This document shows, one piece after another, positions 1-64,000 of a stretch of DNA of 64,000 bases. The stretch's first letter is position 1. Every line of letters starts with the position of its first letter. Both the position numbers and the translations under genes were made by a program. This DNA comes from Diplonema papillatum (lineage: Eukaryota > Euglenozoa > Diplonemea > Diplonemida > Diplonemidae). The notes beneath the pieces are model-generated. The model saw only the letters and a list, made by a program, of their open reading frames with translations, searched no databases and was not told where the DNA came from. Location: the NCBI GenBank assembly GCA_030068145.1, contig JAPJBO010000092.1:248001-312000 (forward strand), given 5' to 3'.

Positions 1-196
1 ATTCGGCAATAATTTCCGCCAATTTTGCCTCGGTGTCGGTTTTAGTCCCTCGGGAGGCCCTCGGGGGGGTTTGCAACCCCTCGCCACTCGCTCCGCTCGT
101 GGCTCGGGGTTGCAAACCCCCCCTCGGGCCTCCCTCGGGACTAAAACCGACACCTCGGCAAAATAAACGGAAATTATCTTGCCGAATAAATGCTTA
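1..196. repeat. Foldback (hairpin) repeat element, copy 1
   Basis: The segment is almost entirely self-complementary: a left arm beginning ATTCGGCAATAATTTCCG is mirrored by a right arm ending in AAATTATCTTGCCGAAT, and the inner blocks (GTCGGTTTTAGTCC against GGACTAAAACCGAC, GGTTTGCAACCCC against GGGGTTGCAAACC) pair around a short central loop. A second, slightly shorter copy lies at 19196-19380. The form suits a MITE-like foldback transposon. The copy may start before the window edge. Confidence 0.85.
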
Positions 197-954
197 GTAT
201 TTGAACGATCCTTCCGGAAGTTCGCGTGACCTGTCAGGAAATCTGTGAAAATCTGCCGACACACCACCACTGCAGCAGTACCGGTATTACCGAGCTCACA
301 AACGCTCGACGCAGCGAGGAATCGAACCAGCGACCATTTTGTTGGTTTGTGCGAAATGAAGAGACAAAATATTTTCGGATTTCTGGCACAAATAGCAGAG
401 CCGTAAGTGCACTCACCAATGGCTCTTTTGGTCCCCGGTTCGAGTCCCGCGGGTGGGAACCGAATGGGCAAATCTAAGAAAACCGTGCTGTAATGGGCAA
501 ATCTAACAAAACCGTGCTGCAATGGGCAAATCTAACAAAACCGTGCTGTACTGGGCAAATCTAACAAAACCGTGCTGTAATGGGCACCAGCCCGAAGATA
601 CGCTGCCACCATGAATCCGCAGACATTCGGCAACCGACTGTTTCTGCGGATGCATGGTGATGACGCATTTGTCGCTGACGACGACGACACCGACACCGAC
701 GATGACGACCTGGAAGCTCCCGACATGAGCATTGTGTGAGGGCATGAGACCTTCAGCACACTGGGCAGTATTCTGCCAAATCATCAAGATTTTCTCAACC
801 CTACCTCTTCTCCTGCACTTGTGTTCATGCGCCGTAACAGGATCGGCAGCCCCTCGGGCTCATGAGCACGGTGGCAGCGGCAAAACAGGTCGGAATCGAG
901 GCGGAGTGCGCTCTTCGACGTGTGTCCACGGAGGGCGAGTCTGGGGCGAGTTGG
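197..954. other. Intergenic, with degenerate tRNA-like B boxes
   Basis: No gene is seen. A B-box match (GGTTCGAGTCC) lies at about 428-438 and an inverted one (GGAATCGAACC) at about 318-328, both without a foldable tRNA around them, so they look like remnants of tRNA-derived repeats. A 29-bp tandem array sits at 463-588. Confidence 0.4.
463..588. repeat. 29-bp tandem repeat, about 4.3 copies
   Basis: The unit starting AATGGGCAAATCTAACAAAA begins at 463, 492, 521 and 550, with a partial fifth start at 579. Copies differ by one or two bases only, so the array is young. Confidence 0.9.
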
Positions 955-1110
955 GCGTCCCTATCTCTTGAACCTGCATCGAAGTGCCTGCCGCTGTTTA
1001 TCACAGCGAATCACGGTCCACCACGGTCTATCAGGTCCATCCCGAGTCCCTAGAGCTGCATCAAATTGCCCGGTGCTGTATTCTTCGGTCTATCACGGTC
1101 GTGCCAATTA
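955..1110. repeat. Dispersed repeat, inverted partner at 11490-11730
   Basis: The stretch from the block GTCCCTATCTCTTGAACCTG through GTCCACCACGGTCTATCAGG to GGTCTATCACGGTC reappears in reverse complement at 11490-11730. There the two conserved blocks are separated by about 90 extra bases. No coding or TIR structure was seen. Confidence 0.75.
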
Positions 1111-2028
1111 GACCGATGTTGTATGACAGATTCCAAGTGAAAACGCGCAACAACCCCCCGCCGAAAACGGTGCAGAAGCATGGGGTCGCCCCCGGCTTCC
1201 AATAAATAACAATAAATAACATGGGTGCTTGTTGAAGCCAAAAATGGAATTTTCTGATGCGCAATCCTCGGACTATTTCGGGTCAAGAAAAGAGACATCA
1301 CGAACCACAGAAAAGGAGAGAGGTGCGTAAACTTGTTTTGGTTGTTACCTGTCTGTGTCAGGAAAACAACCTTCCGGAAAAAGTCTTCGCGTCTTTCTCG
1401 CCAAGATAGAAGACACACCTGCGGAGAAGCCCTTGGTTCGTGTTGATGGGACCGGGGCGAGGCTGAATCGGCGGCTGCGACCGGTGCTTCTGAGTGTGCT
1501 CCGTAAGCTTTTGAAGCATCTGTGTGCGTATTCTCGGGTCTTGTCGCGGCTCTCCGACCATGCGGTGGCCGCCTGGGCCCGTTTTGCGAACGTAACAGTA
1601 GTTATGGGTTTGAACTTGATATGCCGCACGACGCGCAAGCCGCTACCGACTACCTCTTTGCACGTCGTGCCATGCTTCGGTCGCTTCTTGCTCCGCAGTA
1701 CACAACTACTGCACTACAACTCAGCTATCACGCGGTACAACAGACCTGGGGTGGGAGATTCACAAACGCAGCTTGGGTTCGCACGAAAGAAGAAAGCTTG
1801 CACACGCGGCTTTCAGAGACCTCAAAGCTGCCAAGGAACACGCCATGACCATGAGAAATAGGTGGATCTGACGGCAAACCCGGGAATCCTAACCAAACCG
1901 CTGCTTTTCGTTGACCGCACTACCCTGAGCCCAAATCCTGGACGTGGTTTCAGGTGGCAAATTTGGCAAATGATCATGATCAGATGGTCCTACTTGGGCG
2001 GTTCAGTTTCCTCACACATTGCATGTTG
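1111..2028. other. Intergenic, nothing convincing
   Basis: Short open frames exist on the plus strand (about 1355-1861), but they have no recognisable motif and run opposite to every supported gene. I see no RNA gene or repeat structure here. Confidence 0.5.
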
Positions 2029-4137
2029 CTAAAGATAAAAAGATAGTATGCCGTAACGCCAAACAGAATGGGGAGTGAGCGGGCATACGTTGAGGACCGT
2101 CTCGCGCTGCGAGTTCGGGACGTGGGCGGGTTGCGTGGAGTTGTACGTGGGGATGGATCCGCCGGAGGACAGCGCCGAGTTGACGGGGAACAGCGGGAAC
2201 TGCCCGGTGTTCGCGTGCGGGGGTGCGTTGAAGGCGGAGTTGCCGAAGGCGGACGTGTTCGGCTGCGCCGGACCCAGCGGCGACGACGCGCGCAGGATCG
2301 GCGACTTCGACCGGAGCAGCGAGAGCTCGTCGGCCCGCGGGCGCCTCGGCGACGCGGCCGCGACGGGCGGCGCGGGTTCGAACCCGAACGAGTGGTCCGA
2401 AGACCGCCTGGGGTTCGACCCGTAAACGGCGTCGTGAATGCGCTGCGCAAACGCGTTGCCGCCGTCGGGCTTCGGCGGAGGAGCGCCGGCCGACATGACG
2501 ACACGGTCCCCCCCCCTCCCCGGGGTCGCAGGGCGGCTGGAGGGGTCCAAGAACGAGTTCACCGGCGAGGCGGCGACGTTCGCCACCGGCTGGTGCGGCA
2601 CGTTGTACCGGTCCTGGTCCCGCGCGTATACAGACGACCTGAAGTCCATCGGCGGCGCCGGCGGCAGCTGCGCGGGGTACTGCGCGTAGACCTGGGGCGG
2701 CGGGGGGTCCGCCATCAGGAACGGCCGGTCGCCCGCCGAAAAGCTCCGGCGGCGCGCGTCGTCGGCGGCGCTGCCGCTGGCCGAGTGCCCACCCGCGGCG
2801 CCGGACTCGGGCGCCGGCTCCTGCTGGACGATCGGAGGCAGGGGCGACGTGCGCCCTACGGACGTGTGCCCAGACGGCCCCCCCATGCTGTGGCTGCGGG
2901 TGGGCCTGCCCTTCGGCGGGGTGCCGGTCGACCGGTACTCGTCGAGGAGCGCGGCGAACGCCGGCACGAGCGGCGGCTGGCTGATGGGCGGGATCGCGCC
3001 GCTGGGGATGGGGTTCGTCCCGTAAAGCGGCGGGCCGAAGTCCTCGGGCGACGGCGGCCGCGAGCCGTAGGCGGCGGCGGGGTCGAACTTGCCGTCGTTG
3101 CCGAAGAAGTGCGACGGCACCGCCTTCAGCGGCGCCACCGTCGCCGATTCGCTGCCGACCGGGCTGACCCTGCCCCTCGACGACGGGCCCAGCAACGGCG
3201 ACCGCGGGGGGCCGCCCTGCCCAGACCTGTACTGCTGCTGGTGCTTCAGCACCATCCTCTGGAACTCCAAGTTCAGCGCGCAGACCAGGAACTGGTACTG
3301 CAGCTTCGTCTTGACCATCCCGGTCCGTTGGTACTTCAGGATTCGGACCACCTCCTTCACGTTGAGCTCCTTTTCCAACGAGAACAGCGCGAGGCAAACG
3401 TGCATCCCTATAAACACGCCGGTCCTCCCGACCCCCGCACCGCAGTGCACGAGAATAGGGTCCTCGATGGAAGCGTTGCATTTCCCCAGGGTCAGAATGA
3501 TGTCCATCAGCCCCAACGTGGTGCGGGGGACCTCGTCCCGCCAGCCGACGTACTGGAACTGCGTGATATTTCGCGTCATGCGGGTGTCCGAGTTCACCAA
3601 GATCAGGTCGCGTGTGATGACGTCATTCGTCCTGGTTGCTTTGACCAGCCGTACGGTGTACGACTGACGAGGCCGCATCATCCGTTCTGTGTGCTGCGGC
3701 CAGTACGTAGCCGAGTTCTCCTCGGTGGTCAGCATCACTATGAATTTGACCCCGCACTCTGCGACTAATCGCCAGAAGTCGCCGACGGTACCTTCCATGG
3801 GTGCCTGCGTCGCAATGTAGTTGAAGGGCAGGTTAAACAACCTCTTGCCGTCGATGTAGTTCGCGTTGATGTACGTGTTGTCATTCGGGCCGAGACTCGC
3901 TAGCGTGATCTTTGTGTGCTCGTTGGGCAGGACTTTAGGGTTTCGGTTCTTCGGTTGGTTCACGGGCTGGTTCCCAGTGACGAACTCGCCTGGTTTGTCT
4001 TCCATATCCCAGTCCACCTCCATCAACTCCTTGAACTCGGCATCAAGCGGGCAGAGCCCACCGGGGCCCCCGGGTTGCAGCAACGACTGCACGTACCTTT
4101 TGTACTGCGCAGCGAACCGCTCCTGCCATTGACTCAT
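2029..4137 (-). CDS. Classical protein tyrosine phosphatase with disordered C-terminal tail
   Basis: The intronless frame encodes 702 residues. Residues about 25-295 form a PTP domain that should hydrolyse phosphotyrosine. Visible motifs are a KNRNP variant of the KNRY motif (63-67), the NANYIDG substrate-loop region (91-97), a WPD-type loop reading GWRDEVP with the general acid at Asp201, the P-loop HCGAGVGRTG (231-240) with nucleophile Cys232 and Arg238, and a Q-loop ending LQYQF with Gln280. All catalytic residues are present, so activity is likely. Residues about 300-700 are rich in Pro, Ser, Ala and Gly, with no domain recognised and no TM segment, suggesting a cytosolic enzyme with a regulatory tail. 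The ATG at 4135-4137 lies 1 nt after an AG, as expected for a trans-splice acceptor. Very high GC creates long antisense frames here that are shadows. Confidence 0.93.
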   Translation of the reverse strand: MSQWQERFAAQYKRYVQSLLQPGGPGGLCPLDAEFKELMEVDWDMEDKPGEFVTGNQPVNQPKNRNPKVLPNEHTKITLASLGPNDNTYINANYIDGKRLFNLPFNYIATQAPMEGTVGDFWRLVAECGVKFIVMLTTEENSATYWPQHTERMMRPRQSYTVRLVKATRTNDVITRDLILVNSDTRMTRNITQFQYVGWRDEVPRTTLGLMDIILTLGKCNASIEDPILVHCGAGVGRTGVFIGMHVCLALFSLEKELNVKEVVRILKYQRTGMVKTKLQYQFLVCALNLEFQRMVLKHQQQYRSGQGGPPRSPLLGPSSRGRVSPVGSESATVAPLKAVPSHFFGNDGKFDPAAAYGSRPPSPEDFGPPLYGTNPIPSGAIPPISQPPLVPAFAALLDEYRSTGTPPKGRPTRSHSMGGPSGHTSVGRTSPLPPIVQQEPAPESGAAGGHSASGSAADDARRRSFSAGDRPFLMADPPPPQVYAQYPAQLPPAPPMDFRSSVYARDQDRYNVPHQPVANVAASPVNSFLDPSSRPATPGRGGDRVVMSAGAPPPKPDGGNAFAQRIHDAVYGSNPRRSSDHSFGFEPAPPVAAASPRRPRADELSLLRSKSPILRASSPLGPAQPNTSAFGNSAFNAPPHANTGQFPLFPVNSALSSGGSIPTYNSTQPAHVPNSQRETVLNVCPLTPHSVWRYGILSFYL

Positions 4138-5245
4138 CCTGCGACGAAGCGGCGGTGAATCGCCTTGATCGGTGCGGCCTCGGTTTCCAAGGAAGACCGC
4201 GCCAGCTTTTGCTTGACAATTCTGCTGACTTCTTCCTCCGGGTGGCAGGAAGGAGGGGGGGAAAGGGTGTGTCGGTGTGTCGGTGCGTCAGGGCGCCTCG
4301 CTCCCCCCGCCCGCCCGCTCCCCCCGTGCAGCCTTCTTGTGTTTTACTTCGAGTTTCCGGCGATCATTCATGTCTTCCGAGACATGAATGATCAGAAGTA
4401 TGATAGAAGCGCTGTCGGGCCAACCCCACTTTTCCGGGGCCCGAATAAGCATGAGGAAGGAAGTTCTGGGCACAGCCTCAACAGTGACAGAATGAGCAAA
4501 GAAGCGTGAATAGGATCCACAATTTTGCCTAAATATCCCACACGTGGGATGGCACCCTAAGCAGTTTTTTGATAAGTGGGCTGGCATGTAAGCCGTGTTT
4601 TTCTTTCTTCTAGCGTTTACTCCTTGCCCACTGCCTCATTTTCTGGGCCTGCTAATGAGTACTGCGCGCAAGTAACTGAGAAAGCGTGAGGTCTACTGGT
4701 TGCTGTGCACGGTCCGAATTCGGTTGGAAAACAATTCGGGTGACCTGTGCTTCAAGTGGGCAACGGGGGGCAACGATTCGAATCCGGGTGGAAGCGGAGC
4801 TAGCAGGTCGCGCACTCGCGCAGGCACATTTTGGGTGCACCAGCACTTGCCGCGGAGAACAAGGGCTTCAAGAGCTGGCACCGCAGAAACAGATAACGGG
4901 GTATCAATTCTGTGACGGTTCGGTGATGCGTCTCCCACCCCCCTTGGGGGGCGAGTTTGTAGACGGCAAGATGCACCTGACCACTGTCCGAATTGCAACC
5001 CAAGCCAGGTTTTCGAACGAAAGTCTGTTTCGGTCGCGCTCTGATCACAGTTTCTTGTCGCGACCTTTTCGTGAGATCAAGCAAGCGAGAATCGCCAGCC
5101 GTGATCAGCCATACAGTTCATTCGAACGAGCAAAGCATCGGCGGAACGCGAGAATCCACATCGAGGGGGTGCCCCCCCGGCGCTTTCAGCGCTAGCCTCT
5201 GTTGGCGTCTCACTTCGCACCGAGCCGGGCTATAAAGGACCATTC
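4138..5245. other. Intergenic, upstream of the phosphatase
   Basis: It contains a short hairpin (TTCATGTCTTCCGAGACATGAA at about 4366-4387) and an isolated B-box-like GATTCGAATCC near 4774. No gene is supported. Confidence 0.4.
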
Positions 5246-5496
5246 CGTCTCTGACGACAGTAGTATCACTCATTCCACGAAAAAGTGTCACAGATTTTCC
5301 GTCTGAAAAGCAGTCCGTTTTGGGTCAAATTTTTGGAATTTTTGGGAAATTTTTTTTGGGATGGAAAGAGCTATCCCTGGCTATTATGGGCAAGCAATCA
5401 GCTCGCGTGGCGACCAAAATCTGACCAAAATCTGGCGTGCAGATGGACAACAGGTCGGTTTTGGGGCTGTTTCAAAAACCCCAAAAAACGATTTTC

Positions 5497-5565
5497 GGCG
5501 GGAATCGAACCACCGACCCCCAAACCCCTGTGTGGGTGTGGTAACCTCTGGACCATGGGCTAAAA
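5497..5565 (-). repeat. tRNA-like (SINE-type) unit
   Basis: On the minus strand an A-box-like TGGTCCAGAGGTTA precedes a perfect B box GGTTCGATTCC, followed by a T6 run. The acceptor and T stems do not pair well, so this is a tRNA-derived repeat rather than a working tRNA. Confidence 0.5.
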
Positions 5566-5764
5566 AAACGGCGGAGAAATCTTTTGTTCACTGCGGAGTG
5601 AGAATTTTGGACTCATTTTGAGTTCTTCGCAAACCGGGCGAAATAAGCTCCCAGAGGGCAGAAATACCGTCCTGGGACACTGGAAACGAGTAAATGACGA
5701 TCTCGCACTTTCCGATAAGAATTCCAACTGAGCAGGCGCTAAAAGCGAATTTTGGCCCGAGGTT

Positions 5765-5840
5765 TGGCAACATAGCCTAACGGTTACCGCACCCTCCTGG
5801 GCCCCCGTAGGCCTTGGTTCGATTCCCCCGGTCCGAATTT
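5765..5840 (+). repeat. tRNA-like (SINE-type) unit
   Basis: The A box TAGCCTAACGG and B box GGTTCGATTCC both match the Pol III consensus at normal spacing (about 34 nt), and a T-run of about 12 follows. The 7-nt acceptor arms do not pair, which argues against a functional tRNA. Confidence 0.5.
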
Positions 5841-6232
5841 TTTTTTTTTGCGATTTTTCGGTGTGAAAAGCAGCCGTCTGGAAACTATTTTCGAGGTCTT
5901 TTTGGGAAATCTTTTGGTTTTCGAGTAGTTCTGGGATGCGCGATTATGGGCAAGCTGCCAGCTAGCCCAGCGATCAAAATCTGACCCCCTCCTGGATGCA
6001 GAGAGAAAAAAAACCGATCTCCAGGACCCCATTTTTTCGGGTGCCGACCTCCATTTCCGGGGGGGGGTCGGTCAAATTTTTTATCCGACCAAATATTCGG
6101 AAAGCCCTGTCCTCAACGGATTCAAACGTCCTCAAAATCTCGAAACCGACCATTTTTGGACCTGCAGATGGAAATTTTCGGCAGAAGTCCGAAAAAAGCC
6201 GAAATCTGTGACACTTTTTCGTGGAATGAGTG

Positions 6233-6373
6233 GTATACATCTACCCCGCGGCAAATCCAGGAGGCGACGCAAGAAAGCCAGGGATGGTCCTTCATAGCCC
6301 GGCTCGGCTTTCTTGCGTCATAGCTCGGCATTCTTGCGTCGCCTCCTGGATTTGCCGCGGGGTAGATGTATAC
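6233..6373. repeat. Foldback hairpin repeat
   Basis: The left arm GTATACATCTACCCCGCGGC continuing through AAATCCAGGAGGCGACGCAA is repeated in perfect reverse complement at 6327-6373. The loop is about 45 nt. It abuts the 968-bp TIR element. Confidence 0.85.
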
Positions 6374-6462
6374 TACTGTGGTCAGAGACGGAGAGCACGC
6401 GGCAGGCAACCGGTTGCCTACGATGAAAGCGAATGGTATGAATTAAACTGGGTAAGTTCGGT

Positions 6463-8922
6463 TTAGTTGATCAGTTTTTCGATTGCGTGGTCAACCGACT
6501 GACCACGCTGGATCAGCTCTTCGAGTTGAGCGCAGAGGGCGACTGCGTCGCGGACTTTGGCTGCGAGGTCGACGAGAGATAGACCCATCTTCAAGTCGGA
6601 ATACAGAACCACGACTCCATCGGAGTCGAGGAATCGAGTGGTCGGCGACACCACCGGGTGTGAGTACCCCGCCGCCGCGAACAGCTTGCGCGACCCGGCA
6701 GGGAGGCCGTAGTAGTCGGCCGATACGAAATCGCCAAGGGGGCAGCACTCCAGCACGAGTACGTCCAGCAGTTCGTCAAACCGCTTGTGCACGCTGAGCT
6801 GTGGGATGCAAAGCGCGAAGCCTGCCGTCGCCGCGGCACCGAGATTGGCTGGATGGCTGGTCAGCCACCCGAGCGAGTCATCCGACGCAAACGGAAGATC
6901 GAGCTTTTGTAGCTCGCCGCCCAAGTCAGCGGCGGTGGCGACGATGTGCTTGAGCCCGACGCCGAAGTCGCCCTCCGTCCCGAAGCACCGCAGCTGGATG
7001 TGCTCGTACACGTTCACCCACAGCGCGAGCAGGACGCTGGGCGGCGGCCCGGCGCAGGTGCCGTCCTGTTTCTGCCCCACGACCAGAGGCTTCTGCGCCC
7101 CGGTCTCCGCGACCCAGCTCCGCTCGTGCGGCTCCGCGTACTTCAACTCGCCCGACCCGCCGTCGATCGGTTCCGACAGCCAGAACGACCGCCCGTCGGG
7201 CCAGTCGCGGTCCATGTTCAACTTTGAGTCGTACTCGTTCCCCCGCAGCGCCGGCGGCACCGCGACCCAGTGCCGCAGCCGCCGCAGCGCGTCCTCCGCC
7301 GCCGCCGAACCGCCCGCCTCGCCACCGTCCGGGCCGAAGGTCGACCGGAGCTGGCCCAGGTCCACCTCGCACAGACGCTTCGCCTGCGCCAACGCCTTGC
7401 GGACCGACGTGTTCACGAGCCGGCGCTCGCCGCGCCGGATTTTGCACGGAAACGAAATGCCTGCGGGGCAGGAGGAAATGAATGTGGTTTTGCGGGTTTC
7501 CCAGGCACAGATTCACCAAGAGCCAATATATGCACGCTCTGAACGGGGGGTTTTGGCGTCACTGCATGCAGTTCGGCACTGTGCGCAACTGGCCTGAAGT
7601 CGAGATCAAGGCCCACCCCTTTGATACAGAGGGGGATTGCGAGAACGTGCTTTGGAATGGGTATGTGCTCAACACCGCATTGGTCCCGTCTGCGCCGTGC
7701 TTCGGTCCTTTAAGCCACGGACACATAAGGCGGACCATCATCAGCGCGGAACCTGAGTGTCTGCAGACAGGACTGCGGTGTGAGTCTGGTTTGATAGAGG
7801 GGGGGGGTCGGGGATCGCCCCCGGCGAACAGTACGGTACGCGGTTGGTTGGGTGGAGGGACGGATACGTACACGAAAATCCAGCTTACAGGTACAACGGA
7901 CAAAGTCAAAAAGCAAGATCGGCTATGGGAACAAGTGGCGACAAGCGATTGATCTCGACTTCAGGCCAGTTGCACTGCGGTGCTCTCTTCCGATGGAGTG
8001 CTTCTCCCTTGCCAATTGCAGGTGGTTCGCGCAGTCCGTCGATGACGATTCCCCTTCTGCCTCTACCACTCGACCTCTAAAACCCGACCTCGCCGGATCC
8101 CAGCTCGACGCAGCAGTGCACTCGACCGCCCAGCCTGAGGCCGCAACCGTCTACTCCGACTCCTGACCCCACAGTGGCCCGACACCTACAACTTGTAGTG
8201 TCTTCTCGTTGAACGGTGGTATTTGAGTGCGGCACGGTGTTTCCTTTGTTTCTGCGCACGGGCGGAACTCGCCTGCTCGGTAAGTTTCATGCAGTACGCC
8301 GCCAATAATTTTTAATACCAACAGTTGTTGACACAGCAGTAGTAGTATTGTTAACACCAAAAAAAAAAAGGATACCGCTAACACTCCGTTCAAGGGTGAT
8401 GAAGTAGCCGAGCATGATGTCGCTGTTCTGACTAACAGCGTACGCGGACAAAGGGCGGGGCAGCGAAGATACCGTCGCGGGGTACAGGGCAGACGGGTCG
8501 AAGGTGGGGTGTCGAGCTTGGATGACTGGGAGAAACAGCTCGGAGAACACCGAGTAGCAGTGGCTGTCGGTGGCGACACAGCCGCAGGAGTGGGAGAAGC
8601 GGTACTCCGGGATGTCAACCGCGAGCTGGATGAGGTCGTCGACGACGGCGCCCTCCGGTGTCCTGTAGCTGCACATGGCCTCGTAAATCTCGCGGGTCAG
8701 GACTTTGGCAGCCAAGCTGAAGCAGTCGTCGAACTTGGGGTAGTTCACGTTTCCCTCGAGCTCCGCCGTCTCGCGCCTCTTTTCCTGCAGCACGTTCGTG
8801 CACTCGCCGATGATGAACAACAGCGGGTTGTAAGGCTCGTACCGCAGCAGCTTCTCGATGATGTCGTCAAACAGCTCCGGCAGGCGGTGCGACGCCAGAT
8901 ACGGCCGCGTCGCGAACGCCAT
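6463..8922 (-). CDS. Phosphagen kinase-like pseudoenzyme with N-terminal RIIa/DPY-30-type docking domain (2 exons)
   Basis: Exon 1 is 8922-8376 and exon 2 is 7460-6463, giving 514 codons. The donor is GTATCC, the acceptor CCGCAG and the phase fits. Residues 5-48 resemble an RIIa/DPY-30 dimerisation-docking helix pair (YLASHRLPELFDDII, YEPYNPLLFII), a module used to attach proteins in cilia and to A-kinase anchors. Residues about 65-150 match the phosphagen kinase N-domain (YSVFSELFLPVI). The catalytic domain follows: RRGERRLV across the exon junction region, DWPDGR at 268-273, WVNVYEH at 330-336, WLTSHPANLG at 381-390. Key residues are lost: the SSRVR arginine motif reads GYFIT (172-176), NEED reads NVYE, the reactive Cys is His385, and the RAS-V-H arginine is gone. 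About 45 extra residues precede WVN. I infer a catalytically dead scaffold or regulator, perhaps flagellar. The ATG directly follows an AG. Confidence 0.88.
7583..7973. mobile_element. Intronic inverted-repeat element
   Basis: The left arm GCAACTGGCCTGAAGTCGAG and the right arm CTCGACTTCAGGCCAGTTGC are exact reverse complements, about 390 bp apart. The interior holds a repeat also found at 35609-35735. There is no coding capacity. Confidence 0.7.
7643..7766. repeat. Dispersed repeat, copy in intron
   Basis: The block TTTAAGCCACGGACACATAA and its flanks, about 120 bp, recur at 35609-35735 at roughly 90% identity by eye and in the same orientation. Confidence 0.8.
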
Positions 8923-9835
8923 CTTCCAAAAACTCGGCACAAAACAATCGGTAGGGTTGCTGCGCAGCAGAACCCCGTATTTAAAACAGATACACCGTCA
9001 GAATCCCTTTCGTGGGTCAATTCTACGACAGGCGCTTCGCTTTGTGGTTGTGGGTGGCCGATGCGGCGCACCGTCGCATTGGATTTGAGGTCGGGAATTC
9101 CTGGGGGCCGCGGGTTCGTTAAAAAAGTGTGGAAAAAGACAGGCTTCGATTTGGTTTTGTGCGACCACCCACCTGTTGCAGGGATGCCGGAGCATATATG
9201 GGTGCGCTCCTATGTGATGTGGCGGACGCTTTGAGTTGCTCGAGAGCTGCCCCACGGTGTCCCAGATTTCAATCAAAAATCCTTGACCTGGGTGCATTTT
9301 TTTCGGAGTTTACGTACCTTGCAGAAAGCCGTGATCCTGGTGCTTGCCCACGCCTTGGAGGGCGTTCGCCTGCTCAAGAATCAGCTCGACCCTTAGATGT
9401 ACGCGAGGTAGGACGTATGAGTAACCTGGGATATCCCCCCAAGGTGTCCCAGATTTTCCCCGGTCTGCCATTTACCCGTTCAGCTTTGGAGTGTTCAGCT
9501 AGAAAAGCTGGACGACGCGCGACTTCGCAGTGTTGCAGCAGTGAACTGTGTGTCCTTCAGACCGGATGACAGGTTCGAGTGCTTTCGAGCTTTCTCTCAT
9601 CGTCTTAGTGTGCGGTTGCGTGCACCGACGACTGAGCCACGCCGTGCTTTCGCTGGACACTGTGCGCTTCGGCGGAAAATTGTGGGGACAAAAATGTGGT
9701 CTACCCGCTGATGACCGCAGAGTGGACGTCAGAGAAGCACAGCCGACTCTCTCCCTCTAGCATGGAAATGGTATACGGGAGAGCAGCGCGGCGGCCGGGA
9801 ACAGTGAGTTTGTTGTCCTAGTGAGCTCTATACTT

Positions 9836-9836
<1 letters not shown>

Positions 9837-9872
<36 letters not shown>
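9837..9872. repeat. Poly(A) tract, 36 bp
   Basis: An uninterrupted A36 run. I could not find a retrogene or a target-site duplication around it. Confidence 0.9.
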
Positions 9873-9874
<2 letters not shown>

Positions 9875-10027
9875 GAATGTAGGCTGGAAACAGCAAATGC
9901 ACCCCTAACGGGCGAGGGGAGAGATTCTTTGACGGAATTCTGCAAACAGCTGGGGCACGGATGTGTGTCTTGTTTTGGGATTCAGGTGTGTGTTGTTTTG
10001 AAACCGGTGCTTGAAGACAGGAGGTTG

Positions 10028-10165
10028 TAACAGCCCGCTTGTCACTTTCGCCAGTCGGCTTTGGGTTTCCGACACGCTGTTTTTGGGTCCTGTCCTGTGA
10101 CTCCTCTCCGAAGGGTAGGAGGGGCGGGATCCTTCGAGGGACGGATAGAGCCGTGGAGGCTGTAC
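10028..10165. repeat. Dispersed repeat, related copy at 15076-15175
   Basis: The shared block TGTCACTTTCGCCAGTCG, then a TTTCGACAC-type block and GGGACGGATAGAG, occurs in the same order and orientation at 15076-15175 inside the EF-hand gene's intron. The copies are diverged and carry indels. Confidence 0.65.
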
Positions 10166-10484
10166 TGGTTTCGACTGGCGGTGACGCAGTCTGGCCATTG
10201 TGTAGCGCACCTTTCGCACAAAATGGTACACCACAGGCGGAACTAGCTGGGCGGAGCGTACCAGGATATTTGAGCGCGGTCGACCCCATCGTGCACTTCC
10301 TGGCACACGAGCAGCCAAATCTGGACGGCAGCTGGTAGTGAAGTTGCCGTAGGCTTTCAGCTGTCAGCCTGTCGTGCACCTGGTGCACGCCGCAAACCTG
10401 CAAACGCCAATGAGCATCGGCGCTGTCGCAAACTTGGCAGCAAACTTGGCACGGTGGTAACCGGACGGAGCCGGCGACTGGAGA

Positions 10485-11087
10485 TCAGCCGATTTTGATG
10501 CCGAAGAATGCGCGGTCGACGTCGGGTGCCGTCTTTGACTGCTTGTAGCGCAGATGCCAATGCACGTCAGCCCGTCGGTCTTTTGGTTTGTCGTACGCAA
10601 GGTGGTTGGGGAAATTGCGGTTGACCTGCAGCTCGGCCGCGTGGTTGGCGTGAACGATGGGCCGCAGGGCGTCGTAGTCGTTGATGGCATCGTTCAGGTT
10701 GAGGGACAGAAACGCGGTCGCGATGCTGACAGCGGCGGTCAAAACCGCGAACGACACCTTTGCCCTGTGCACGGCAAGCCGCCCGTGGCAGGCCGAAAGG
10801 TCGGACCGGGAGCCGACGGAGGGAGAGCAAAGGGACGCCTGAACCTGTTCCTTGTCGAACTCGATGTACAAGTAAAGCGTCACGCTATTGAGCATCCACA
10901 TCTGGCAGACAAAAAAAAGACGCGCGAAGAATTCGCTGTTGGCGGCTCCGGAATAGACACCCAACAGAGCGGACAAGAAGCCGAGGATGGCGAAGAAGAT
11001 GTCTGCGAAGAGACTCTCCCCCGTCTTGTCCTCGTGCGAGCTTAGCCCGGCAAACACGAAGGCCACACTGCAAAAGACTAGCTGCAT
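10485..11087 (-). CDS. Small multi-pass membrane protein, function unknown
   Basis: The frame encodes 200 residues with hydrophobic segments at about 1-15, 29-50, 55-75 and 112-131, so three or four membrane spans. The C-terminal about 65 residues are hydrophilic and rich in Asn, His, Asp and Lys. I recognise no family. The ATG at 11085-11087 follows a CACAG by 17 nt, consistent with a trans-splice acceptor, and the gene has the same orientation as all its neighbours. It could be a subunit of a larger membrane complex, but nothing in the sequence shows that. Confidence 0.7.
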   Translation of the reverse strand: MQLVFCSVAFVFAGLSSHEDKTGESLFADIFFAILGFLSALLGVYSGAANSEFFARLFFVCQMWMLNSVTLYLYIEFDKEQVQASLCSPSVGSRSDLSACHGRLAVHRAKVSFAVLTAAVSIATAFLSLNLNDAINDYDALRPIVHANHAAELQVNRNFPNHLAYDKPKDRRADVHWHLRYKQSKTAPDVDRAFFGIKIG

Positions 11088-11164
11088 CGCCGAGAAAAAT
11101 ACCTGTGTTCACGAGGGAGGGTAATAAATTTTGTTTTGCTTAGGCGGGGGGGCTTCAGAGAGAA

Positions 11165-11215
11165 GATACTAGTTCATTGCTTTCATGTTTGATGCTAGCA
11201 TCAAATCTTCTCGGG
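11165..11215 (+). repeat. Palindrome-bearing dispersed repeat, partial copy
   Basis: The perfect 16-bp palindrome TTGATGCTAGCATCAA is at 11189-11204, preceded by TTCATG and followed by ATCTTCTCG, as in the fuller copies at 28440, 28672 and 35535. Confidence 0.7.
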
Positions 11216-11489
11216 AGCATTCGAATGGTTTGTCATTCGCAGCTCCAGTTGCTGAACTTGTTTAGTCTCTCAACGCGCTCCAGTAATTTGAAGGAGCAGG
11301 TTAATACAGTGCGTTGTGAGGAAGGTTTTTAGAGGGTTACACTTTCCTGACTTTTCGAAAGCCCAGCTGTTCTTATACTTGCATGAAACAAGACCAGTCA
11401 AAGTGAGGCCAGGTGGAGCTGATGGTGGCAGCAGTAGCTTATGGTGCCGGTAGCACCCGTGTAGGTTAACTGAGCCGGTCCATCCCCTC

Positions 11490-11730
11490 TTGATTGACCG
11501 AAGACTACAGCACCGGGCAATTCGATGCGGCTCTAGGGACTCGGGATGGACCTGATAGACCGTGGTGGACGGTGATTCACTGTGATAAACAGTCACAGTT
11601 TCACTGAGGGAGTTGATGCACCACGAAAAGTCGATTAGAGAACTTAACACAGCCTTCAGGGTGTGGTTGGTTCAAAGAGAAATTCAAGTTTTCGCACTTC
11701 GATGCAGGTTCAAGAGATAGGGACGGACCG
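11490..11730. repeat. Dispersed repeat, inverted copy of 955-1110
   Basis: It contains the reverse complement of both conserved blocks of the 955-1110 repeat (CCTGATAGACCGTGGTGGAC and CAGGTTCAAGAGATAGGGAC), spaced more widely than in that copy. Confidence 0.75.
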
Positions 11731-11878
11731 GCTCATAAACGGGATGCACCAAAGCAAGATTTTACCCACTCCGGACCGGTTTTTTTCACGGGGTGAAAAT
11801 GAACCCCGAGTGAGAATAGACATGTCCGAATTGAAAGTAAACAGGTCCGGAGTGAATATAGACAGGTCCGGAGTAAAG

Positions 11879-12319
11879 TTATGGAGTGAAGAAATTGAGA
11901 GCCCAGTGCAATACAGGTCGTTTTCTTGATTCGGTCGAGGTTTCCAGATTGGCAAGGCTCAGCATTTTTTTGTTTCGGGAACCTCTGATGCCGGCAAAAA
12001 CAAAATCGCCTCCGAACGACGAAAAGAAAAAGGGACGGAGACGGACCTGCAAGACGCCAGCTCGTTTCATGCAAGCTTCCGGGCCTTCTTTGCCGTTCCA
12101 GATGGCCAGAAAGTGGCGCGTCAGCAACACTTGCTTCTCGTCAGCCATGCCGACGGCGCTGTCGACGTCAGGACACACGACCGCGTGTACTTGTGCCACG
12201 ATGTCATCTTCGTCGGAGGCTGCAACGGACGCGCCGCCTTCTTCTCCCTGCCTCAAGATGGCGTCGCGGGCTGCGGCTCTAATGCGCTTCCGCCGGCCCG
12301 CAAGCGAAAATTCGGTCAT
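11879..12319 (-). CDS. Hypothetical protein, basic N-terminus
   Basis: From the ATG at 12317-12319 the frame gives 146 residues, starting MTEFSLAGRRKRIRAAARDA, then an acidic stretch and a mixed region up to about residue 85. The last about 60 residues look less protein-like and may be read-through into an intron or 3' UTR. No family is recognised. It is kept because it lies in the shared gene orientation, an AG precedes the ATG by about 10 nt, and its first 85 residues have balanced composition. A plus-strand frame overlaps it but lacks any motif. Confidence 0.4.
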   Translation of the reverse strand: MTEFSLAGRRKRIRAAARDAILRQGEEGGASVAASDEDDIVAQVHAVVCPDVDSAVGMADEKQVLLTRHFLAIWNGKEGPEACMKRAGVLQVRLRPFFFSSFGGDFVFAGIRGSRNKKMLSLANLETSTESRKRPVLHWALNFFTP

Positions 12320-12371
12320 TTTCGGGGCCCTTTCAGGGCCACCTTTTTCCCCTTTCCCCCCAGCTCGCCGT

Positions 12372-12391
12372 GGGGGGGGGGGGGGGGGGGG
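12372..12391. repeat. G20 homopolymer
   Basis: An uninterrupted run of 20 G just upstream of the hypothetical gene's start. Similar long G or C runs occur at 42421, 43890, 44154 and 46275. Confidence 0.9.
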
Positions 12392-13042
12392 TGAACCTTG
12401 TGTAGTTTGGTGTGAGGTCAACGGCAATGTTTGTGGTGTGTTCCTGAATGATCAAGGAGTATCGAACACCCCACGTACTTGCAATATCCCACCCAAAACA
12501 ATTTTTATGCCCTTGTATCCAAACTGGGCAACCTGGGGGCGAGCGAGTGAGTCATTCCGTTACGACCCAAAGAGAGACCTTCTTGTGCGGCGCCGCAGCC
12601 CCTTTCAAGTCACTTTTGTGATGCAGGCTGAAAGAGGAAGCAGGGTTTTAGACAGCCAGCAAACAACGGCGACGTCCCTTGCGCTGGAAAGCGAGGTGAC
12701 CGCACCCGATGGCAAGACACTTGGAGCGGAAGAAATGTGTCGCTTTTTGTTTCGACAACAAGAGTTCGACGAACTGAAGACGTTGCGGCTAACGGCTGGA
12801 CGGGCGCGAGAGACTAACTGAGGCGAAATGATATACACGCCATAACGGAGGTGTCACCGACGCGAGGCTATATTCTCAGAAGTGCTTTGTCAGCCGGTAA
12901 AAGGAAGTACGAGCAGAACTGCGTAATCAGACAGAACCGCTGTGCCAAACAAAGGAAAGGAGCAGCTACCCAGGCAAAACACTGAGTGGACTACAAACTC
13001 TTGCGACGAAGCACTGCCAAAGGCCGACAGTATGTGCCAAGC
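12392..13042. other. Intergenic, nothing convincing
   Basis: A plus-strand frame crosses this stretch to 12821 but has no recognisable motif and opposes the gene direction. A decayed copy of the adjacent 176-bp repeat may begin at about 12990. Confidence 0.4.
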
Positions 13043-13518
13043 TGCACGCCACTCAAACACTCGGCCCCTCACGGCGTGAAGAAAAGGTTTTCGGACTGCA
13101 ACGGAATCCGCAACGCGCCGCAACCCAAAGCGAACTGTTCGACCGCCATGATGAAAGGGTCCTGCAAATCAAGCGCTGCGCTGCGACAGCCCGGCAGCGC
13201 ACATTTGCCATAAAAAGTTGCACGCCACTCAAACACTCGGCCCCTCACGGCGGGAAGAGAAGGTTTTCGGACTGCAACGGAATCCGCGACGCGCCGCAAC
13301 CCAAAGCGAACTGTTCGACCGCCATGATGAAAGGGTCCTGCAAATCAAGCGCTGCGCTGCGACAGCCCGGCAGCGCACATTTGCCATAAAAAGTTGCACG
13401 CCACTCAAACACTCGGCCCCTCACGGCGGGAAGAGAAGGTTTTCGGACTGCAACGGAATCCGCGACGCGCCGCAACCCGAAGCGAACTGTTCGACCGCCA
13501 TGATGAAAGGGTCCTGCA
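13043..13518. repeat. 176-bp tandem repeat, 2.7 copies, overlapping a gene's 3' end
   Basis: The unit starting TGCACGCCACTCAAACACTC begins at 13043, 13219 and 13395, exactly 176 bp apart. The third copy runs into the C-terminal codons of the EF-hand gene. The outer two copies carry extra reading of the same last about 35 codons, so the array arose by tandem duplication of the gene's terminal coding segment plus downstream DNA. Confidence 0.9.
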
Positions 13519-15806
13519 GCTCGCGCCGCAGCGCCACCGCCGCCCGCGCCGGCCGCGCGACGCCCCGCATGAGCGCGTCGGCAGCCTCGCCGCGGAGCTG
13601 CGCGTGCCGCTGGATGCCGGCCAGGGCGAGCTGGGCGACCCCGGCTAGGTTGTCGTTCCGGACGACAGCCGCCGGCGCCTCGGACGCACTCCGCAGCCCT
13701 AGCTCCCCGAAGATGCGCCTCGTCGCCGCCCGGTACTTGTCCTTGATGCACCGCAGGTCCCGCGGCGAGGCCAGGAACGTCGGCGTCTCCGCCAGCACGT
13801 CCACCGGCCTCCTCGCGACGGAATGCGACCCCCGAGCCGCGCCCGCCGCGGCCGCAGCGGGGGAGAGCAGCCTCGCCTGGGGGGGCTGCTTCGAAAGCAG
13901 CGTCCGGCGGCTGGAAACCGGCGGCGGAGAGAGCGCGGCCCGGGTTTCTCCGCCGGGTCCCGGCGAAGCCGCGCGGGACGATGAGGGAGGAGGAGGAAGG
14001 GGAAGAGGAAGAGGAGGGGGAGGAGAACTCGCCAGTCTGCTGGGAGGCGGCGTTCTCAGCGCCTTCCGGGTGGATGCGGCCGGCGCGCTGGCGGGTGCCT
14101 GCGGGGGGCCGGAGGCCGGCGGCGCTTGGGTCTTCCCTATGTACACCACGTTCCGGGAGTGCTGCTGCCGCGGGGCTTGCGGCTTGGGCCTGGACGGCAA
14201 GTTCGCGCGCCGGGCCGCACGCGAGCGCCGCCGCTGCGCCGGGCTGCGCGGCGGCGCGGGGAGGTCGGCCGAGCTCGCGGGCTGCTGCCCTTGCTGCTGC
14301 TGCTGCTGCGGCGGCGGCGCTGCGGCGGGCCCGCCGGTCGCAAGCAGCGCGTGGGCGGACGGGAAAGGCACCGGGGTGATGCGGTGGAGGCGCGCGGCAA
14401 GCAGCTGGGCCAGCCCCGCGCTGTCGGGGGCCGCCTGCGCCGTGAACCCGTCGAGCGCAGCTTTGAGCTGCGCCGCGTCGTGGATCGACCGCCGGCGGTC
14501 GTTTCCCCGCCGGTCGGCGCTGCCCCCGGCGCCGGCCGCGCCGCCCGCCAGCTCGGCGCCGTCGAACCCGAAGAGACTCTTCCGCCTCCCCGCTGCCGAG
14601 CTCCCGCCGGCTTCGCGGCCTTCGCCGGCGTGAGAGGCCTGGTCGCTGCCGTCGGCCGGCGTGTGCGACCCGCCGCTCCCGGCTTCGTTCTTCGAGGTCG
14701 ACGGCTCTCCGATGTCAAACATCGCGGAGAACTCGTCGAAGTCTATGAATCCCGAGCCGTCCCTGCAAGTGTGCGTGTGTTTAACCACTTCCGGACGAAG
14801 TGCCACTGTAGTGGTAGTTAACTCACGAAAGTTCGCGGGTGTCACGTTCGCGGACGAGAGGTCAAATAATGGTCGAAAGTGGTCGCTGTTTGCTGGATCG
14901 GAAGATCCGACACAAATCTTTGAAATGCGTCCTTCACCCGGGCAGAAATCCTGCTCCGAGCTCCAACGGATACCTGAGATTCGCCATGGAGCCACCCCTT
15001 TTCCCAAATTAACCCTGCCCCCCTCCGTCCTTAAGTGGTTAATAGTCCATGGCTCTAAGTGGTATCGGATGATGAGATAACCCACGTGTCACTTTCGCCA
15101 GTCGACTCTGAGTTTTCGACACGAAGGGTGGGTGGGCCGGAATCCTTTGGGGACGGATAGAGCGTGAGAGCTTGTCAGCTTCACCATCCGGCACTCGGCT
15201 CAAGGCTTCGTGGTTGGGCTCTTTCCTGTTCTCTTCACTCGCCGTTTCAAGCACCTTTTAGAGACAAGGTGCCCCCCTACCCTATAAAACGAATGTTTTT
15301 GCATACGTGTCGACTTCCTGTATCATCTTTTCGATGTCGATGGTCAGGTGGAAGGCCTTCACGGTGAGGCGGAGAACGTTGACGTCGACGCCGCCTTGCT
15401 TGTCCTTGCGGCCGCCCAGCGCGGCGAAGGCCTCGACGGTGTCGGGGACCGCCTCGTCGAGGTCACGTCGCTTAAGAACCTCCATCAGCCGCAGGAACCG
15501 TTCGATGGCCATGGTCGAGTCATTTTTGTACAGCGACAGGTCCAAGAGCTCTTCGAGCTCCGCTTCGCCGACGGACTGTCCGAGGGTGCGCAGCAGGTCG
15601 AGAATGGCGGGCCGGCTGTTCACGCACGGCGTCGCGTGGTACGCCGCCTTGATGGCGGCGACCTCACGGCCGTGCAGCGCCAAACGGGTCCGCCTCTTCA
15701 GCATCGACACGGCCCGCATCACCGCGATGTACGTGGCCACCGTCCGTTCCAGCCGCTTTCTCACATGGCAGCGCCGCCTGCTTATCCGCTCCGACCCGTC
15801 GGGCAT
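13421..15806 (-). CDS. EF-hand protein with long Pro/Ala/Ser-rich, poly-Q-containing tail (2 exons)
   Basis: Exon 1 is 15806-15307 and exon 2 is 14762-13421, giving 613 residues. The donor is GTATGC and the acceptor CTTGCAG. The intron interrupts the last EF-hand: joining gives DTDGSGFIDFDE at 166-177, a canonical calcium loop with Asp at positions 1 and 3, Ser at 5 and Glu at 12. Residues about 45-165 read like earlier calmodulin/centrin-type helices with degenerate loops (around LYKNDSTM and ALGGRKDKQGG). The N-terminal 45 residues are basic and helical. From about 190 the protein is low complexity, with a short poly-Q run, many Pro, Ala and Ser, and Arg/Lys patches. The function is probably calcium-dependent, perhaps cytoskeletal, but that is inference. 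Its last codons lie in a tandem repeat, so the natural C-terminus may have been changed by duplication. Confidence 0.82.
14763..15306 (-). other. Intron of the EF-hand gene
   Basis: The 544-bp intron runs from GTATGC to CTTGCAG. It carries the dispersed repeat at 15076-15175. Splicing is supported by reconstruction of a perfect EF-hand loop and by a total length divisible by three. Confidence 0.82.
15076..15175. repeat. Dispersed repeat, related copy of 10028-10165
   Basis: It shares TGTCACTTTCGCCAGTCG and GGGACGGATAGAG blocks in the same order with the copy at 10028. It lies within an intron. Confidence 0.65.
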
Positions 15807-16624
15807 TGTGCGCGGTTTCCTTCGGCAACCGGGCGGGGGAAAGCATAAAAGCCGGGGGGTGGGGTCGTTGTGTGTTGGTTCCTGGTTTTAAAGGAGTTGG
15901 AACGGTTGGGAAACAACTTATGCGGATCTCCGGCGCGGGCCCCGCTTTCTGATCGGATGCGAATTCTGGACTACGAGACCTCAAGACAAGCCCCCACAGT
16001 GATAAGTCAGCCAGGCTGTGTATCTGCTGAACATATCCCTGCACTGAGCCACGCAACTACTCTGCACTGCCACCACAGCCACTGTGGGCAAACTAGTCGA
16101 AACAGCTCTGCTTGTGATGCATCGCATGGATGCCAAAACATCGGCTCGATGGTGGACGCCAATGCCATGGCCTTGCCCTTGGCTATCTGGTTTTACCTTG
16201 CAAGCTGTCATAGGTACCGGTCAATGACCGCAAAGTTTGGTCAATGACCAGTACTCTACCGGCCAACGATCGCAAGGTACCGGCACGTGACCGGTGTGAG
16301 TCCGAAGATTAGTCTCCTTCTGTAAGGCTCACCTTCCAACGCGACACGGCGTTTTCAGTCTCCAAGTACCAACCTGTGGAACACGGGCTCCGACAGCAGA
16401 TCTTCCGGGTTCCCAACGACGCGTCACCATAGCGACTTGTTTCGATTGTTTCTTGTTTTTGGCAGTGAAGATCTTGGCAAAAGAAGGCGAGGGGGTGGGA
16501 ATGTAAGAACCGTACGAATGCTGAAGGAAGCTTGCCTCGTGTTCGGACCTTGACGGACACGTTTTCGGCACCTCAGAAACGGCGACGTGTGAATCTAGTT
16601 GTTCAGGTGGCTCGGCAGATCACT
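15807..16624. other. Intergenic with short GGTCAATGACC palindromes
   Basis: The palindromic motif GGTCAATGACC or a close variant occurs twice at about 16217-16250, along with GGTACCGG and ACCGGTGTG motifs around 16210-16300. No gene or RNA is recognised. Confidence 0.4.
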
Positions 16625-18238
16625 TCATTCTGCCAGTCGCATGTCGTCGAGCTCCTCGTCCATGGTCGGCTGAGCTCTGACGGCAGCATTAACGTTCCCC
16701 CTGGTGCCCCAGCCGTCAGCGCTGATGAGACCTGTCGCGGTGTACAGTGCAGGCGGATCGTCACGGAAAACTTTCGCACCGTGGACCAGCACAACAATTG
16801 AGAACAGCAAACTCATGGTCACGACGGAGATACCGCTGACCAGCAGCCACGTGCCCACACGCAGCCCATCGCAGGTGTCCTGCTGCGGTTCCAGCCCATA
16901 CTGGCGCATGATATCCGGGCACGTGACGCTGCGAGGCCAGTATGTGTCCACGCAAGCAACCCCCTGGGTCGCCTCCGCCATCAATTCTTCTATAGCCGTA
17001 CTCGCTTCGTAAGCGTCGGACCCCACGCTGCAGTCATCAGCGCATCGACTTACACTGCAGTTCTTCTCTGACGTTTCTATTCCGCATGCGTTGCCGGTAA
17101 TTAGAATGGCATCCGGTGAGTGCAGATACTCGCTAAACAAGTCAAAGGAGTGATTCGGACAAGTTGCAGACACGTATCCCGCACACAAGAAATACGCTCC
17201 ATCGGGGGTGGTCTTGTTACAACGGCTGCCGACAAAGGATTCGAAGCCGTCGCATGCCTGCATGACCATATCATCACGAGCTGAAGCTGCCGCTGCGATG
17301 TATTTCGAGATGTCGTTCGAGGTGCACGCGTGGTCGAGAAGCGGCCGAAAAAACTTGTTTTCGCCACCATGGCCGATCTCCAAGTCAAGGGTATCGCATG
17401 CGTCGCGTACGAACAAGAACGCAGAGGACGATAGGCCGAAGAACAGCAAAGCGAAGAACAAGAACACCCACCCGTAAGCGGCGAAAGTCATTGGCACCCG
17501 ACCAAGCTCCTTTCCAAGAGCTAGAACAATAGAAGCCACAGCAGGGGCAGAGCACAGGACGAGGAACACGATAAGTCCGTAGAGCAACCCTGTTCTGTAC
17601 TTCCTGAAGCTATCTTTCTCGTCTTTCACTTCGGCAGCACTGGCACTCAACGCGTCAAGCGCGGCCTCGAACGTAGAGTTGTCCCAATCCAAGACGTTGC
17701 TTCCTAGTTCTACTACGTCATCATTTTCTTCTTGAACCTCCATGCAAGACAGAAAATTGTCAACTTTGTCATGCTTCAAGTTCAACGGGGCCTGTTGAGC
17801 GGCTTTGAAGCCTGTGTCGTACGCGACAAACATCGCTATGCTTCCGCCAAAGGTACACGCGAACCCGGCAAGGAAAAACGCCATCGCACACGAAGGTAGC
17901 TTCCGCCACCGGTGGATGTGTTCCTCTGAATACGCCGTGATAGGCGAGACACTGTACTCCTTGACGAAGCAGATTGTGTCTGGAGCCGGGTGCGCTCCAC
18001 CGCAGCACTTCAGCCAGCTGCGAGATATGAGAAACACAGGGCAACTAATGAGACATACAACGGCGAGCACCACGAACGGGTAGAACGGAATCAATACCCG
18101 ATGCAAAATGTAGTGTTCGGAGTCGCACGCTTCGCTACCGAAGCCATGCTCCCGCAGCAGCTGCGTTTGGCAGTCGAAAATGTCGAACCCGTGGCAAACC
18201 GCTAGGGATGCTGCAAACCAGACAAGATTGGCGCGCAT
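16625..18238 (-). CDS. Five-TM membrane protein with prominin/tweety-like topology
   Basis: The intronless frame encodes 537 residues. A signal peptide (about 1-17) is followed by TM segments at about 48-72, 117-140, 217-242, 251-277 and 463-485. This yields a short N-terminal ectodomain, a Cys-containing first cytoplasmic loop (LKCCGG at 76-81), a first outer loop of about 75 residues, a second outer loop of about 185 residues rich in Cys with several N-glycosylation sequons, and a cytoplasmic tail. The spacing (five TMs with two large outer loops) is that of prominins and tweety channels; I see no diagnostic residue that settles either. It is probably a plasma-membrane or flagellar-membrane protein. 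The ATG at 18236-18238 lies 4 nt after CCGCAG preceded by a pyrimidine-rich stretch, a good trans-splice acceptor. Confidence 0.82.
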   Translation of the reverse strand: MRANLVWFAASLAVCHGFDIFDCQTQLLREHGFGSEACDSEHYILHRVLIPFYPFVVLAVVCLISCPVFLISRSWLKCCGGAHPAPDTICFVKEYSVSPITAYSEEHIHRWRKLPSCAMAFFLAGFACTFGGSIAMFVAYDTGFKAAQQAPLNLKHDKVDNFLSCMEVQEENDDVVELGSNVLDWDNSTFEAALDALSASAAEVKDEKDSFRKYRTGLLYGLIVFLVLCSAPAVASIVLALGKELGRVPMTFAAYGWVFLFFALLFFGLSSSAFLFVRDACDTLDLEIGHGGENKFFRPLLDHACTSNDISKYIAAAASARDDMVMQACDGFESFVGSRCNKTTPDGAYFLCAGYVSATCPNHSFDLFSEYLHSPDAILITGNACGIETSEKNCSVSRCADDCSVGSDAYEASTAIEELMAEATQGVACVDTYWPRSVTCPDIMRQYGLEPQQDTCDGLRVGTWLLVSGISVVTMSLLFSIVVLVHGAKVFRDDPPALYTATGLISADGWGTRGNVNAAVRAQPTMDEELDDMRLAE

Positions 18239-18384
18239 TCACCTGCGGAAAGCCCTGCCCCGAGCACGGGGGCAGGAGAGCGTGGGCGGGGTTTCTTTTC
18301 TTTCCGTTTCCCGAGCCTGGGAGTGCCCCCCTCACCTTGGTTAGGTTGAAAAGTGATGGAGGGTACAAAAAAAGCAGAAAATGC

Positions 18385-19189
18385 TTTTATTGGGAAAAAT
18401 AAATTCCCTCTGGTGGAAATGGCTTGAGGGGCGTGACGATAAATTTCGTTTATTTTTTGACAGGATTCCGTTGTGTTTACACAGGCCGGACAAATAAACG
18501 AATTTATTTTTTCCGATCTCGGAATTTATTTTGCGCCGCCAGCTATTTTCAGTCGAAACAAATAAATGAAATTTATTGTCCCTAGGGAAATAAATTCGTT
18601 TATTTTTCCGACTGAAAATAGCTGGCGGCGCAAAATAAGGTCGTAGGCAGAAATCTGTAGGGGAGACCCCTCGCAAATTTTTTTTTCTCCCTGTGGTGAG
18701 TGAAATCGCGTGTTTTGAGCTCGTTTTGAGTCTAATTCATCCTTTCTGATCCATATCAAGACCTCGCAGAAAGAAAACCGCAGCACTTGTCAGCAGCGCT
18801 CATCCAACAGTCCTACCCAGCACGACAGCACCTGTGCAGTCCTTCATGCAAGCGCCCATGCAAGCAGCATCGTATGTTGTGAACTACAACGTCAACCTGC
18901 CGGGACTCCCCCAGTTGCAGCAGAACAACCAGGCACATTGATCTGTGACCCGTCACTTACAACAACTCCACTCCTACACAACGTTCTGCTACGCAATGTC
19001 TCAGACACACAACGTTCTGCTACGCAACGTTCTGCTAAACACCAACGTAACTGCAAAGCAATATGCTCAACGTCTTACACAACGTTCTGCCGTGCACATT
19101 TGCTACGCAACGTTCTGCTAGACACCAACATAACTGCAAAGCAGTATGGTTTTCTTTCCATCCTCGGGAATTTAGTTTTCCCAATAAAA
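18385..19189. mobile_element. 805-bp TIR element, non-autonomous
   Basis: The left end TTTTATTGGGAAAAATAAAT (18385) and the right end ATTTAGTTTTCCCAATAAAA (to 19189) are near-perfect inverted repeats of about 24 bp. Inside are a 27-bp inverted pair (18529-18555 and 18609-18635) and a set of imperfect repeats of ACAACGTTCTGCTACGCAAC at 18970-19130. There is no transposase. It abuts the foldback copy at 19196. Confidence 0.75.
18529..18635. repeat. Internal hairpin of the 805-bp element
   Basis: TTTTGCGCCGCCAGCTATTT (18529) pairs with AAATAGCTGGCGGCGCAAAA (to 18635); the arms match over 27 bp with a loop of about 53 nt. Confidence 0.9.
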
Positions 19190-19195
19190 TCATTT

Positions 19196-19380
19196 ATTCG
19201 GCAATAATTTCCGCCAATTTTGCCTCGGTGTCGGTTTTAGTCCCTCGGGAGGCCCTCGGGGGGGTTTGCAACCCCTCGCCACTCGCTCCGCTCGTGGCTC
19301 GGGGTTGCAAACCCTCCCTCGAGACTAAAACCGACACCTCGGCAAAATAAACGGAAATTATCTTGCCGAATAAATGCTTA
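19196..19380. repeat. Foldback repeat element, copy 2
   Basis: It is nearly identical to 1-196, but the right arm lacks about 11 bp (CCTCCCTCGAGACTA in place of the longer arm). The shared end AATAAATGCTTA defines the right boundary. Confidence 0.9.
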
Positions 19381-19644
19381 TTATTAGCGTACTTTGCTGA
19401 CATCAACCGGCACTTGACTCCGATCACTCGCAAGAGAAACAAGACCTATGCCGCTCCGGAGAATGGCATGGGCAGCCGTGCGTAGAAGGTACGACGATCG
19501 CAGCGCGCACATGGATAGCCCGTTGAGGTGTCAGATTGATGTCGCCAAGTCGGTAGGTTTAATCTACGATGCAGCTCTTCTGTCCGATTCTCAAACGGAA
19601 GGGCGAAAAGGGAGGGTCCCGTTGTGTGCCGGGCCTTGAACGTT

Positions 19645-20778
19645 TCAGCAAGGAAAGAAAGGCGCGTTCGGGATCACGAAGTCCGACGGAAGTTCGTGCG
19701 GCACGTGGACGTGCATCATCGAAAAGGTGGTCAAGAAAGACTCGAGGTCGGCTGAGTGCTGCTTTGCCCGCGCAAGCTTTTTGAACGTCGAATCGAAGTC
19801 GGTCGAGTCCAGCACCAGCAGCAGGACAGGGCCGTCGACCTGCTCGTCAGGCCTCGCGAACGGGTGAGAGGGATACGCTGCGGCAACAGCGTATGTCACC
19901 TCCCCAGCGCAGTTGTCGGCAAAGAACGCACCAAAGACGTCGGACACTTCTTTCACGAGGAGGTCAAGCGGGCAGTCGTTGAGCAAGCACCAGAGGTGCT
20001 GCTGAGGAATGGTGAACTGCGTCACCGACATCGGGTTCACCACGACCTGCAGCCGGCGGGCTATGGCAGGGTCGTCCGCCTTGCAGGCCAAGTCAAAGCA
20101 ATCTCGGGCGAGCTGCCAAGTCCCCGTGAGCGACGAGGTGAGAGGGAAGACTTCTCCGTTCTTAACGGCTATGAGGTCGCCGGCTTCCTCTTCAATCCCT
20201 TTATCGTCGGAAGCCGAAGCGACCTCCTCTGATGAGTCTCCACCCGCCAAGGTGCTAGGCTCGCGGGCAGGAGGCCTGACGACAACGTTGTCGACAGAAT
20301 CCCTCAACTGCGCCGCGTACCCCTCCCCGAATGCGCCGACGTAGCCCATGGAAGTGAACAGACAGAGCGCTCCGCGCGCACTGCCCACGTCGAACAACTG
20401 CGCGTCGCATCCTTCCCCGTCGCCGGTAGTCAGCATCAGCAGCTCCCCCCGCAGCAGGCTGTCGTACACGTCCAGCCGCTTCCGAAACGGATCCCTTATC
20501 GGATCGGCCCCAACCTCGTCTCGGCCTACTTCGAGCCGTTGCAACCGCCCCGACTTCTTCGCGTCTATCCGGTCGTTGTGTTGTCTCTGGAGCTCGAGCC
20601 AATCTTCGATCCTCTTCTCGACGCCCGCGTTGGTCGGCGGTTCGTATTGCGTGTACGCACCGCCGCCATGCAACCCATGGTCCACCGGCAGTGTCGCCGA
20701 CCCTTTCACCTTCAGCTTACCCGCCAGCGCAGCCCCCAGGCGGACCTTGGCGAGCAGTCGCTGCGTGCCAAGGAACAT
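19645..20778 (-). CDS. SseB-like protein
   Basis: The intronless frame encodes 377 residues. Residues about 105-165 fit the SseB N-terminal domain pattern (YDSLLRGELLMLTT, then LCLFTSMGYVGAF), and the later VVVNPMSVTQFTIPQQHLW and ending DFVIPNAPFFP fit the middle and C-terminal parts of SseB-type proteins. An acidic, Ser-rich insertion occupies about 175-205. SseB proteins are mainly bacterial and their biochemical role is unclear (enhanced serine sensitivity, translocation-associated). The N-terminus MFLGTQRLLAKVRLGAALAG is basic and amphipathic and could be a mitochondrial presequence. The assignment rests on motif impression only. Confidence 0.6.
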   Translation of the reverse strand: MFLGTQRLLAKVRLGAALAGKLKVKGSATLPVDHGLHGGGAYTQYEPPTNAGVEKRIEDWLELQRQHNDRIDAKKSGRLQRLEVGRDEVGADPIRDPFRKRLDVYDSLLRGELLMLTTGDGEGCDAQLFDVGSARGALCLFTSMGYVGAFGEGYAAQLRDSVDNVVVRPPAREPSTLAGGDSSEEVASASDDKGIEEEAGDLIAVKNGEVFPLTSSLTGTWQLARDCFDLACKADDPAIARRLQVVVNPMSVTQFTIPQQHLWCLLNDCPLDLLVKEVSDVFGAFFADNCAGEVTYAVAAAYPSHPFARPDEQVDGPVLLLVLDSTDFDSTFKKLARAKQHSADLESFLTTFSMMHVHVPHELPSDFVIPNAPFFPC

Positions 20779-21886
20779 CGTTCTCTTCTTTCCAGCTTAC
20801 CCCTACCCCCCACCCGGGGGGATAGGTGCCTCTGCCGACCGATGGGAGAATGGCACGGGGAATGCCGCGCACTCTTCTTCGAGAGTACTAAAGATGGCAA
20901 GCATCGTGGATCCCTATTCTGGCAACAGAAACCTCAGCATCCGGAATCAGCATCGGAAAAAGAAAAACACAAACTGCAGAGCTGACCGCGGTATGGATAA
21001 GCACTTCTGTGAAAGTGCCAACGCTGCCACGAGTCCCTTCGTTTGATGTTCGCAATTTGTTGCACCTGCGCCTGGAAAGGGGAAGAAACGAGTACGAAAC
21101 TGTTTACTTTGAGCAACAGAAACGAAATCCTCCGTTGCACACGACAAAGATTTGAATTGAGACTCGGGGTCTGGAGCAGGATACAGAAGTACACGACTTG
21201 GACTTGGTGCATCGTGGCGCCGGATGCGAGGAAAGAAAGGGAACGCGCGTTTGCTTGACTTGGCTTGTCCGGTCCACAGGGTGTCGGATCCCAAGGTTGT
21301 CTCTCTGCGAGTGGTAAGGAGCAAGCTTTGGAGAGAAAAGCCCTGTTTTTGCAGGACCCCGAACGACAGAAATACTCGAGGGGCTGCCTTGTGCTTACTT
21401 CGAAGGAGGCTAGAAGGGGAGAAACAATACAACTACAAAGTGGGTCGTTTTTGTTGAACGCTTACGCCCGCCACCCACCCAGATTCACCTGTGTTTCGTG
21501 GGCTACAGCACATTTACCTCCTTTGATCTTTTGCAGTTGGCAGCCTCCTCAAGTATTTCCTACAAAGCAGGCGCATACAAAAAAAAACATTCTGCGGTGG
21601 GAGAACCGCTGTGGACCAAGCAAGCTCGACGATGGAAGACAAGAAAGGCGTCATGTCGTGGCGGTTAGTCAACGTCAAACTCGTCGTCGACGGCGAGACA
21701 CAACGACGATCTGACGAGCAATCACTGGGACCTTCCCCAGCTTGAACGACGACTGTGCCAGTGCACCAAGGAGGCCGCATGACCTCACCTGAAGAGCACC
21801 AATCGTCATTTGCTTCTCCGCGCTTCCACCCATCTTTGCACGGCCAGCTGACTGGCACACTTTTTAACTCTTTATCACCTTGGACG

Positions 21887-22014
21887 AAGCTTCGGATACC
21901 AAGTTCCGCGAAGGACAGAAGCTTCGGATACCAAGTTCCGCGAAGGACAGAAGCTTCGGATACCAAGTTCCGCGAAGGACAGAAGCTTCGGATACCAAGT
22001 TCCGCGAAGGACAG
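21887..22014. repeat. 32-bp tandem repeat, 4 copies
   Basis: The unit beginning AAGCTTCGGATACCAAGTTC starts at 21887, 21919, 21951 and 21983 and is identical in all four copies, so the expansion is recent. Confidence 0.95.
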
Positions 22015-22125
22015 AAGCCTGTTCATAAACTCAAAGTTGCCGGCCCGGCGGGGGGCGTCTTTTCCCATTAACGACGTTCGATGCCCTGCGGCGGCCTGCC
22101 TGCCACGAGGGTGCGGGCCTCATAT

Positions 22126-22185
22126 TGCCGGGGGAAAATCTTAGTTTCGTGTTCAGGCGCTACTTGCCTCTCATTGCCGGGGGAG
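22126..22185 (+). repeat. Palindrome-family dispersed repeat, 5' part
   Basis: GGGGGAAAATCTTAGTTT followed by a degenerate TTCAGGCGCT...TGCCTCTCAT block matches the front half of the element seen in full at 35525-35605. The palindromic core is missing. Confidence 0.6.
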
Positions 22186-22818
22186 GGGGATCAGGCTGGT
22201 TCACACCCGACCTTGCCACTTGGTGAACCGAGGAGTGCTGCCGAACGAGCTGTAAGTGGTTAATTGCTTTCGGCGTAGACTACGCAAAAAAGACAGGCGC
22301 TTCGTTTTGCTTGTGCGTGCCGGTTGTTTTTTCCACTTGTATTTACCCTGTGTATATTCAGGTAAAGGAATTCTGATCAACCACCAAAACACGCTGCCTA
22401 CGTCTTTTAGCCTGCACAATACATTGAAGGGCAACCCGCAAGATTGTTAGCACTAAAATAATGGTGCCTTCTGTTTGCGCACAAACGGACGCCTGCTTTG
22501 GTAAGCAGGCATAGTACACTGCCAACTTACTAAACTGTGGAAGTACCACTACCACGAAATGCGTTGGTAAAAGCTAAGAAATAGACTGAAGCCGGGCCGC
22601 TACTGCATGTGATGATTTGCGCTGATTGGTAACTGCTTGCTCTTGATTGGGCCTTGCACAAGCACAACTGGCTGTAGTGGATGGTAGACACAGTTCCAGA
22701 TGGCACGAAGAAGCCTACCGCGCCCATTCTTCCTGTCCTGCTTAGCGTTGAGCACGCGGTCGGTGAAATCCTTCACCAACTGCTTCGTGCGCCCCGTCTC
22801 CGCAGGGTACTCCCTTCC

Positions 22819-24717
22819 TCACTGAGGTGTGATTAATTGTCGCGTTTTTAATTCTGGCGGACAGGCAAATCCAGAACTAAAAACGCCAGAATTACCGTCT
22901 ATCCTGTAGCTCTCCCGCAACAACAAGCTGGGAGAGGCGTGAGCATACCTCGAGAAGCCGGGTTGGCCCTTTTTGAGCTTGTCGAGCTTGCCGAGTGAGG
23001 CGACGCTATCGTAAAGTGTGTCGCCCGTGGGCTTCGGTTGGTGGCCCATGCGGGCCGTGCCTGAAGACATGAGGCCTTTGCCGGGCAACGCTTTGCCGAA
23101 GGTGGAGTTGTACGCTTTGCGCGAAGGGCCTGGGGAGGTGGGTCGCCACTGGCCGGGGGTGTCGTCCAGCCGTGTGACTTCCGGGTACGGCATGCCCGCG
23201 GTGCCTGTGTAATCTCCGGCGTCGGGGTCTTCGAACCATCGCCCAAGCAGGTCGCTGTGGGAGAACACCCAGCCGATGGCGGAGTCACCGTCGTTCAATC
23301 TCCACCTGCCGTCTTGCGTCCGGTACAGAACCGCGCCGCCTGCTTCCTTCTTGTACCGCTGGGTGACTCCCGCTTTCTCGTCGGACGGCCATTTGTGGAC
23401 GCGCCGGTACCTGCCGTTCAAGTTGGTCTTCAGCCCCTGCCGCTGCACGTTCGAGACCATGACGGCGACGGGGTACTGCCGCGCCGCCGCCGCCGCCCCG
23501 CCGCCGTTCTGCCGGCCGGCCGGCTGCGACGAGGATCGCAGCAGCGGGTGCAGCGGCTTCGAACCGGACCTCGAGATCGACCGCGTGCCCGACCTGCGGC
23601 CCCGCGCGTTGCTCGGCGGCGTGTGCGACCGGTTGTGCCGCGCGGAGCCGTGCTGCTGCCAGGGGCCCGACGCCCCCATCGACCGCCCCGGGTCCGTTTG
23701 GTTGAGGTACGCCGCGTCGCCTTCGTGGTAGCGGCCGGCGAACTGGCCCGAGCTCGCGCGGCTTGCCCGCTCCCGCTGGGGCGAGTCGGGCCGGTGCTTG
23801 CAGAACGCGGAGCACGGCTCGTCGATAGAGTGGTCGTGCCCCGCCGCCGCCGCCGCCGGAACAACCTCCATCATGTCCTGCCGCACGGCCGCCTCCGCCG
23901 CTTCCTGCCGGGTGCGATGCGGGGAGCCGGACACGTTCACCCTAGGCTCGACGCCGCCGTACGCTCCCGACATCAGCACTTCGCCGACGGGCTGCAGCTC
24001 CCTCTCGTGGGCTTCCTGGCTGAGGCGGTGCGCGGCTTGCATGGCGAGAGTGTCCGGGTGCTGGGCGTATGACGACATGGGGGTTGCAAAGGGTGCAATC
24101 GGGTCCAAGGTGCGGAGGTAATCCGCTATCCACTGGACAGTTCCCGGCTCGACGGAGTGCAGCCACGTCATGAACCGGTGGGACGTGATCCGATTATCCG
24201 CGGAGCACACGGGGACTAAAGGGTGTAAAGGGTTGCGGAAGACGTCTCTCGCCACGTCCGGCTGGTGCCGGAACACGTGGAGGACTTCGGGTTCCGTTAC
24301 GAAGGACGCGGGCTGGCTGCCTGCGCGGATGGAGATCTCCGCGAACAGAGCGTCGGAGTCCATGACGAGTGACCCGGTCGGCGGTCCGAAAGCGAGCCTC
24401 ACGCTGCCGTACGGGGGCGCCGGGCTGAGGTGGGGCCTCGCGGCGCTGAGCCCGAAGTCGAGACCGGCATCCAGCGGGCCCAGCTGCGCGAGGCTGTCGG
24501 GGCGGTCGTCCCGCGGCGGCGAAGGCGACACGTCCTTCCGCATCGGCCTCACCTCCTCCGGCCGCAGCCCGGCGGCGAACGTGCCGTCGTTCCAGCTCGC
24601 GTCGAGGGTTCCGTTTGCGTTGATGCACCGCACCGTCGCCCGGTACCAGCCCGACCCGTACGACACTTCGACCTCCTGCCCCGGCCGGTACCTTTCTATG
24701 GGCTCCGCGAACTGCAT
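22819..24717 (-). CDS. Tudor/SH3-like domain protein with C-terminal NGRY...DGRW domain
   Basis: Starting at the ATG 24715-24717 the protein has 632 residues. Residues 8-58 form a small beta-barrel domain of the Tudor/SH3-like kind (GQEVEVSYGSGWYRATV, then WNDGTFAAGLRPEEVRP), which could bind modified peptides or act as a protein-protein module. Residues about 60-415 are mostly Pro, Ala, Ser and Arg-rich. Residues about 417-497 hold a second domain (LNGRYRRV, AVLYRTQDGRWRLNDG, GWVFS) resembling a repeat found in many protist proteins that alternates NGxY and LYxxxDGxW motifs. The last about 28 codons overlap an AT-rich hairpin (22850-22895) and may be altered or read past a splice site. An in-frame extension to 24876 exists but begins without ATG. 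Cellular role unknown. Confidence 0.8.
   Translation of the reverse strand: MQFAEPIERYRPGQEVEVSYGSGWYRATVRCINANGTLDASWNDGTFAAGLRPEEVRPMRKDVSPSPPRDDRPDSLAQLGPLDAGLDFGLSAARPHLSPAPPYGSVRLAFGPPTGSLVMDSDALFAEISIRAGSQPASFVTEPEVLHVFRHQPDVARDVFRNPLHPLVPVCSADNRITSHRFMTWLHSVEPGTVQWIADYLRTLDPIAPFATPMSSYAQHPDTLAMQAAHRLSQEAHERELQPVGEVLMSGAYGGVEPRVNVSGSPHRTRQEAAEAAVRQDMMEVVPAAAAAGHDHSIDEPCSAFCKHRPDSPQRERASRASSGQFAGRYHEGDAAYLNQTDPGRSMGASGPWQQHGSARHNRSHTPPSNARGRRSGTRSISRSGSKPLHPLLRSSSQPAGRQNGGGAAAAARQYPVAVMVSNVQRQGLKTNLNGRYRRVHKWPSDEKAGVTQRYKKEAGGAVLYRTQDGRWRLNDGDSAIGWVFSHSDLLGRWFEDPDAGDYTGTAGMPYPEVTRLDDTPGQWRPTSPGPSRKAYNSTFGKALPGKGLMSSGTARMGHQPKPTGDTLYDSVASLGKLDKLKKGQPGFSRYAHASPSLLLRESYRIDGNSGVFSSGFACPPELKTRQLITPQ
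22850..22895. repeat. Small hairpin at a gene's 3' end
   Basis: GCGTTTTTAATTCTGG is mirrored by CCAGAACTAAAAACGC. It lies inside the last codons of the Tudor-like gene, so either the C-terminus was acquired from an inserted element or coding ends differently. Confidence 0.6.
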
Positions 24718-24892
24718 CCCGGGCGAAGGATCCTTCTTTTCTTTATATCGCTTCTTCTCTCCTCTCCCACACCCCGTCGCCGACCGCCTCCACCCCCCCT
24801 TTACAATTGCGTTGTGGGTACTAAAAATTAGTGGTTGGCAGCGTACTTGGTACGAAAACGCCTCGAAACTCCGCACTGCGTAGTTCCTGCGT

Positions 24893-25165
24893 ATAAGTCG
24901 ATCTTAGAGTGCGTGAGCCCCTCCGAAGAAAGGTCTATCGCACGAGTTCCAGGCCACTTAGCCCGGGTCTCTGGGTCGCGTCCCCCTCCTTCTCTTGGTC
25001 GTCTGATCTTGCGTCTTGTTGCGCAGTTTGTGCGCATAAGTCGATCTTTGAGTGCGTGAGCCCCTCTGAAGAAAGGTCCATCACACTAGTTCCAAGCTAC
25101 TTAGCCCGGGTCTCTGGGTCGCGTCCCCCTCCTTCTTTTGGTCGCCTGGTCTTGCGTCTTGTTGA
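24893..25165. repeat. 143-bp tandem duplication
   Basis: The blocks starting ATAAGTCGATCTT begin at 24893 and 25036 and remain alignable through TAGCCCGGGTCTCTGGGTCG to CTTGCGTCTTGTTG. The two copies show roughly 10% divergence by eye. Confidence 0.85.
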
Positions 25166-26240
25166 TCCGTCCGGGCTGGGGGCTTCGCGCTTCCCCTTCG
25201 TCTTGCATCACCTCGTCTCCACTCCCTGCCTCACGGGCTCCTACGTTTTGTGCCACCTGCGACGCGGGTCGCTTTACTGCTTTTCTGCGCGACGGCTGCT
25301 CTGTACTCGTTGCCTTATCCGCGATTGCCGCTTCTCGTACCGACCGCGCCTGCCTTTCCTGTTCTGCCTTTCGCCTCTGTGGTCCGTCGGCCGCCTCAGC
25401 TCGGGCGTCCTGCTGTGCTGTCTGGATCTCCTCGTCTTCCTTCTTACGTTGCTTGGCACTCCGTGCTGCCCGCGCCGCTTGCGGCGCGGGCCTCTTCAGA
25501 GCCGGTCGTCCTCGTGCGCGCTGTTCCGCCTTCGTATCCTGGTTCGCGCCCTCTGCCTCCGGCGCACCTCGTGGCACTTCCTTGCCCTGGGCGGTGTTCC
25601 TCTTCGAGCTCCTCCCTCCTCGTCCCGCCTGATTCTCCTGTTCCGCTAAGGTGAACCACTTCTGGGCCCGTCGCCCTTTCCTCGTCCGATGGGTACCACT
25701 TTTTGAAATCGAATTTTCCTAGTCTCTCCCCGTCTTCCCTGCGCTCTGCTTGTACCTTTCTGTGTTCTGCCTTCGTGACACCTTTCCTCGTGCGCAGTTT
25801 GTGCGGGTTTGTGAAACGGCGAGGGCTGGCCACCAGCTGCAGATGTGGTGTATAAAAATGTAGCCTTACCCCGTAGTGCGGAGGGGTACCAATACTACAT
25901 GAAACTTGCCGAAGCAGATGAGTTCCGTCATCGACCAACGTTAGGCTTATGCTGGGGATGGGCATCGATCAAGTTTTGTCGGTTCCAAGGGGGGCTATGT
26001 GTTGGGCTTCGATGACACCGCAGCAAAGGTGGTTCGGACTGTCAACAACGCCGGAGGCAAGTATGTGCATCTGAGCCGGAAGGCGAATTTTGCGGGCATG
26101 AAAAGCCGTCCTAGCGGCGATGGCTGTTCTGGAAGGCGAAGCCCACGGCCCTCAACGGAATTAGTGACAGTGTGGCACTGGCGACGATCGAGATTTCTGG
26201 CAGGATGCACACGGCTTCACCCAGTGCGGGCTGACGCGGG

Positions 26241-26312
26241 GCTCGCTTGAAGAGAGACGGCGCAGCTCGCTTGAAGAGAGACGGCGCAGCTCGCTTGAAG
26301 AGAGACGGCGCA
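26241..26312. repeat. 24-bp tandem repeat, 3 copies
   Basis: The unit beginning GCTCGCTTGAAGAGAGACGG starts at 26241, 26265 and 26289 with no differences. Confidence 0.95.
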
Positions 26313-26888
26313 GCTCCCCCGTGGATCGGCAAAACATGCGAAGAAAAAAGCTGACGACGAAGGGTGAGAACAAAACTTTGAGAGGCCGCGACCGATGGTC
26401 GGCCCTTGTTTTGGTTCTTACTACGGTTACTGGTTCTCGTTCTCTATGCCGGCTGTCGACGACGTGTTCGTCGGGTTGAAGGCCTGGAATACTGAACGGG
26501 GCTGTGGCCACGTGCGACGAGCGATTGAACCCGTCGCCGCACGACGAAATAAGCTTCCGTCCGGGAAGTCACCCTGCGGTTCGCGTTGCTTCTGTAAAGC
26601 TGGCGGATGTTACTAGAAAATGACTGATTGCTTGGAGAGTGCCTATCTGCGGCGGCGTAAAAACCGGCGTTCGTTGTCTCAGAAGAGTGGAATCGACGAC
26701 AGCCCCGGGGTCCGCGGTGGCCACTTGCCATCCGCCTGGCTCCACTGCTCCACGTGCTGGAGAACTTCCTGATAGCTCGGGCGCGGGGCAGGGAGTGAGA
26801 GCCGGTCGGGAAGCCGTCCTGCCCGCCCCTCCCAGTAGGCCGCGACCCATTCACTGGAAGATGTGGGGGGGGTGACGGGAACAACCAC

Positions 26889-26966
26889 GGGAGCCGAGGG
26901 TAGCACCCGAGAGCGCCACTCACAGCACCTTCAATCTGAGCCCAGACCTGACCCGCACTGACAATC
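26889..26966. repeat. 78-bp dispersed repeat, copy 1
   Basis: From GGAGCCGAGGGTAGCACCCG to CTGACCCGCACTGACAATC it is nearly identical (about 2 changes) to 53721-53797, 27 kb away and in the same orientation. Both copies keep one open minus-strand frame (SAGQVWAQIEGAVSGALGCY). Confidence 0.85.
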
Positions 26967-27436
26967 CCGCATGTGTCCTCCCCTGTGTGTTTCTGGGTCG
27001 GGTCTTGTTCGCGTTGTTCTTTCCTCGGCGGTTGTGCGTCGTCAGGTTCGTCCTGTGCACTGGGAGCTACGTTCCTATCCACGTATTGAGCAAGCTTCTA
27101 CCCTCATGACTTCGGTTCCCGCTGAGCGGTCCCCAATCCTAATGAGAACCCACGAGCCATCTGGCTAGTCCACAACCCTGTGAACGACCTACAAACGAGC
27201 CTTGTGCGCACGTGTGCATGTTGATGCTGCCAGCCGTCTTTTTCATGGGTAACAACCGCGGTTGTCGTCATCAGAAATTGCAGCAAAAACACATCTCAAG
27301 TGAAGGGTCGGCCCCACGACCGGAATAGGGGATGACTACGAGCCGGTTCTGCGAGCTCTCGGGTGGATGCTCTGCCGCCGCGAAAAAAAGGAGCTGCGCC
27401 TTCCGGACCGCCGCCCATCTTCTCGCCCTCGGGCCC

Positions 27437-29981
27437 CTAGAAGATGACGACCTGCTCGAGGTGCCTCTGCAACTGGGCGAGGCACATGCGGCGGTTGCTG
27501 TCCCGAAAGGGCGGAAGCGACGAGCGGAACAGCCCGTCGCTGCACGAGGAGATGAGCTTCCATTCCGGACGGAAGGCGACGCAGGTCGCCGGCGTCGGCA
27601 GCGCGACCACCGGCAGCGGGAAGGGCGAGAAGCTGCCGTCGTTGAGCGGGCGCACGACTTCGCCGGTGACGCCTGCGACCATGCCGCTCTTGTACTTGTC
27701 CGCCCACCGCACGATTGCGACGCCCTGCCGCGCCGGGACGCAGAAGGATTCCAACTCGGCAATGTACGCGGCCCGCAGCGACTCGCCCAGGCACACGGGG
27801 GCCGGCGGCGGCTGCGGCTCGTCGTCCGCGGGCGGGTCGACCTGCGGCTCCTGCTGCCAGTACGACCGCTTGAACACCCCCTTCACCACGTCGACCTCGA
27901 AGAGCGCCCCGCTCTGCGTCAAGCACACCACCGCGTTGCTGCAGTGCGACGGCGAGGGCAAGATGTCCGCCAGTGGACTTTCCAAGCTCTGCGGACCGAG
28001 GAGGTACGGGTCGCCGTCATCGTCCACGAGCGCCGCCTCGCTGCAGGCCACCGATGCCAGCGCTCCGTCTCGCAGACACCTGGGGGGCATTGTTGGTCGG
28101 TACTGCATTAGTCTCTCAAGATTGCGGTTGTTGCCCTACAGCAATTTGTTCACTTCTAAAAAAGACGCCGGCGGCGTGTTTAGCGTAAGAGAACTCGCTT
28201 GAGAATCCGGGATATATATTTTTTAGAATCTCCGGGTGACCTTCGTCCGAGGGAGTTGTTGTAAAGCAAAAAATGCACGAGTGAGTTCTTGAAAAGCAAA
28301 AATGCACTGGCCAAAGTCGAAAACTTCCTTGACAGTGCGCGTGTACTTTCGTGTACACTATATTTGCTTGTTTTGGTGGCTGATCAAGAATGCTGGCCTC
28401 TCATGCCCGTTCGGAGCTCAGCGCAGACCCGAGTAAAGTTTAATGTTTAGGCAGGACACTGCCTAAACATCTCATGCATGTTTGATGCTAGCATCAAGTC
28501 TTCTTCTAAGAACGTGTAAGATAGAAAGGGGAAAAGGGTCGCAGAGTGTAAGACTCCGCAGGTCGTGTATGAAACCTTGAGGGACTGGTCCTCTTTGTTA
28601 TTTTTCACCGCGTGCACCTCGTTCTTTAACGCAGACCATCCAGACTTAGAGCTCATCAGTGGGTCCTTTAATGTTTAGGCAGAGCACTGCCTCTCATGCA
28701 TGGTTGATGCTAGCATCAAGTCTTCTTCGAGGAAGATGTCGTCTAGGAAGGGGATGCAAAATAGAAAGTGGTAAAAAGGGGAGTGTGCAGCGCCCAAAGT
28801 GGGGTATGAAACCTTGAGGGACTTGCCCCCTGTGTTTTTTCACCGCGGTGTTGTGTGACCTCGTTCTTCGTCTCATGTTTCGCTCTTGAACGCAGACCAA
28901 TCCAGAGCTTGAGCTCATCAGTGGGTCCTTTGGTGGAGGGGGGCAGGTAATACCTCGTGTCGTAGAGCGCAACTTCCTTGTCGCTCCTCGCCGTGAATAA
29001 AGACGTGCCCGACAGGCAGACGCCGACCAACGGCAGGTTGACGGCCGCGTTTCTGCGGGCCCCCGTGGGCACCGCGCCGCGATCGGACTTGATCCGCTTC
29101 GGCGCTGAGAACAGCGAAAGCCTCGAGGCTGCGAGCGAGCGCTTGGAGGACGAAGTGGGCAGGTTGTCGACGGAGAGGCTTTTGGACTGGCCGGACACGA
29201 CGGCCACGGGCGTGGTGCCAGTCCGCGTGTCCCACATGTACAGGCTGCCGTCCTTCGACGACGCGAGCACGACACACGCAGATCCCGACTGGTGCGACTG
29301 CTCGACGACTCGTGTGACACCCCTTGTGGGTCCCGTCAGTGTCGTCACCGGCCGTACCTCCGCCTCTTCACACTCCTCGAGATCGACGAGCCACACGTTG
29401 GGCTCCGTGCAGAATGCGAACAGGCCCATCGAGTCGTTGGCTGCCTTTAGGCTCCACCTCGCATCCGACAGCGACTTCTTGAAGCACCCGTCGAACACGG
29501 ACTCGGCCCCGTCTGCCAGCAGCGCCGACTTGTCCCTCGCGACGAGCAGCAGCCTGCCGTACCGGTCGAACTCCATCGCCTTCGCGCCGCCCGCCTTCGG
29601 CAGGAAGCTGGTCGACGTCCCGGCCCACCCCGAATCCTGCATCTGCGCCTGGATGAGGCCCGACAGCGCTTCCGTGCGGAGCGACGCTTTGGTCCGCCCT
29701 GGCGGACGTCGCCCGGTCCTGCAGCAGTCTCGGTACGCGCGCATCGCGCTGCTCGGCCGCCTCCGGAGTGGCGGCGGCGGCGTGCACGCAGGGCTCGCCG
29801 ACGCCGCGCCCGGCAGGAGCAGCCCCGCGCCGCTGGCGTCGTGCGGCGGAGCACCCGGCCGCGGTGCCTTTTCCGCGGCCTCTTCGTCGGAAGCGTCTTC
29901 GTCGCTTTCGGTGCGCTCCCGGCGCGCCGTTCGCGTGCGCTTGACGAAGAACGCGTCGAGGGTGCTTTGCCTTCGCTTCAT
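27437..29981 (-). CDS. WD-repeat protein with N-terminal PCNA-interacting (PIP) box (2 exons)
   Basis: Exon 1 is 29981-28954 and exon 2 is 28079-27437, giving 556 residues. The donor is GTATTA, the acceptor CCCCCCAG, with phase 2 on both sides. The ATG at 29979-29981 starts MKRRQSTLDAFFVKR: residues 5-12 (QSTLDAFF) match the PIP consensus Q-x-x-L-x-x-F-F flanked by basic residues, so binding to the PCNA sliding clamp is predicted. An acidic and Pro-rich linker follows. From about 140 beta-propeller-like strands appear (AMEFDRYGRLLLVARD, VVLASSKDGSLYMWDTRTG, LFTARSDKEVALYDTR), continuing in exon 2 (AVVCLTQSGALFEVDV, TCVAFRPEWKLISSCSDGLF). Together they could make a propeller of about seven blades. 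WD proteins with PIP elements act at replication forks or as CUL4-DDB1 adaptors in other eukaryotes. If unspliced, exon 1 would run on to a stop at 28743 in repeat DNA. Confidence 0.75.
28080..28953 (-). other. Intron of the WD-repeat gene, tandem repeat-filled
   Basis: The 874-bp intron (GTATTA to CCCCCCAG) holds two tandem copies of a unit of about 235-255 bp (28436-28670 and 28671-28925). Each copy starts with the palindrome-bearing element and ends at CTCATCAGTGGGTCCTTT. The phase match and continuous propeller sequence across the junction are the evidence for splicing. Confidence 0.68.
28436..28925 (+). repeat. Palindrome-bearing repeat, two tandem copies
   Basis: Both copies begin TTTAATGTTTAGGCAG and contain the perfect palindrome TTGATGCTAGCATCAA (28482-28497 and 28704-28719), then TATGAAACCTTGAGGGACT, TTTTTCACCGCG and CTCATCAGTGGGTCCTTT. 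They are diverged with indels, so the duplication is not recent. In the first copy CAGGACACTGCCTAAACAT adds a second inverted pair (TTTAGGCAG with CTGCCTAAA). Confidence 0.85.
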
Positions 29982-30046
29982 CGCGTTTGTGTTGCCGACA
30001 ATCAACCGGGGTTGCACAGCCTCGTGTCTTTCGACGTTTCTTTGAT

Positions 30047-30130
30047 GTTCTTTTTTGTGGTTCCGACGATCCCGTGGGATGTACAGAATATGGTGTCTTT
30101 CCACCTTTTGTTTGTTTTCGTGGGTGGTGT
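30047..30130 (+). repeat. GATCCCGTG-module dispersed repeat
   Basis: GGTTCCGACGATCCCGTGGG, then ATGTACAGAATATGGTGTCT and CCACCTTTTGTTTG. Related copies are at 37538, 38382, 39180 and 40470, all in plus orientation. Confidence 0.75.
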
Positions 30131-32245
30131 TTGAAAAGACATATGTTCAACGGAGGCTGCCGCTGCGCGTGTCTCTCCCGGACAAGCGTAATCGCAACAT
30201 TTCTTTTCACAACAATGGAGATCTAGGTATCTTCCATCGGCAGCTGCGAGCAGGAACAAAAAGGGGGGGAAGGCGCTTCGTGCCAGATCGGTTTGAATAC
30301 ACAACAGTCTAAACCAGCTCACGTTCTCCCTGTTCGTGAGTGAAGATGTCGAACAATGAAGCGAGACTAAAAATAGGATGGTTAGTGCGTAGCCTCCACG
30401 CGGATTGGTTCACCGCACTCTCACTTCAAGCTCGAGCCGAGCTGCCAGCCTCTTCGATTGCGCCGGAAGAATGAATAAGAAGGGAACGTGTGCACCAGAA
30501 GGCATCGTAATTTCTCTTTCTTGCTCTCCTGCAGTGTGGCCAGGGATTTTGTACCGATTTCTCCCTGCAGGGAAGTTCAGTTACTGCGTTGGGGGGCCGC
30601 CATTATTTGGTGGTCGACACTGTCACCAAGTATTCCGAAGGTCCTCATCAGGCTGCTCAGTCGGTATCAACGGAACTGTGTCTCGTCACAGAGGAAACAG
30701 ACAGGACGAAAAAAAATAGCTCGGGCAGTCACGGTGACTGGGGGCGCGGTGCTTTTCCAAAATAATCCTGCCCCTGGGTGGCCAAGCCACGCACGCGTTT
30801 CGAGTACACACATATGGGCCTTCGGTAAGTCAGGTGCAGTGTGTAAGGAGGGGGGCCCAGACCCCCGGCGCACGGTATGGCACACCTAATATGCAGGCTG
30901 CAACCCCACGGACTTCTCGTCTGGGTACCTTGTACCTGGATATGCACTTGTACCCCCCACGTGCGTGCGGGTACCGTTTTGTGCGCCGGGGGGCCTTCTT
31001 GTGCTGCCAATAGGAAAGGCTTTCGACAAGGAGGGCCACCTTATTTACAAGGCTGGGGGCAGAGAAGGCCAGAAAGACGTGGGAAGTGTGGAAAACGAGC
31101 GGGGGCGGCGGGTGACGACACAAACGAAAAGGTGCACAGGATCGCGGAATCAGCGATACTGCAGCCTCAATTTCGTCCGACGCAGCCTTTGCATAATGCA
31201 GGGACCCAGCCGGATTATGACCAGAAAAAAGCAGCGTGGGTTCCTGTCCACCTGACCTGCACCGTCCACCATCAGCTCCAGCCGACGCAAAATTCTTTTC
31301 TTTTTCGCCATTTCTTGTTTTGATTGAAAACGTAACGAAGGCAGGATTTTTCCCCACCAGGCCAATAATCGACCGACAGGGAGAAACTCACTCGTGCTGC
31401 TTGTCTTCTTCAAGGCAAGGGTGAAACTTCATTGAAAAGAACAACGAAGAAAGGAAGAGTGTGTCTTCCCTGTGTCATCGAAACGAAAACGTGGCGACAA
31501 GGATGTCCCTCCTGGAATAGTGATTTCGGTTCTATAGTTTTAGAACAGGTGTCTCGCAGTCAACTCACGTCCACACTTCACATACAGAGGGACGTCATGG
31601 GCGAGAATAGGTGAGGTTCCTCGAAAGGCTCGTAGCTCGTAGATGTCCACTTCCGCACTGTGACGCACTTGAGCCACGTTCACCAAGACTGCCGTATCGT
31701 ACTGATGTATGTTCCTGTTATTTTGAGGTCCGAGAATCTTCTCATTTCCTCGACAAGGGGGGATCCTGCAGAGGACCGTTGGTTTTCGAGAAGTAGAACA
31801 CCGTAGCGGTCACCAGCACCGTCACCAACTACGAAGGGTCAGCACGTCCGAGCAAGCTCGTCAGTGGCGGCTTTGAGGCGAGCAATTACACCTTGCCTTA
31901 GGACCGACTGACCCATGTCCAATTGCTGTTGACACGGAAACCTTCTCCACTTCGGCCTTCAATGCGCGGAAGGGCGACGACGGTCTGCGTGCCGCTCTCG
32001 AGAGTGTACGTAGAATGAGATTACAAGAAGGGGGGGGTTCGCCTCAACAGTCCGCGGTCAACAGCCTCTTGCAGGAACAAGCGACGAGTTGGGCCGCGAA
32101 ATCCGCCGAACAACCGGTGTCAAAGAGCTCAAACTGTTTTCTCGTTTAAACCGACGCCGCAGGTTGACGTCTCAGGAGGCGAGACGGGACGAATGGTCGC
32201 CGGACTCGACGCCCGTGTGTGATACACAACGCGGCGCGCTGTCGA
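30131..32245. other. Intergenic, nothing convincing
   Basis: Only short frames without motifs were seen. A C/G-rich stretch with many short direct repeats (around 30770-31060) contains no recognisable RNA or gene. Confidence 0.45.
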
Positions 32246-35200
32246 TCACAACACCAAAAACAGCAGCGCGCAGAGCAGCATGACGATCTGAGCAGAGGAA
32301 GAAAAGATGCACGCGGCCGCTTCGACCGTCTCCGGGGTCTTCGTCTCGGGCGAGACGACGGGCCTCTTCGTGGGCGGGCTGTCGGTTGCCGGACTGGGCG
32401 TGGGTGAGGGAGTGGACAGCGTCACGGATACGCCTTCGAAGGCGCCGCCTGTGATGACCATGATACGAACGCCGTTGGTTTGAAGCGCGTCGGTGATCTG
32501 CTTCGGCGTCATGTCCGTCGGCTTGGAAAGGTACATGATGACGTATTTAACCGCCTCAGACTGAACCTCCACATGCCGATTGGTCGCCTCGACAACTTCA
32601 TCTTCGGGCGCATCGTTCGGTGGAATCTCTTCGATGTATTCGCTCCCATCGCAAGCAACACACGCATTGGGCACCCACGCTGAGACCATGAACCTGTGTT
32701 CACAGAGGCTGAGGCAAGCCAGCTCGTCCGTATCGAAACCGGTGTACAACAGGATGCCGTCGGTCAAAGCCTCCATATTTGTCAACATCGTTTGCAGAGT
32801 CACGCCACTGACGCCGAATGCAATGTAACGACGCCCGCTGTCGGGCGGCGCGTCAGTTGGCGGCGCTTGGCTCGGCGGCTGAGCGGTCGCGCACGGGGAC
32901 ACGCTACGGGGGTACTCGGCTGAGTACCAACCATGCCCGTGGAGAGGGTTCCAACCTAAGTCCACCGCCGCTGCCCATGCTGTGGACGCCAGACTGGGCA
33001 TCGGATTGGCCCACCACCCGAAGGTCACAAAGTACCTCGCACTCGAGTACGGAAACGATGCGTGCTTGACGCGACTGTCGAGACCGACAAACGACTCTAT
33101 CAGCAGTTCGTTCTCCAGCGACTCTCGCATGAAGTCCGCATCATCCATAAGTGCTTGCACTTCCGACGCGGCGTAACCCGAGTCGTTCGCCATGACGCGC
33201 GCCCAGTTTATGGCGCCCAACGTCCATTCCGGAGTCACGACCTGCACGTACGTGGCCCTCGTACACCCAACGACACCCGCTCCTGCGTGGCCTTCCGTGT
33301 TGCACGCCTGCGTCACAGCGGAAGCGTACCCCTGCACCTTGTCATACAGCATCCGCACTGTGACGGAGCTGGACACGGCGCTGCTGTCAGTTGCAAAAGC
33401 AACATACGCGTACATCGTCGTGCCGGAACCCGATGGCTCGTGGCCGGTGACGATGATGGCGTCGGCTGCTGCGGGATCGTCGATGAGGGTCACCAACGCG
33501 CTTTTGAACCTGGGTTCGTCGAAGCTCGCGTCATCCCGCGTCAGGACGACCCGCAGGGTGCCTGTGAAAACGTCCTTGTCGCCCGACCCGTAAACCGCCG
33601 ACGAGTACTGAAACTCGGTGCCCGGCAGCGTGAAGCCGAGGCCCTTGACTCTTCCGTCTGTGTACTTCCCGTATCCTGTCGCCCCCTTCAACTTGGTCCA
33701 CAGGCGCAGCGCAGCTTTCGGGCCGAAGGCGCCGTCTATCAGCGGTGTGCCCAGAACCGAGGCCACCCACGTCTGGCAGTCCGATGCGAAGTCGTGGTCT
33801 TCGAAGGTGAAGACGTTGCTGGTTCTGTCGTATCGGCCGGAATCCTGGAAGTGGTCGATCTTCCACGAGGCCAGCAGGAACGTTTCAACGCCCAGCGCGT
33901 ACTCCTCAAGCTTGCACCGGAGGTCGACCATGACGTCTCGCCCGCCGAGTACGTGGATCAGCAGCCGCAGCCCGGCGAGAAGCGAGGCCTGGTTCTCGAC
34001 GCTGACGACCGTCCCGATGTCGCCGCCGCCGACGGCGTTGTGGGCCGTGTAGTAGAACCCCCCGTACCCGACCACCGACGGGTCCGTTATCGGCACCCGC
34101 ATGGCGTCCAGGGCCGGCACGAAGTTCAGGGCGACCGTCATCTCGGTGCAGTCGAGCGGCACGTTGTCGGCCGAGCCGTACTTCTTCAGCGCGCTCGTCA
34201 GCGGGCCCAGGAAGATGGCCCACGCGTTTTCGCCCATGACCGGTTTGAACTCGTTCCATGTCCACCGCAGGTCCAGCTCCGGGCACCGCGGGTCGACCGT
34301 GTTCGGCACCGCGTAAAACGGCGAGATCAGCCGGTACAGCAGCGAACTGTTCGCGTCGAGGGACAGCATCTCGTCCCCGTAGCAGAAGCCGCACGCGCCG
34401 CTGGCCGACGAGCACTGCCCGTCCGCAATGGACCCGAGGCATTCGGCGTCCGCCCGGATGCTGTCGAGCCCCGCCGTCTTCGACAGGAAAATCGTGTCGT
34501 GCGTGTAGGCCGTGACGGGGAGCTCGGTGCCCAGCGCTGCGAGCGCAATGCTCCACGCGCCGGCGTCGTACACGTCGACACCGTAGGAGACCAAGTTTTT
34601 TTCGGTTTCGAACGTGTAGTCGTTGAGCCTATCGGCGGACACCTCTGCGGAGCAGACATCGACGAAAGCAGGTTGCGTGGCGACGTTGGTTCGCAAATGG
34701 ATGGGGACCGTGTCGAAGAAGTCTGCCGGGTGGACTTGATACGATCGGGGCAGGGACGTCACGTTGTCGACGTTGAGTCTCATAAACGGTTCGAAGCGGA
34801 TGGGATGCGGGACGGAATACGCGCTGAAGGGAGGCGTGACGGCGGCCAGGAGGCAAGCCCCGCACGCCTGCGGGAAGTCGACGGCTATCTTGTGCCGAGC
34901 GGCGCTCAGCGAGAACGAACCTCCGGCTGCCGACAAGAGGGCTTCGATCCTGTTTCCGCAGAGGTCGCACACACCGCCAGCGGCGGCGTCGCAGGCCTGC
35001 GTGGACCAAGCCGTCTTGCAACCATCCGGCACCTGCTCGTCGAAGTCGAAGCTGTCGCGCGTGTTGACGCACACAGCGCAATCCGTGTAATTCTGCCCGA
35101 CCATATTCTCTGCTACCGCCCTCCGGTGTCCGGATGCCTCGAGGGCCTCTATCCGATCCCCGCACGCACCGCAGTCCAAACCAATGCACGCCGTCGTCTT

Positions 35201-35263
35201 CATAACATCTGCACACGTCGCCAGCAGCGACGCCACAACTGGCACAATGTGAAGGACCAGCAT
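32246..35263 (-). CDS. Large cell-surface protein with signal peptide and C-terminal membrane/GPI anchor signal
   Basis: The intronless frame encodes 1005 residues. It opens with a signal peptide (about 1-19) and closes with a hydrophobic stretch (about 987-1005) preceded by a Pro/Ser/Thr-rich stalk (STPSPTPSPATDSPPTKRP), so it is either GPI-anchored or a type I membrane protein facing outward. Two similar Cys modules of about 40 residues lie near residues 25-70 and 97-137 (CGACGDRIEAL...CAVC and CDLCGNRIEAL...CGAC). The centre, about 300-560, is a globular domain with motifs such as KPVMGENAWAIFLGPLTSAL and DHDFASDCQTWVASVLG; it reads like a helical-barrel domain but I cannot name a family. 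A third region, about 840-960, precedes the stalk. No catalytic signature is claimed. The ATG at 35261-35263 lies 6 nt after GCGCAG, a likely trans-splice acceptor. Confidence 0.85.
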   Translation of the reverse strand: MLVLHIVPVVASLLATCADVMKTTACIGLDCGACGDRIEALEASGHRRAVAENMVGQNYTDCAVCVNTRDSFDFDEQVPDGCKTAWSTQACDAAAGGVCDLCGNRIEALLSAAGGSFSLSAARHKIAVDFPQACGACLLAAVTPPFSAYSVPHPIRFEPFMRLNVDNVTSLPRSYQVHPADFFDTVPIHLRTNVATQPAFVDVCSAEVSADRLNDYTFETEKNLVSYGVDVYDAGAWSIALAALGTELPVTAYTHDTIFLSKTAGLDSIRADAECLGSIADGQCSSASGACGFCYGDEMLSLDANSSLLYRLISPFYAVPNTVDPRCPELDLRWTWNEFKPVMGENAWAIFLGPLTSALKKYGSADNVPLDCTEMTVALNFVPALDAMRVPITDPSVVGYGGFYYTAHNAVGGGDIGTVVSVENQASLLAGLRLLIHVLGGRDVMVDLRCKLEEYALGVETFLLASWKIDHFQDSGRYDRTSNVFTFEDHDFASDCQTWVASVLGTPLIDGAFGPKAALRLWTKLKGATGYGKYTDGRVKGLGFTLPGTEFQYSSAVYGSGDKDVFTGTLRVVLTRDDASFDEPRFKSALVTLIDDPAAADAIIVTGHEPSGSGTTMYAYVAFATDSSAVSSSVTVRMLYDKVQGYASAVTQACNTEGHAGAGVVGCTRATYVQVVTPEWTLGAINWARVMANDSGYAASEVQALMDDADFMRESLENELLIESFVGLDSRVKHASFPYSSARYFVTFGWWANPMPSLASTAWAAAVDLGWNPLHGHGWYSAEYPRSVSPCATAQPPSQAPPTDAPPDSGRRYIAFGVSGVTLQTMLTNMEALTDGILLYTGFDTDELACLSLCEHRFMVSAWVPNACVACDGSEYIEEIPPNDAPEDEVVEATNRHVEVQSEAVKYVIMYLSKPTDMTPKQITDALQTNGVRIMVITGGAFEGVSVTLSTPSPTPSPATDSPPTKRPVVSPETKTPETVEAAACIFSSSAQIVMLLCALLFLVL

Positions 35264-35524
35264 GTTTCACTGCGCAGGTGTAAGTGTGTGCGTCGCGTGT
35301 GGGTGCGTGTGAGTTTATAGGGTTTGGGTTTGGGGGGTATTTTCTTCTTTTGTTTGAATCGGGCAGTTTTCCGTGTTTTCCGGCGATTTTTTTTGTTTTC
35401 CTTTTTAGTTTTTTGTTTTTCTTTCCCGTTCGCGCGACGCCCGCGCGGCCCTTTTCAGCGGGTATCTTCGGTGCCGCCTTCTCCCCACCCAGCTTGGTTT
35501 GCTGTGTTTGCGTGGATTTGGAAT

Positions 35525-35610
35525 GGGGGAAAAATCTTAGTTTAATGTTTAGGGCGCAGCACTGCCTCTCATGCATGGTTGATGCTAGCATCCAGTCTTC
35601 TTCGGGGGGA
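35525..35610 (+). repeat. Palindrome-bearing dispersed repeat, most complete copy
   Basis: It starts GGGGGAAAAATCTTAGTTTA, continues ATGTTTAGGGCGCAGCACTG, CCTCTCATGCATGG, the core TTGATGCTAGCATCCA (one mismatch in the palindrome) and GTCTTCTTCGG. It runs directly into the repeat shared with the phosphagen kinase intron. Confidence 0.85.
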
Positions 35611-35735
35611 ACGTGCTTGGAATGGACATGTGCTCAACACCGCACTGGTCCAGTCTGCGCCGTGTTTCGGTCCTTTAAGCCACGGACACATAAGGCGGAC
35701 CATCATCAGCGCGGAAGCTGAGTGTCGACAGTGAT
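35609..35735. repeat. Dispersed repeat, second copy of 7643-7766
   Basis: About 120 bp in common including TTTAAGCCACGGACACATAA and GGCGGACCATCATCAGCGCG. It directly follows a palindrome-family element, so the two may form one larger element. Confidence 0.8.
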
Positions 35736-35770
35736 GTGAGGGCGGTGCAGCCGCTTCGCTGCGCCCGTAC

Positions 35771-35886
35771 GCGGTGAAGTTTAGCCTCAGAAGCTGGAGT
35801 TTAAAAAGCCGGTGGCACGCCCGCTTTTTGGGTGTGACTCGGGCACACCCTCTATAACTCCAGCTTCTGAGGCTGGACCTCACCGC
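35771..35886. mobile_element. 116-bp MITE-like hairpin element, copy 1
   Basis: The left arm GCGGTGAAGTTTAGCCTCAG pairs with the right arm CTGAGGCTGGACCTCACCGC. A related element with the same arms is at 41585-41690. No TSD could be fixed. Confidence 0.8.
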
Positions 35887-37537
35887 GAGACAAGTTGAAG
35901 GGTAGGAATCTCGCGCACCTTCGCACAACTGCCGGAGGTGACAGAAAGACTACCACAGAGCAACTGGCTTGCGCCAGCCAAGCTCTCATAGCGACGTTGC
36001 GTTTTGATCCTTCGATGTCGGCTCTTCTTGACAAGCAGAATTGTCTAAGGGTTGGATTGTTCACCCACTAACCGGGTGGTTGTGACCGTCGTGCGAAGAG
36101 CCCACCGGGCTCTCTCTCCGCGCCGGCCTTTCTGTCACTTCCGTGGTCGGTTTTTAGCTGTCCACTCCCGTCGCACGGTTCGTTGAAACGGAATGACCTG
36201 TTGCTGCATCCGCCCTCAGACCACTCGCGAATGTACATCCCTCTGAACGCGCTTGGCAGGGCTGCTGAACGCTAAAATCTGACGGTCGCTGCCCGTTTCT
36301 GCCGAAGGCGCGCCCACGTGGTGGATTGATATGTCCACCGTTGCCCAAGGCACACTCCTACCGCTCAAAGCGCGACTGCTGTGTTCGTGAGTGTAAGGTG
36401 AAAGCCAAGCGGAGCGTATGCAATACTTCGGACCCGAAACATGGGCCAAGTACGAAGAGAGTGGTGAGGCATAAACGAAACGGGCGATTCTCCTGCGATG
36501 CAGGTGGCCGCTACATGGAGGAAGGTACGGTGAAGAGAGCCTTAGGATGCTGGGAGGTAGCGGGGAGCAGGCAGAGAGGTAGATTAACCCTGATGCAAGA
36601 ATAACGATGGTTCGCAGAACTTGGGCGACAGGGAAAACGTAAAAAGAAAAAAGAAAAACGGATTGGTCCCGTCGGTTTTTTGGCATGTAGCATGCTGATG
36701 CCGGTTGGGTCGACGATTATCTTTTGATTGTGTTGCGGAAGAAATGTGAAAACGGAAATACGGGTGTTCCTCTACGAGGGCAAGATGTACCGGAATTGAT
36801 ACACGTACGGGCGTACACGTGGGTGCATTCCGGCCTTTTGTTTGTTTGCGAGGTTCAGTTTAGGACATGCTTTTGCAATCGAGGGTGGGGAAAACTTTGA
36901 GATTGTAGACTTCAACTCGGTCATGCTGGGGTATGGCTAATTTTAGAGTTTTTGGAGTGAAAGTTCGCTTGAAGATCCGGGTTTTTTGTGGTTCAAGCGT
37001 TCGGTATATTAGTCTCCAGTTGACCGTATCGTTCGAAGTAATGTTTGGGCCTCTTTCCGCCGGCTTCTGGTAGCGGGATACCTCAGGAGGGTATGCATGA
37101 TTACATGGTGTATGTGGTGGGTGGGGCGATACCACAGTCCTCAGGAGCTCCTGAGGTGGGTGCGTGCTCACACGGACCTCGGGATCATTTCCGGCACGCG
37201 TCACGTTGCGTCGCCCGTAGACTCTCGCAACAGTGCCACAGTCCCAAGCACCGCGAATAGTGCTCGTCAGACGGCCGGCCAGTCCGGAGCCTTCTGCAGA
37301 CCAGGGCCGCGCAGGTCCGTCGCTCGTGTGGATCAGTTTGCTTCAGCGGCCGGATCAACCCGAGAAGGAATCGTGCTGCTATGGAAGGCGGCTGTGGAGA
37401 CACTGCGTCCGGCAGTGTATCATTTGTCCAGCAATGATTTTGTTTGGACTGATGAGGGCAAGAAACTACTGCGACGCTGCCTCTCCAAGCAGGTCTGTTG
37501 CAGGTTTTCGTTCATAATAAGGAACAATGCTGTTTTG

Positions 37538-37700
37538 TGTTTCCAACGATCCCGTGTGGACGTACAGAGTTGGTGTCTTTCGACCTTTTATTGTTGTTTG
37601 TGAGGCTCGGCGTTTGTGCTTGTGCTATGTGGGGGCTTAGTATTTGGGCAGAATTCTGCGCTCATGTATGCTTGATGATGATATCAAGTCTTCTACTTTC
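37538..37700 (+). repeat. Composite dispersed repeat (GATCCCGTG module plus degenerate palindrome)
   Basis: GTTTCCAACGATCCCGTGTG and GGTGTCTTTCGACCTTTTAT are followed about 90 bp later by GGGGGCTTAGTATTTGGGCA, CTCATGTATG and a degenerate core TTGATGATGATATCAA. This shows that the two modules belong to one element. Confidence 0.7.
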
Positions 37701-38381
37701 TTCCGAGAAACGCGTACTTTGAGTAGAATGCTGTCCCCTCCAGTAGTAGTCGTATGGGTTCGTTCGGGTGCAAGTCTGGCAGAAGAACGGTGCAACATTA
37801 CAAACACGAAACGAAAAAGTGGAATCCAAAAAAGTGGATCTTGGAATTCAGTTTTTTGTGGCAACAGTGAAGTCCAGTTCGTGGTGACAACGTGGATTTG
37901 GATCCACTCCGTCACGTTTTTTTCAATCCAGGAGGTCACTTTTTTCGCTTTTGTCTCGGTAGGCTGCAGAAGCTCGGCCTGCTCCATCAGCTGCTCGCAA
38001 CTGGATCGGATTGAGCCTTTGACAACTATTTCTTGAAAGTACGTACACCTCAACTATTTCCTCGCTGGTGGCTATTTGTTGGTCGGCTCGATGATCATGA
38101 AAACTCGGTCACCATTCTGGAGATGATCACGACCGACGAAGTTGCATCGTCTAACACTGAGCTAACGAAACAGTTGATCCACTGCATGCCACCGCCACCA
38201 TCTGGCCGGCCCTTTTGTTACCGGGTGTTTTTGAATAATTGTCGTCAACTTCCTTTGTTACAAGCGTATTTTCGTACCACGTGCATGTCTTTTCGTGACC
38301 AGGGTCCCAATGAGCCTTCAAAGGACCCAAATATGCGAGGTCACCATTTCGATGGGTGGTAATTGCACTGTACGGTTTTTT

Positions 38382-38550
38382 TGTATTTTTAACGATGTCG
38401 TGTGGGCGTACAAATTGGTGCCTTTTATCAACTAGTTGTTTTGCACTGTTTTAGTGAGCGGCGTGGGGGAAAACTTAGTTTCGTGCGGGGGAATCTTAGT
38501 CAACATTCTTCGGCAGAAGAAGAGACTGCCTCTCATGCATGAGATGGACA
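38382..38550 (+). repeat. Composite dispersed repeat, degenerate copy
   Basis: TTAACGATGTCGTGTGGGCG and TACAAATTGGTGCCTTTT are followed by GGGGGAAAACTTAGTTTCG and CTGCCTCTCATGCATGAG. The TTGATGCTAGC core is absent. Confidence 0.65.
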
Positions 38551-38640
38551 ACCTACCCGTTTCCGGTTGCTCCTGGTCCCGTGCTTTTTAGAGTATAAGC
38601 TTGCTTAGAGATCCGGGGGTTTAAAGTCTCCGGCTACTAA

Positions 38641-38700
38641 CAGTCTCATGATCAACGGTCTCGTGAGCAACAGTCTCGTGAGCAACGGTCTCGTGATCAA
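38641..38700. repeat. 15-bp tandem repeat, 4 copies
   Basis: Alternating CAGTCTC and CGGTCTC units (CAGTCTCATGATCAA and relatives) repeat every 15 bp. Confidence 0.9.
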
Positions 38701-39179
38701 CGATGACCGTCGGCAAGCATGGGGTCGTTCAGCTTCTGCACACGATGTGCGACGCGTCGTACCGGCCTGTGATTCAGAAAGATTCCGAAGCCTTTCGTTC
38801 AGGGTGGTCCTTAACTGGCGACGCCTTGAACGCCCGACACTTCGATGCGATTCTTCGTCGGCCAGCAATACGGTGGACCCGTACACGCGGGGGCCTCGTT
38901 ACCTCGGTTCCCGGCGCCGCTTTCCGCTTGCCGCACCCTTGACTTGTTTTGTGTGTTATCGTAAGTCAGCGCGGTAGCGATGACGGCGAACACACTATAG
39001 GTGGGTGGGAAGAGGCCCTGGGACAGCTAAGGCGTGACAACCCCGCCCCTGTCCCTCCCAGGGAGCCACCCCGAATCTAGTTTGGCCCACCTGACGGGAG
39101 GCCCGTACCCCGTGTGTACCGCCTTTGGCATGCATCGCACGCACCTATTGGACACCTCACAAAAGCGAGCGAGCGTTTT

Positions 39180-39235
39180 TTTAAGTTTCCGGCCATCCCG
39201 TTGGGCGTACAAATTTGTGTCTTTTGACCATTCCC
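39180..39235 (+). repeat. GATCCCGTG-module dispersed repeat, partial
   Basis: AGTTTCCGGCCATCCCGTTG, GGCGTACAAATTTGTGTCTT and TTGACCATT match the 30047 and 37538 copies with several changes. Confidence 0.6.
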
Positions 39236-40469
39236 TCCTCTCCTTCGAGCAGAGCGGCTACGGCTTGTATGTGCTCACTGGTTCTGGTGTACAACATTAT
39301 TCCTCGAGCACCGGTTCCACGGTTTTACAACGTGATGCATCGTCGCTCGGGATCGCACCACAAGCAAAGATGGATGCTCCTTTCGCTCCTATCTCTTCAT
39401 GCAGGACACCGCAGACCAGTAGCCTTCTCAAGCGTACAGCGAGACGGTCGCCGTGCTTCGCAAATAGTTGTTGAAACTAGAGCTCGATTCCCGAAGCCAA
39501 ACACAACAAACCACACGTCGACACGCGGCGTCCGGGGGAAATCTTAGCTAGTGGTGTTCGGGGGAGAGGAACAGACGAGGTAGTCATAATGCAGAAAAAA
39601 AAGGTTTCTTGACAGCATGAGTTCGTTTTTGCAGAGTCTGCGAAACGAATGTGATGGCGGGATAGTGAAGGTTCTCGCACACCGATTTCTTGAATCGGTC
39701 TTGATTGAGGTGGCCGTGGATTGTGGGCTTCGTTTTGTTTTTTCTGTTGTTCTGTTGGTTGCGAACTAGGTTCAACGGCGCGGCGGACGCCAAACCGATC
39801 GGAAAGATTTTTTTCTCGTTTCTTTCCCCAACGACAGCACCGCACTGAGGTTGGTTCTCTTCGGGCAGGTTCCCTACCGGCCGAAGAGCAGCTTGTTGTG
39901 TTGGGTTCGGATTCAGAGTTGGTTGCGTCTTACGGGTAGGTTTCATCACATCGAATGTTGCAGTCAATGACTGCCACGTGCAATCGACGCGCAACTGTCC
40001 CAAGAAAATCCAAACTTCTGAAGTGGCGAGCGGACAGGCTTGAACGAGCGCTGACAAAGGGCGCGGTGCGTCTCGTTCCAGCGGGGAGGGACGGGAGGAC
40101 TCGGCATGCCGATGCTGTTCGACTATATTTCCCTTTTCCATGCCACGTCTCTCCTGGAGTGACTTCAGTCTCTCCAGAGCAGCCAGATATGACACGGGGG
40201 GATATACTTGTGTCGTGTTAGTGAAGTGAAGGGAGCTCAAAAAGCTTCAGACTGAACTCGGTGGATTTTAAGCCCCAAGAAACCTAAAAAGTGATACCTT
40301 TGCAACTCTGATAAAAAGAAAACGCAGTTTCGCTCCGGGGCAAGAGCGTGGCTCTCAACCGCAGAGTCGCTCAGAACATCTTCTTATGTCGCAGAAGAGC
40401 CACGAAGCACAGGTCGGGTTCCTTTTCTGGGCCCGTTATTTCCGTTGAAAAGAACAATTGTGCCCAGAA

Positions 40470-40530
40470 GATTTGTGTTTCCGGCGATCCCGTGTGTGGG
40501 AGTACAGATCGTGAGGTTCGGAATTTTAAA
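40470..40530 (+). repeat. GATCCCGTG-module dispersed repeat, partial
   Basis: TTGTGTTTCCGGCGATCCCG, TGTGTGGGAGTACAGAT match the module; the following GGTGTCTTTCGACC block has been lost. Confidence 0.6.
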
Positions 40531-40568
40531 AAGTGTTTTGACTCGAAGGCCGGTTTTTTAGGACACTG

Positions 40569-40774
40569 ATCCACTTTCAAGACGGACCACGTGCTGTTTC
40601 AGGGTTTCGTGTCAGACCCGAAGAGGTTGAGCGATGCGCATCGCGAGACAATCGGACAGCTCTCAAAAATAATCCACTTTCAAGACGGACCACGTGCTGT
40701 TTCAGGGTTTCGTGTCAAACCCGAAGAGGTTGAGCGATGCGCATCGCGAGACAATCGGACAGCTCTCAAAAATA
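40569..40774. repeat. 103-bp tandem duplication
   Basis: ATCCACTTTCAAGACGGACC begins at 40569 and 40672 and the two copies are identical but for one base over 103 bp. Confidence 0.95.
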
Positions 40775-41584
40775 GAATGCTCTCCCCCGAACTTCTGATC
40801 ACTGAAATCCGTTTTAGTGGGCGGCATGGATTCGCTTCAGTGTCAGTCGATGCAGTGAAGTTCTGAGTCTCAAATCCCTGTACTTCCAAGGTTCAAAATC
40901 ACAGCTCGTCAGCGACAGGGTTGAAAGCATAAAGTCAAAGAGTTGGCGCAATATCGAGGTGGTGTGAAACAAGAGCGGAGGGAGAGAAAGCGAGGAACTG
41001 GAGTGCGGGATCCCCTTACTCTGCGGCGGGCGCAATTCGCTTCGAAGGCGCACTACAACCACCACAGCGGCGGCACGTTGGGAGGCGGGGGGGGGCGTTC
41101 TGGCAGGCGGGTGAAACCGCCTGAGAAACGAACGACGCCGTCTTGATTCGATCTCTTTTACTTTGGCTACTGCGCGGCCCACGGCGGCCGCTAGCATTTT
41201 GATAGGAGACTTCAGCTTTCGTTGAACGAATTGGGGACATGCTCAGGCGCCAGCAATCTCGGGCCGGCACACATTGTTTCTATGTTTTGAGGGGAGGGAA
41301 CGAAGAAGAGAGAACGCGATCATGTTGCTGCGCAACTATCGGTATAGGTGGCGCTGGTTGGGGATTGAGAGAGAGGATGATGAAGAACTTCGAAAACAAT
41401 GTGAGTCTCGGTTTCCGTAGACTTGGCGTGCGGGGGGGGCGGGCGGGTGGTGGACCTGCTGGTCAAGTACGAAAAACACAAATGAAGCAACTCGACCTCG
41501 CCGAAAACCCACGGGTATCAGTCAGATCTTTCAATGCCGGCTCTTCCTAACAGGGAAGACGGAGAGCCACAGGCGCCGTTGCCC

Positions 41585-41690
41585 ACACGGCGAAGTCCAG
41601 CCTCAGAAGCTGGAATGAATGCGGGCATGCCCGAAACACACCCGAAAAGCGCTTTTTAACACAAGCTTCCGACGCTGGACTCCGCCGTGT
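41585..41690. mobile_element. 106-bp MITE-like hairpin element, copy 2
   Basis: The left arm ACACGGCGAAGTCCAGCCTC pairs imperfectly with the right arm ending GACGCTGGACTCCGCCGTGT. It shares its arms with 35771-35886 but the loop differs. Confidence 0.8.
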
Positions 41691-42420
41691 ACCTTGTTGG
41701 CAAGCAGCTAAGATATCCGGAATGTGGCGCAAGCCGCTTGGGGACACAAGCGTCGAGGTAAGTCTCCTGGAATGGGGTATCCACTGAGGCATTTCCTCGA
41801 CGAGCCATGGTGGTTAACTCCTTGCTAGCACGAGCCGCTCAGTTTGGGAATGCTGAGCTAATCGGCAGGTATCCCTCTGCTAAGGCTACATATCTCCCGG
41901 AGGCCGATAACCAGGCAAAGCTCGGCGAGAAGTGTCCGGGAGGCGCACAACATCGATACCAAGCGTGCGGCCGGACCGCACTTTAAGTAGAGCCTCGGTG
42001 GCGCGTCTTTCTTCGAGATTTTTGATGCCCCCTTGGGCGCCCACTTTTCAGGTAGCGCTCTCCGAACCAGGTCCTGGCACGTCGGAGGCAGTGTACGAAG
42101 GGCTTCGTGGCCGTGAGTAAAATGGGTTTTTTAAGGGTTAAAGTTCGCTTGAAATTCCGGAGTTTTAGGGTCTCCGTGTGACCGTTCATGAATGGGTTCT
42201 CTTGGAGCAAGAAAGGGCTATGTGGTTACGGGTTGTATATTTAGTGCACGCTTTCGTTATGGGTTATGGCTAGCCATGTCCGGGACTGTTTGTGACCGAC
42301 ACCAAGTACATTCTTTCGTGGAGTGTAGTCTTGGGCCCCCCACGTTCTACAAGTTGAGCAGGGGTTGCCTTGTAGCCCGTACCGGTCTGTTGTCCGCGTT
42401 TATATGGTACGATGCCAAAA
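41691..42420. other. Intergenic, nothing convincing
   Basis: No gene, RNA or structured repeat was recognised here. Confidence 0.4.
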
Positions 42421-43838
42421 CCCCCCCCCCCCCCTTTGCACTAATAAATTTTTTTTTGATGTCACCCTGTACTGGCCCTGAAACCCCACCTGTGTGGCCC
42501 AAAACGGTTTCCAAACGGTTTTTGGCGGGCTGAGTCGAGGTAAAGGGGTCTCTGAAGGCCCACGAATAGGCCCAGGTGGGCCCAGGTGGGCCCCGGAGCG
42601 GGCACTCAGTGCGAGGGGGGGTGCCCCCAAAATGGGGTCATTTTCAAAGCCTCGCCACTACTTAAGCTAGTCAACCCAGACTTCAAAACGACAAGATCGG
42701 CTGTGTTCCGCTGTAGATAGCCACCAGCGGGTCCTCTTGAAGCCGAAGAATGTTCTCAGGGGTCACCGATAGCCCTACTTGGCCACCCCGCCTGCAGCGC
42801 CTGCGGTGGGCAGGCACACCTTGTAAATAGAGTGGGTGCAGCAGGTGCACCCTGCCTAGAATCCGGCTTTACCAGCAATACTAATTAAGAATTAAGGTTG
42901 ACCCAGAAAAACGGAAACTAAGAGAGGAGAAAATGCCAAAGATCACGGGTCTGGAGTTCGTGGAGTGATCGGTGAGAGCAATGCAGAAGTTGTCGCCGTT
43001 TCATGAGGAAACGAGACGTGGTCAGTCCTTGCAGAGACGACTCGTAGCCAGCAGGACCTTTTGCGAAAAGGTCTCTGGTGAGGACCTGATCGGTTTCTTT
43101 CTCGCCCTAATGACAGAGGAGGAGAAGGTTGCCATCTGGATGCGCCTTTCTGGTAGGCTTTCAGAAGCCTTCAACAGCCTTGACGACGAGGCATCGTGAG
43201 CGGTTTGGACTGGGCACGTGCCCGGTACAGGGCTGTTGGAATGGTCGTGGGTGACAATCTCTGAAAGAACCGGGGAAAGGCTGCCGAGATTAGCGTTGGC
43301 GGGGGGCTCACAGTCGTCATCTTGGTTCTTTTTCCACCTTATATTCTGCGTTTTCCTTGTAAGCACTGTGTCTCAAAAGCGGGTGAAGCCGGATTCTAGG
43401 CAGGGTGCACTTGCATACCACACATTCTAAGCGTGTGCCTGCCCACTGCTGGCGCTGCACACATGGGGCTAACTGTGACCCCCGAGAGCATTCTTCGGCT
43501 TCAAGAGGACCCGCTGACGGCTGAACACAGCCGATCTTGTCGTTTTGAAGTCTGGGTTTCCCGCTGGAGGCCAGAAAGTGTTTGACTAGCTTGAGTAGTG
43601 GCGAGGCCCGAAAACGACCTCATTTTTGGGGGCTCCCCCTCGCGCTGAGTGCCCGCTCCGGGGCCCACCTGGGCCCACCTGGGCCCACCTGGGCCCATTC
43701 GTGGGCCTTCGGAGACCCCTTTACCTCGACTCAGCCCGTCAAAAACCGTTTGGGACTCGTTTTGGGCCACACAGATGGGGGTTCGGGGCCAATATGGGGT
43801 GATGCCAAAAAGGTTTTTATTAGTGCAAAGGGGGGGGG
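42421..43838. mobile_element. 1.4-kb element with about 450-bp inverted arms
   Basis: The left arm (42421-42873) and right arm (43381-43838) are inverted copies at roughly 80% identity by eye. Both outer ends carry a C/G run followed by TTTGCACTAATAAA, and both inner ends a CCTGCCTAGAATCCGGCTT block. Matching internal landmarks are the GGGCCCACCTGGGCCCACCT repeats and TCGTTTTGAAGTCTGGGTT. The 507-bp centre contains a small plus-strand ORF. Long arms with a short centre suit a non-autonomous foldback transposon. Confidence 0.85.
42981..43199 (+). CDS. Small ORF inside the long-arm inverted element
   Basis: From the ATG at 42981 the frame gives 72 residues, starting MQKLSPFHEETRRGQ and containing an amphipathic stretch (GEDLIGFFLALMTEEEKVAIW), ending in an acidic tail. 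No family was recognised. It is the only plus-strand ORF I consider, because it fills the unique centre of a mobile element. It may be a decayed fragment of a transposase or accessory protein, or may be non-coding. Confidence 0.3.
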   Translation: MQKLSPFHEETRRGQSLQRRLVASRTFCEKVSGEDLIGFFLALMTEEEKVAIWMRLSGRLSEAFNSLDDEAS

Positions 43839-44154
43839 GCAGCGCTCTTGTTAAGGATCAGCCACTTTGGCCGGATGGCCGGATAAACCAGACCCCCCCC
43901 CCCCCCCCCTCTACAGTGCAGTTGCCTTGGAGGCTGGGTGGTCAAATTCTCTAAGGTGAAATGGTCAAAACTCCCTGCCAAAAGTGGGCCCACAAAAATT
44001 TTCCAAAGTGTGGTATTTGGGGTATTTGGGGCAAAAAAAAAATTTTTTTTTTCTGACCGCCCACCGTGGTGACCCCTCCACAGTGAAAATAGCCTGAGGG
44101 GGGGGGGGGTCAGCCGGCTGATGGATGGATGGATGGTTCTTAACAAGATGCCTG
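43839..44154. mobile_element. Short TIR-type element, copy A
   Basis: It starts CAGCGCTCTTGTTAAGGATC and ends GGTTCTTAACAAGATGCC, with CTTGTTAAG and CTTAACAAG as terminal complements and GGATCAGCC/GGCTGATGG just inside. Core markers ACTTTGGCCGGATGGCCGGA and AAAGTGGGCCCACAAA also occur in copy B. The copy lies directly against the right arm of the 1.4-kb element. Confidence 0.75.
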
Positions 44155-44710
44155 GGGGGGGGGGGGGGGGGGGGGGGTTGGCATCGTCTCATATGTATTT
44201 TCTCGCAGTGTGGTGTTTGAGTTTCGCGACACTTGCGGTGCTGCACGTGGTGCGGGTTGGTTTGTTTTGGGTAGATTTGCAGGGTAAAACTGTTCGTTGC
44301 TCGCCACAGTTAAGGTTTTCATAAAAAATGCGCTTCTGTGCAACCTCAGCCAGTTGCTTCACCGACAATTCGACCCATCGCCCGCTCTCTCAGCTGATTA
44401 ATGCCCTTGGTCGACCCGGGCGATGGCTATACACATCGCTCTGTCTACCGGAGTCTTCAGACTAACTATATGGCTTCCGAGAGGCCTCGCCACTGATGCA
44501 ACGCTCCGAATTTTGCAGCATGCAGACAACTCCTCGTATTCAAGACTTTGGGATGTTAAAGTCACCGGGTGTCCTTCGGCGATAGGCGGCAGTCATTTTA
44601 AAAAATGACTTAGACGCACCGCGTTCGCGGTGTATATTCGCGTTGGCGGTGTATAGAATGGACGAAAGACTCATGCAAGCCATCCTTCATCCCGGTCCAC
44701 GGAAATAAAG
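44155..44710. other. Intergenic with G24 run
   Basis: A run of 24 G extends from 44154 to 44177. No gene is supported in the rest. Confidence 0.45.
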
Positions 44711-45711
44711 CCCCCCCCTCCCTCGTACTATTTAGGCAGTAGTGCTATTTAGGTAAATAGGACGAGTGTTGTTTTTTAAAAGTTTTAAGTGGTGCCCCCA
44801 GCCGCAACGACTTTTACGTTTTAGTTCCGGCTAAGAGCTCACGCTCGTCCCTTCCCCGTTTTCTCTTTGATGCAGGTGAAGGACAGGTGTCAGCATGCAG
44901 ATCCAGCACAGAGAGTGCGTCCAGGTCCATCATCACTGATTCGTCAAGGTTCACCACCTCTACTGCACCAGCAATGCGAGAGCTGCTGCGAGCAGTGTGT
45001 GTGTTTAGTCCGAAAGTTAGTCCATTAGACAGTTGGGCATGTGTCACTTAGAGTGGGCTTCACTTAGAAGAATTAGAAAACCGGAAGATTTCAGCGGAAA
45101 CCCAGAAAGCTAACCTTTAGTGACACTGAACCAAGAAAGTTGAAGTATGGCTAAAGATAAAGCGGTGTCGCCTGAGGGGGTAATCTCAGGGCCGCCCACG
45201 TGATAAGCCGTTAAGCAGCGGCTGCCGGCTTATCCCGTGACACCTTTTATATGTACGTTATTGAAAGAGTAGCGTTGGCACTCTTACAGGTTCGTTCCCT
45301 CGTAGCTCGCCGGGAACGGGCACTCCAGTGAAACTGGGTATGTTACCGTTTCAGGTTTGGATTTTGGGAGCATTGCCTCATGTGAATTCTGAGACCAATT
45401 TCTCCCACGAATGGTGAACCAGCTTTGGTGACCGCTGTTCCGCAGTGGATACATCGATATGTTTCCCGACTTGCGGATCGTGCTCGGTCATTGGAAGGGG
45501 CGCGGACAGTCGACGAGTGGTCTGGTTGAGATGAGGAAGCTCCTCGTTCGGCTGTGGATGTGGTATGACTGGACGTGGTTGTGGTTGCGGATGCGGGTTC
45601 AGTGTCACTTAGAGTGAGACCTAGTACGAGTCACTCTGAAACTTTGGGGGGTGTACTTTTAGCTGTTTCAGGAAATATCTGATGATTTCACCTAAATAGT
45701 ACGAGGGGGGG
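44711..45711. mobile_element. 1-kb non-autonomous TIR element
   Basis: The ends CCTCCCTCGTACTATTTAGG (left) and CCTAAATAGTACGAGGGGGG (right) form TIRs of about 20-25 bp. GTGTCACTTAGAGTG occurs twice inside (about 45044 and 45601). A minus-strand frame at 44814-45047 (basic-acidic, KRKRGRDER) may be a captured gene scrap. No transposase was seen. Confidence 0.75.
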
Positions 45712-45800
45712 AAAACTCAGTTTAATGTTTAGGCAGGGTTCTCGTAGGCATGTTTGATGCTAGCATCAAGTCGAAGAAAGTGTAAAATAAAATAGGAAAG
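45712..45800 (+). repeat. Palindrome-bearing dispersed repeat, copy
   Basis: GAAAACTCAGTTTAATGTTT, AGGCAGGG, then the perfect core TTGATGCTAGCATCAA (45754-45769) and AGTGTAAAATAAAATAGG. It starts directly at the right end of the 1-kb TIR element, so one may have inserted next to the other. Confidence 0.8.
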
Positions 45801-46218
45801 GGGGGGGGGGGAATGTTTCTTGGGTTTGAAGAGCGCGTGGTGTTTGCACCACTGAGGCCAGGTTATTTAACCGCGGATTTAGTGAAGGATTGTTCAGGAA
45901 ACGGTCGCGAGCGAAACCCGACCAGGTAACGACCATTTCACTGTCTTCTTTGTTTTGTGATGCGAACATCACGAGGTGCTGTCCGAAGACACCGCCCACG
46001 TGAGCACTGTTAAGCAGCGGTTGCCAGATACTCCCGTAGCACCTATTCACGGGTTTGCAGGGGTAAAAAGGAAGCCCGGGTTGGGGAGGGTGGTGAGTTT
46101 GGTGCGTAGTATTCTTCTTTTTTTGTTCTTTCTCGGTTCTGGTGGTGCTGCTCCTTCCTTCTCGTCCTGTGTTGGGTTACGACTTTTTTTGTTCTTTATC
46201 GGTTCTGTAGAGGGGGGG

Positions 46219-46910
46219 GCGCAGCGCTCTTATTAAGGATCAGCCACTTTGGCCGGATGGCCGGATAAACCAGACCCCCCCCCCCCCCCCCCCCCCCCTC
46301 TACAGTGCAGTTGCCTTGGAGGCTGGGTGGTCAAATTCTCCAAGGTGAAATGGTCAAAATTCCCTGCCAAAAGTGGGCCCACAAAATTTTTCCAGAGTGT
46401 GGTATTTGGGGTATTTGGGCCACCGTCAGGGATTTATAAGGGGATTTCGGCCTAGAGCAATAGTCCATGTAGATGGACGGGTACCCGTCTTTTGCACCGG
46501 GGTGCCGAGCACGTGTTTGTCGACCCCCCAGACCCCCCCCCCCAGTGGTGGTCCAGCCTGTCCAGCCACCCCAGCCAGCCCTGCAAAGTCGTTGAGGGCC
46601 CGAAAATTAGTGCCACCACTGTCCTCCACTGTGGATCACTATGCACCACCATGCGCTATCGTGTCACTGTGCACACCGCACTGCTGTGGTAGCCTACCCA
46701 CACCCGCCAGCCCGTGGGTATTTTTTTTTTTTTTTTTTTTTGAGGATGGACGGGTGACCCGCCCATCTAGACCGGCGTATAAATCCCTGCCCACCGTGGT
46801 GACCACCTTAGAGTGTGACAGGTAGTGTCTCCCCCTCCACAGTGAAAATAGCCTGAGGGGGGGGGGGGGTCAGCCGGCTGATGGATGAATGGTTCTTAAC
46901 AAGATGCCTG
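46219..46910. mobile_element. Short TIR-type element, copy B (longer)
   Basis: Ends match copy A at 43839-44154 (CAGCGCTCTTATTAAGGATC and GGTTCTTAACAAGATGCC). The middle carries about 390 bp absent from A (about 46420-46810), including a poly-C run and a T22 run at about 46721. Copy A could be an internally deleted derivative. Confidence 0.75.
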
Positions 46911-49900
46911 GGGGGGCGCTAGCAGGCCCTTATGGTTGGGCCCAGAAGGGACGAATCCTGATGACCAGGCCACGTCCTTTTTCGCCAATCCGCGCACCCG
47001 TCGAGGGATCCCGCCTCGGAACACTCAGGCGGGAGTTTGCTTGCTGCGCAGCACGAAATAGCGCAATGCTAGACTGTTTCGTGTACTAATCCGGCGGGAA
47101 ACTTCTAAACAGGAGTACCCGGGCAAGACTGTTGCTCGTCCGACGTAAGAAGGAAACTACCAAACAATAAATAAACCATCCATACAACCTACTGTCGTCG
47201 TCGCGCTGCTCACTGCTTCAGGATGCCACGCAGGAGGGTTGATTGGGAGGTTTGCGATGTCCAAGAGAAAGTGCGTGGTGTTGTTTTACTCTTCGAAGAA
47301 ACCCATCGGCTGCACAGAACAAACGAGTATAGAATAGTTCGCGGGCTTCTGCGCGGCAGCCGCCACAAGCTGCACAGGTTATGTGTATCAAACCAACCCG
47401 ATACGAGACACCGCAGCGGCTTTTCAGTTCTAAGTTTAAAGTTGCTTGAATGTTCCTGGCTTGCTCTTGCGCGCGGCACTTGTTGGTGTGGGTCGTATTT
47501 GTGAGTACCTACCCTGTCGGTCGGCCACATATTCGCGAGCTCTACCCACCATATGAGACTTCCATTTGTGCCGAGGTGGGGACGGTCCGTTCGCGAGGCA
47601 AACGTGCGAATCCAGTGCAACTGGCCCTACCCCGCGACGTTCTGGTGATTCTCAAGATGAGGTGACCACGTGGATTCGAACCCACTTTGTCTGGTGATTC
47701 TCAAGCCACGTGGATTCGAACCCACTTTGGCTTTGCCCACTTTTTTGGAGTCCACTTCGACGCTGTCCTACTTTTTTCATCACATGCACGTTTTTAAAAA
47801 AGCTCACATCTATGACATACGTCCGTCAATTTTGTGCGATAAAGGCGATTGATTGAAAAGGTGTGGGAGGGTCGGCTGTCGACAACGTCGGTGCTGTGGG
47901 ATCCCCTTGGACACTGTATTAGTGGGTCGCAGAGGTGAACATCACTCGTTCTCCGTCCATGCCGCCCAGCTTGAACTGCTGTCGTGGGAGTAATCAGCAA
48001 GCCCGGCAGCAAATCAGGACGGGCACGGACTTCTGAGTGCTGTGGTAGGCAAGGTTTCACGTTCATATAAACGGGGACAGGAGCATCTGCCCTTCGTCCT
48101 GCTCATGCTGAACAGCTAGTCTGTGGCGCTACGGAAGCTCGGCGGGGTTTTGTCATATTTGTAACAACGACGACCAAGCACCTGCTTGGAAACACTCGAG
48201 GAGGCAACCGTTGCGAAGTTCAAGAGGAGCGGCTGCACCCGCGACGAACGTAGAAGATTGTGCAAGTGTGGGCATCAACGTCCAACGAGGCCCCTTGGGA
48301 GGTGTGTTACCACCAGGGGCTGTTGTTTTACACTTGTTGAGAGGCGACTCTTCGAACTTCTTTTTATTGTGTGTGGCGGCCTGGCTACAAAATGCCTGAC
48401 TGCGCTGACTAAAAGCGCAGTCGGCTGGCAAGCCAGCCGACTGAGAAAACATCCTAACGAACCGAGCGGTCAGCTGCTTGCCAAGAACCGAAGCTCAAAC
48501 GTCGAACTGACTCCGAACGGCTCGCAAAACAAGGGGACTTTTGAAAAACGTAGATCATAGGACTTGGTGTGTAAAGGAAGGCGCTTGATGATTACTGCCA
48601 ACCGCGTGTGACGACGGCGACGGGAGCGTGCTGCATGTGTGTTGTGTTTGCCGTATGTCCTGTGTGCCTGTCATGTGCTGTGAACTTGCTGTTGCGCGTG
48701 TTGCGCTTGCGTTGAATTCTCAGTGGCGTGTCCAACACTGGCGACAGTCGCACCTCAGGACCAGAGCCCCTGTGAGAACGATGTCTGCAACTCGCTACGG
48801 GTGGCGTCACTCACCTGCACCTTCCTCGTGAAACAGCCTTGCCAGCTGAGTCACTCCAGTACTGCTGTTCCTGTGCGCGTGAATATGGTCTGTTGGGTGC
48901 GGTGTAACGAGTTTGGTAAATATATACTGCGTGGGTAGCGAAAAGTGTTCCGCCTTGTTTGTACGTTTTGTTGAGTGTCTGTATGATTGAATTGAGCGTG
49001 TAAATGCGCGTGGGTGTTTTGAGAGGGGGATCCGACTGTTGTGTCACACGATGTGCTCCTGCACCAGGTGGGGTTGACGGTGCGGTCAAAATGTCGTGTG
49101 TACACCCGCAAATCCAGCGTGAAATACAGTGGACATCCGCATATACAAAAATTCCGGGTGTTGCTCTGGTTTTCACGCTGAGATTGCGGGCAGGGCACAC
49201 TGGATTTGTGGGTGTGTCGCACCCGCATGATGGACCGCAGTTTAATTCCCCCACCTGGTGCTGGAGCACACCGTGCAGACTAATCCATCCGGGGTGGCTG
49301 GCTCCTCCTAGTTAGGGGTTCTTCTTGTGTTGGAAGCAGTTAGGATATGTAAGCCTCTATTTATTGTTTTGCACATGGGGAAGCAGGGACCCCTCTGCAG
49401 ACTACTTTCATGCCATTGACTCACGAAATATGCAGTGTTCGAGATGAGAACGGAGGCAGCTGTTCGCAGCTCGTCTACGAAGTCACGGACGGCAAGCCCG
49501 TCTTTAGATGAAGGCCCCTACAACTGCTGTTTGGGGTGGGGTTGGCCAACTATCCTTTCTGGTTCCGTCGTATATAGGCAAACAAACGCGCATTGGAGAA
49601 AAAATAAAGCGTGGTGGAATTGCTCGTGAAGGTGGTGGGAAGAACTGCGATCTGCAGTCTGACTCTGCGGTCAGGCTCGCGGTCGCTTGGTTCTTCGCAT
49701 TGGTTGGTCTTTCGTTCACACGTTCCTGGGGTGGCCGCTACCACTCTTGGACAGGAAGAAGAACTGCGTAGTTTGGTTGTATTTTTGCTTCGTTATGGTC
49801 GGAGCGGTGCGCGGCCAACTGACGCCTGCCTCGGGAACAGCTTCCTCGGGTGACTTCTTTTGTTTCAAAAAAAAAAGAAGAAAAAAAAAATACAGGCGGT

Positions 49901-51489
49901 AAAGTTCCTGCTGCAGATTTCGGAGATGATCTTCAAAGTACCGTCCTGCCGGCGCAAAAAGTGTAGAAAACGAGTGCAAAAAAAACAGGTGTATGACAAC
50001 AAAACCACAAACCCCAAATGGAATCACATGTGTACATTTCCTGCCAGCAAAATCACATCGGCCACCCCATTCCTTTCAGTTTTTTTTGTTGTGGGCTCTG
50101 TCGAGTACAGCGTTGAAGGAGATACGCTCACTCTTGATTTGGTTGGAAGAGTGATGGTGGCGGTGCAACCCAACTTGGAGCGTGAATCAAGCAAGGGTAT
50201 GCCTCCGGTAATAACGTGACGGATTCCCGACCGGGCAATATAGTATTCTAAGATCGGGGCAAGGGCGCTCCAGCGAGGGGGAAATCGATCTTAGTTTGGT
50301 GCTTGGGCAGATGCCTCTAATGGGTAATGGGAGAGGGCGTGTCTAGACCATCTAGGTTACACCGAATGAAGGGAGCCCCAAAATACTTTTGGCCGAGGTG
50401 TGGTGGGCCCACGGGGACGCCTTTTGACAGGTTGACAGACGGAAGTGGCGCATGCGAAGGCTTCAGGTACCATCAGTACAATGACGAGCCCGCGTTCTTG
50501 AAAGATGCTGGAGCAGAATGTCTGTCCCGTGTCACTCGTGCTGTGATGCAGCGACGGAAGTGGTTAAACCGAGAAGGCTCAGAGCCCCATTCCCAAACCC
50601 GCGAGTCTGTATTAACTATTTTCTTAGCGATCAGGTGTCAGTAAGGTTCCATCAGCGTGTGTTCGGGGGAGCGTCGTTGGCTGGACCACGAACTACGCCA
50701 ATCCTGCCGCCCCTGGTGGTGGTGCCTTGGAACATGGTGAGCCTTGTGAAGAGACGCCTTCGAAAGAAATCCCGGACCCGACACGTGTACAGCCCTGTGT
50801 GTGTGTGTGTTTTCTTGTGCTCTGTCTTCACGGAGGGGGTGCTCGATTTCCAGCTCGGAAGTAAGATGATTCCAAGTGAGTTCTCTCGCAGACGAGTGGT
50901 CACCCGTAGACTTGAAACCCACAGATCCCTAAGCGAACTTACACGCCAAACTAAGTTTTCCCGCCTTTTCACCCTTTTCCTTCGCGACTCTCCTTCGCGG
51001 GATTCCGAGGTCGTGGGTTGTACATCTGCGAACCTTTTACGTATTCTCGTGGAACAGGGAAGCAATGCGTATCGAAAGGGACACAGATGACTAATTCAAC
51101 ACTTGTATGTTCCTCTCTGTGCTTGTACGCTGTTTGTGCGCAGCCAGTGGCGACATGCAACATGCAGCAAAAATGACACAGCGTTTTTTTTGAAACCTCG
51201 TAAAACCCTCGCAAAGTTTTGTGGTATTGCGCAAAAAGATCGCCGAAATCGGCGAAATAATGGCCCGGAGGCGACAAAGCACAGCAGATTGCTGCGTACT
51301 TAAAACGGGGGTCAGTCGTAAAGGCTCGTTTAACACGTATACTAGTGTACGCATGGTATCTGCGAAAGTGGCAGTACGTGTGCGTGTGAGTGTGTGTCTA
51401 TTGCCGTCATTTCGAGAGGTCTTGCGTTGCCCCCGGGCACTTTCGTTTTACTATTTCTCGAAACCGAAAGTGGTTTGGATTCCGGTTCA
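46911..51489. other. Gene-poor tract with tRNA-like and repeat remnants
   Basis: A duplicated block GTGGATTCGAACCCACTTTG (about 47672 and 47710) carries an inverted B box; a related GTGGATTTGGATCCACTCC lies at about 37900. A palindrome-family 5' fragment lies at about 50278-50325 (GATCTTAGTTTGGTGCTTGG). Several open frames have no motifs. No gene is supported. Confidence 0.45.
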
Positions 51490-52665
51490 TCAGGCCGCAA
51501 AACAGACCCTGCGCAAAAGCAAGTGAAGCGTTTGGAATACATACCCTTCGGAAATCGACTTCTGATAACCATGCCATTGGAAATGCGAGTTGGGATAAAC
51601 ATGCCATTTGGAATCCGACGTCTGATAACCAAGTTGGAACGACACCTCTCGGTTTACAATCAGGGTCCCGCGAATGCCGTTGGAGTGGGCATAAATGTCC
51701 CTCCCCAGATCACGGCACGAGATGAAGCCGTAGTGTAGGTGCATTACCCAATTTTTCACAGTGCCCGAAAACCGCATTGGTGCTTGGTTGATTCCCGCTG
51801 TCGGGAGAGAATGTTGGGAGGGAGGAATGAGAGGGTAGAAGGCAGGAGCCTCGAGGGCACGCCCAGGGAGGGGTAGAGAAGATGACGGTGGGATGGGAAG
51901 GTTGGAACGGTGTGTGCGGGGTGCGTGAGATCGACGGGGCGATGTGGCAGGGGTTGCCTTGTGTCTCGCTGTTGGTTGCGAGGACACAGCAACCGCAGGC
52001 GATGGAAGATGCGAAGCATTGTTCGACGCCTCGCTGAGCCTTCCTTTACCCCGCCCAGCCCACGATGCTCCGCGCTTCGGTAATCCACCCGATTGCGGCT
52101 GCGGCTGAAGGTATGGCGCGTAAGGAACCGTTTCAGCTTCCTCCCATTGACGCCACCAACCTCCGCCTTTTGGGCGATGCGGTGCTGGCGAGGGCAACGC
52201 CGAAGGCGGAAACGTCTTCGCATCCCAGGGGTACAACGGCGCCGGCCTGATGACACCTGGGCCGGTAGCGCCAAACGCGTACGGGACACCATCTCGGTGA
52301 CGTAAGCAGAAGGATATCGTGCTGCCAACTTCTAGCTTGTGGATACCTTCATTGTCGCTCGCGTAGCAGTAGACGACACCAGCTGCACTCTCTATGAGGC
52401 CGCGTCCTTGGTCCGGCAACCACTGCCGCACCAAGCCTACCAGTATCTGCGGCACCAGATCTACGACGCGCACGTCGAAAGCGCGGAACACTTCGTCCGT
52501 CGTGCCTTCGCCTTGCACCGCAAGCGTCACCTGCACCCAGCTGCCTTCCCTGACTGTGTGGCCAGGTCTCACGTCGTCCTTGCTGAAGAACAGCCGCAGA
52601 TTCGCAACTACGATTTGGCCGAATGACCCATCCCAACTAGCAACCCTTCCTTCCACCTCCGTCAT
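51490..52665 (-). CDS. Protein with three cold-shock-domain-like segments
   Basis: The frame encodes 391 residues. Residues about 1-65 (GRVASWDGSFGQIVV, RLFFSKDDV, VREGSWVQVTL) and 75-125 (GLVRQWLPDQGRGLIES) read like diverged cold-shock (OB-fold) domains. Residues about 298-345 are a clearer one (GTVKNWVMHLHYGFISCRDL, then DIYAHSNGI). Such domains bind single-stranded RNA or DNA; a role in mRNA regulation is likely, since gene control in euglenozoans is largely post-transcriptional. The middle 130-290 is Pro/Ser/Arg-rich. After about 345 the sequence is encoded by imperfect 30-bp repeats (about 51540-51640) and looks unlike a normal domain end, so the C-terminus may be altered. The ATG at 52663-52665 lies 1 nt after CGTAG. 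Confidence 0.75.
   Translation of the reverse strand: MTEVEGRVASWDGSFGQIVVANLRLFFSKDDVRPGHTVREGSWVQVTLAVQGEGTTDEVFRAFDVRVVDLVPQILVGLVRQWLPDQGRGLIESAAGVVYCYASDNEGIHKLEVGSTISFCLRHRDGVPYAFGATGPGVIRPAPLYPWDAKTFPPSALPSPAPHRPKGGGWWRQWEEAETVPYAPYLQPQPQSGGLPKRGASWAGRGKGRLSEASNNASHLPSPAVAVSSQPTARHKATPATSPRRSHAPRTHRSNLPIPPSSSLPLPGRALEAPAFYPLIPPSQHSLPTAGINQAPMRFSGTVKNWVMHLHYGFISCRDLGRDIYAHSNGIRGTLIVNREVSFQLGYQTSDSKWHVYPNSHFQWHGYQKSISEGYVFQTLHLLLRRVCFAA
51540..51640. repeat. Imperfect 30-bp tandem repeat in a gene's 3' end
   Basis: Units around GACTTCTGATAACCATGCCA, GTTGGGATAAACATGCCATT and GACGTCTGATAACC alternate about every 30 bp. They encode the odd C-terminal residues of the cold-shock protein. Confidence 0.6.
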
Positions 52666-53720
52666 CCTACGTTTGATGAATATTCGAGTAGTAGCCCCAG
52701 TTTAGTGGTTGTTTGATCTCAAGGCAGCCCTTTGAGCAGCTATTCTCGTCAAAACGCCACGCGCACGTGGATGAATTTGGAGTTCAAACACTTCACTTGT
52801 ACCGGGGACATCGGCAATCATTCAGGCGCAGCCGCGGTCTGTACTCGATTACTCCCACCACCACCAAGACGGCGGGGTTGCATCGAGGAGGGCGGTCCTA
52901 CACGCATTGAACCACCGCGCTGGAACGGAACCGTCGCGTTTTCAGCACAAAATGCACTTTTTCTCCGGAAAATGTGTACTGTCGGAGAGACAACGACGTC
53001 GTGGTGGAAAGGCAGGGCTAGCGGGAATGAGAACAGGTTGCCACACTGGGACGGAACGTCCGACTTTGGTCGGCTGACAGTGAACGCCAGTTTCTTGGTT
53101 GCTTGAAAATGACAAATGGCATCACTTGAAGGGCCCGACACGCAAAACGACGACCCAGAACTTTGTCACGATGGGCGATGAGCGAAAGAATTGGAAGGAC
53201 GACAACACGTCCTTTTTCGTTTCTTTTTTGTTTCATGTCATAGGTACCAGGGAAAGCCTGCTACACGGGAGCCAAGCTTCACGTGTTCGGCGGTACTGCA
53301 GAGCCGATTTCCCAAACGAAAGCATCAAGGCTTGGCGCACCTTCCGGCTTGGCGCTCGTGCTGAACACAAGCTCGTCGAGACGGTCAGCCATAGGGCAGA
53401 GCGGACGGGGTTGCACTGTGCTGCCTCCGACTCAAGCTTTGCAAGCTGTGGTTGACCGTCACGTTCCTGGACCAGGAGCGGCCTTTTTCTTCTTCTTTCT
53501 TTTCTTTTTGTTTCATGACTCCTCCCGAGCGGGAATGTTTCGAATTCATGCAGCGTCTTGACATTCAGGGCACTGGGCAGAAGTCACATTCCACTCGCCA
53601 CCGCTGTGATGAAGCGAAACGCTGTGGTTCAATTAACCAGTTGGAATCCTCTTGTTCGTAACAGTTCCAAGCTGACACTTCATTGCGGGCACAACATACA
53701 AGAAGGCCTGGAAGAAATCA
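52666..53720. other. Intergenic, nothing convincing
   Basis: No gene, RNA or structured repeat was recognised. Confidence 0.4.
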
Positions 53721-53797
53721 GGAGCCGCGGGTAGCACCCGAGAGCGCCACTCACAGCACCTTCAATCTGAGCCCAGACCTGACCCGCACTTACAATC
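53721..53797. repeat. 78-bp dispersed repeat, copy 2
   Basis: Nearly identical to 26889-26966, sharing GAGAGCGCCACTCACAGCAC and AATCTGAGCCCAGACCTGAC. It lies about 110 bp before the CA microsatellite. Confidence 0.85.
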
Positions 53798-53905
53798 GCC
53801 GAGCACTCCGAAAGAACTCCAGCATCAAGCAGCCGTACCGGACACCCGCAGCAACTTCACTACCAATTGTAGCTGTATTCCAACAGTTTGTCGTGGGCCA
53901 ATTAT

Positions 53906-55646
<1,741 letters not shown>

Positions 55647-57698
55647 CTACCAAATTAGTAGGAAACAAGAGAGCCGACCCTCGCTAGCTGCTTTTGTCCA
55701 GGTCTTGTTGCCCACGTGAGAAATGCACTCGCATACGATAGCCCCGGATTGCTGCAAGACGGTGACGACTACGCCAAGAATACCGGTGACCACTCCCCAA
55801 AGCACAAGAAGATTGTACATCCAATTGCGGGGATCCGTCAGAACCTCTCGCACCTGTTGCCAGTACGACATGCGACGCAATTGAGTGGCGACCAGGGGTG
55901 CTGACTCGTCTGACTTCCCTGATCGGTTCGTTTTCGACTCAGCGGAGCCTTCGCTTTCACGCTGGACTTGAGTCGAGTTGCCTTCTACAGATCCTCGTAT
56001 CGATCGCTGCCTCAGCACACAGTACATGATTGGCGGGAAGATGTACACCATGCAGCTTCCGAAAATAGCACCTGAGTATGGCGGTTTGGAGTTCGGACAA
56101 GCTGAATTGCACTGGTTCACGGTGGTATCGGAAACCTAGCATCACCAACAGCCGTAGTGAACTTGGCTATGTGCTGGCATACGACGGGTGTTCGGTAACC
56201 GCTGAGATGAGGGACGCGCGCTCTGATCCAATTCGAATTTGTCAGTGTTCCCAGATGGCATACCCTTGTAAGCTAAGACGACCTCAACCTTGGTAACGGT
56301 TACACCTACTGTGGTGGAGATCACAATTATCGCCGCTGTGATGAGCAGGAACTCCTTTGTCGGGCAGCTGTCGGTGGTGTACTTGCCGTCCCAGTACAAG
56401 TCGATGATAGAGTCGCGGATGAAGTGGCAGACCATCGGGAAAGTAAAGATAACGAGACACGCGAGCGCCAGGCGTGCCACGACAGCGGGACTCCACTTGT
56501 CCGAGAAATTTTTCAGAATGTCGCCGTCGATCTGGTTGCCAAACACGAGATACCCAGTAACGGCTGCCGCGGCGTATATCATCATCGCGAACGTCATCAC
56601 CACGAACACCACGATGCTCCACCGACGCGGTGTCCGATCCTTCAACTCGTTGTAATAACTGTGCGAAGTTGGAAGATTATTATTTGCACGCCTGAACACG
56701 CATAGATTTGAAGGCATGCGCTGCACGGGCGGCACCTTCGAGCGGCGCCGCGTGTGAAGCCTTAATGCGCAATACATACCGAGGGGCGTTGTAGTGGCAA
56801 GTGAATGCGACGTTAACGAGAGGCAGCGCCGCAAATACGCCGACGGGGAATCCTGTCGAGTTTGTTAAAAGTGGCTGGGCAAGTATGAAAACACGTCTGC
56901 GTGGCTAATAAACGGCAAACTGCATCAGGCGAAGCAGCAAGTCAGCTGCCAACTTCCAGCAGCCTTCTCAGCATATATCCGGAAAGGGAAAGACAAACCA
57001 ATGTAGTCGACTGAGTCGCGCAATTCCTCCGACTGGTTTTTGAGCTCCGGAGGGAAGACATCATCGTTGTCAAGAGCCAGAGCCCACACGCAGACTGCGG
57101 CAGCGTACATGGTGGCCAGAAGTGAAACTGACGACGTGTACTTCAGGGGCTCCAAGTTGCGCATGCATGACAGAGGGAAAAATACGAACACCGCGACCCC
57201 CGACATAATGAGCCATCGTTTGTGCAACCACTCGTTGCTGCTCCAGCTATCCAACACACCGGTCCCACTGCCGCACAGGAAGTCTCCGGTTAAGACAACA
57301 AACGAGATGCAGCTCCCGCAGCCGTACATCAAAACTATGATCTGTGCTGCGAGACCTCCAGTGCGCCCGAAGGCTGACTGCATCATCTTCAAGTACGAGC
57401 ACGTGCCTGCTAGTTCGCAGCACTGTGCGAGAAGGATGAAAGAAAGCGCATTGAGGACTCCCATGAAGACCATCATGCACATCCCGGTCACGAGGGTCGA
57501 CTCGTACAGGCACCACGACAGCGAGAAAAGTCCTGCCCCCACCACATTGTTAAGAAGGTTCAACATGCTGGCAAGCATTGAAGCTTCGCTGCGGAGATGG
57601 TCATCTCGGTCGTGGAATGTGGTCTTGTCCCATTCATCGTCTTGTTCACTGCCGAGAGTGGACGTCGTCTGCGACCAGCGATCCCGGTCTTGGCCCAT
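55647..57698 (-). CDS. Amino acid/auxin permease (AAAP, SLC38/AVT-like) transporter (4 exons)
   Basis: Exons 57698-56999, 56852-56780, 56658-56264 and 56071-55647 join to 530 codons plus stop. Introns are 146, 121 and 192 bp, with donors GTTTGT, GTATGT and GTATGC, all ending in AG. The protein starts with a hydrophilic tail, then NLLNNVVGAGLFSLSWCLYE, the conserved first TM of AAAP/SLC38 transporters (N-x-x-x-G-x-G). About 11 TM segments follow; the family's mid-protein motif is rebuilt across two junctions as VAFTCHYNAPRYYNEL, where SLC38/AVT proteins typically read F-A-F-x-C-H-x-N. It is probably a proton- or sodium-coupled amino acid carrier of the plasma or a vacuolar membrane. The short 73-bp exon 2 encodes the motif. 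The final loop (SRGSVEGNST to KSDESAP area) is hydrophilic and the last TM is near the end. Substrate cannot be read from sequence. Confidence 0.9.
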
Positions 57699-58075
57699 GT
57701 TTTTGGCGGGATCGTATTGATCTTTCTCTATGTCGTCCTACTGAGCAAGTTGACAGAGCAAAATACATTTGAGGCATGCTTGTCAGCCGAGTACAACTCA
57801 GCCACGCACGAGCCTACCAAAAGAACGCCTTCATCAGTTGCTCGTTTCGTTGAACGGTTCTGCTTTATGAGTAACGACTTTCGGCGCTGTCCGAGTGACG
57901 ATGTCGTAACAATGCACTGGCTGTTGTCGTGCGTTCCACCTGAACATGCCCATCGAAAAGAAGAATGAAAAAACATGCGGACGCTACTCGATTTTGCCTA
58001 CTCTGAATAGAGTGGCAGACAGCCGTCTTGCAGGTGGTCAAAGAACCGGAAAACTCTGCAAATAAATGAGACTCG
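57699..58075. other. Intergenic, nothing convincing
   Basis: Short spacer between the transporter and helicase genes, with no recognised feature. Confidence 0.5.
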
Positions 58076-59983
58076 TCACGCTTCAGCAAGTCTGAGCTTG
58101 GTCGGCAGGCGACCATCAATACCAAGGCGATCGCCACACGTCAGCGTCGCGCAGGAAACGGCGGTGATGTCGAGATCAGGCAGCAACCCACGGACAAAGG
58201 CAAGCCTGTTGGCCGGAAGAAGCGTGATGCAGCACCCGTGATGGCCATTGCGCGCAGTTCTGCCACTCAGGTGCATGTAAGCTGAAGTGGTCGTCGGCGC
58301 CCCGACGATGAAGCAGTGAGTGACTGCTACGAAGTCCAACCCGCGAACAGAGTTTTTAGGAACAACTAATACGGGGAACGAGGCGCCGGTTTCACGCGGC
58401 GCCTCGAATGCATCACGGGCCGACGCAAGCTGACCTTCTGTCCCAACGAAGGGGATTGCTGAGAACGACATGCTCCCTAAGCAGTCGACCATCTGGGAGA
58501 CGACATGACTTTCGACGAAAACAATTGCCTTCGGCGATCGAGGTAGCTCTGACCCGAGTCCGGAAGGGGGCGACGGGTACACAGGCAAGCGGGGGACCGA
58601 AAACGCATGTTGGCGGTAGGTCAGGAGCACGTGTTCAATGCAAGCCGCAACTTCTCGCGCTGTCGAAACCGTTGCAAAAGCGTGATACAGGGTGGCAGGG
58701 AACGAGAATGCCACCCTGTTGTGAATATCAATCACAAACGGCTCGTTCCTCGATAGCGGCCGTTCCGCCGACTGGAGATACGACGCAAGGGAATGTGGAT
58801 TCAGAAACGACATCCGCTGTCGTTCGTCGCCGGCGACATGTTCTTGCCCGCCGTAAAATTGTCCCTCCGTCTTCACCACGGACGTCCTCGCAAACTGCCT
58901 CAGTTCCGACAATGCCGAGTGACTGAGTGTCGCGCTCACGAAAATGCACTGCTGCTGTGGCGTGGGGTCGCGACTTTTGGACGTGCCTCCCTGCATCCGC
59001 AGAAGCTTACGAAGAAGGCGCCTCCGCTTATCGTAGTTCGGATGGCTTGGGTCCACAGGGATTACGTCATCGACTTCGTCGATCAGGACGAGGCGAGAAT
59101 TCGCCCGGATAACAGATGTGACAGTTATGTACTTAGCTTCGGTGCCGATCGTATCTGATGGAACAGCGCGGACTTCCTGCGAAGTATCTGATGGATTGCT
59201 CATGGGTCCGGAATCGCGCGTGTCTTCCCGCCCTCTGCGGATTTTCCGACTGTAACGGCCGGTGAAGATGGAACGCTTCTTCAACTTGCAGTATTCGAAA
59301 AGTGCATCGAGCTCTTGAGGGCGGCAGAACACGCAAGTTGGCTTCTTTTCATTAAGCAAACTCTCGTGTTCGCGCGGGGAGAGCTCTGAATCAAGTGTTA
59401 AAAACACATGCGATGCAGTACCGCAAAAGAGGGATACCCACTTTTCAAACTGGTAGCACAACGCTGTGGTGGGGAAGAGAGCGATGAAAGAGTAGGGAAG
59501 CAGACTCGACGCTTCTGACAGCAGCCGGTGCGAGAGCACGAGGCTTAGCCCAAAGGTTTTGCCGCATCCCGTGTAGCCCGTTGCAAACACATCGGTCCCG
59601 AGGGCAAGAGAGCCAACGAGACGCTGTTGAATCTCAGTAAGCTCGGTAATGCCTTGGCGAATAAGTGCGCGGCAGACAAGCGGTTCGAGACCCGTATCAT
59701 CAAGCCCCATCAAATCGACGCGACGTCCCCTCGTGGCTTTTAAATGCCTGTCTTCTTCAACATTGGGACGAATGATGCTCTGCTGTTCGCCCTCCGCTTC
59801 CTGCATGCGTTCCACAATGGCCTTCGTGGTGTTCAGCCAAACTGCTGCTCCTATCTCAGCTCGATATAGGTCATCGGTTTTCAACTTGCGAATGAGCTCC
59901 GTTTCCCTGAGCTTTCGCTGAGGGTTGCCGTGAAACGGTGCAATGCGTTCCCACTTCTTCAGTCGAGGCGCGCTCCTCCGCAT
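58076..59983 (-). CDS. DEAD-box-type RNA helicase (DEVD variant)
   Basis: The intronless frame encodes 635 residues. Motifs in order: GITELTEIQQ with Q119 of the Q motif, ATGYTGCGKT (motif I, 134-143), PTTAL (motif Ia, 171-175), IDEVD (motif II, DEVD at 302-305 in place of DEAD), SAT (motif III, 350-352), SVRGLDF (motif V) and HLSGRTARNGHHG (motif VI). All catalytic motifs are present, so ATP-dependent RNA remodelling is likely. A poorly conserved insertion of about 45 residues lies between motifs Ib and II (about 242-288). The N-terminal about 90 residues are basic and helical. Divergent DEAD-box proteins with such motif II changes are common among euglenozoan mitochondrial ribosome assembly factors, but localisation is not evident here. 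The ATG lies 16 nt after CTCAG. Confidence 0.88.
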   Translation of the reverse strand: MRRSAPRLKKWERIAPFHGNPQRKLRETELIRKLKTDDLYRAEIGAAVWLNTTKAIVERMQEAEGEQQSIIRPNVEEDRHLKATRGRRVDLMGLDDTGLEPLVCRALIRQGITELTEIQQRLVGSLALGTDVFATGYTGCGKTFGLSLVLSHRLLSEASSLLPYSFIALFPTTALCYQFEKWVSLFCGTASHVFLTLDSELSPREHESLLNEKKPTCVFCRPQELDALFEYCKLKKRSIFTGRYSRKIRRGREDTRDSGPMSNPSDTSQEVRAVPSDTIGTEAKYITVTSVIRANSRLVLIDEVDDVIPVDPSHPNYDKRRRLLRKLLRMQGGTSKSRDPTPQQQCIFVSATLSHSALSELRQFARTSVVKTEGQFYGGQEHVAGDERQRMSFLNPHSLASYLQSAERPLSRNEPFVIDIHNRVAFSFPATLYHAFATVSTAREVAACIEHVLLTYRQHAFSVPRLPVYPSPPSGLGSELPRSPKAIVFVESHVVSQMVDCLGSMSFSAIPFVGTEGQLASARDAFEAPRETGASFPVLVVPKNSVRGLDFVAVTHCFIVGAPTTTSAYMHLSGRTARNGHHGCCITLLPANRLAFVRGLLPDLDITAVSCATLTCGDRLGIDGRLPTKLRLAEA

Positions 59984-60333
59984 TGTGCGGTCTCCCCACC
60001 TGAGTTAACACCCCAATGACTAACCAGCTACGCCAACCCCAAGATACGTGTTTCTCTTCGGGTCTCCCTGTTTCTAGAAAGGTTGTTGAAGTCGTGTCCG
60101 TGGTAACTCGCGTGGTGCATTGCATGCAGCCTGGCAATGAAAACGAGCAAGTGAAAGGCCTGTCGTGAGCGGTCGTGTGGAGGGCCCGCGGAACGAATGT
60201 AGTCGACAACGGAGGTGAGGGGAAGAGAGAGGCGGCGTACATGTCGGGTAAGTAAAGGTTGACCGAATATTTGCGGGCACGGGGACTGATAGATGGTTCG
60301 CTGCGGTGACAATGGCCAGTGGTCGGAGACGTT
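59984..60333. other. Spacer between helicase and PC-esterase genes
   Basis: No feature was recognised apart from the likely trans-splice acceptor CTCAG near 60000. Confidence 0.5.
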
Positions 60334-61731
60334 TCAATGTCCCGTATTGTTCGCAGCGCAGAGCATGTTCAGCAAGACATTCCACAACATGTGCGAAATG
60401 CCGCCATTCCAGCCCCACTCTTTCACGCGCTTGTTTTTGACTTTTGATTGTTTCTTTCCTTTTTCCGCTGCGTTGTGCAACCCGTCCCAGGAGCCTTCTT
60501 CACGCGATCTCGTTACTGCAGTCGCATAGAGTAACTCAAAGCCCAGAGGTTTCAAGTGCTTCATGGAGATAGCGTCCCAGCGCTCAGTTCTGTGCTGGGA
60601 CATACCGCGAGTTGCATAGTGAACTTGAGGAGCGCCGAGCCAAATCTTGCGTACAGGAAAAGATGTAGGGCGTCGGGCCAGCTCATTTGCAAAGGTAGAC
60701 ATAAAATACTCCCACGCAGAGTCATTGCACACACCGATCATGTGCATCATTCCCAGGTTTGCTGCAATAGCCACGGGTTTGTCAGTGTGCACTTTGTCAA
60801 CTACGACCTTTACGACAGAGTTCGCATATTGTTTTGAAAAGGCCTCACCTTTTATGATCATGTGCCAATGCTCGCACCGTAACCCCGCCTCGTCCCACAT
60901 GTGGAAAAGCTTGCAATTTTGCGCATACTCTCTGGCAATCGAGTCACCGATGATGCCAACGCTGCCTTGGCGAGCAAAGCATCTATTGCCTGGTCCTCGG
61001 GTCGGTGAATACAGGACGTAGTGACAATCTTTCGGTGCCCACAACCACTCCTGGTTGTAGGCGTAAGCGTCAGAGAGCCACCAAGGAGTTCCTTCGCAGT
61101 ACGGTTGCGGCTTTTGGCAGTAATCGTTTGACGGGAAACGGATCCAGTGGCCACGTGTGTAATTTCCGTGCGCGCATCGGGGGGTACCATACGATGTCGT
61201 ATTCAGGCGAGGCGCGCCTGTCACGATCACCGTGAAGGGACTGCCTTGGAGATTTTTCTGCGACCCACACGTCTTGTGCTTGGCAAACAGCTTCTTACCA
61301 TTCAGCCGAACTCGGCTGCGGTCGGCCCCGAGACTGACAGGTGCAGCGGCATCGACGCTGCTGCCGTTAAGATGAACGAACTTAATGAACAGCTCGTACT
61401 GACCTGGCTCGTACACAGTATACGTGATGTCGTAAGCACATTCATCGGTTCGCTTCACGACGTCTGCCCAGACATAGGTCGGCCCAACCAGCCGCGCGGT
61501 CACATGCAGGTCTGTGCAATGTGACTTGAGACTATCCCAGGCAACGACGCAATTGTGGAGGGAGATGGTCGTAGGTGTATTCGTGTTGGCGTTTCCAAGG
61601 CCTCGGCCGACAGCGTGCCACATCTGACGTGTTGTATTTTGAGGGGTGTGCAAGTATTCGTTTGTGGCCTTCGGATACGCATACCTTGCCGTCCTGCTAG
61701 CCGTTACTGAACAAAACAATTGAAGCAGCAC
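60334..61731 (-). CDS. Filamin-fold plus PC-esterase/NXPE-like protein, 5' end missing
   Basis: The open frame has 465 codons but begins at a GTG; no in-frame ATG lies near, and AG dinucleotides (TTGTTTTGTTCAG, GCTAGCAG) lie just inside it. A 5' exon with the signal or TM sequence is therefore probably missing. Counting from the GTG, residues about 55-172 form a filamin-type Ig fold (YDITYTVYEPGQYELFIKFV, then GSPFTVIVTG). Residues about 195-440 are a PC-esterase (SGNH-like) domain: GDSIARE with the nucleophile Ser264, NLGMMHM around 325-331, and SWDGLH with Asp416 and His419 completing the triad. The order filamin then PC-esterase is that of NXPE and related glycan O-acyl transferase/esterase proteins, so it likely modifies cell-surface glycans in the secretory pathway. 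Several N-glycosylation sequons are present. Confidence 0.85.
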   Translation of the reverse strand: MLLQLFCSVTASRTARYAYPKATNEYLHTPQNTTRQMWHAVGRGLGNANTNTPTTISLHNCVVAWDSLKSHCTDLHVTARLVGPTYVWADVVKRTDECAYDITYTVYEPGQYELFIKFVHLNGSSVDAAAPVSLGADRSRVRLNGKKLFAKHKTCGSQKNLQGSPFTVIVTGAPRLNTTSYGTPRCAHGNYTRGHWIRFPSNDYCQKPQPYCEGTPWWLSDAYAYNQEWLWAPKDCHYVLYSPTRGPGNRCFARQGSVGIIGDSIAREYAQNCKLFHMWDEAGLRCEHWHMIIKGEAFSKQYANSVVKVVVDKVHTDKPVAIAANLGMMHMIGVCNDSAWEYFMSTFANELARRPTSFPVRKIWLGAPQVHYATRGMSQHRTERWDAISMKHLKPLGFELLYATAVTRSREEGSWDGLHNAAEKGKKQSKVKNKRVKEWGWNGGISHMLWNVLLNMLCAANNTGH

Positions 61732-64000
61732 ATGCGGTACCGTGCTAATGCAAGGAAGAACACTTCACAAGGCTTGAAAAAGTATTTGATGCCAAGAGAT
61801 TACTTTCGCACAGCACGTACTATTCCGCATTTCTACTAAGGCAGATCTATACCGCTGCATGTAAACTCGAGCGCCTATGGTAAACCAGAAACCTTCAAAT
61901 CGGGTTGGGTCCCTCTCACCAACTAACCTGCAGGAGTTCGGCCAGAGCAGTAGGTGTGTGAGCGGCGAAGTGTCAGCTGGTATCAAGAATGATACAGGAT
62001 CAGGAATTTCATGAACGACCAGCTCTCTCTCGAGGGTTCCGGTCAGTTATCCTATGAACTGTGGCACCGCCTGCGCAACCCGCGCGCGCTGTGTTTGTCC
62101 CCTCGCTTTCGAAAAAGTTGATGTTCTTCAGTAACCACTTCCGGACGATCAAATTTTTATGTGCGTTACACCAGGGGTCGGATCCACCAGCTCTTTTCAG
62201 TGCCATTTCCGCGAAACTAAAACGTACTGCCGATAAAAACTTCATGTATGGTTATCCAAGGGTCAGGGTGAGAGGTGTTTTTTCCCCTCGCCTTCGCGAT
62301 GTTGCTAAAAATGCGAACACTGCAATGCAGTGCGCAGAATAAGAACGGGAAACGAATGGGACATGGGCAACGACAAAAATGACGACGTGAGAGGAAGTTG
62401 ACGAAGACGACTTTGTTCGATGACGCCGCTGGCCTTCACTGGCGCCTGACTATTTTCTGTTGCCCGCGCTCAGAATTGGATGGACCCGGTGCAGATACGG
62501 CGTGTTGGTCGGCTGATGGGTTGTGGCACTTCTTCCTTGACGTTTACCACATTATCTGCGCAACAGGAAATGTACCGAAGGAGAAGTGCCGTAGCACAAC
62601 CCACCACAGCCGCCGGCAAAGAAGATACACGCAATGTCGTTGCAATCAGCGGGAAGGACCCGCACGAATCACTATGCCTGAGAAACCGTTGCTTGGTTGG
62701 TCATGGGTACTACTTCATTTCGCTTTAATTTCCAAAATTCCGTCTCAATGCCCAAAAGATTTCCCCCAGCTCTGAGAGAACAAGAAGCTGACGTTTAGGC
62801 ACTGCAAAAGGAGGGTCCAAGGTGACCATCCCACCGGCCCAGCCCCTGACCGCCAGTTCTAGCACAGCGACCCTAACCCACGCCTCTCCCTATCCCCCAC
62901 AACTTTTTTCATTGAGCCGTTTTTTGCAATTCCGTCATACCGGAATTTGGAGCAGGAATGTCTTTGCGTATCGGCCGTTGTGGGTGCTCCTCCCAGGCCC
63001 TGTGGACATCTTTTTGGACCCGGTGTTCCGAAAGACACCCCCATGCGCGTGGACCTGAGCCAAAATAGGTCCGAATCTGCTCACTCAGATGGCCGGTCAT
63101 TGAACAGGTAGAACGAGTCACGCTGCAGACAACCTACCCCGAAGCATGTGCACGGGTTGTGCCTCAGCCGCTGCCGACGTTGTGTCGGTGGCAACGGTCA
63201 AGACACTAGCTACAAAAGGCGCGACGCGACGTCTGGCACCGACAGTCCACGGATCAAGATGAACGTACTGACATCCACTACGCGGAGGAGGGATCAGGCC
63301 GGGGCTTAGGAAGCGCACCGTGGAATTGGGCACGACGATGGTAATGTGGCAGCAAAACACACTAGACAAGCACGGCGAAGAACCGGTCACGGCGCCTCTC
63401 AGGGTCAGCTGCAGCAGTAAAGGAACGGCCCGTTTGAGTGTCGACCGCCGGACACACCAGCAGGGCTGCCTTTCGGCTCTGCTTCACCTCAACTTCTCAT
63501 GTGACATCGTGGTCGTAGGAAATGATAGGTGGAAAGCTAGCATCACAGGCCAGCCAGACTGTGTCCCTTGAATCTGCCAGGGTTTTCTCGACCTTCACTT
63601 CGCTTGAAGAAGAAACCCCCGTTGCAACTTCAAAAACTTCGGTGACAGCAGGAGACAGGGATGGTTCATTTTTCAAAATCCGGTAGCATTTTTGCGCCCA
63701 GGGCTACTAGCTGCTCGCGAAGACAAGCTGTTGAACGAGTCTTGCGTGCGGAAAAAACGATGTCCCGGTGCAAGCGATCGGTGTGCGGAAGACACGAAGA
63801 CCATCGTGGAATTGGCAAGGAGAGGTACATGCAGGCGCTGGAGTGAAAAGACCGGCGCTCGGAAGATCAAGATTAAGCGTATTCACGGAGTTGTACTGCA
63901 AGGGGATTTCGCTCGGTGTAACGGAGAACGAGCATCCACCAGGTTTCCTTGCCTCCCTGCTGATTGCGTCCTCCGGACTGTCGTGTCCCGTTACCCTTGT
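61732..64000. other. Unassigned end of window
   Basis: The missing 5' exon of the PC-esterase gene should lie here. One candidate on the minus strand is the ATG at about 62010 (MKFLIL) followed by GTATCA, which could splice in frame, but the resulting leader would be very short. No other gene, RNA or repeat is supported. Confidence 0.3.

Follow-up and report, generated by a model that had tools for sequence, protein, structure and literature searches.

Several described proteins bear on the gene reported here. Two-domain arginine kinases in which one domain is weak or dead are known, McsB is a bacterial and active protein-arginine kinase, and in Trypanosoma brucei, also a euglenozoan, the active arginine kinase AK3 is a phosphagen kinase that carries extra sequence at its N terminus. 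This extra sequence is reported to send the enzyme to the flagellum, and it is a short calflagin-like targeting sequence rather than a docking/dimerization (D/D) hairpin (PMC4517888). The D/D superfamily has been described as having 18 members, including AK5, AK8, and EFCAB10, and the text of that paper (PMC8339350), in the part available, uses none of the terms arginine kinase, creatine, and guanido. Among the titles and abstracts listed in our partial coverage of the literature, there was neither a separate phosphagen-kinase pseudoenzyme nor a phosphagen kinase with an RIIa/DPY-30-type domain. Diplonemids are reported to have gained genes for creatine synthesis.

Here we describe a gene in a 64,000-nucleotide stretch of Diplonema papillatum DNA (contig JAPJBO010000092.1, positions 248,001 to 312,000; this whole stretch is called the window). 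As judged from its sequence, the protein predicted from this gene has a recognizable phosphagen kinase fold in which the ligand residues are almost all replaced, with a putative D/D-type hairpin ahead of it (Table 1). We consider it on balance probable that this protein is a pseudoenzyme of the creatine kinase branch, acting as a dimeric, non-catalytic scaffold that its docking domain keeps in place, probably at a site in the flagellum.

Table 1. Features of the two-exon gene and its predicted product (positions are those of the window)
Feature	Position	Strand	Residues	Remarks
Exon 1	8376..8922	-	1-182 and first base of codon 183	Open frame, GC3 0.85; holds the putative docking domain, the kinase N-domain, and the changed SSRVR loop
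Intron	7461..8375	-		915 nt, GT-AG; GT donor at 8375, AG acceptor ends at 7461
Exon 2	6463..7460	-	Last two bases of codon 183, 184-514, and stop	GC3 0.84; kinase C-lobe carrying two insertions (seen in the alignment)
Putative docking/dimerization (RIIa/DPY-30-type) domain	8803..8910	-	5-40	HHalign with our own profile
Phosphagen kinase N-terminal domain	8518..8727	-	66-135	PF02807
Phosphagen kinase C-terminal domain core	6760..7026	-	328-416	PF00217
GYFIT	8395..8409	-	172-176	Replaces SSRVR; two phosphate-binding arginines gone
RGERR	7420..7434	-	192-196	Correspond to R148 and R152 of creatine kinase; both kept
RDW	7201..7209	-	267-269	Correspond to R209, D210, and W211 of creatine kinase; all kept
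NVYE	7003..7014	-	332-335	Replaces NEED (alignment)
HPANLGA	6835..6855	-	385-391	Replaces CP[ST]NLGT; reactive cysteine is His385
TAGFA	6814..6828	-	394-398	Replaces RASVH (alignment)

An earlier note on this DNA, made from the letters alone, had proposed a two-exon gene for a protein of 514 residues. This structure was upheld: on the minus strand, the two exons join into an open frame of that length across a GT-AG intron, and both carry a coding signature. The codon score, based on the codon use of six neighboring frames, ranked the gene's own frame best of six in both exons, and their GC3 values (Table 1) compare with a GC content of 0.55 in the intron. From the codon score and the GC3 of both exons, we therefore conclude that the gene is, judged by its composition, really coding. 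A frame error was considered and ruled out because both exons show host-like codon use in the correct frame.

The earlier note had also asked about a different splice that restores the catalytic arginines and the NEED motif, and we found none. Eleven donor/acceptor pairs leave the frame open, the chosen junction among them; the other 10 make the stretch at the junction longer or shorter, and the two earliest donors would excise the GYFIT loop. No catalytic motif is gained through any of these 10 pairs, and positions 5500-10000, read in six frames, offer no active-site motif in intact form to a different splice. The sole motif match found when hidden or alternative exons were considered was a loose R-x-R-x-x-R at 6628, which lies in a different frame; it had no family context and was rejected. 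The intron holds an element of 389 nt (7585-7973) with perfect 25-nt inverted ends that resembles a small transposon, and these ends do not recur elsewhere in the window at three or fewer mismatches. An inverted repeat (6229-6377; 51 nt, 96% complementary, 47-nt loop) lies just beyond the gene's stop codon.

By Pfam analysis of the 514-residue protein, both domains of the phosphagen (ATP:guanido) kinases were found above their curated cut-offs, PF02807 with E=1.1e-17 (64.7 bits, cut-off 25.7) and PF00217 with E=4.8e-10 (39.6 bits, cut-off 22.4), so that the protein belongs to this family by fold and descent. The fold signature had earlier been called complete; both domains are indeed present, but the word is slightly too strong for the C-lobe because the PF00217 match spans only profile positions 64-147 of 203. 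The proposed ancestry is also borne out by solved structures, among which the best matches are creatine kinases (Torpedo, 2.3e-27), followed by glycocyamine kinase (1.9e-19) and arginine kinase (7.1e-17). The closest proteins by sequence are thus the cytosolic creatine kinases (for example, Torpedo 1vrp and rabbit 2crk/8ci4). Over positions 26-110 of Torpedo creatine kinase, the N-domain of the window protein is identical at 34/85 residues (40%), compared with 36/81 (44%) for Limulus arginine kinase against creatine kinase. Over creatine kinase positions 161-313, the window protein is identical at 38/153 residues (25%), and Limulus arginine kinase is identical at 74/147 (50%). Relative to the creatine kinases, the window protein has lost ligand-site residues, is only ∼25% identical in the C-lobe, and has two C-lobe insertions and what appears to be an added N-terminal docking domain.

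Structure models of the two exons, made separately by AlphaFold with an alignment of 30 of 80 bacterial arginine kinase loci, received low confidence values (mean pLDDT 56.4 and 50.2). When these low-confidence models were searched with Foldseek, creatine or glycocyamine kinases came first for both exons, and creatine kinases led or stood among the first matches in each case. VIA-align and the fold search with the exon 1 model likewise returned phosphagen kinases, with the docking part scarcely weighed; the 50 matches listed, out of 89, are kinases. In NCBIfam, four McsB-type models matched weakly at residues 328-417 (E 1.8e-09 to 3.3e-06), all far under their cut-offs, and there were two weaker matches. 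The window protein resembles McsB in this weak match, and differs from it in having a phosphagen kinase N-domain and in having no catalytic residues. A search of viral contigs yielded no confirmed relative. In prokaryote genomes, 264 pattern matches led to 148 confirmed ones and to 80 loci that were kept; these are bacterial arginine kinases and were used as an outgroup only. From its residues, the protein is creatine-kinase-like rather than arginine-kinase-like, and it would be a phosphagen kinase by descent and not by activity.

Of the creatine kinase dimer contacts considered, 7/9 are kept (D54, D62, R148, R152, R209, D210, and W211); we take R152, R209, D210, and W211 to be dimer contacts of creatine kinase. 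Of the contacts not kept, K196 is one, and E18 stands opposite V59 in the alignment with the rabbit enzyme, outside the aligned piece. Five of the seven kept contacts (D54, D62, R148, R152, and D210) differ in the arginine kinase of Limulus, which is monomeric. Altogether, 12 positions were compared with the Torpedo piece and 10 were identical; the identical ones include positions 55, 58, and 151, which we left out of the contact count. Position 267, named as an interface residue of brain creatine kinase in PMC3457962, reads Ala in the Torpedo piece but Leu in the window protein. The bridge between D54 and R148 in creatine kinase is described in PMC7934860, as are the parts played by D62, K196, and E18.

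One specific form of our reading is that the protein is an obligate heterodimer partner, which would pair with an active creatine kinase through the kept dimer contacts and, by means of its docking domain, position that enzyme at a fixed place. Such pairing fits with the retention of most dimer contacts considered while the catalytic lobe drifted, and with the creatine-synthesis genes reported for diplonemids. The kept contacts would, however, serve a homodimer equally, and K196 and E18 are not kept, so that we regard an obligate heterodimer as possible but unlikely.

The active site was analyzed in a MAFFT alignment of Limulus arginine kinase, the Torpedo creatine kinase piece, and 77 of the 80 bacterial arginine kinases; three loci were left out (two had no parsed frame and one was shorter than 330 residues), and an hmmalign version was set aside as it lost the C-lobe. 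As the earlier note had stated, the SSRVR and NEED motifs, the reactive cysteine, and the arginine of RASVH are replaced, by GYFIT, NVYE, His385, and Thr394, respectively. The changed catalytic residues are R124F, R126T, R229Q, R280T, E224V, E225Y, C271H, and H284A, with Gln338 at R229, Thr394 at R280, Ala398 at H284, and Tyr334 within NVYE; R229Q, S122G, and H284A go beyond the earlier list. From the alignment, E314, H315, and D324 are probably lost as well. His185 is kept, and R309 is paired with Arg440 only in an uncertain stretch of the alignment. The residue set of an active enzyme (five phosphate-binding arginines, the NEED glutamates, the reactive cysteine, and His284) is therefore not present in the window protein. 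Nor is C-P-x(0,1)-[ST]-N-[ILV]-G-T, which we take to be the signature pattern of phosphagen kinases; the window protein reads H-P-A-N-L-G-A in its place. These residues predict no activity on creatine.

Loss of catalytic residues was then compared with divergence in the rest of the protein, using near-invariant positions (≥97% conserved). Eighteen of 20 such positions at the ligand site are changed and 2 are kept (His185, and R309 in the uncertain stretch), compared with 53 changed and 35 kept among the 88 other positions (Fisher p=0.017). When positions from 290 on were left out, 1/16 ligand-site positions and 30/74 others were kept (p=0.009); when only columns also identical in creatine kinase were used, the counts were 1/12 and 26/56 (p=0.021). 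The positions used here are presumed to be ligand-site positions, apart from S122, H185, H284, R124, R126, R229, and R280. The latter are named in PMC12467219. Because 2/20 ligand-site positions are kept as against 35/88 elsewhere, the loss is, at the level of sequence, stronger at the active site than in the remainder of the protein, though the protein has diverged overall; catalytic-residue loss beyond general divergence is thereby supported.

A remodeled pocket containing His385, Tyr334, and Gln338 might instead bind or convert another molecule, making the protein an enzyme or a ligand sensor, and the retention of His185, of perhaps one arginine (Arg440), and of a recognizable fold would suit this. 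The protein has lost the catalytic glutamate and at least 4/5 of the phosphate-binding arginines, though, so that it is unlikely to bind nucleotide in the known way, and we consider changed chemistry quite improbable.

The earlier claim of an RIIa/DPY-30-type N terminus was supported by our own profile but not by Pfam. The Pfam RIIa and Dpy-30 models gave no match at E≤10 with the full protein and two N-terminal pieces, and none at E≤0.5 with residues 1-66. The profile check that had been proposed for the spliced protein thus succeeded for the ATP:guanido phosphotransferase domains and failed for Pfam RIIa and Dpy-30; a typed D/D consensus matched Pfam RIIa at 2.4e-10. We therefore rely on a D/D profile of five solved domains aligned by hand (EFCAB10, AK8, RI-alpha, RII-alpha, and DPY-30). 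Against this profile, the window protein gave an HHalign probability of 91.66, with residues 5-40 aligned without a gap, a value that may be favored by the fact that four profile members were gathered with a query whose ends and a few inner letters are those of the window protein. The highest values in controls, which in the case of shuffles leave that query bias in place, were 9.82 among 400 shuffles and 4.88 among 300 bacterial arginine kinase pieces. In a repeat with the same match-state settings for the window protein and the leave-one-out runs, the window protein gave 91.58 with all five members and 88-91 when one member at a time was left out, slightly under the left-out true members (90-96). 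By hmmsearch, 1/3243 background frames scored higher, this being the same gene unspliced, as did 1/5000 shuffles. Helices at residues 14-27 and 33-53 are present in the low-confidence model, where the mean pLDDT of those blocks is 38-55. The evidence for a docking domain, which is drawn from the protein sequence, is good but not final.

Among solved chains, queries written as a D/D consensus matched AK8, AK7, NDK5, and a phosphopyruvate hydratase, among others. The window protein resembles AK8, AK7, NME5, and the phosphopyruvate hydratase chain 7n6g_6G in that these are proteins of energy or nucleotide metabolism with a match to an RIIa/DPY-30-type consensus, and it differs from them in that they belong to other enzyme families.

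It seems improbable to us that the N-terminal hairpin is instead a plain extension or a helix pair of another kind with a targeting role. Consistent with such an origin, Pfam gave no match, the scores lie slightly under those of true D/D members, and the weak phmmer matches of residues 1-66 (two MinE chains and one designed binder, E 0.4 or more) were unrelated and were rejected. Against it stand HHalign values of 91.6-91.7 with the full profile and 88-91 in the leave-one-out runs, where controls reach at most 9.8 and 4.9, and a pattern matched without a gap over residues 5-40. That the locus is a young pseudogene that looks like a divergent gene, as the loss of many conserved residues might suggest, is highly improbable given its 1.5-kb open frame, its host-like codon use in the right frame, its intact splice sites, and the concentration of loss at ligand positions.

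The surroundings of the gene were also inspected. On the same strand, the frame at 2029-4287 encodes a protein-tyrosine phosphatase (PF00102, E=8.7e-58). Besides the kinase gene, 7/14 of the minus-strand frames scanned had a Pfam match at E≤0.01, compared with 0/10 plus-strand frames. Neighboring minus-strand frames at 56142-57737 are probably one gene with an intron because they match the first and second parts, in succession, of the amino-acid transporter family PF01490. Two pieces of eukaryotic 28S rRNA lie on the plus strand at 35962-36102 and at 41676-41930, the latter just under its gathering score, and in the wrong order for an rRNA gene (model positions 2828-2984 ahead of 105-358). PMC10161547 describes ∼3600 scattered 28S pieces in D. 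papillatum, gene clusters that are probably co-transcribed, and introns that are mostly GT-AG, have a median length below 1 kb, and contain transposable elements. The 28S pieces, the minus-strand genes, and the short GT-AG intron found here are consistent with these reported traits of the Diplonema genome. The core of the diplonemid spliced leader, in the sequence we presume for it, is absent from the window at three or fewer mismatches.

Tandem repeats at 24877-25164 (143 nt x 2.0, 90%) and 13039-13518 (176 nt x 2.7, 98%) overlap the ends of the minus-strand open frames 22819-24903 and 13421-15088, respectively, and these frames recall the repeat-bounded genes described for Diplonema. The window also contains an (AC)388 microsatellite at 53908-54681 (99% matching). 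On the minus strand at 18503-18660, the plant microRNA models MIR2119 and MIR4208 matched below their gathering scores; this match is probably fortuitous and may reflect an inverted repeat.

If the protein is the non-catalytic scaffold that we favor, it would dimerize through its kept creatine-kinase contacts, its D/D hairpin, or both, and the docking domain would bind an amphipathic helix belonging to a scaffold of the AKAP or radial-spoke kind. The protein would then act as a structural or tethering subunit and may form a pair with an active creatine kinase in its own cell. Its most likely site is the flagellum, by analogy with other energy enzymes there that have domains of this type; this location and the partner kinase are guesses. 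It is rather doubtful, though conceivable, that D/D-anchored pseudo-creatine-kinases dock active creatine kinase in the flagellum of diplonemids that make creatine, through mixed dimers, with the protein described here as the first member of that family.

The mostly kept creatine-kinase dimer contacts make the earlier idea of a subunit more concrete. If the dimer face and the docking module have been kept and catalysis has been given up, the protein shows that a scaffold can be made from the phosphagen kinase fold, and it suggests a testable means by which a flagellum could position its energy buffer. A pseudo-creatine-kinase would also tie in with the reported gain of creatine-synthesis genes by diplonemids. 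If the mixed-dimer reading is true, it is a catalytically dead subunit that determines where the phosphagen buffer acts.
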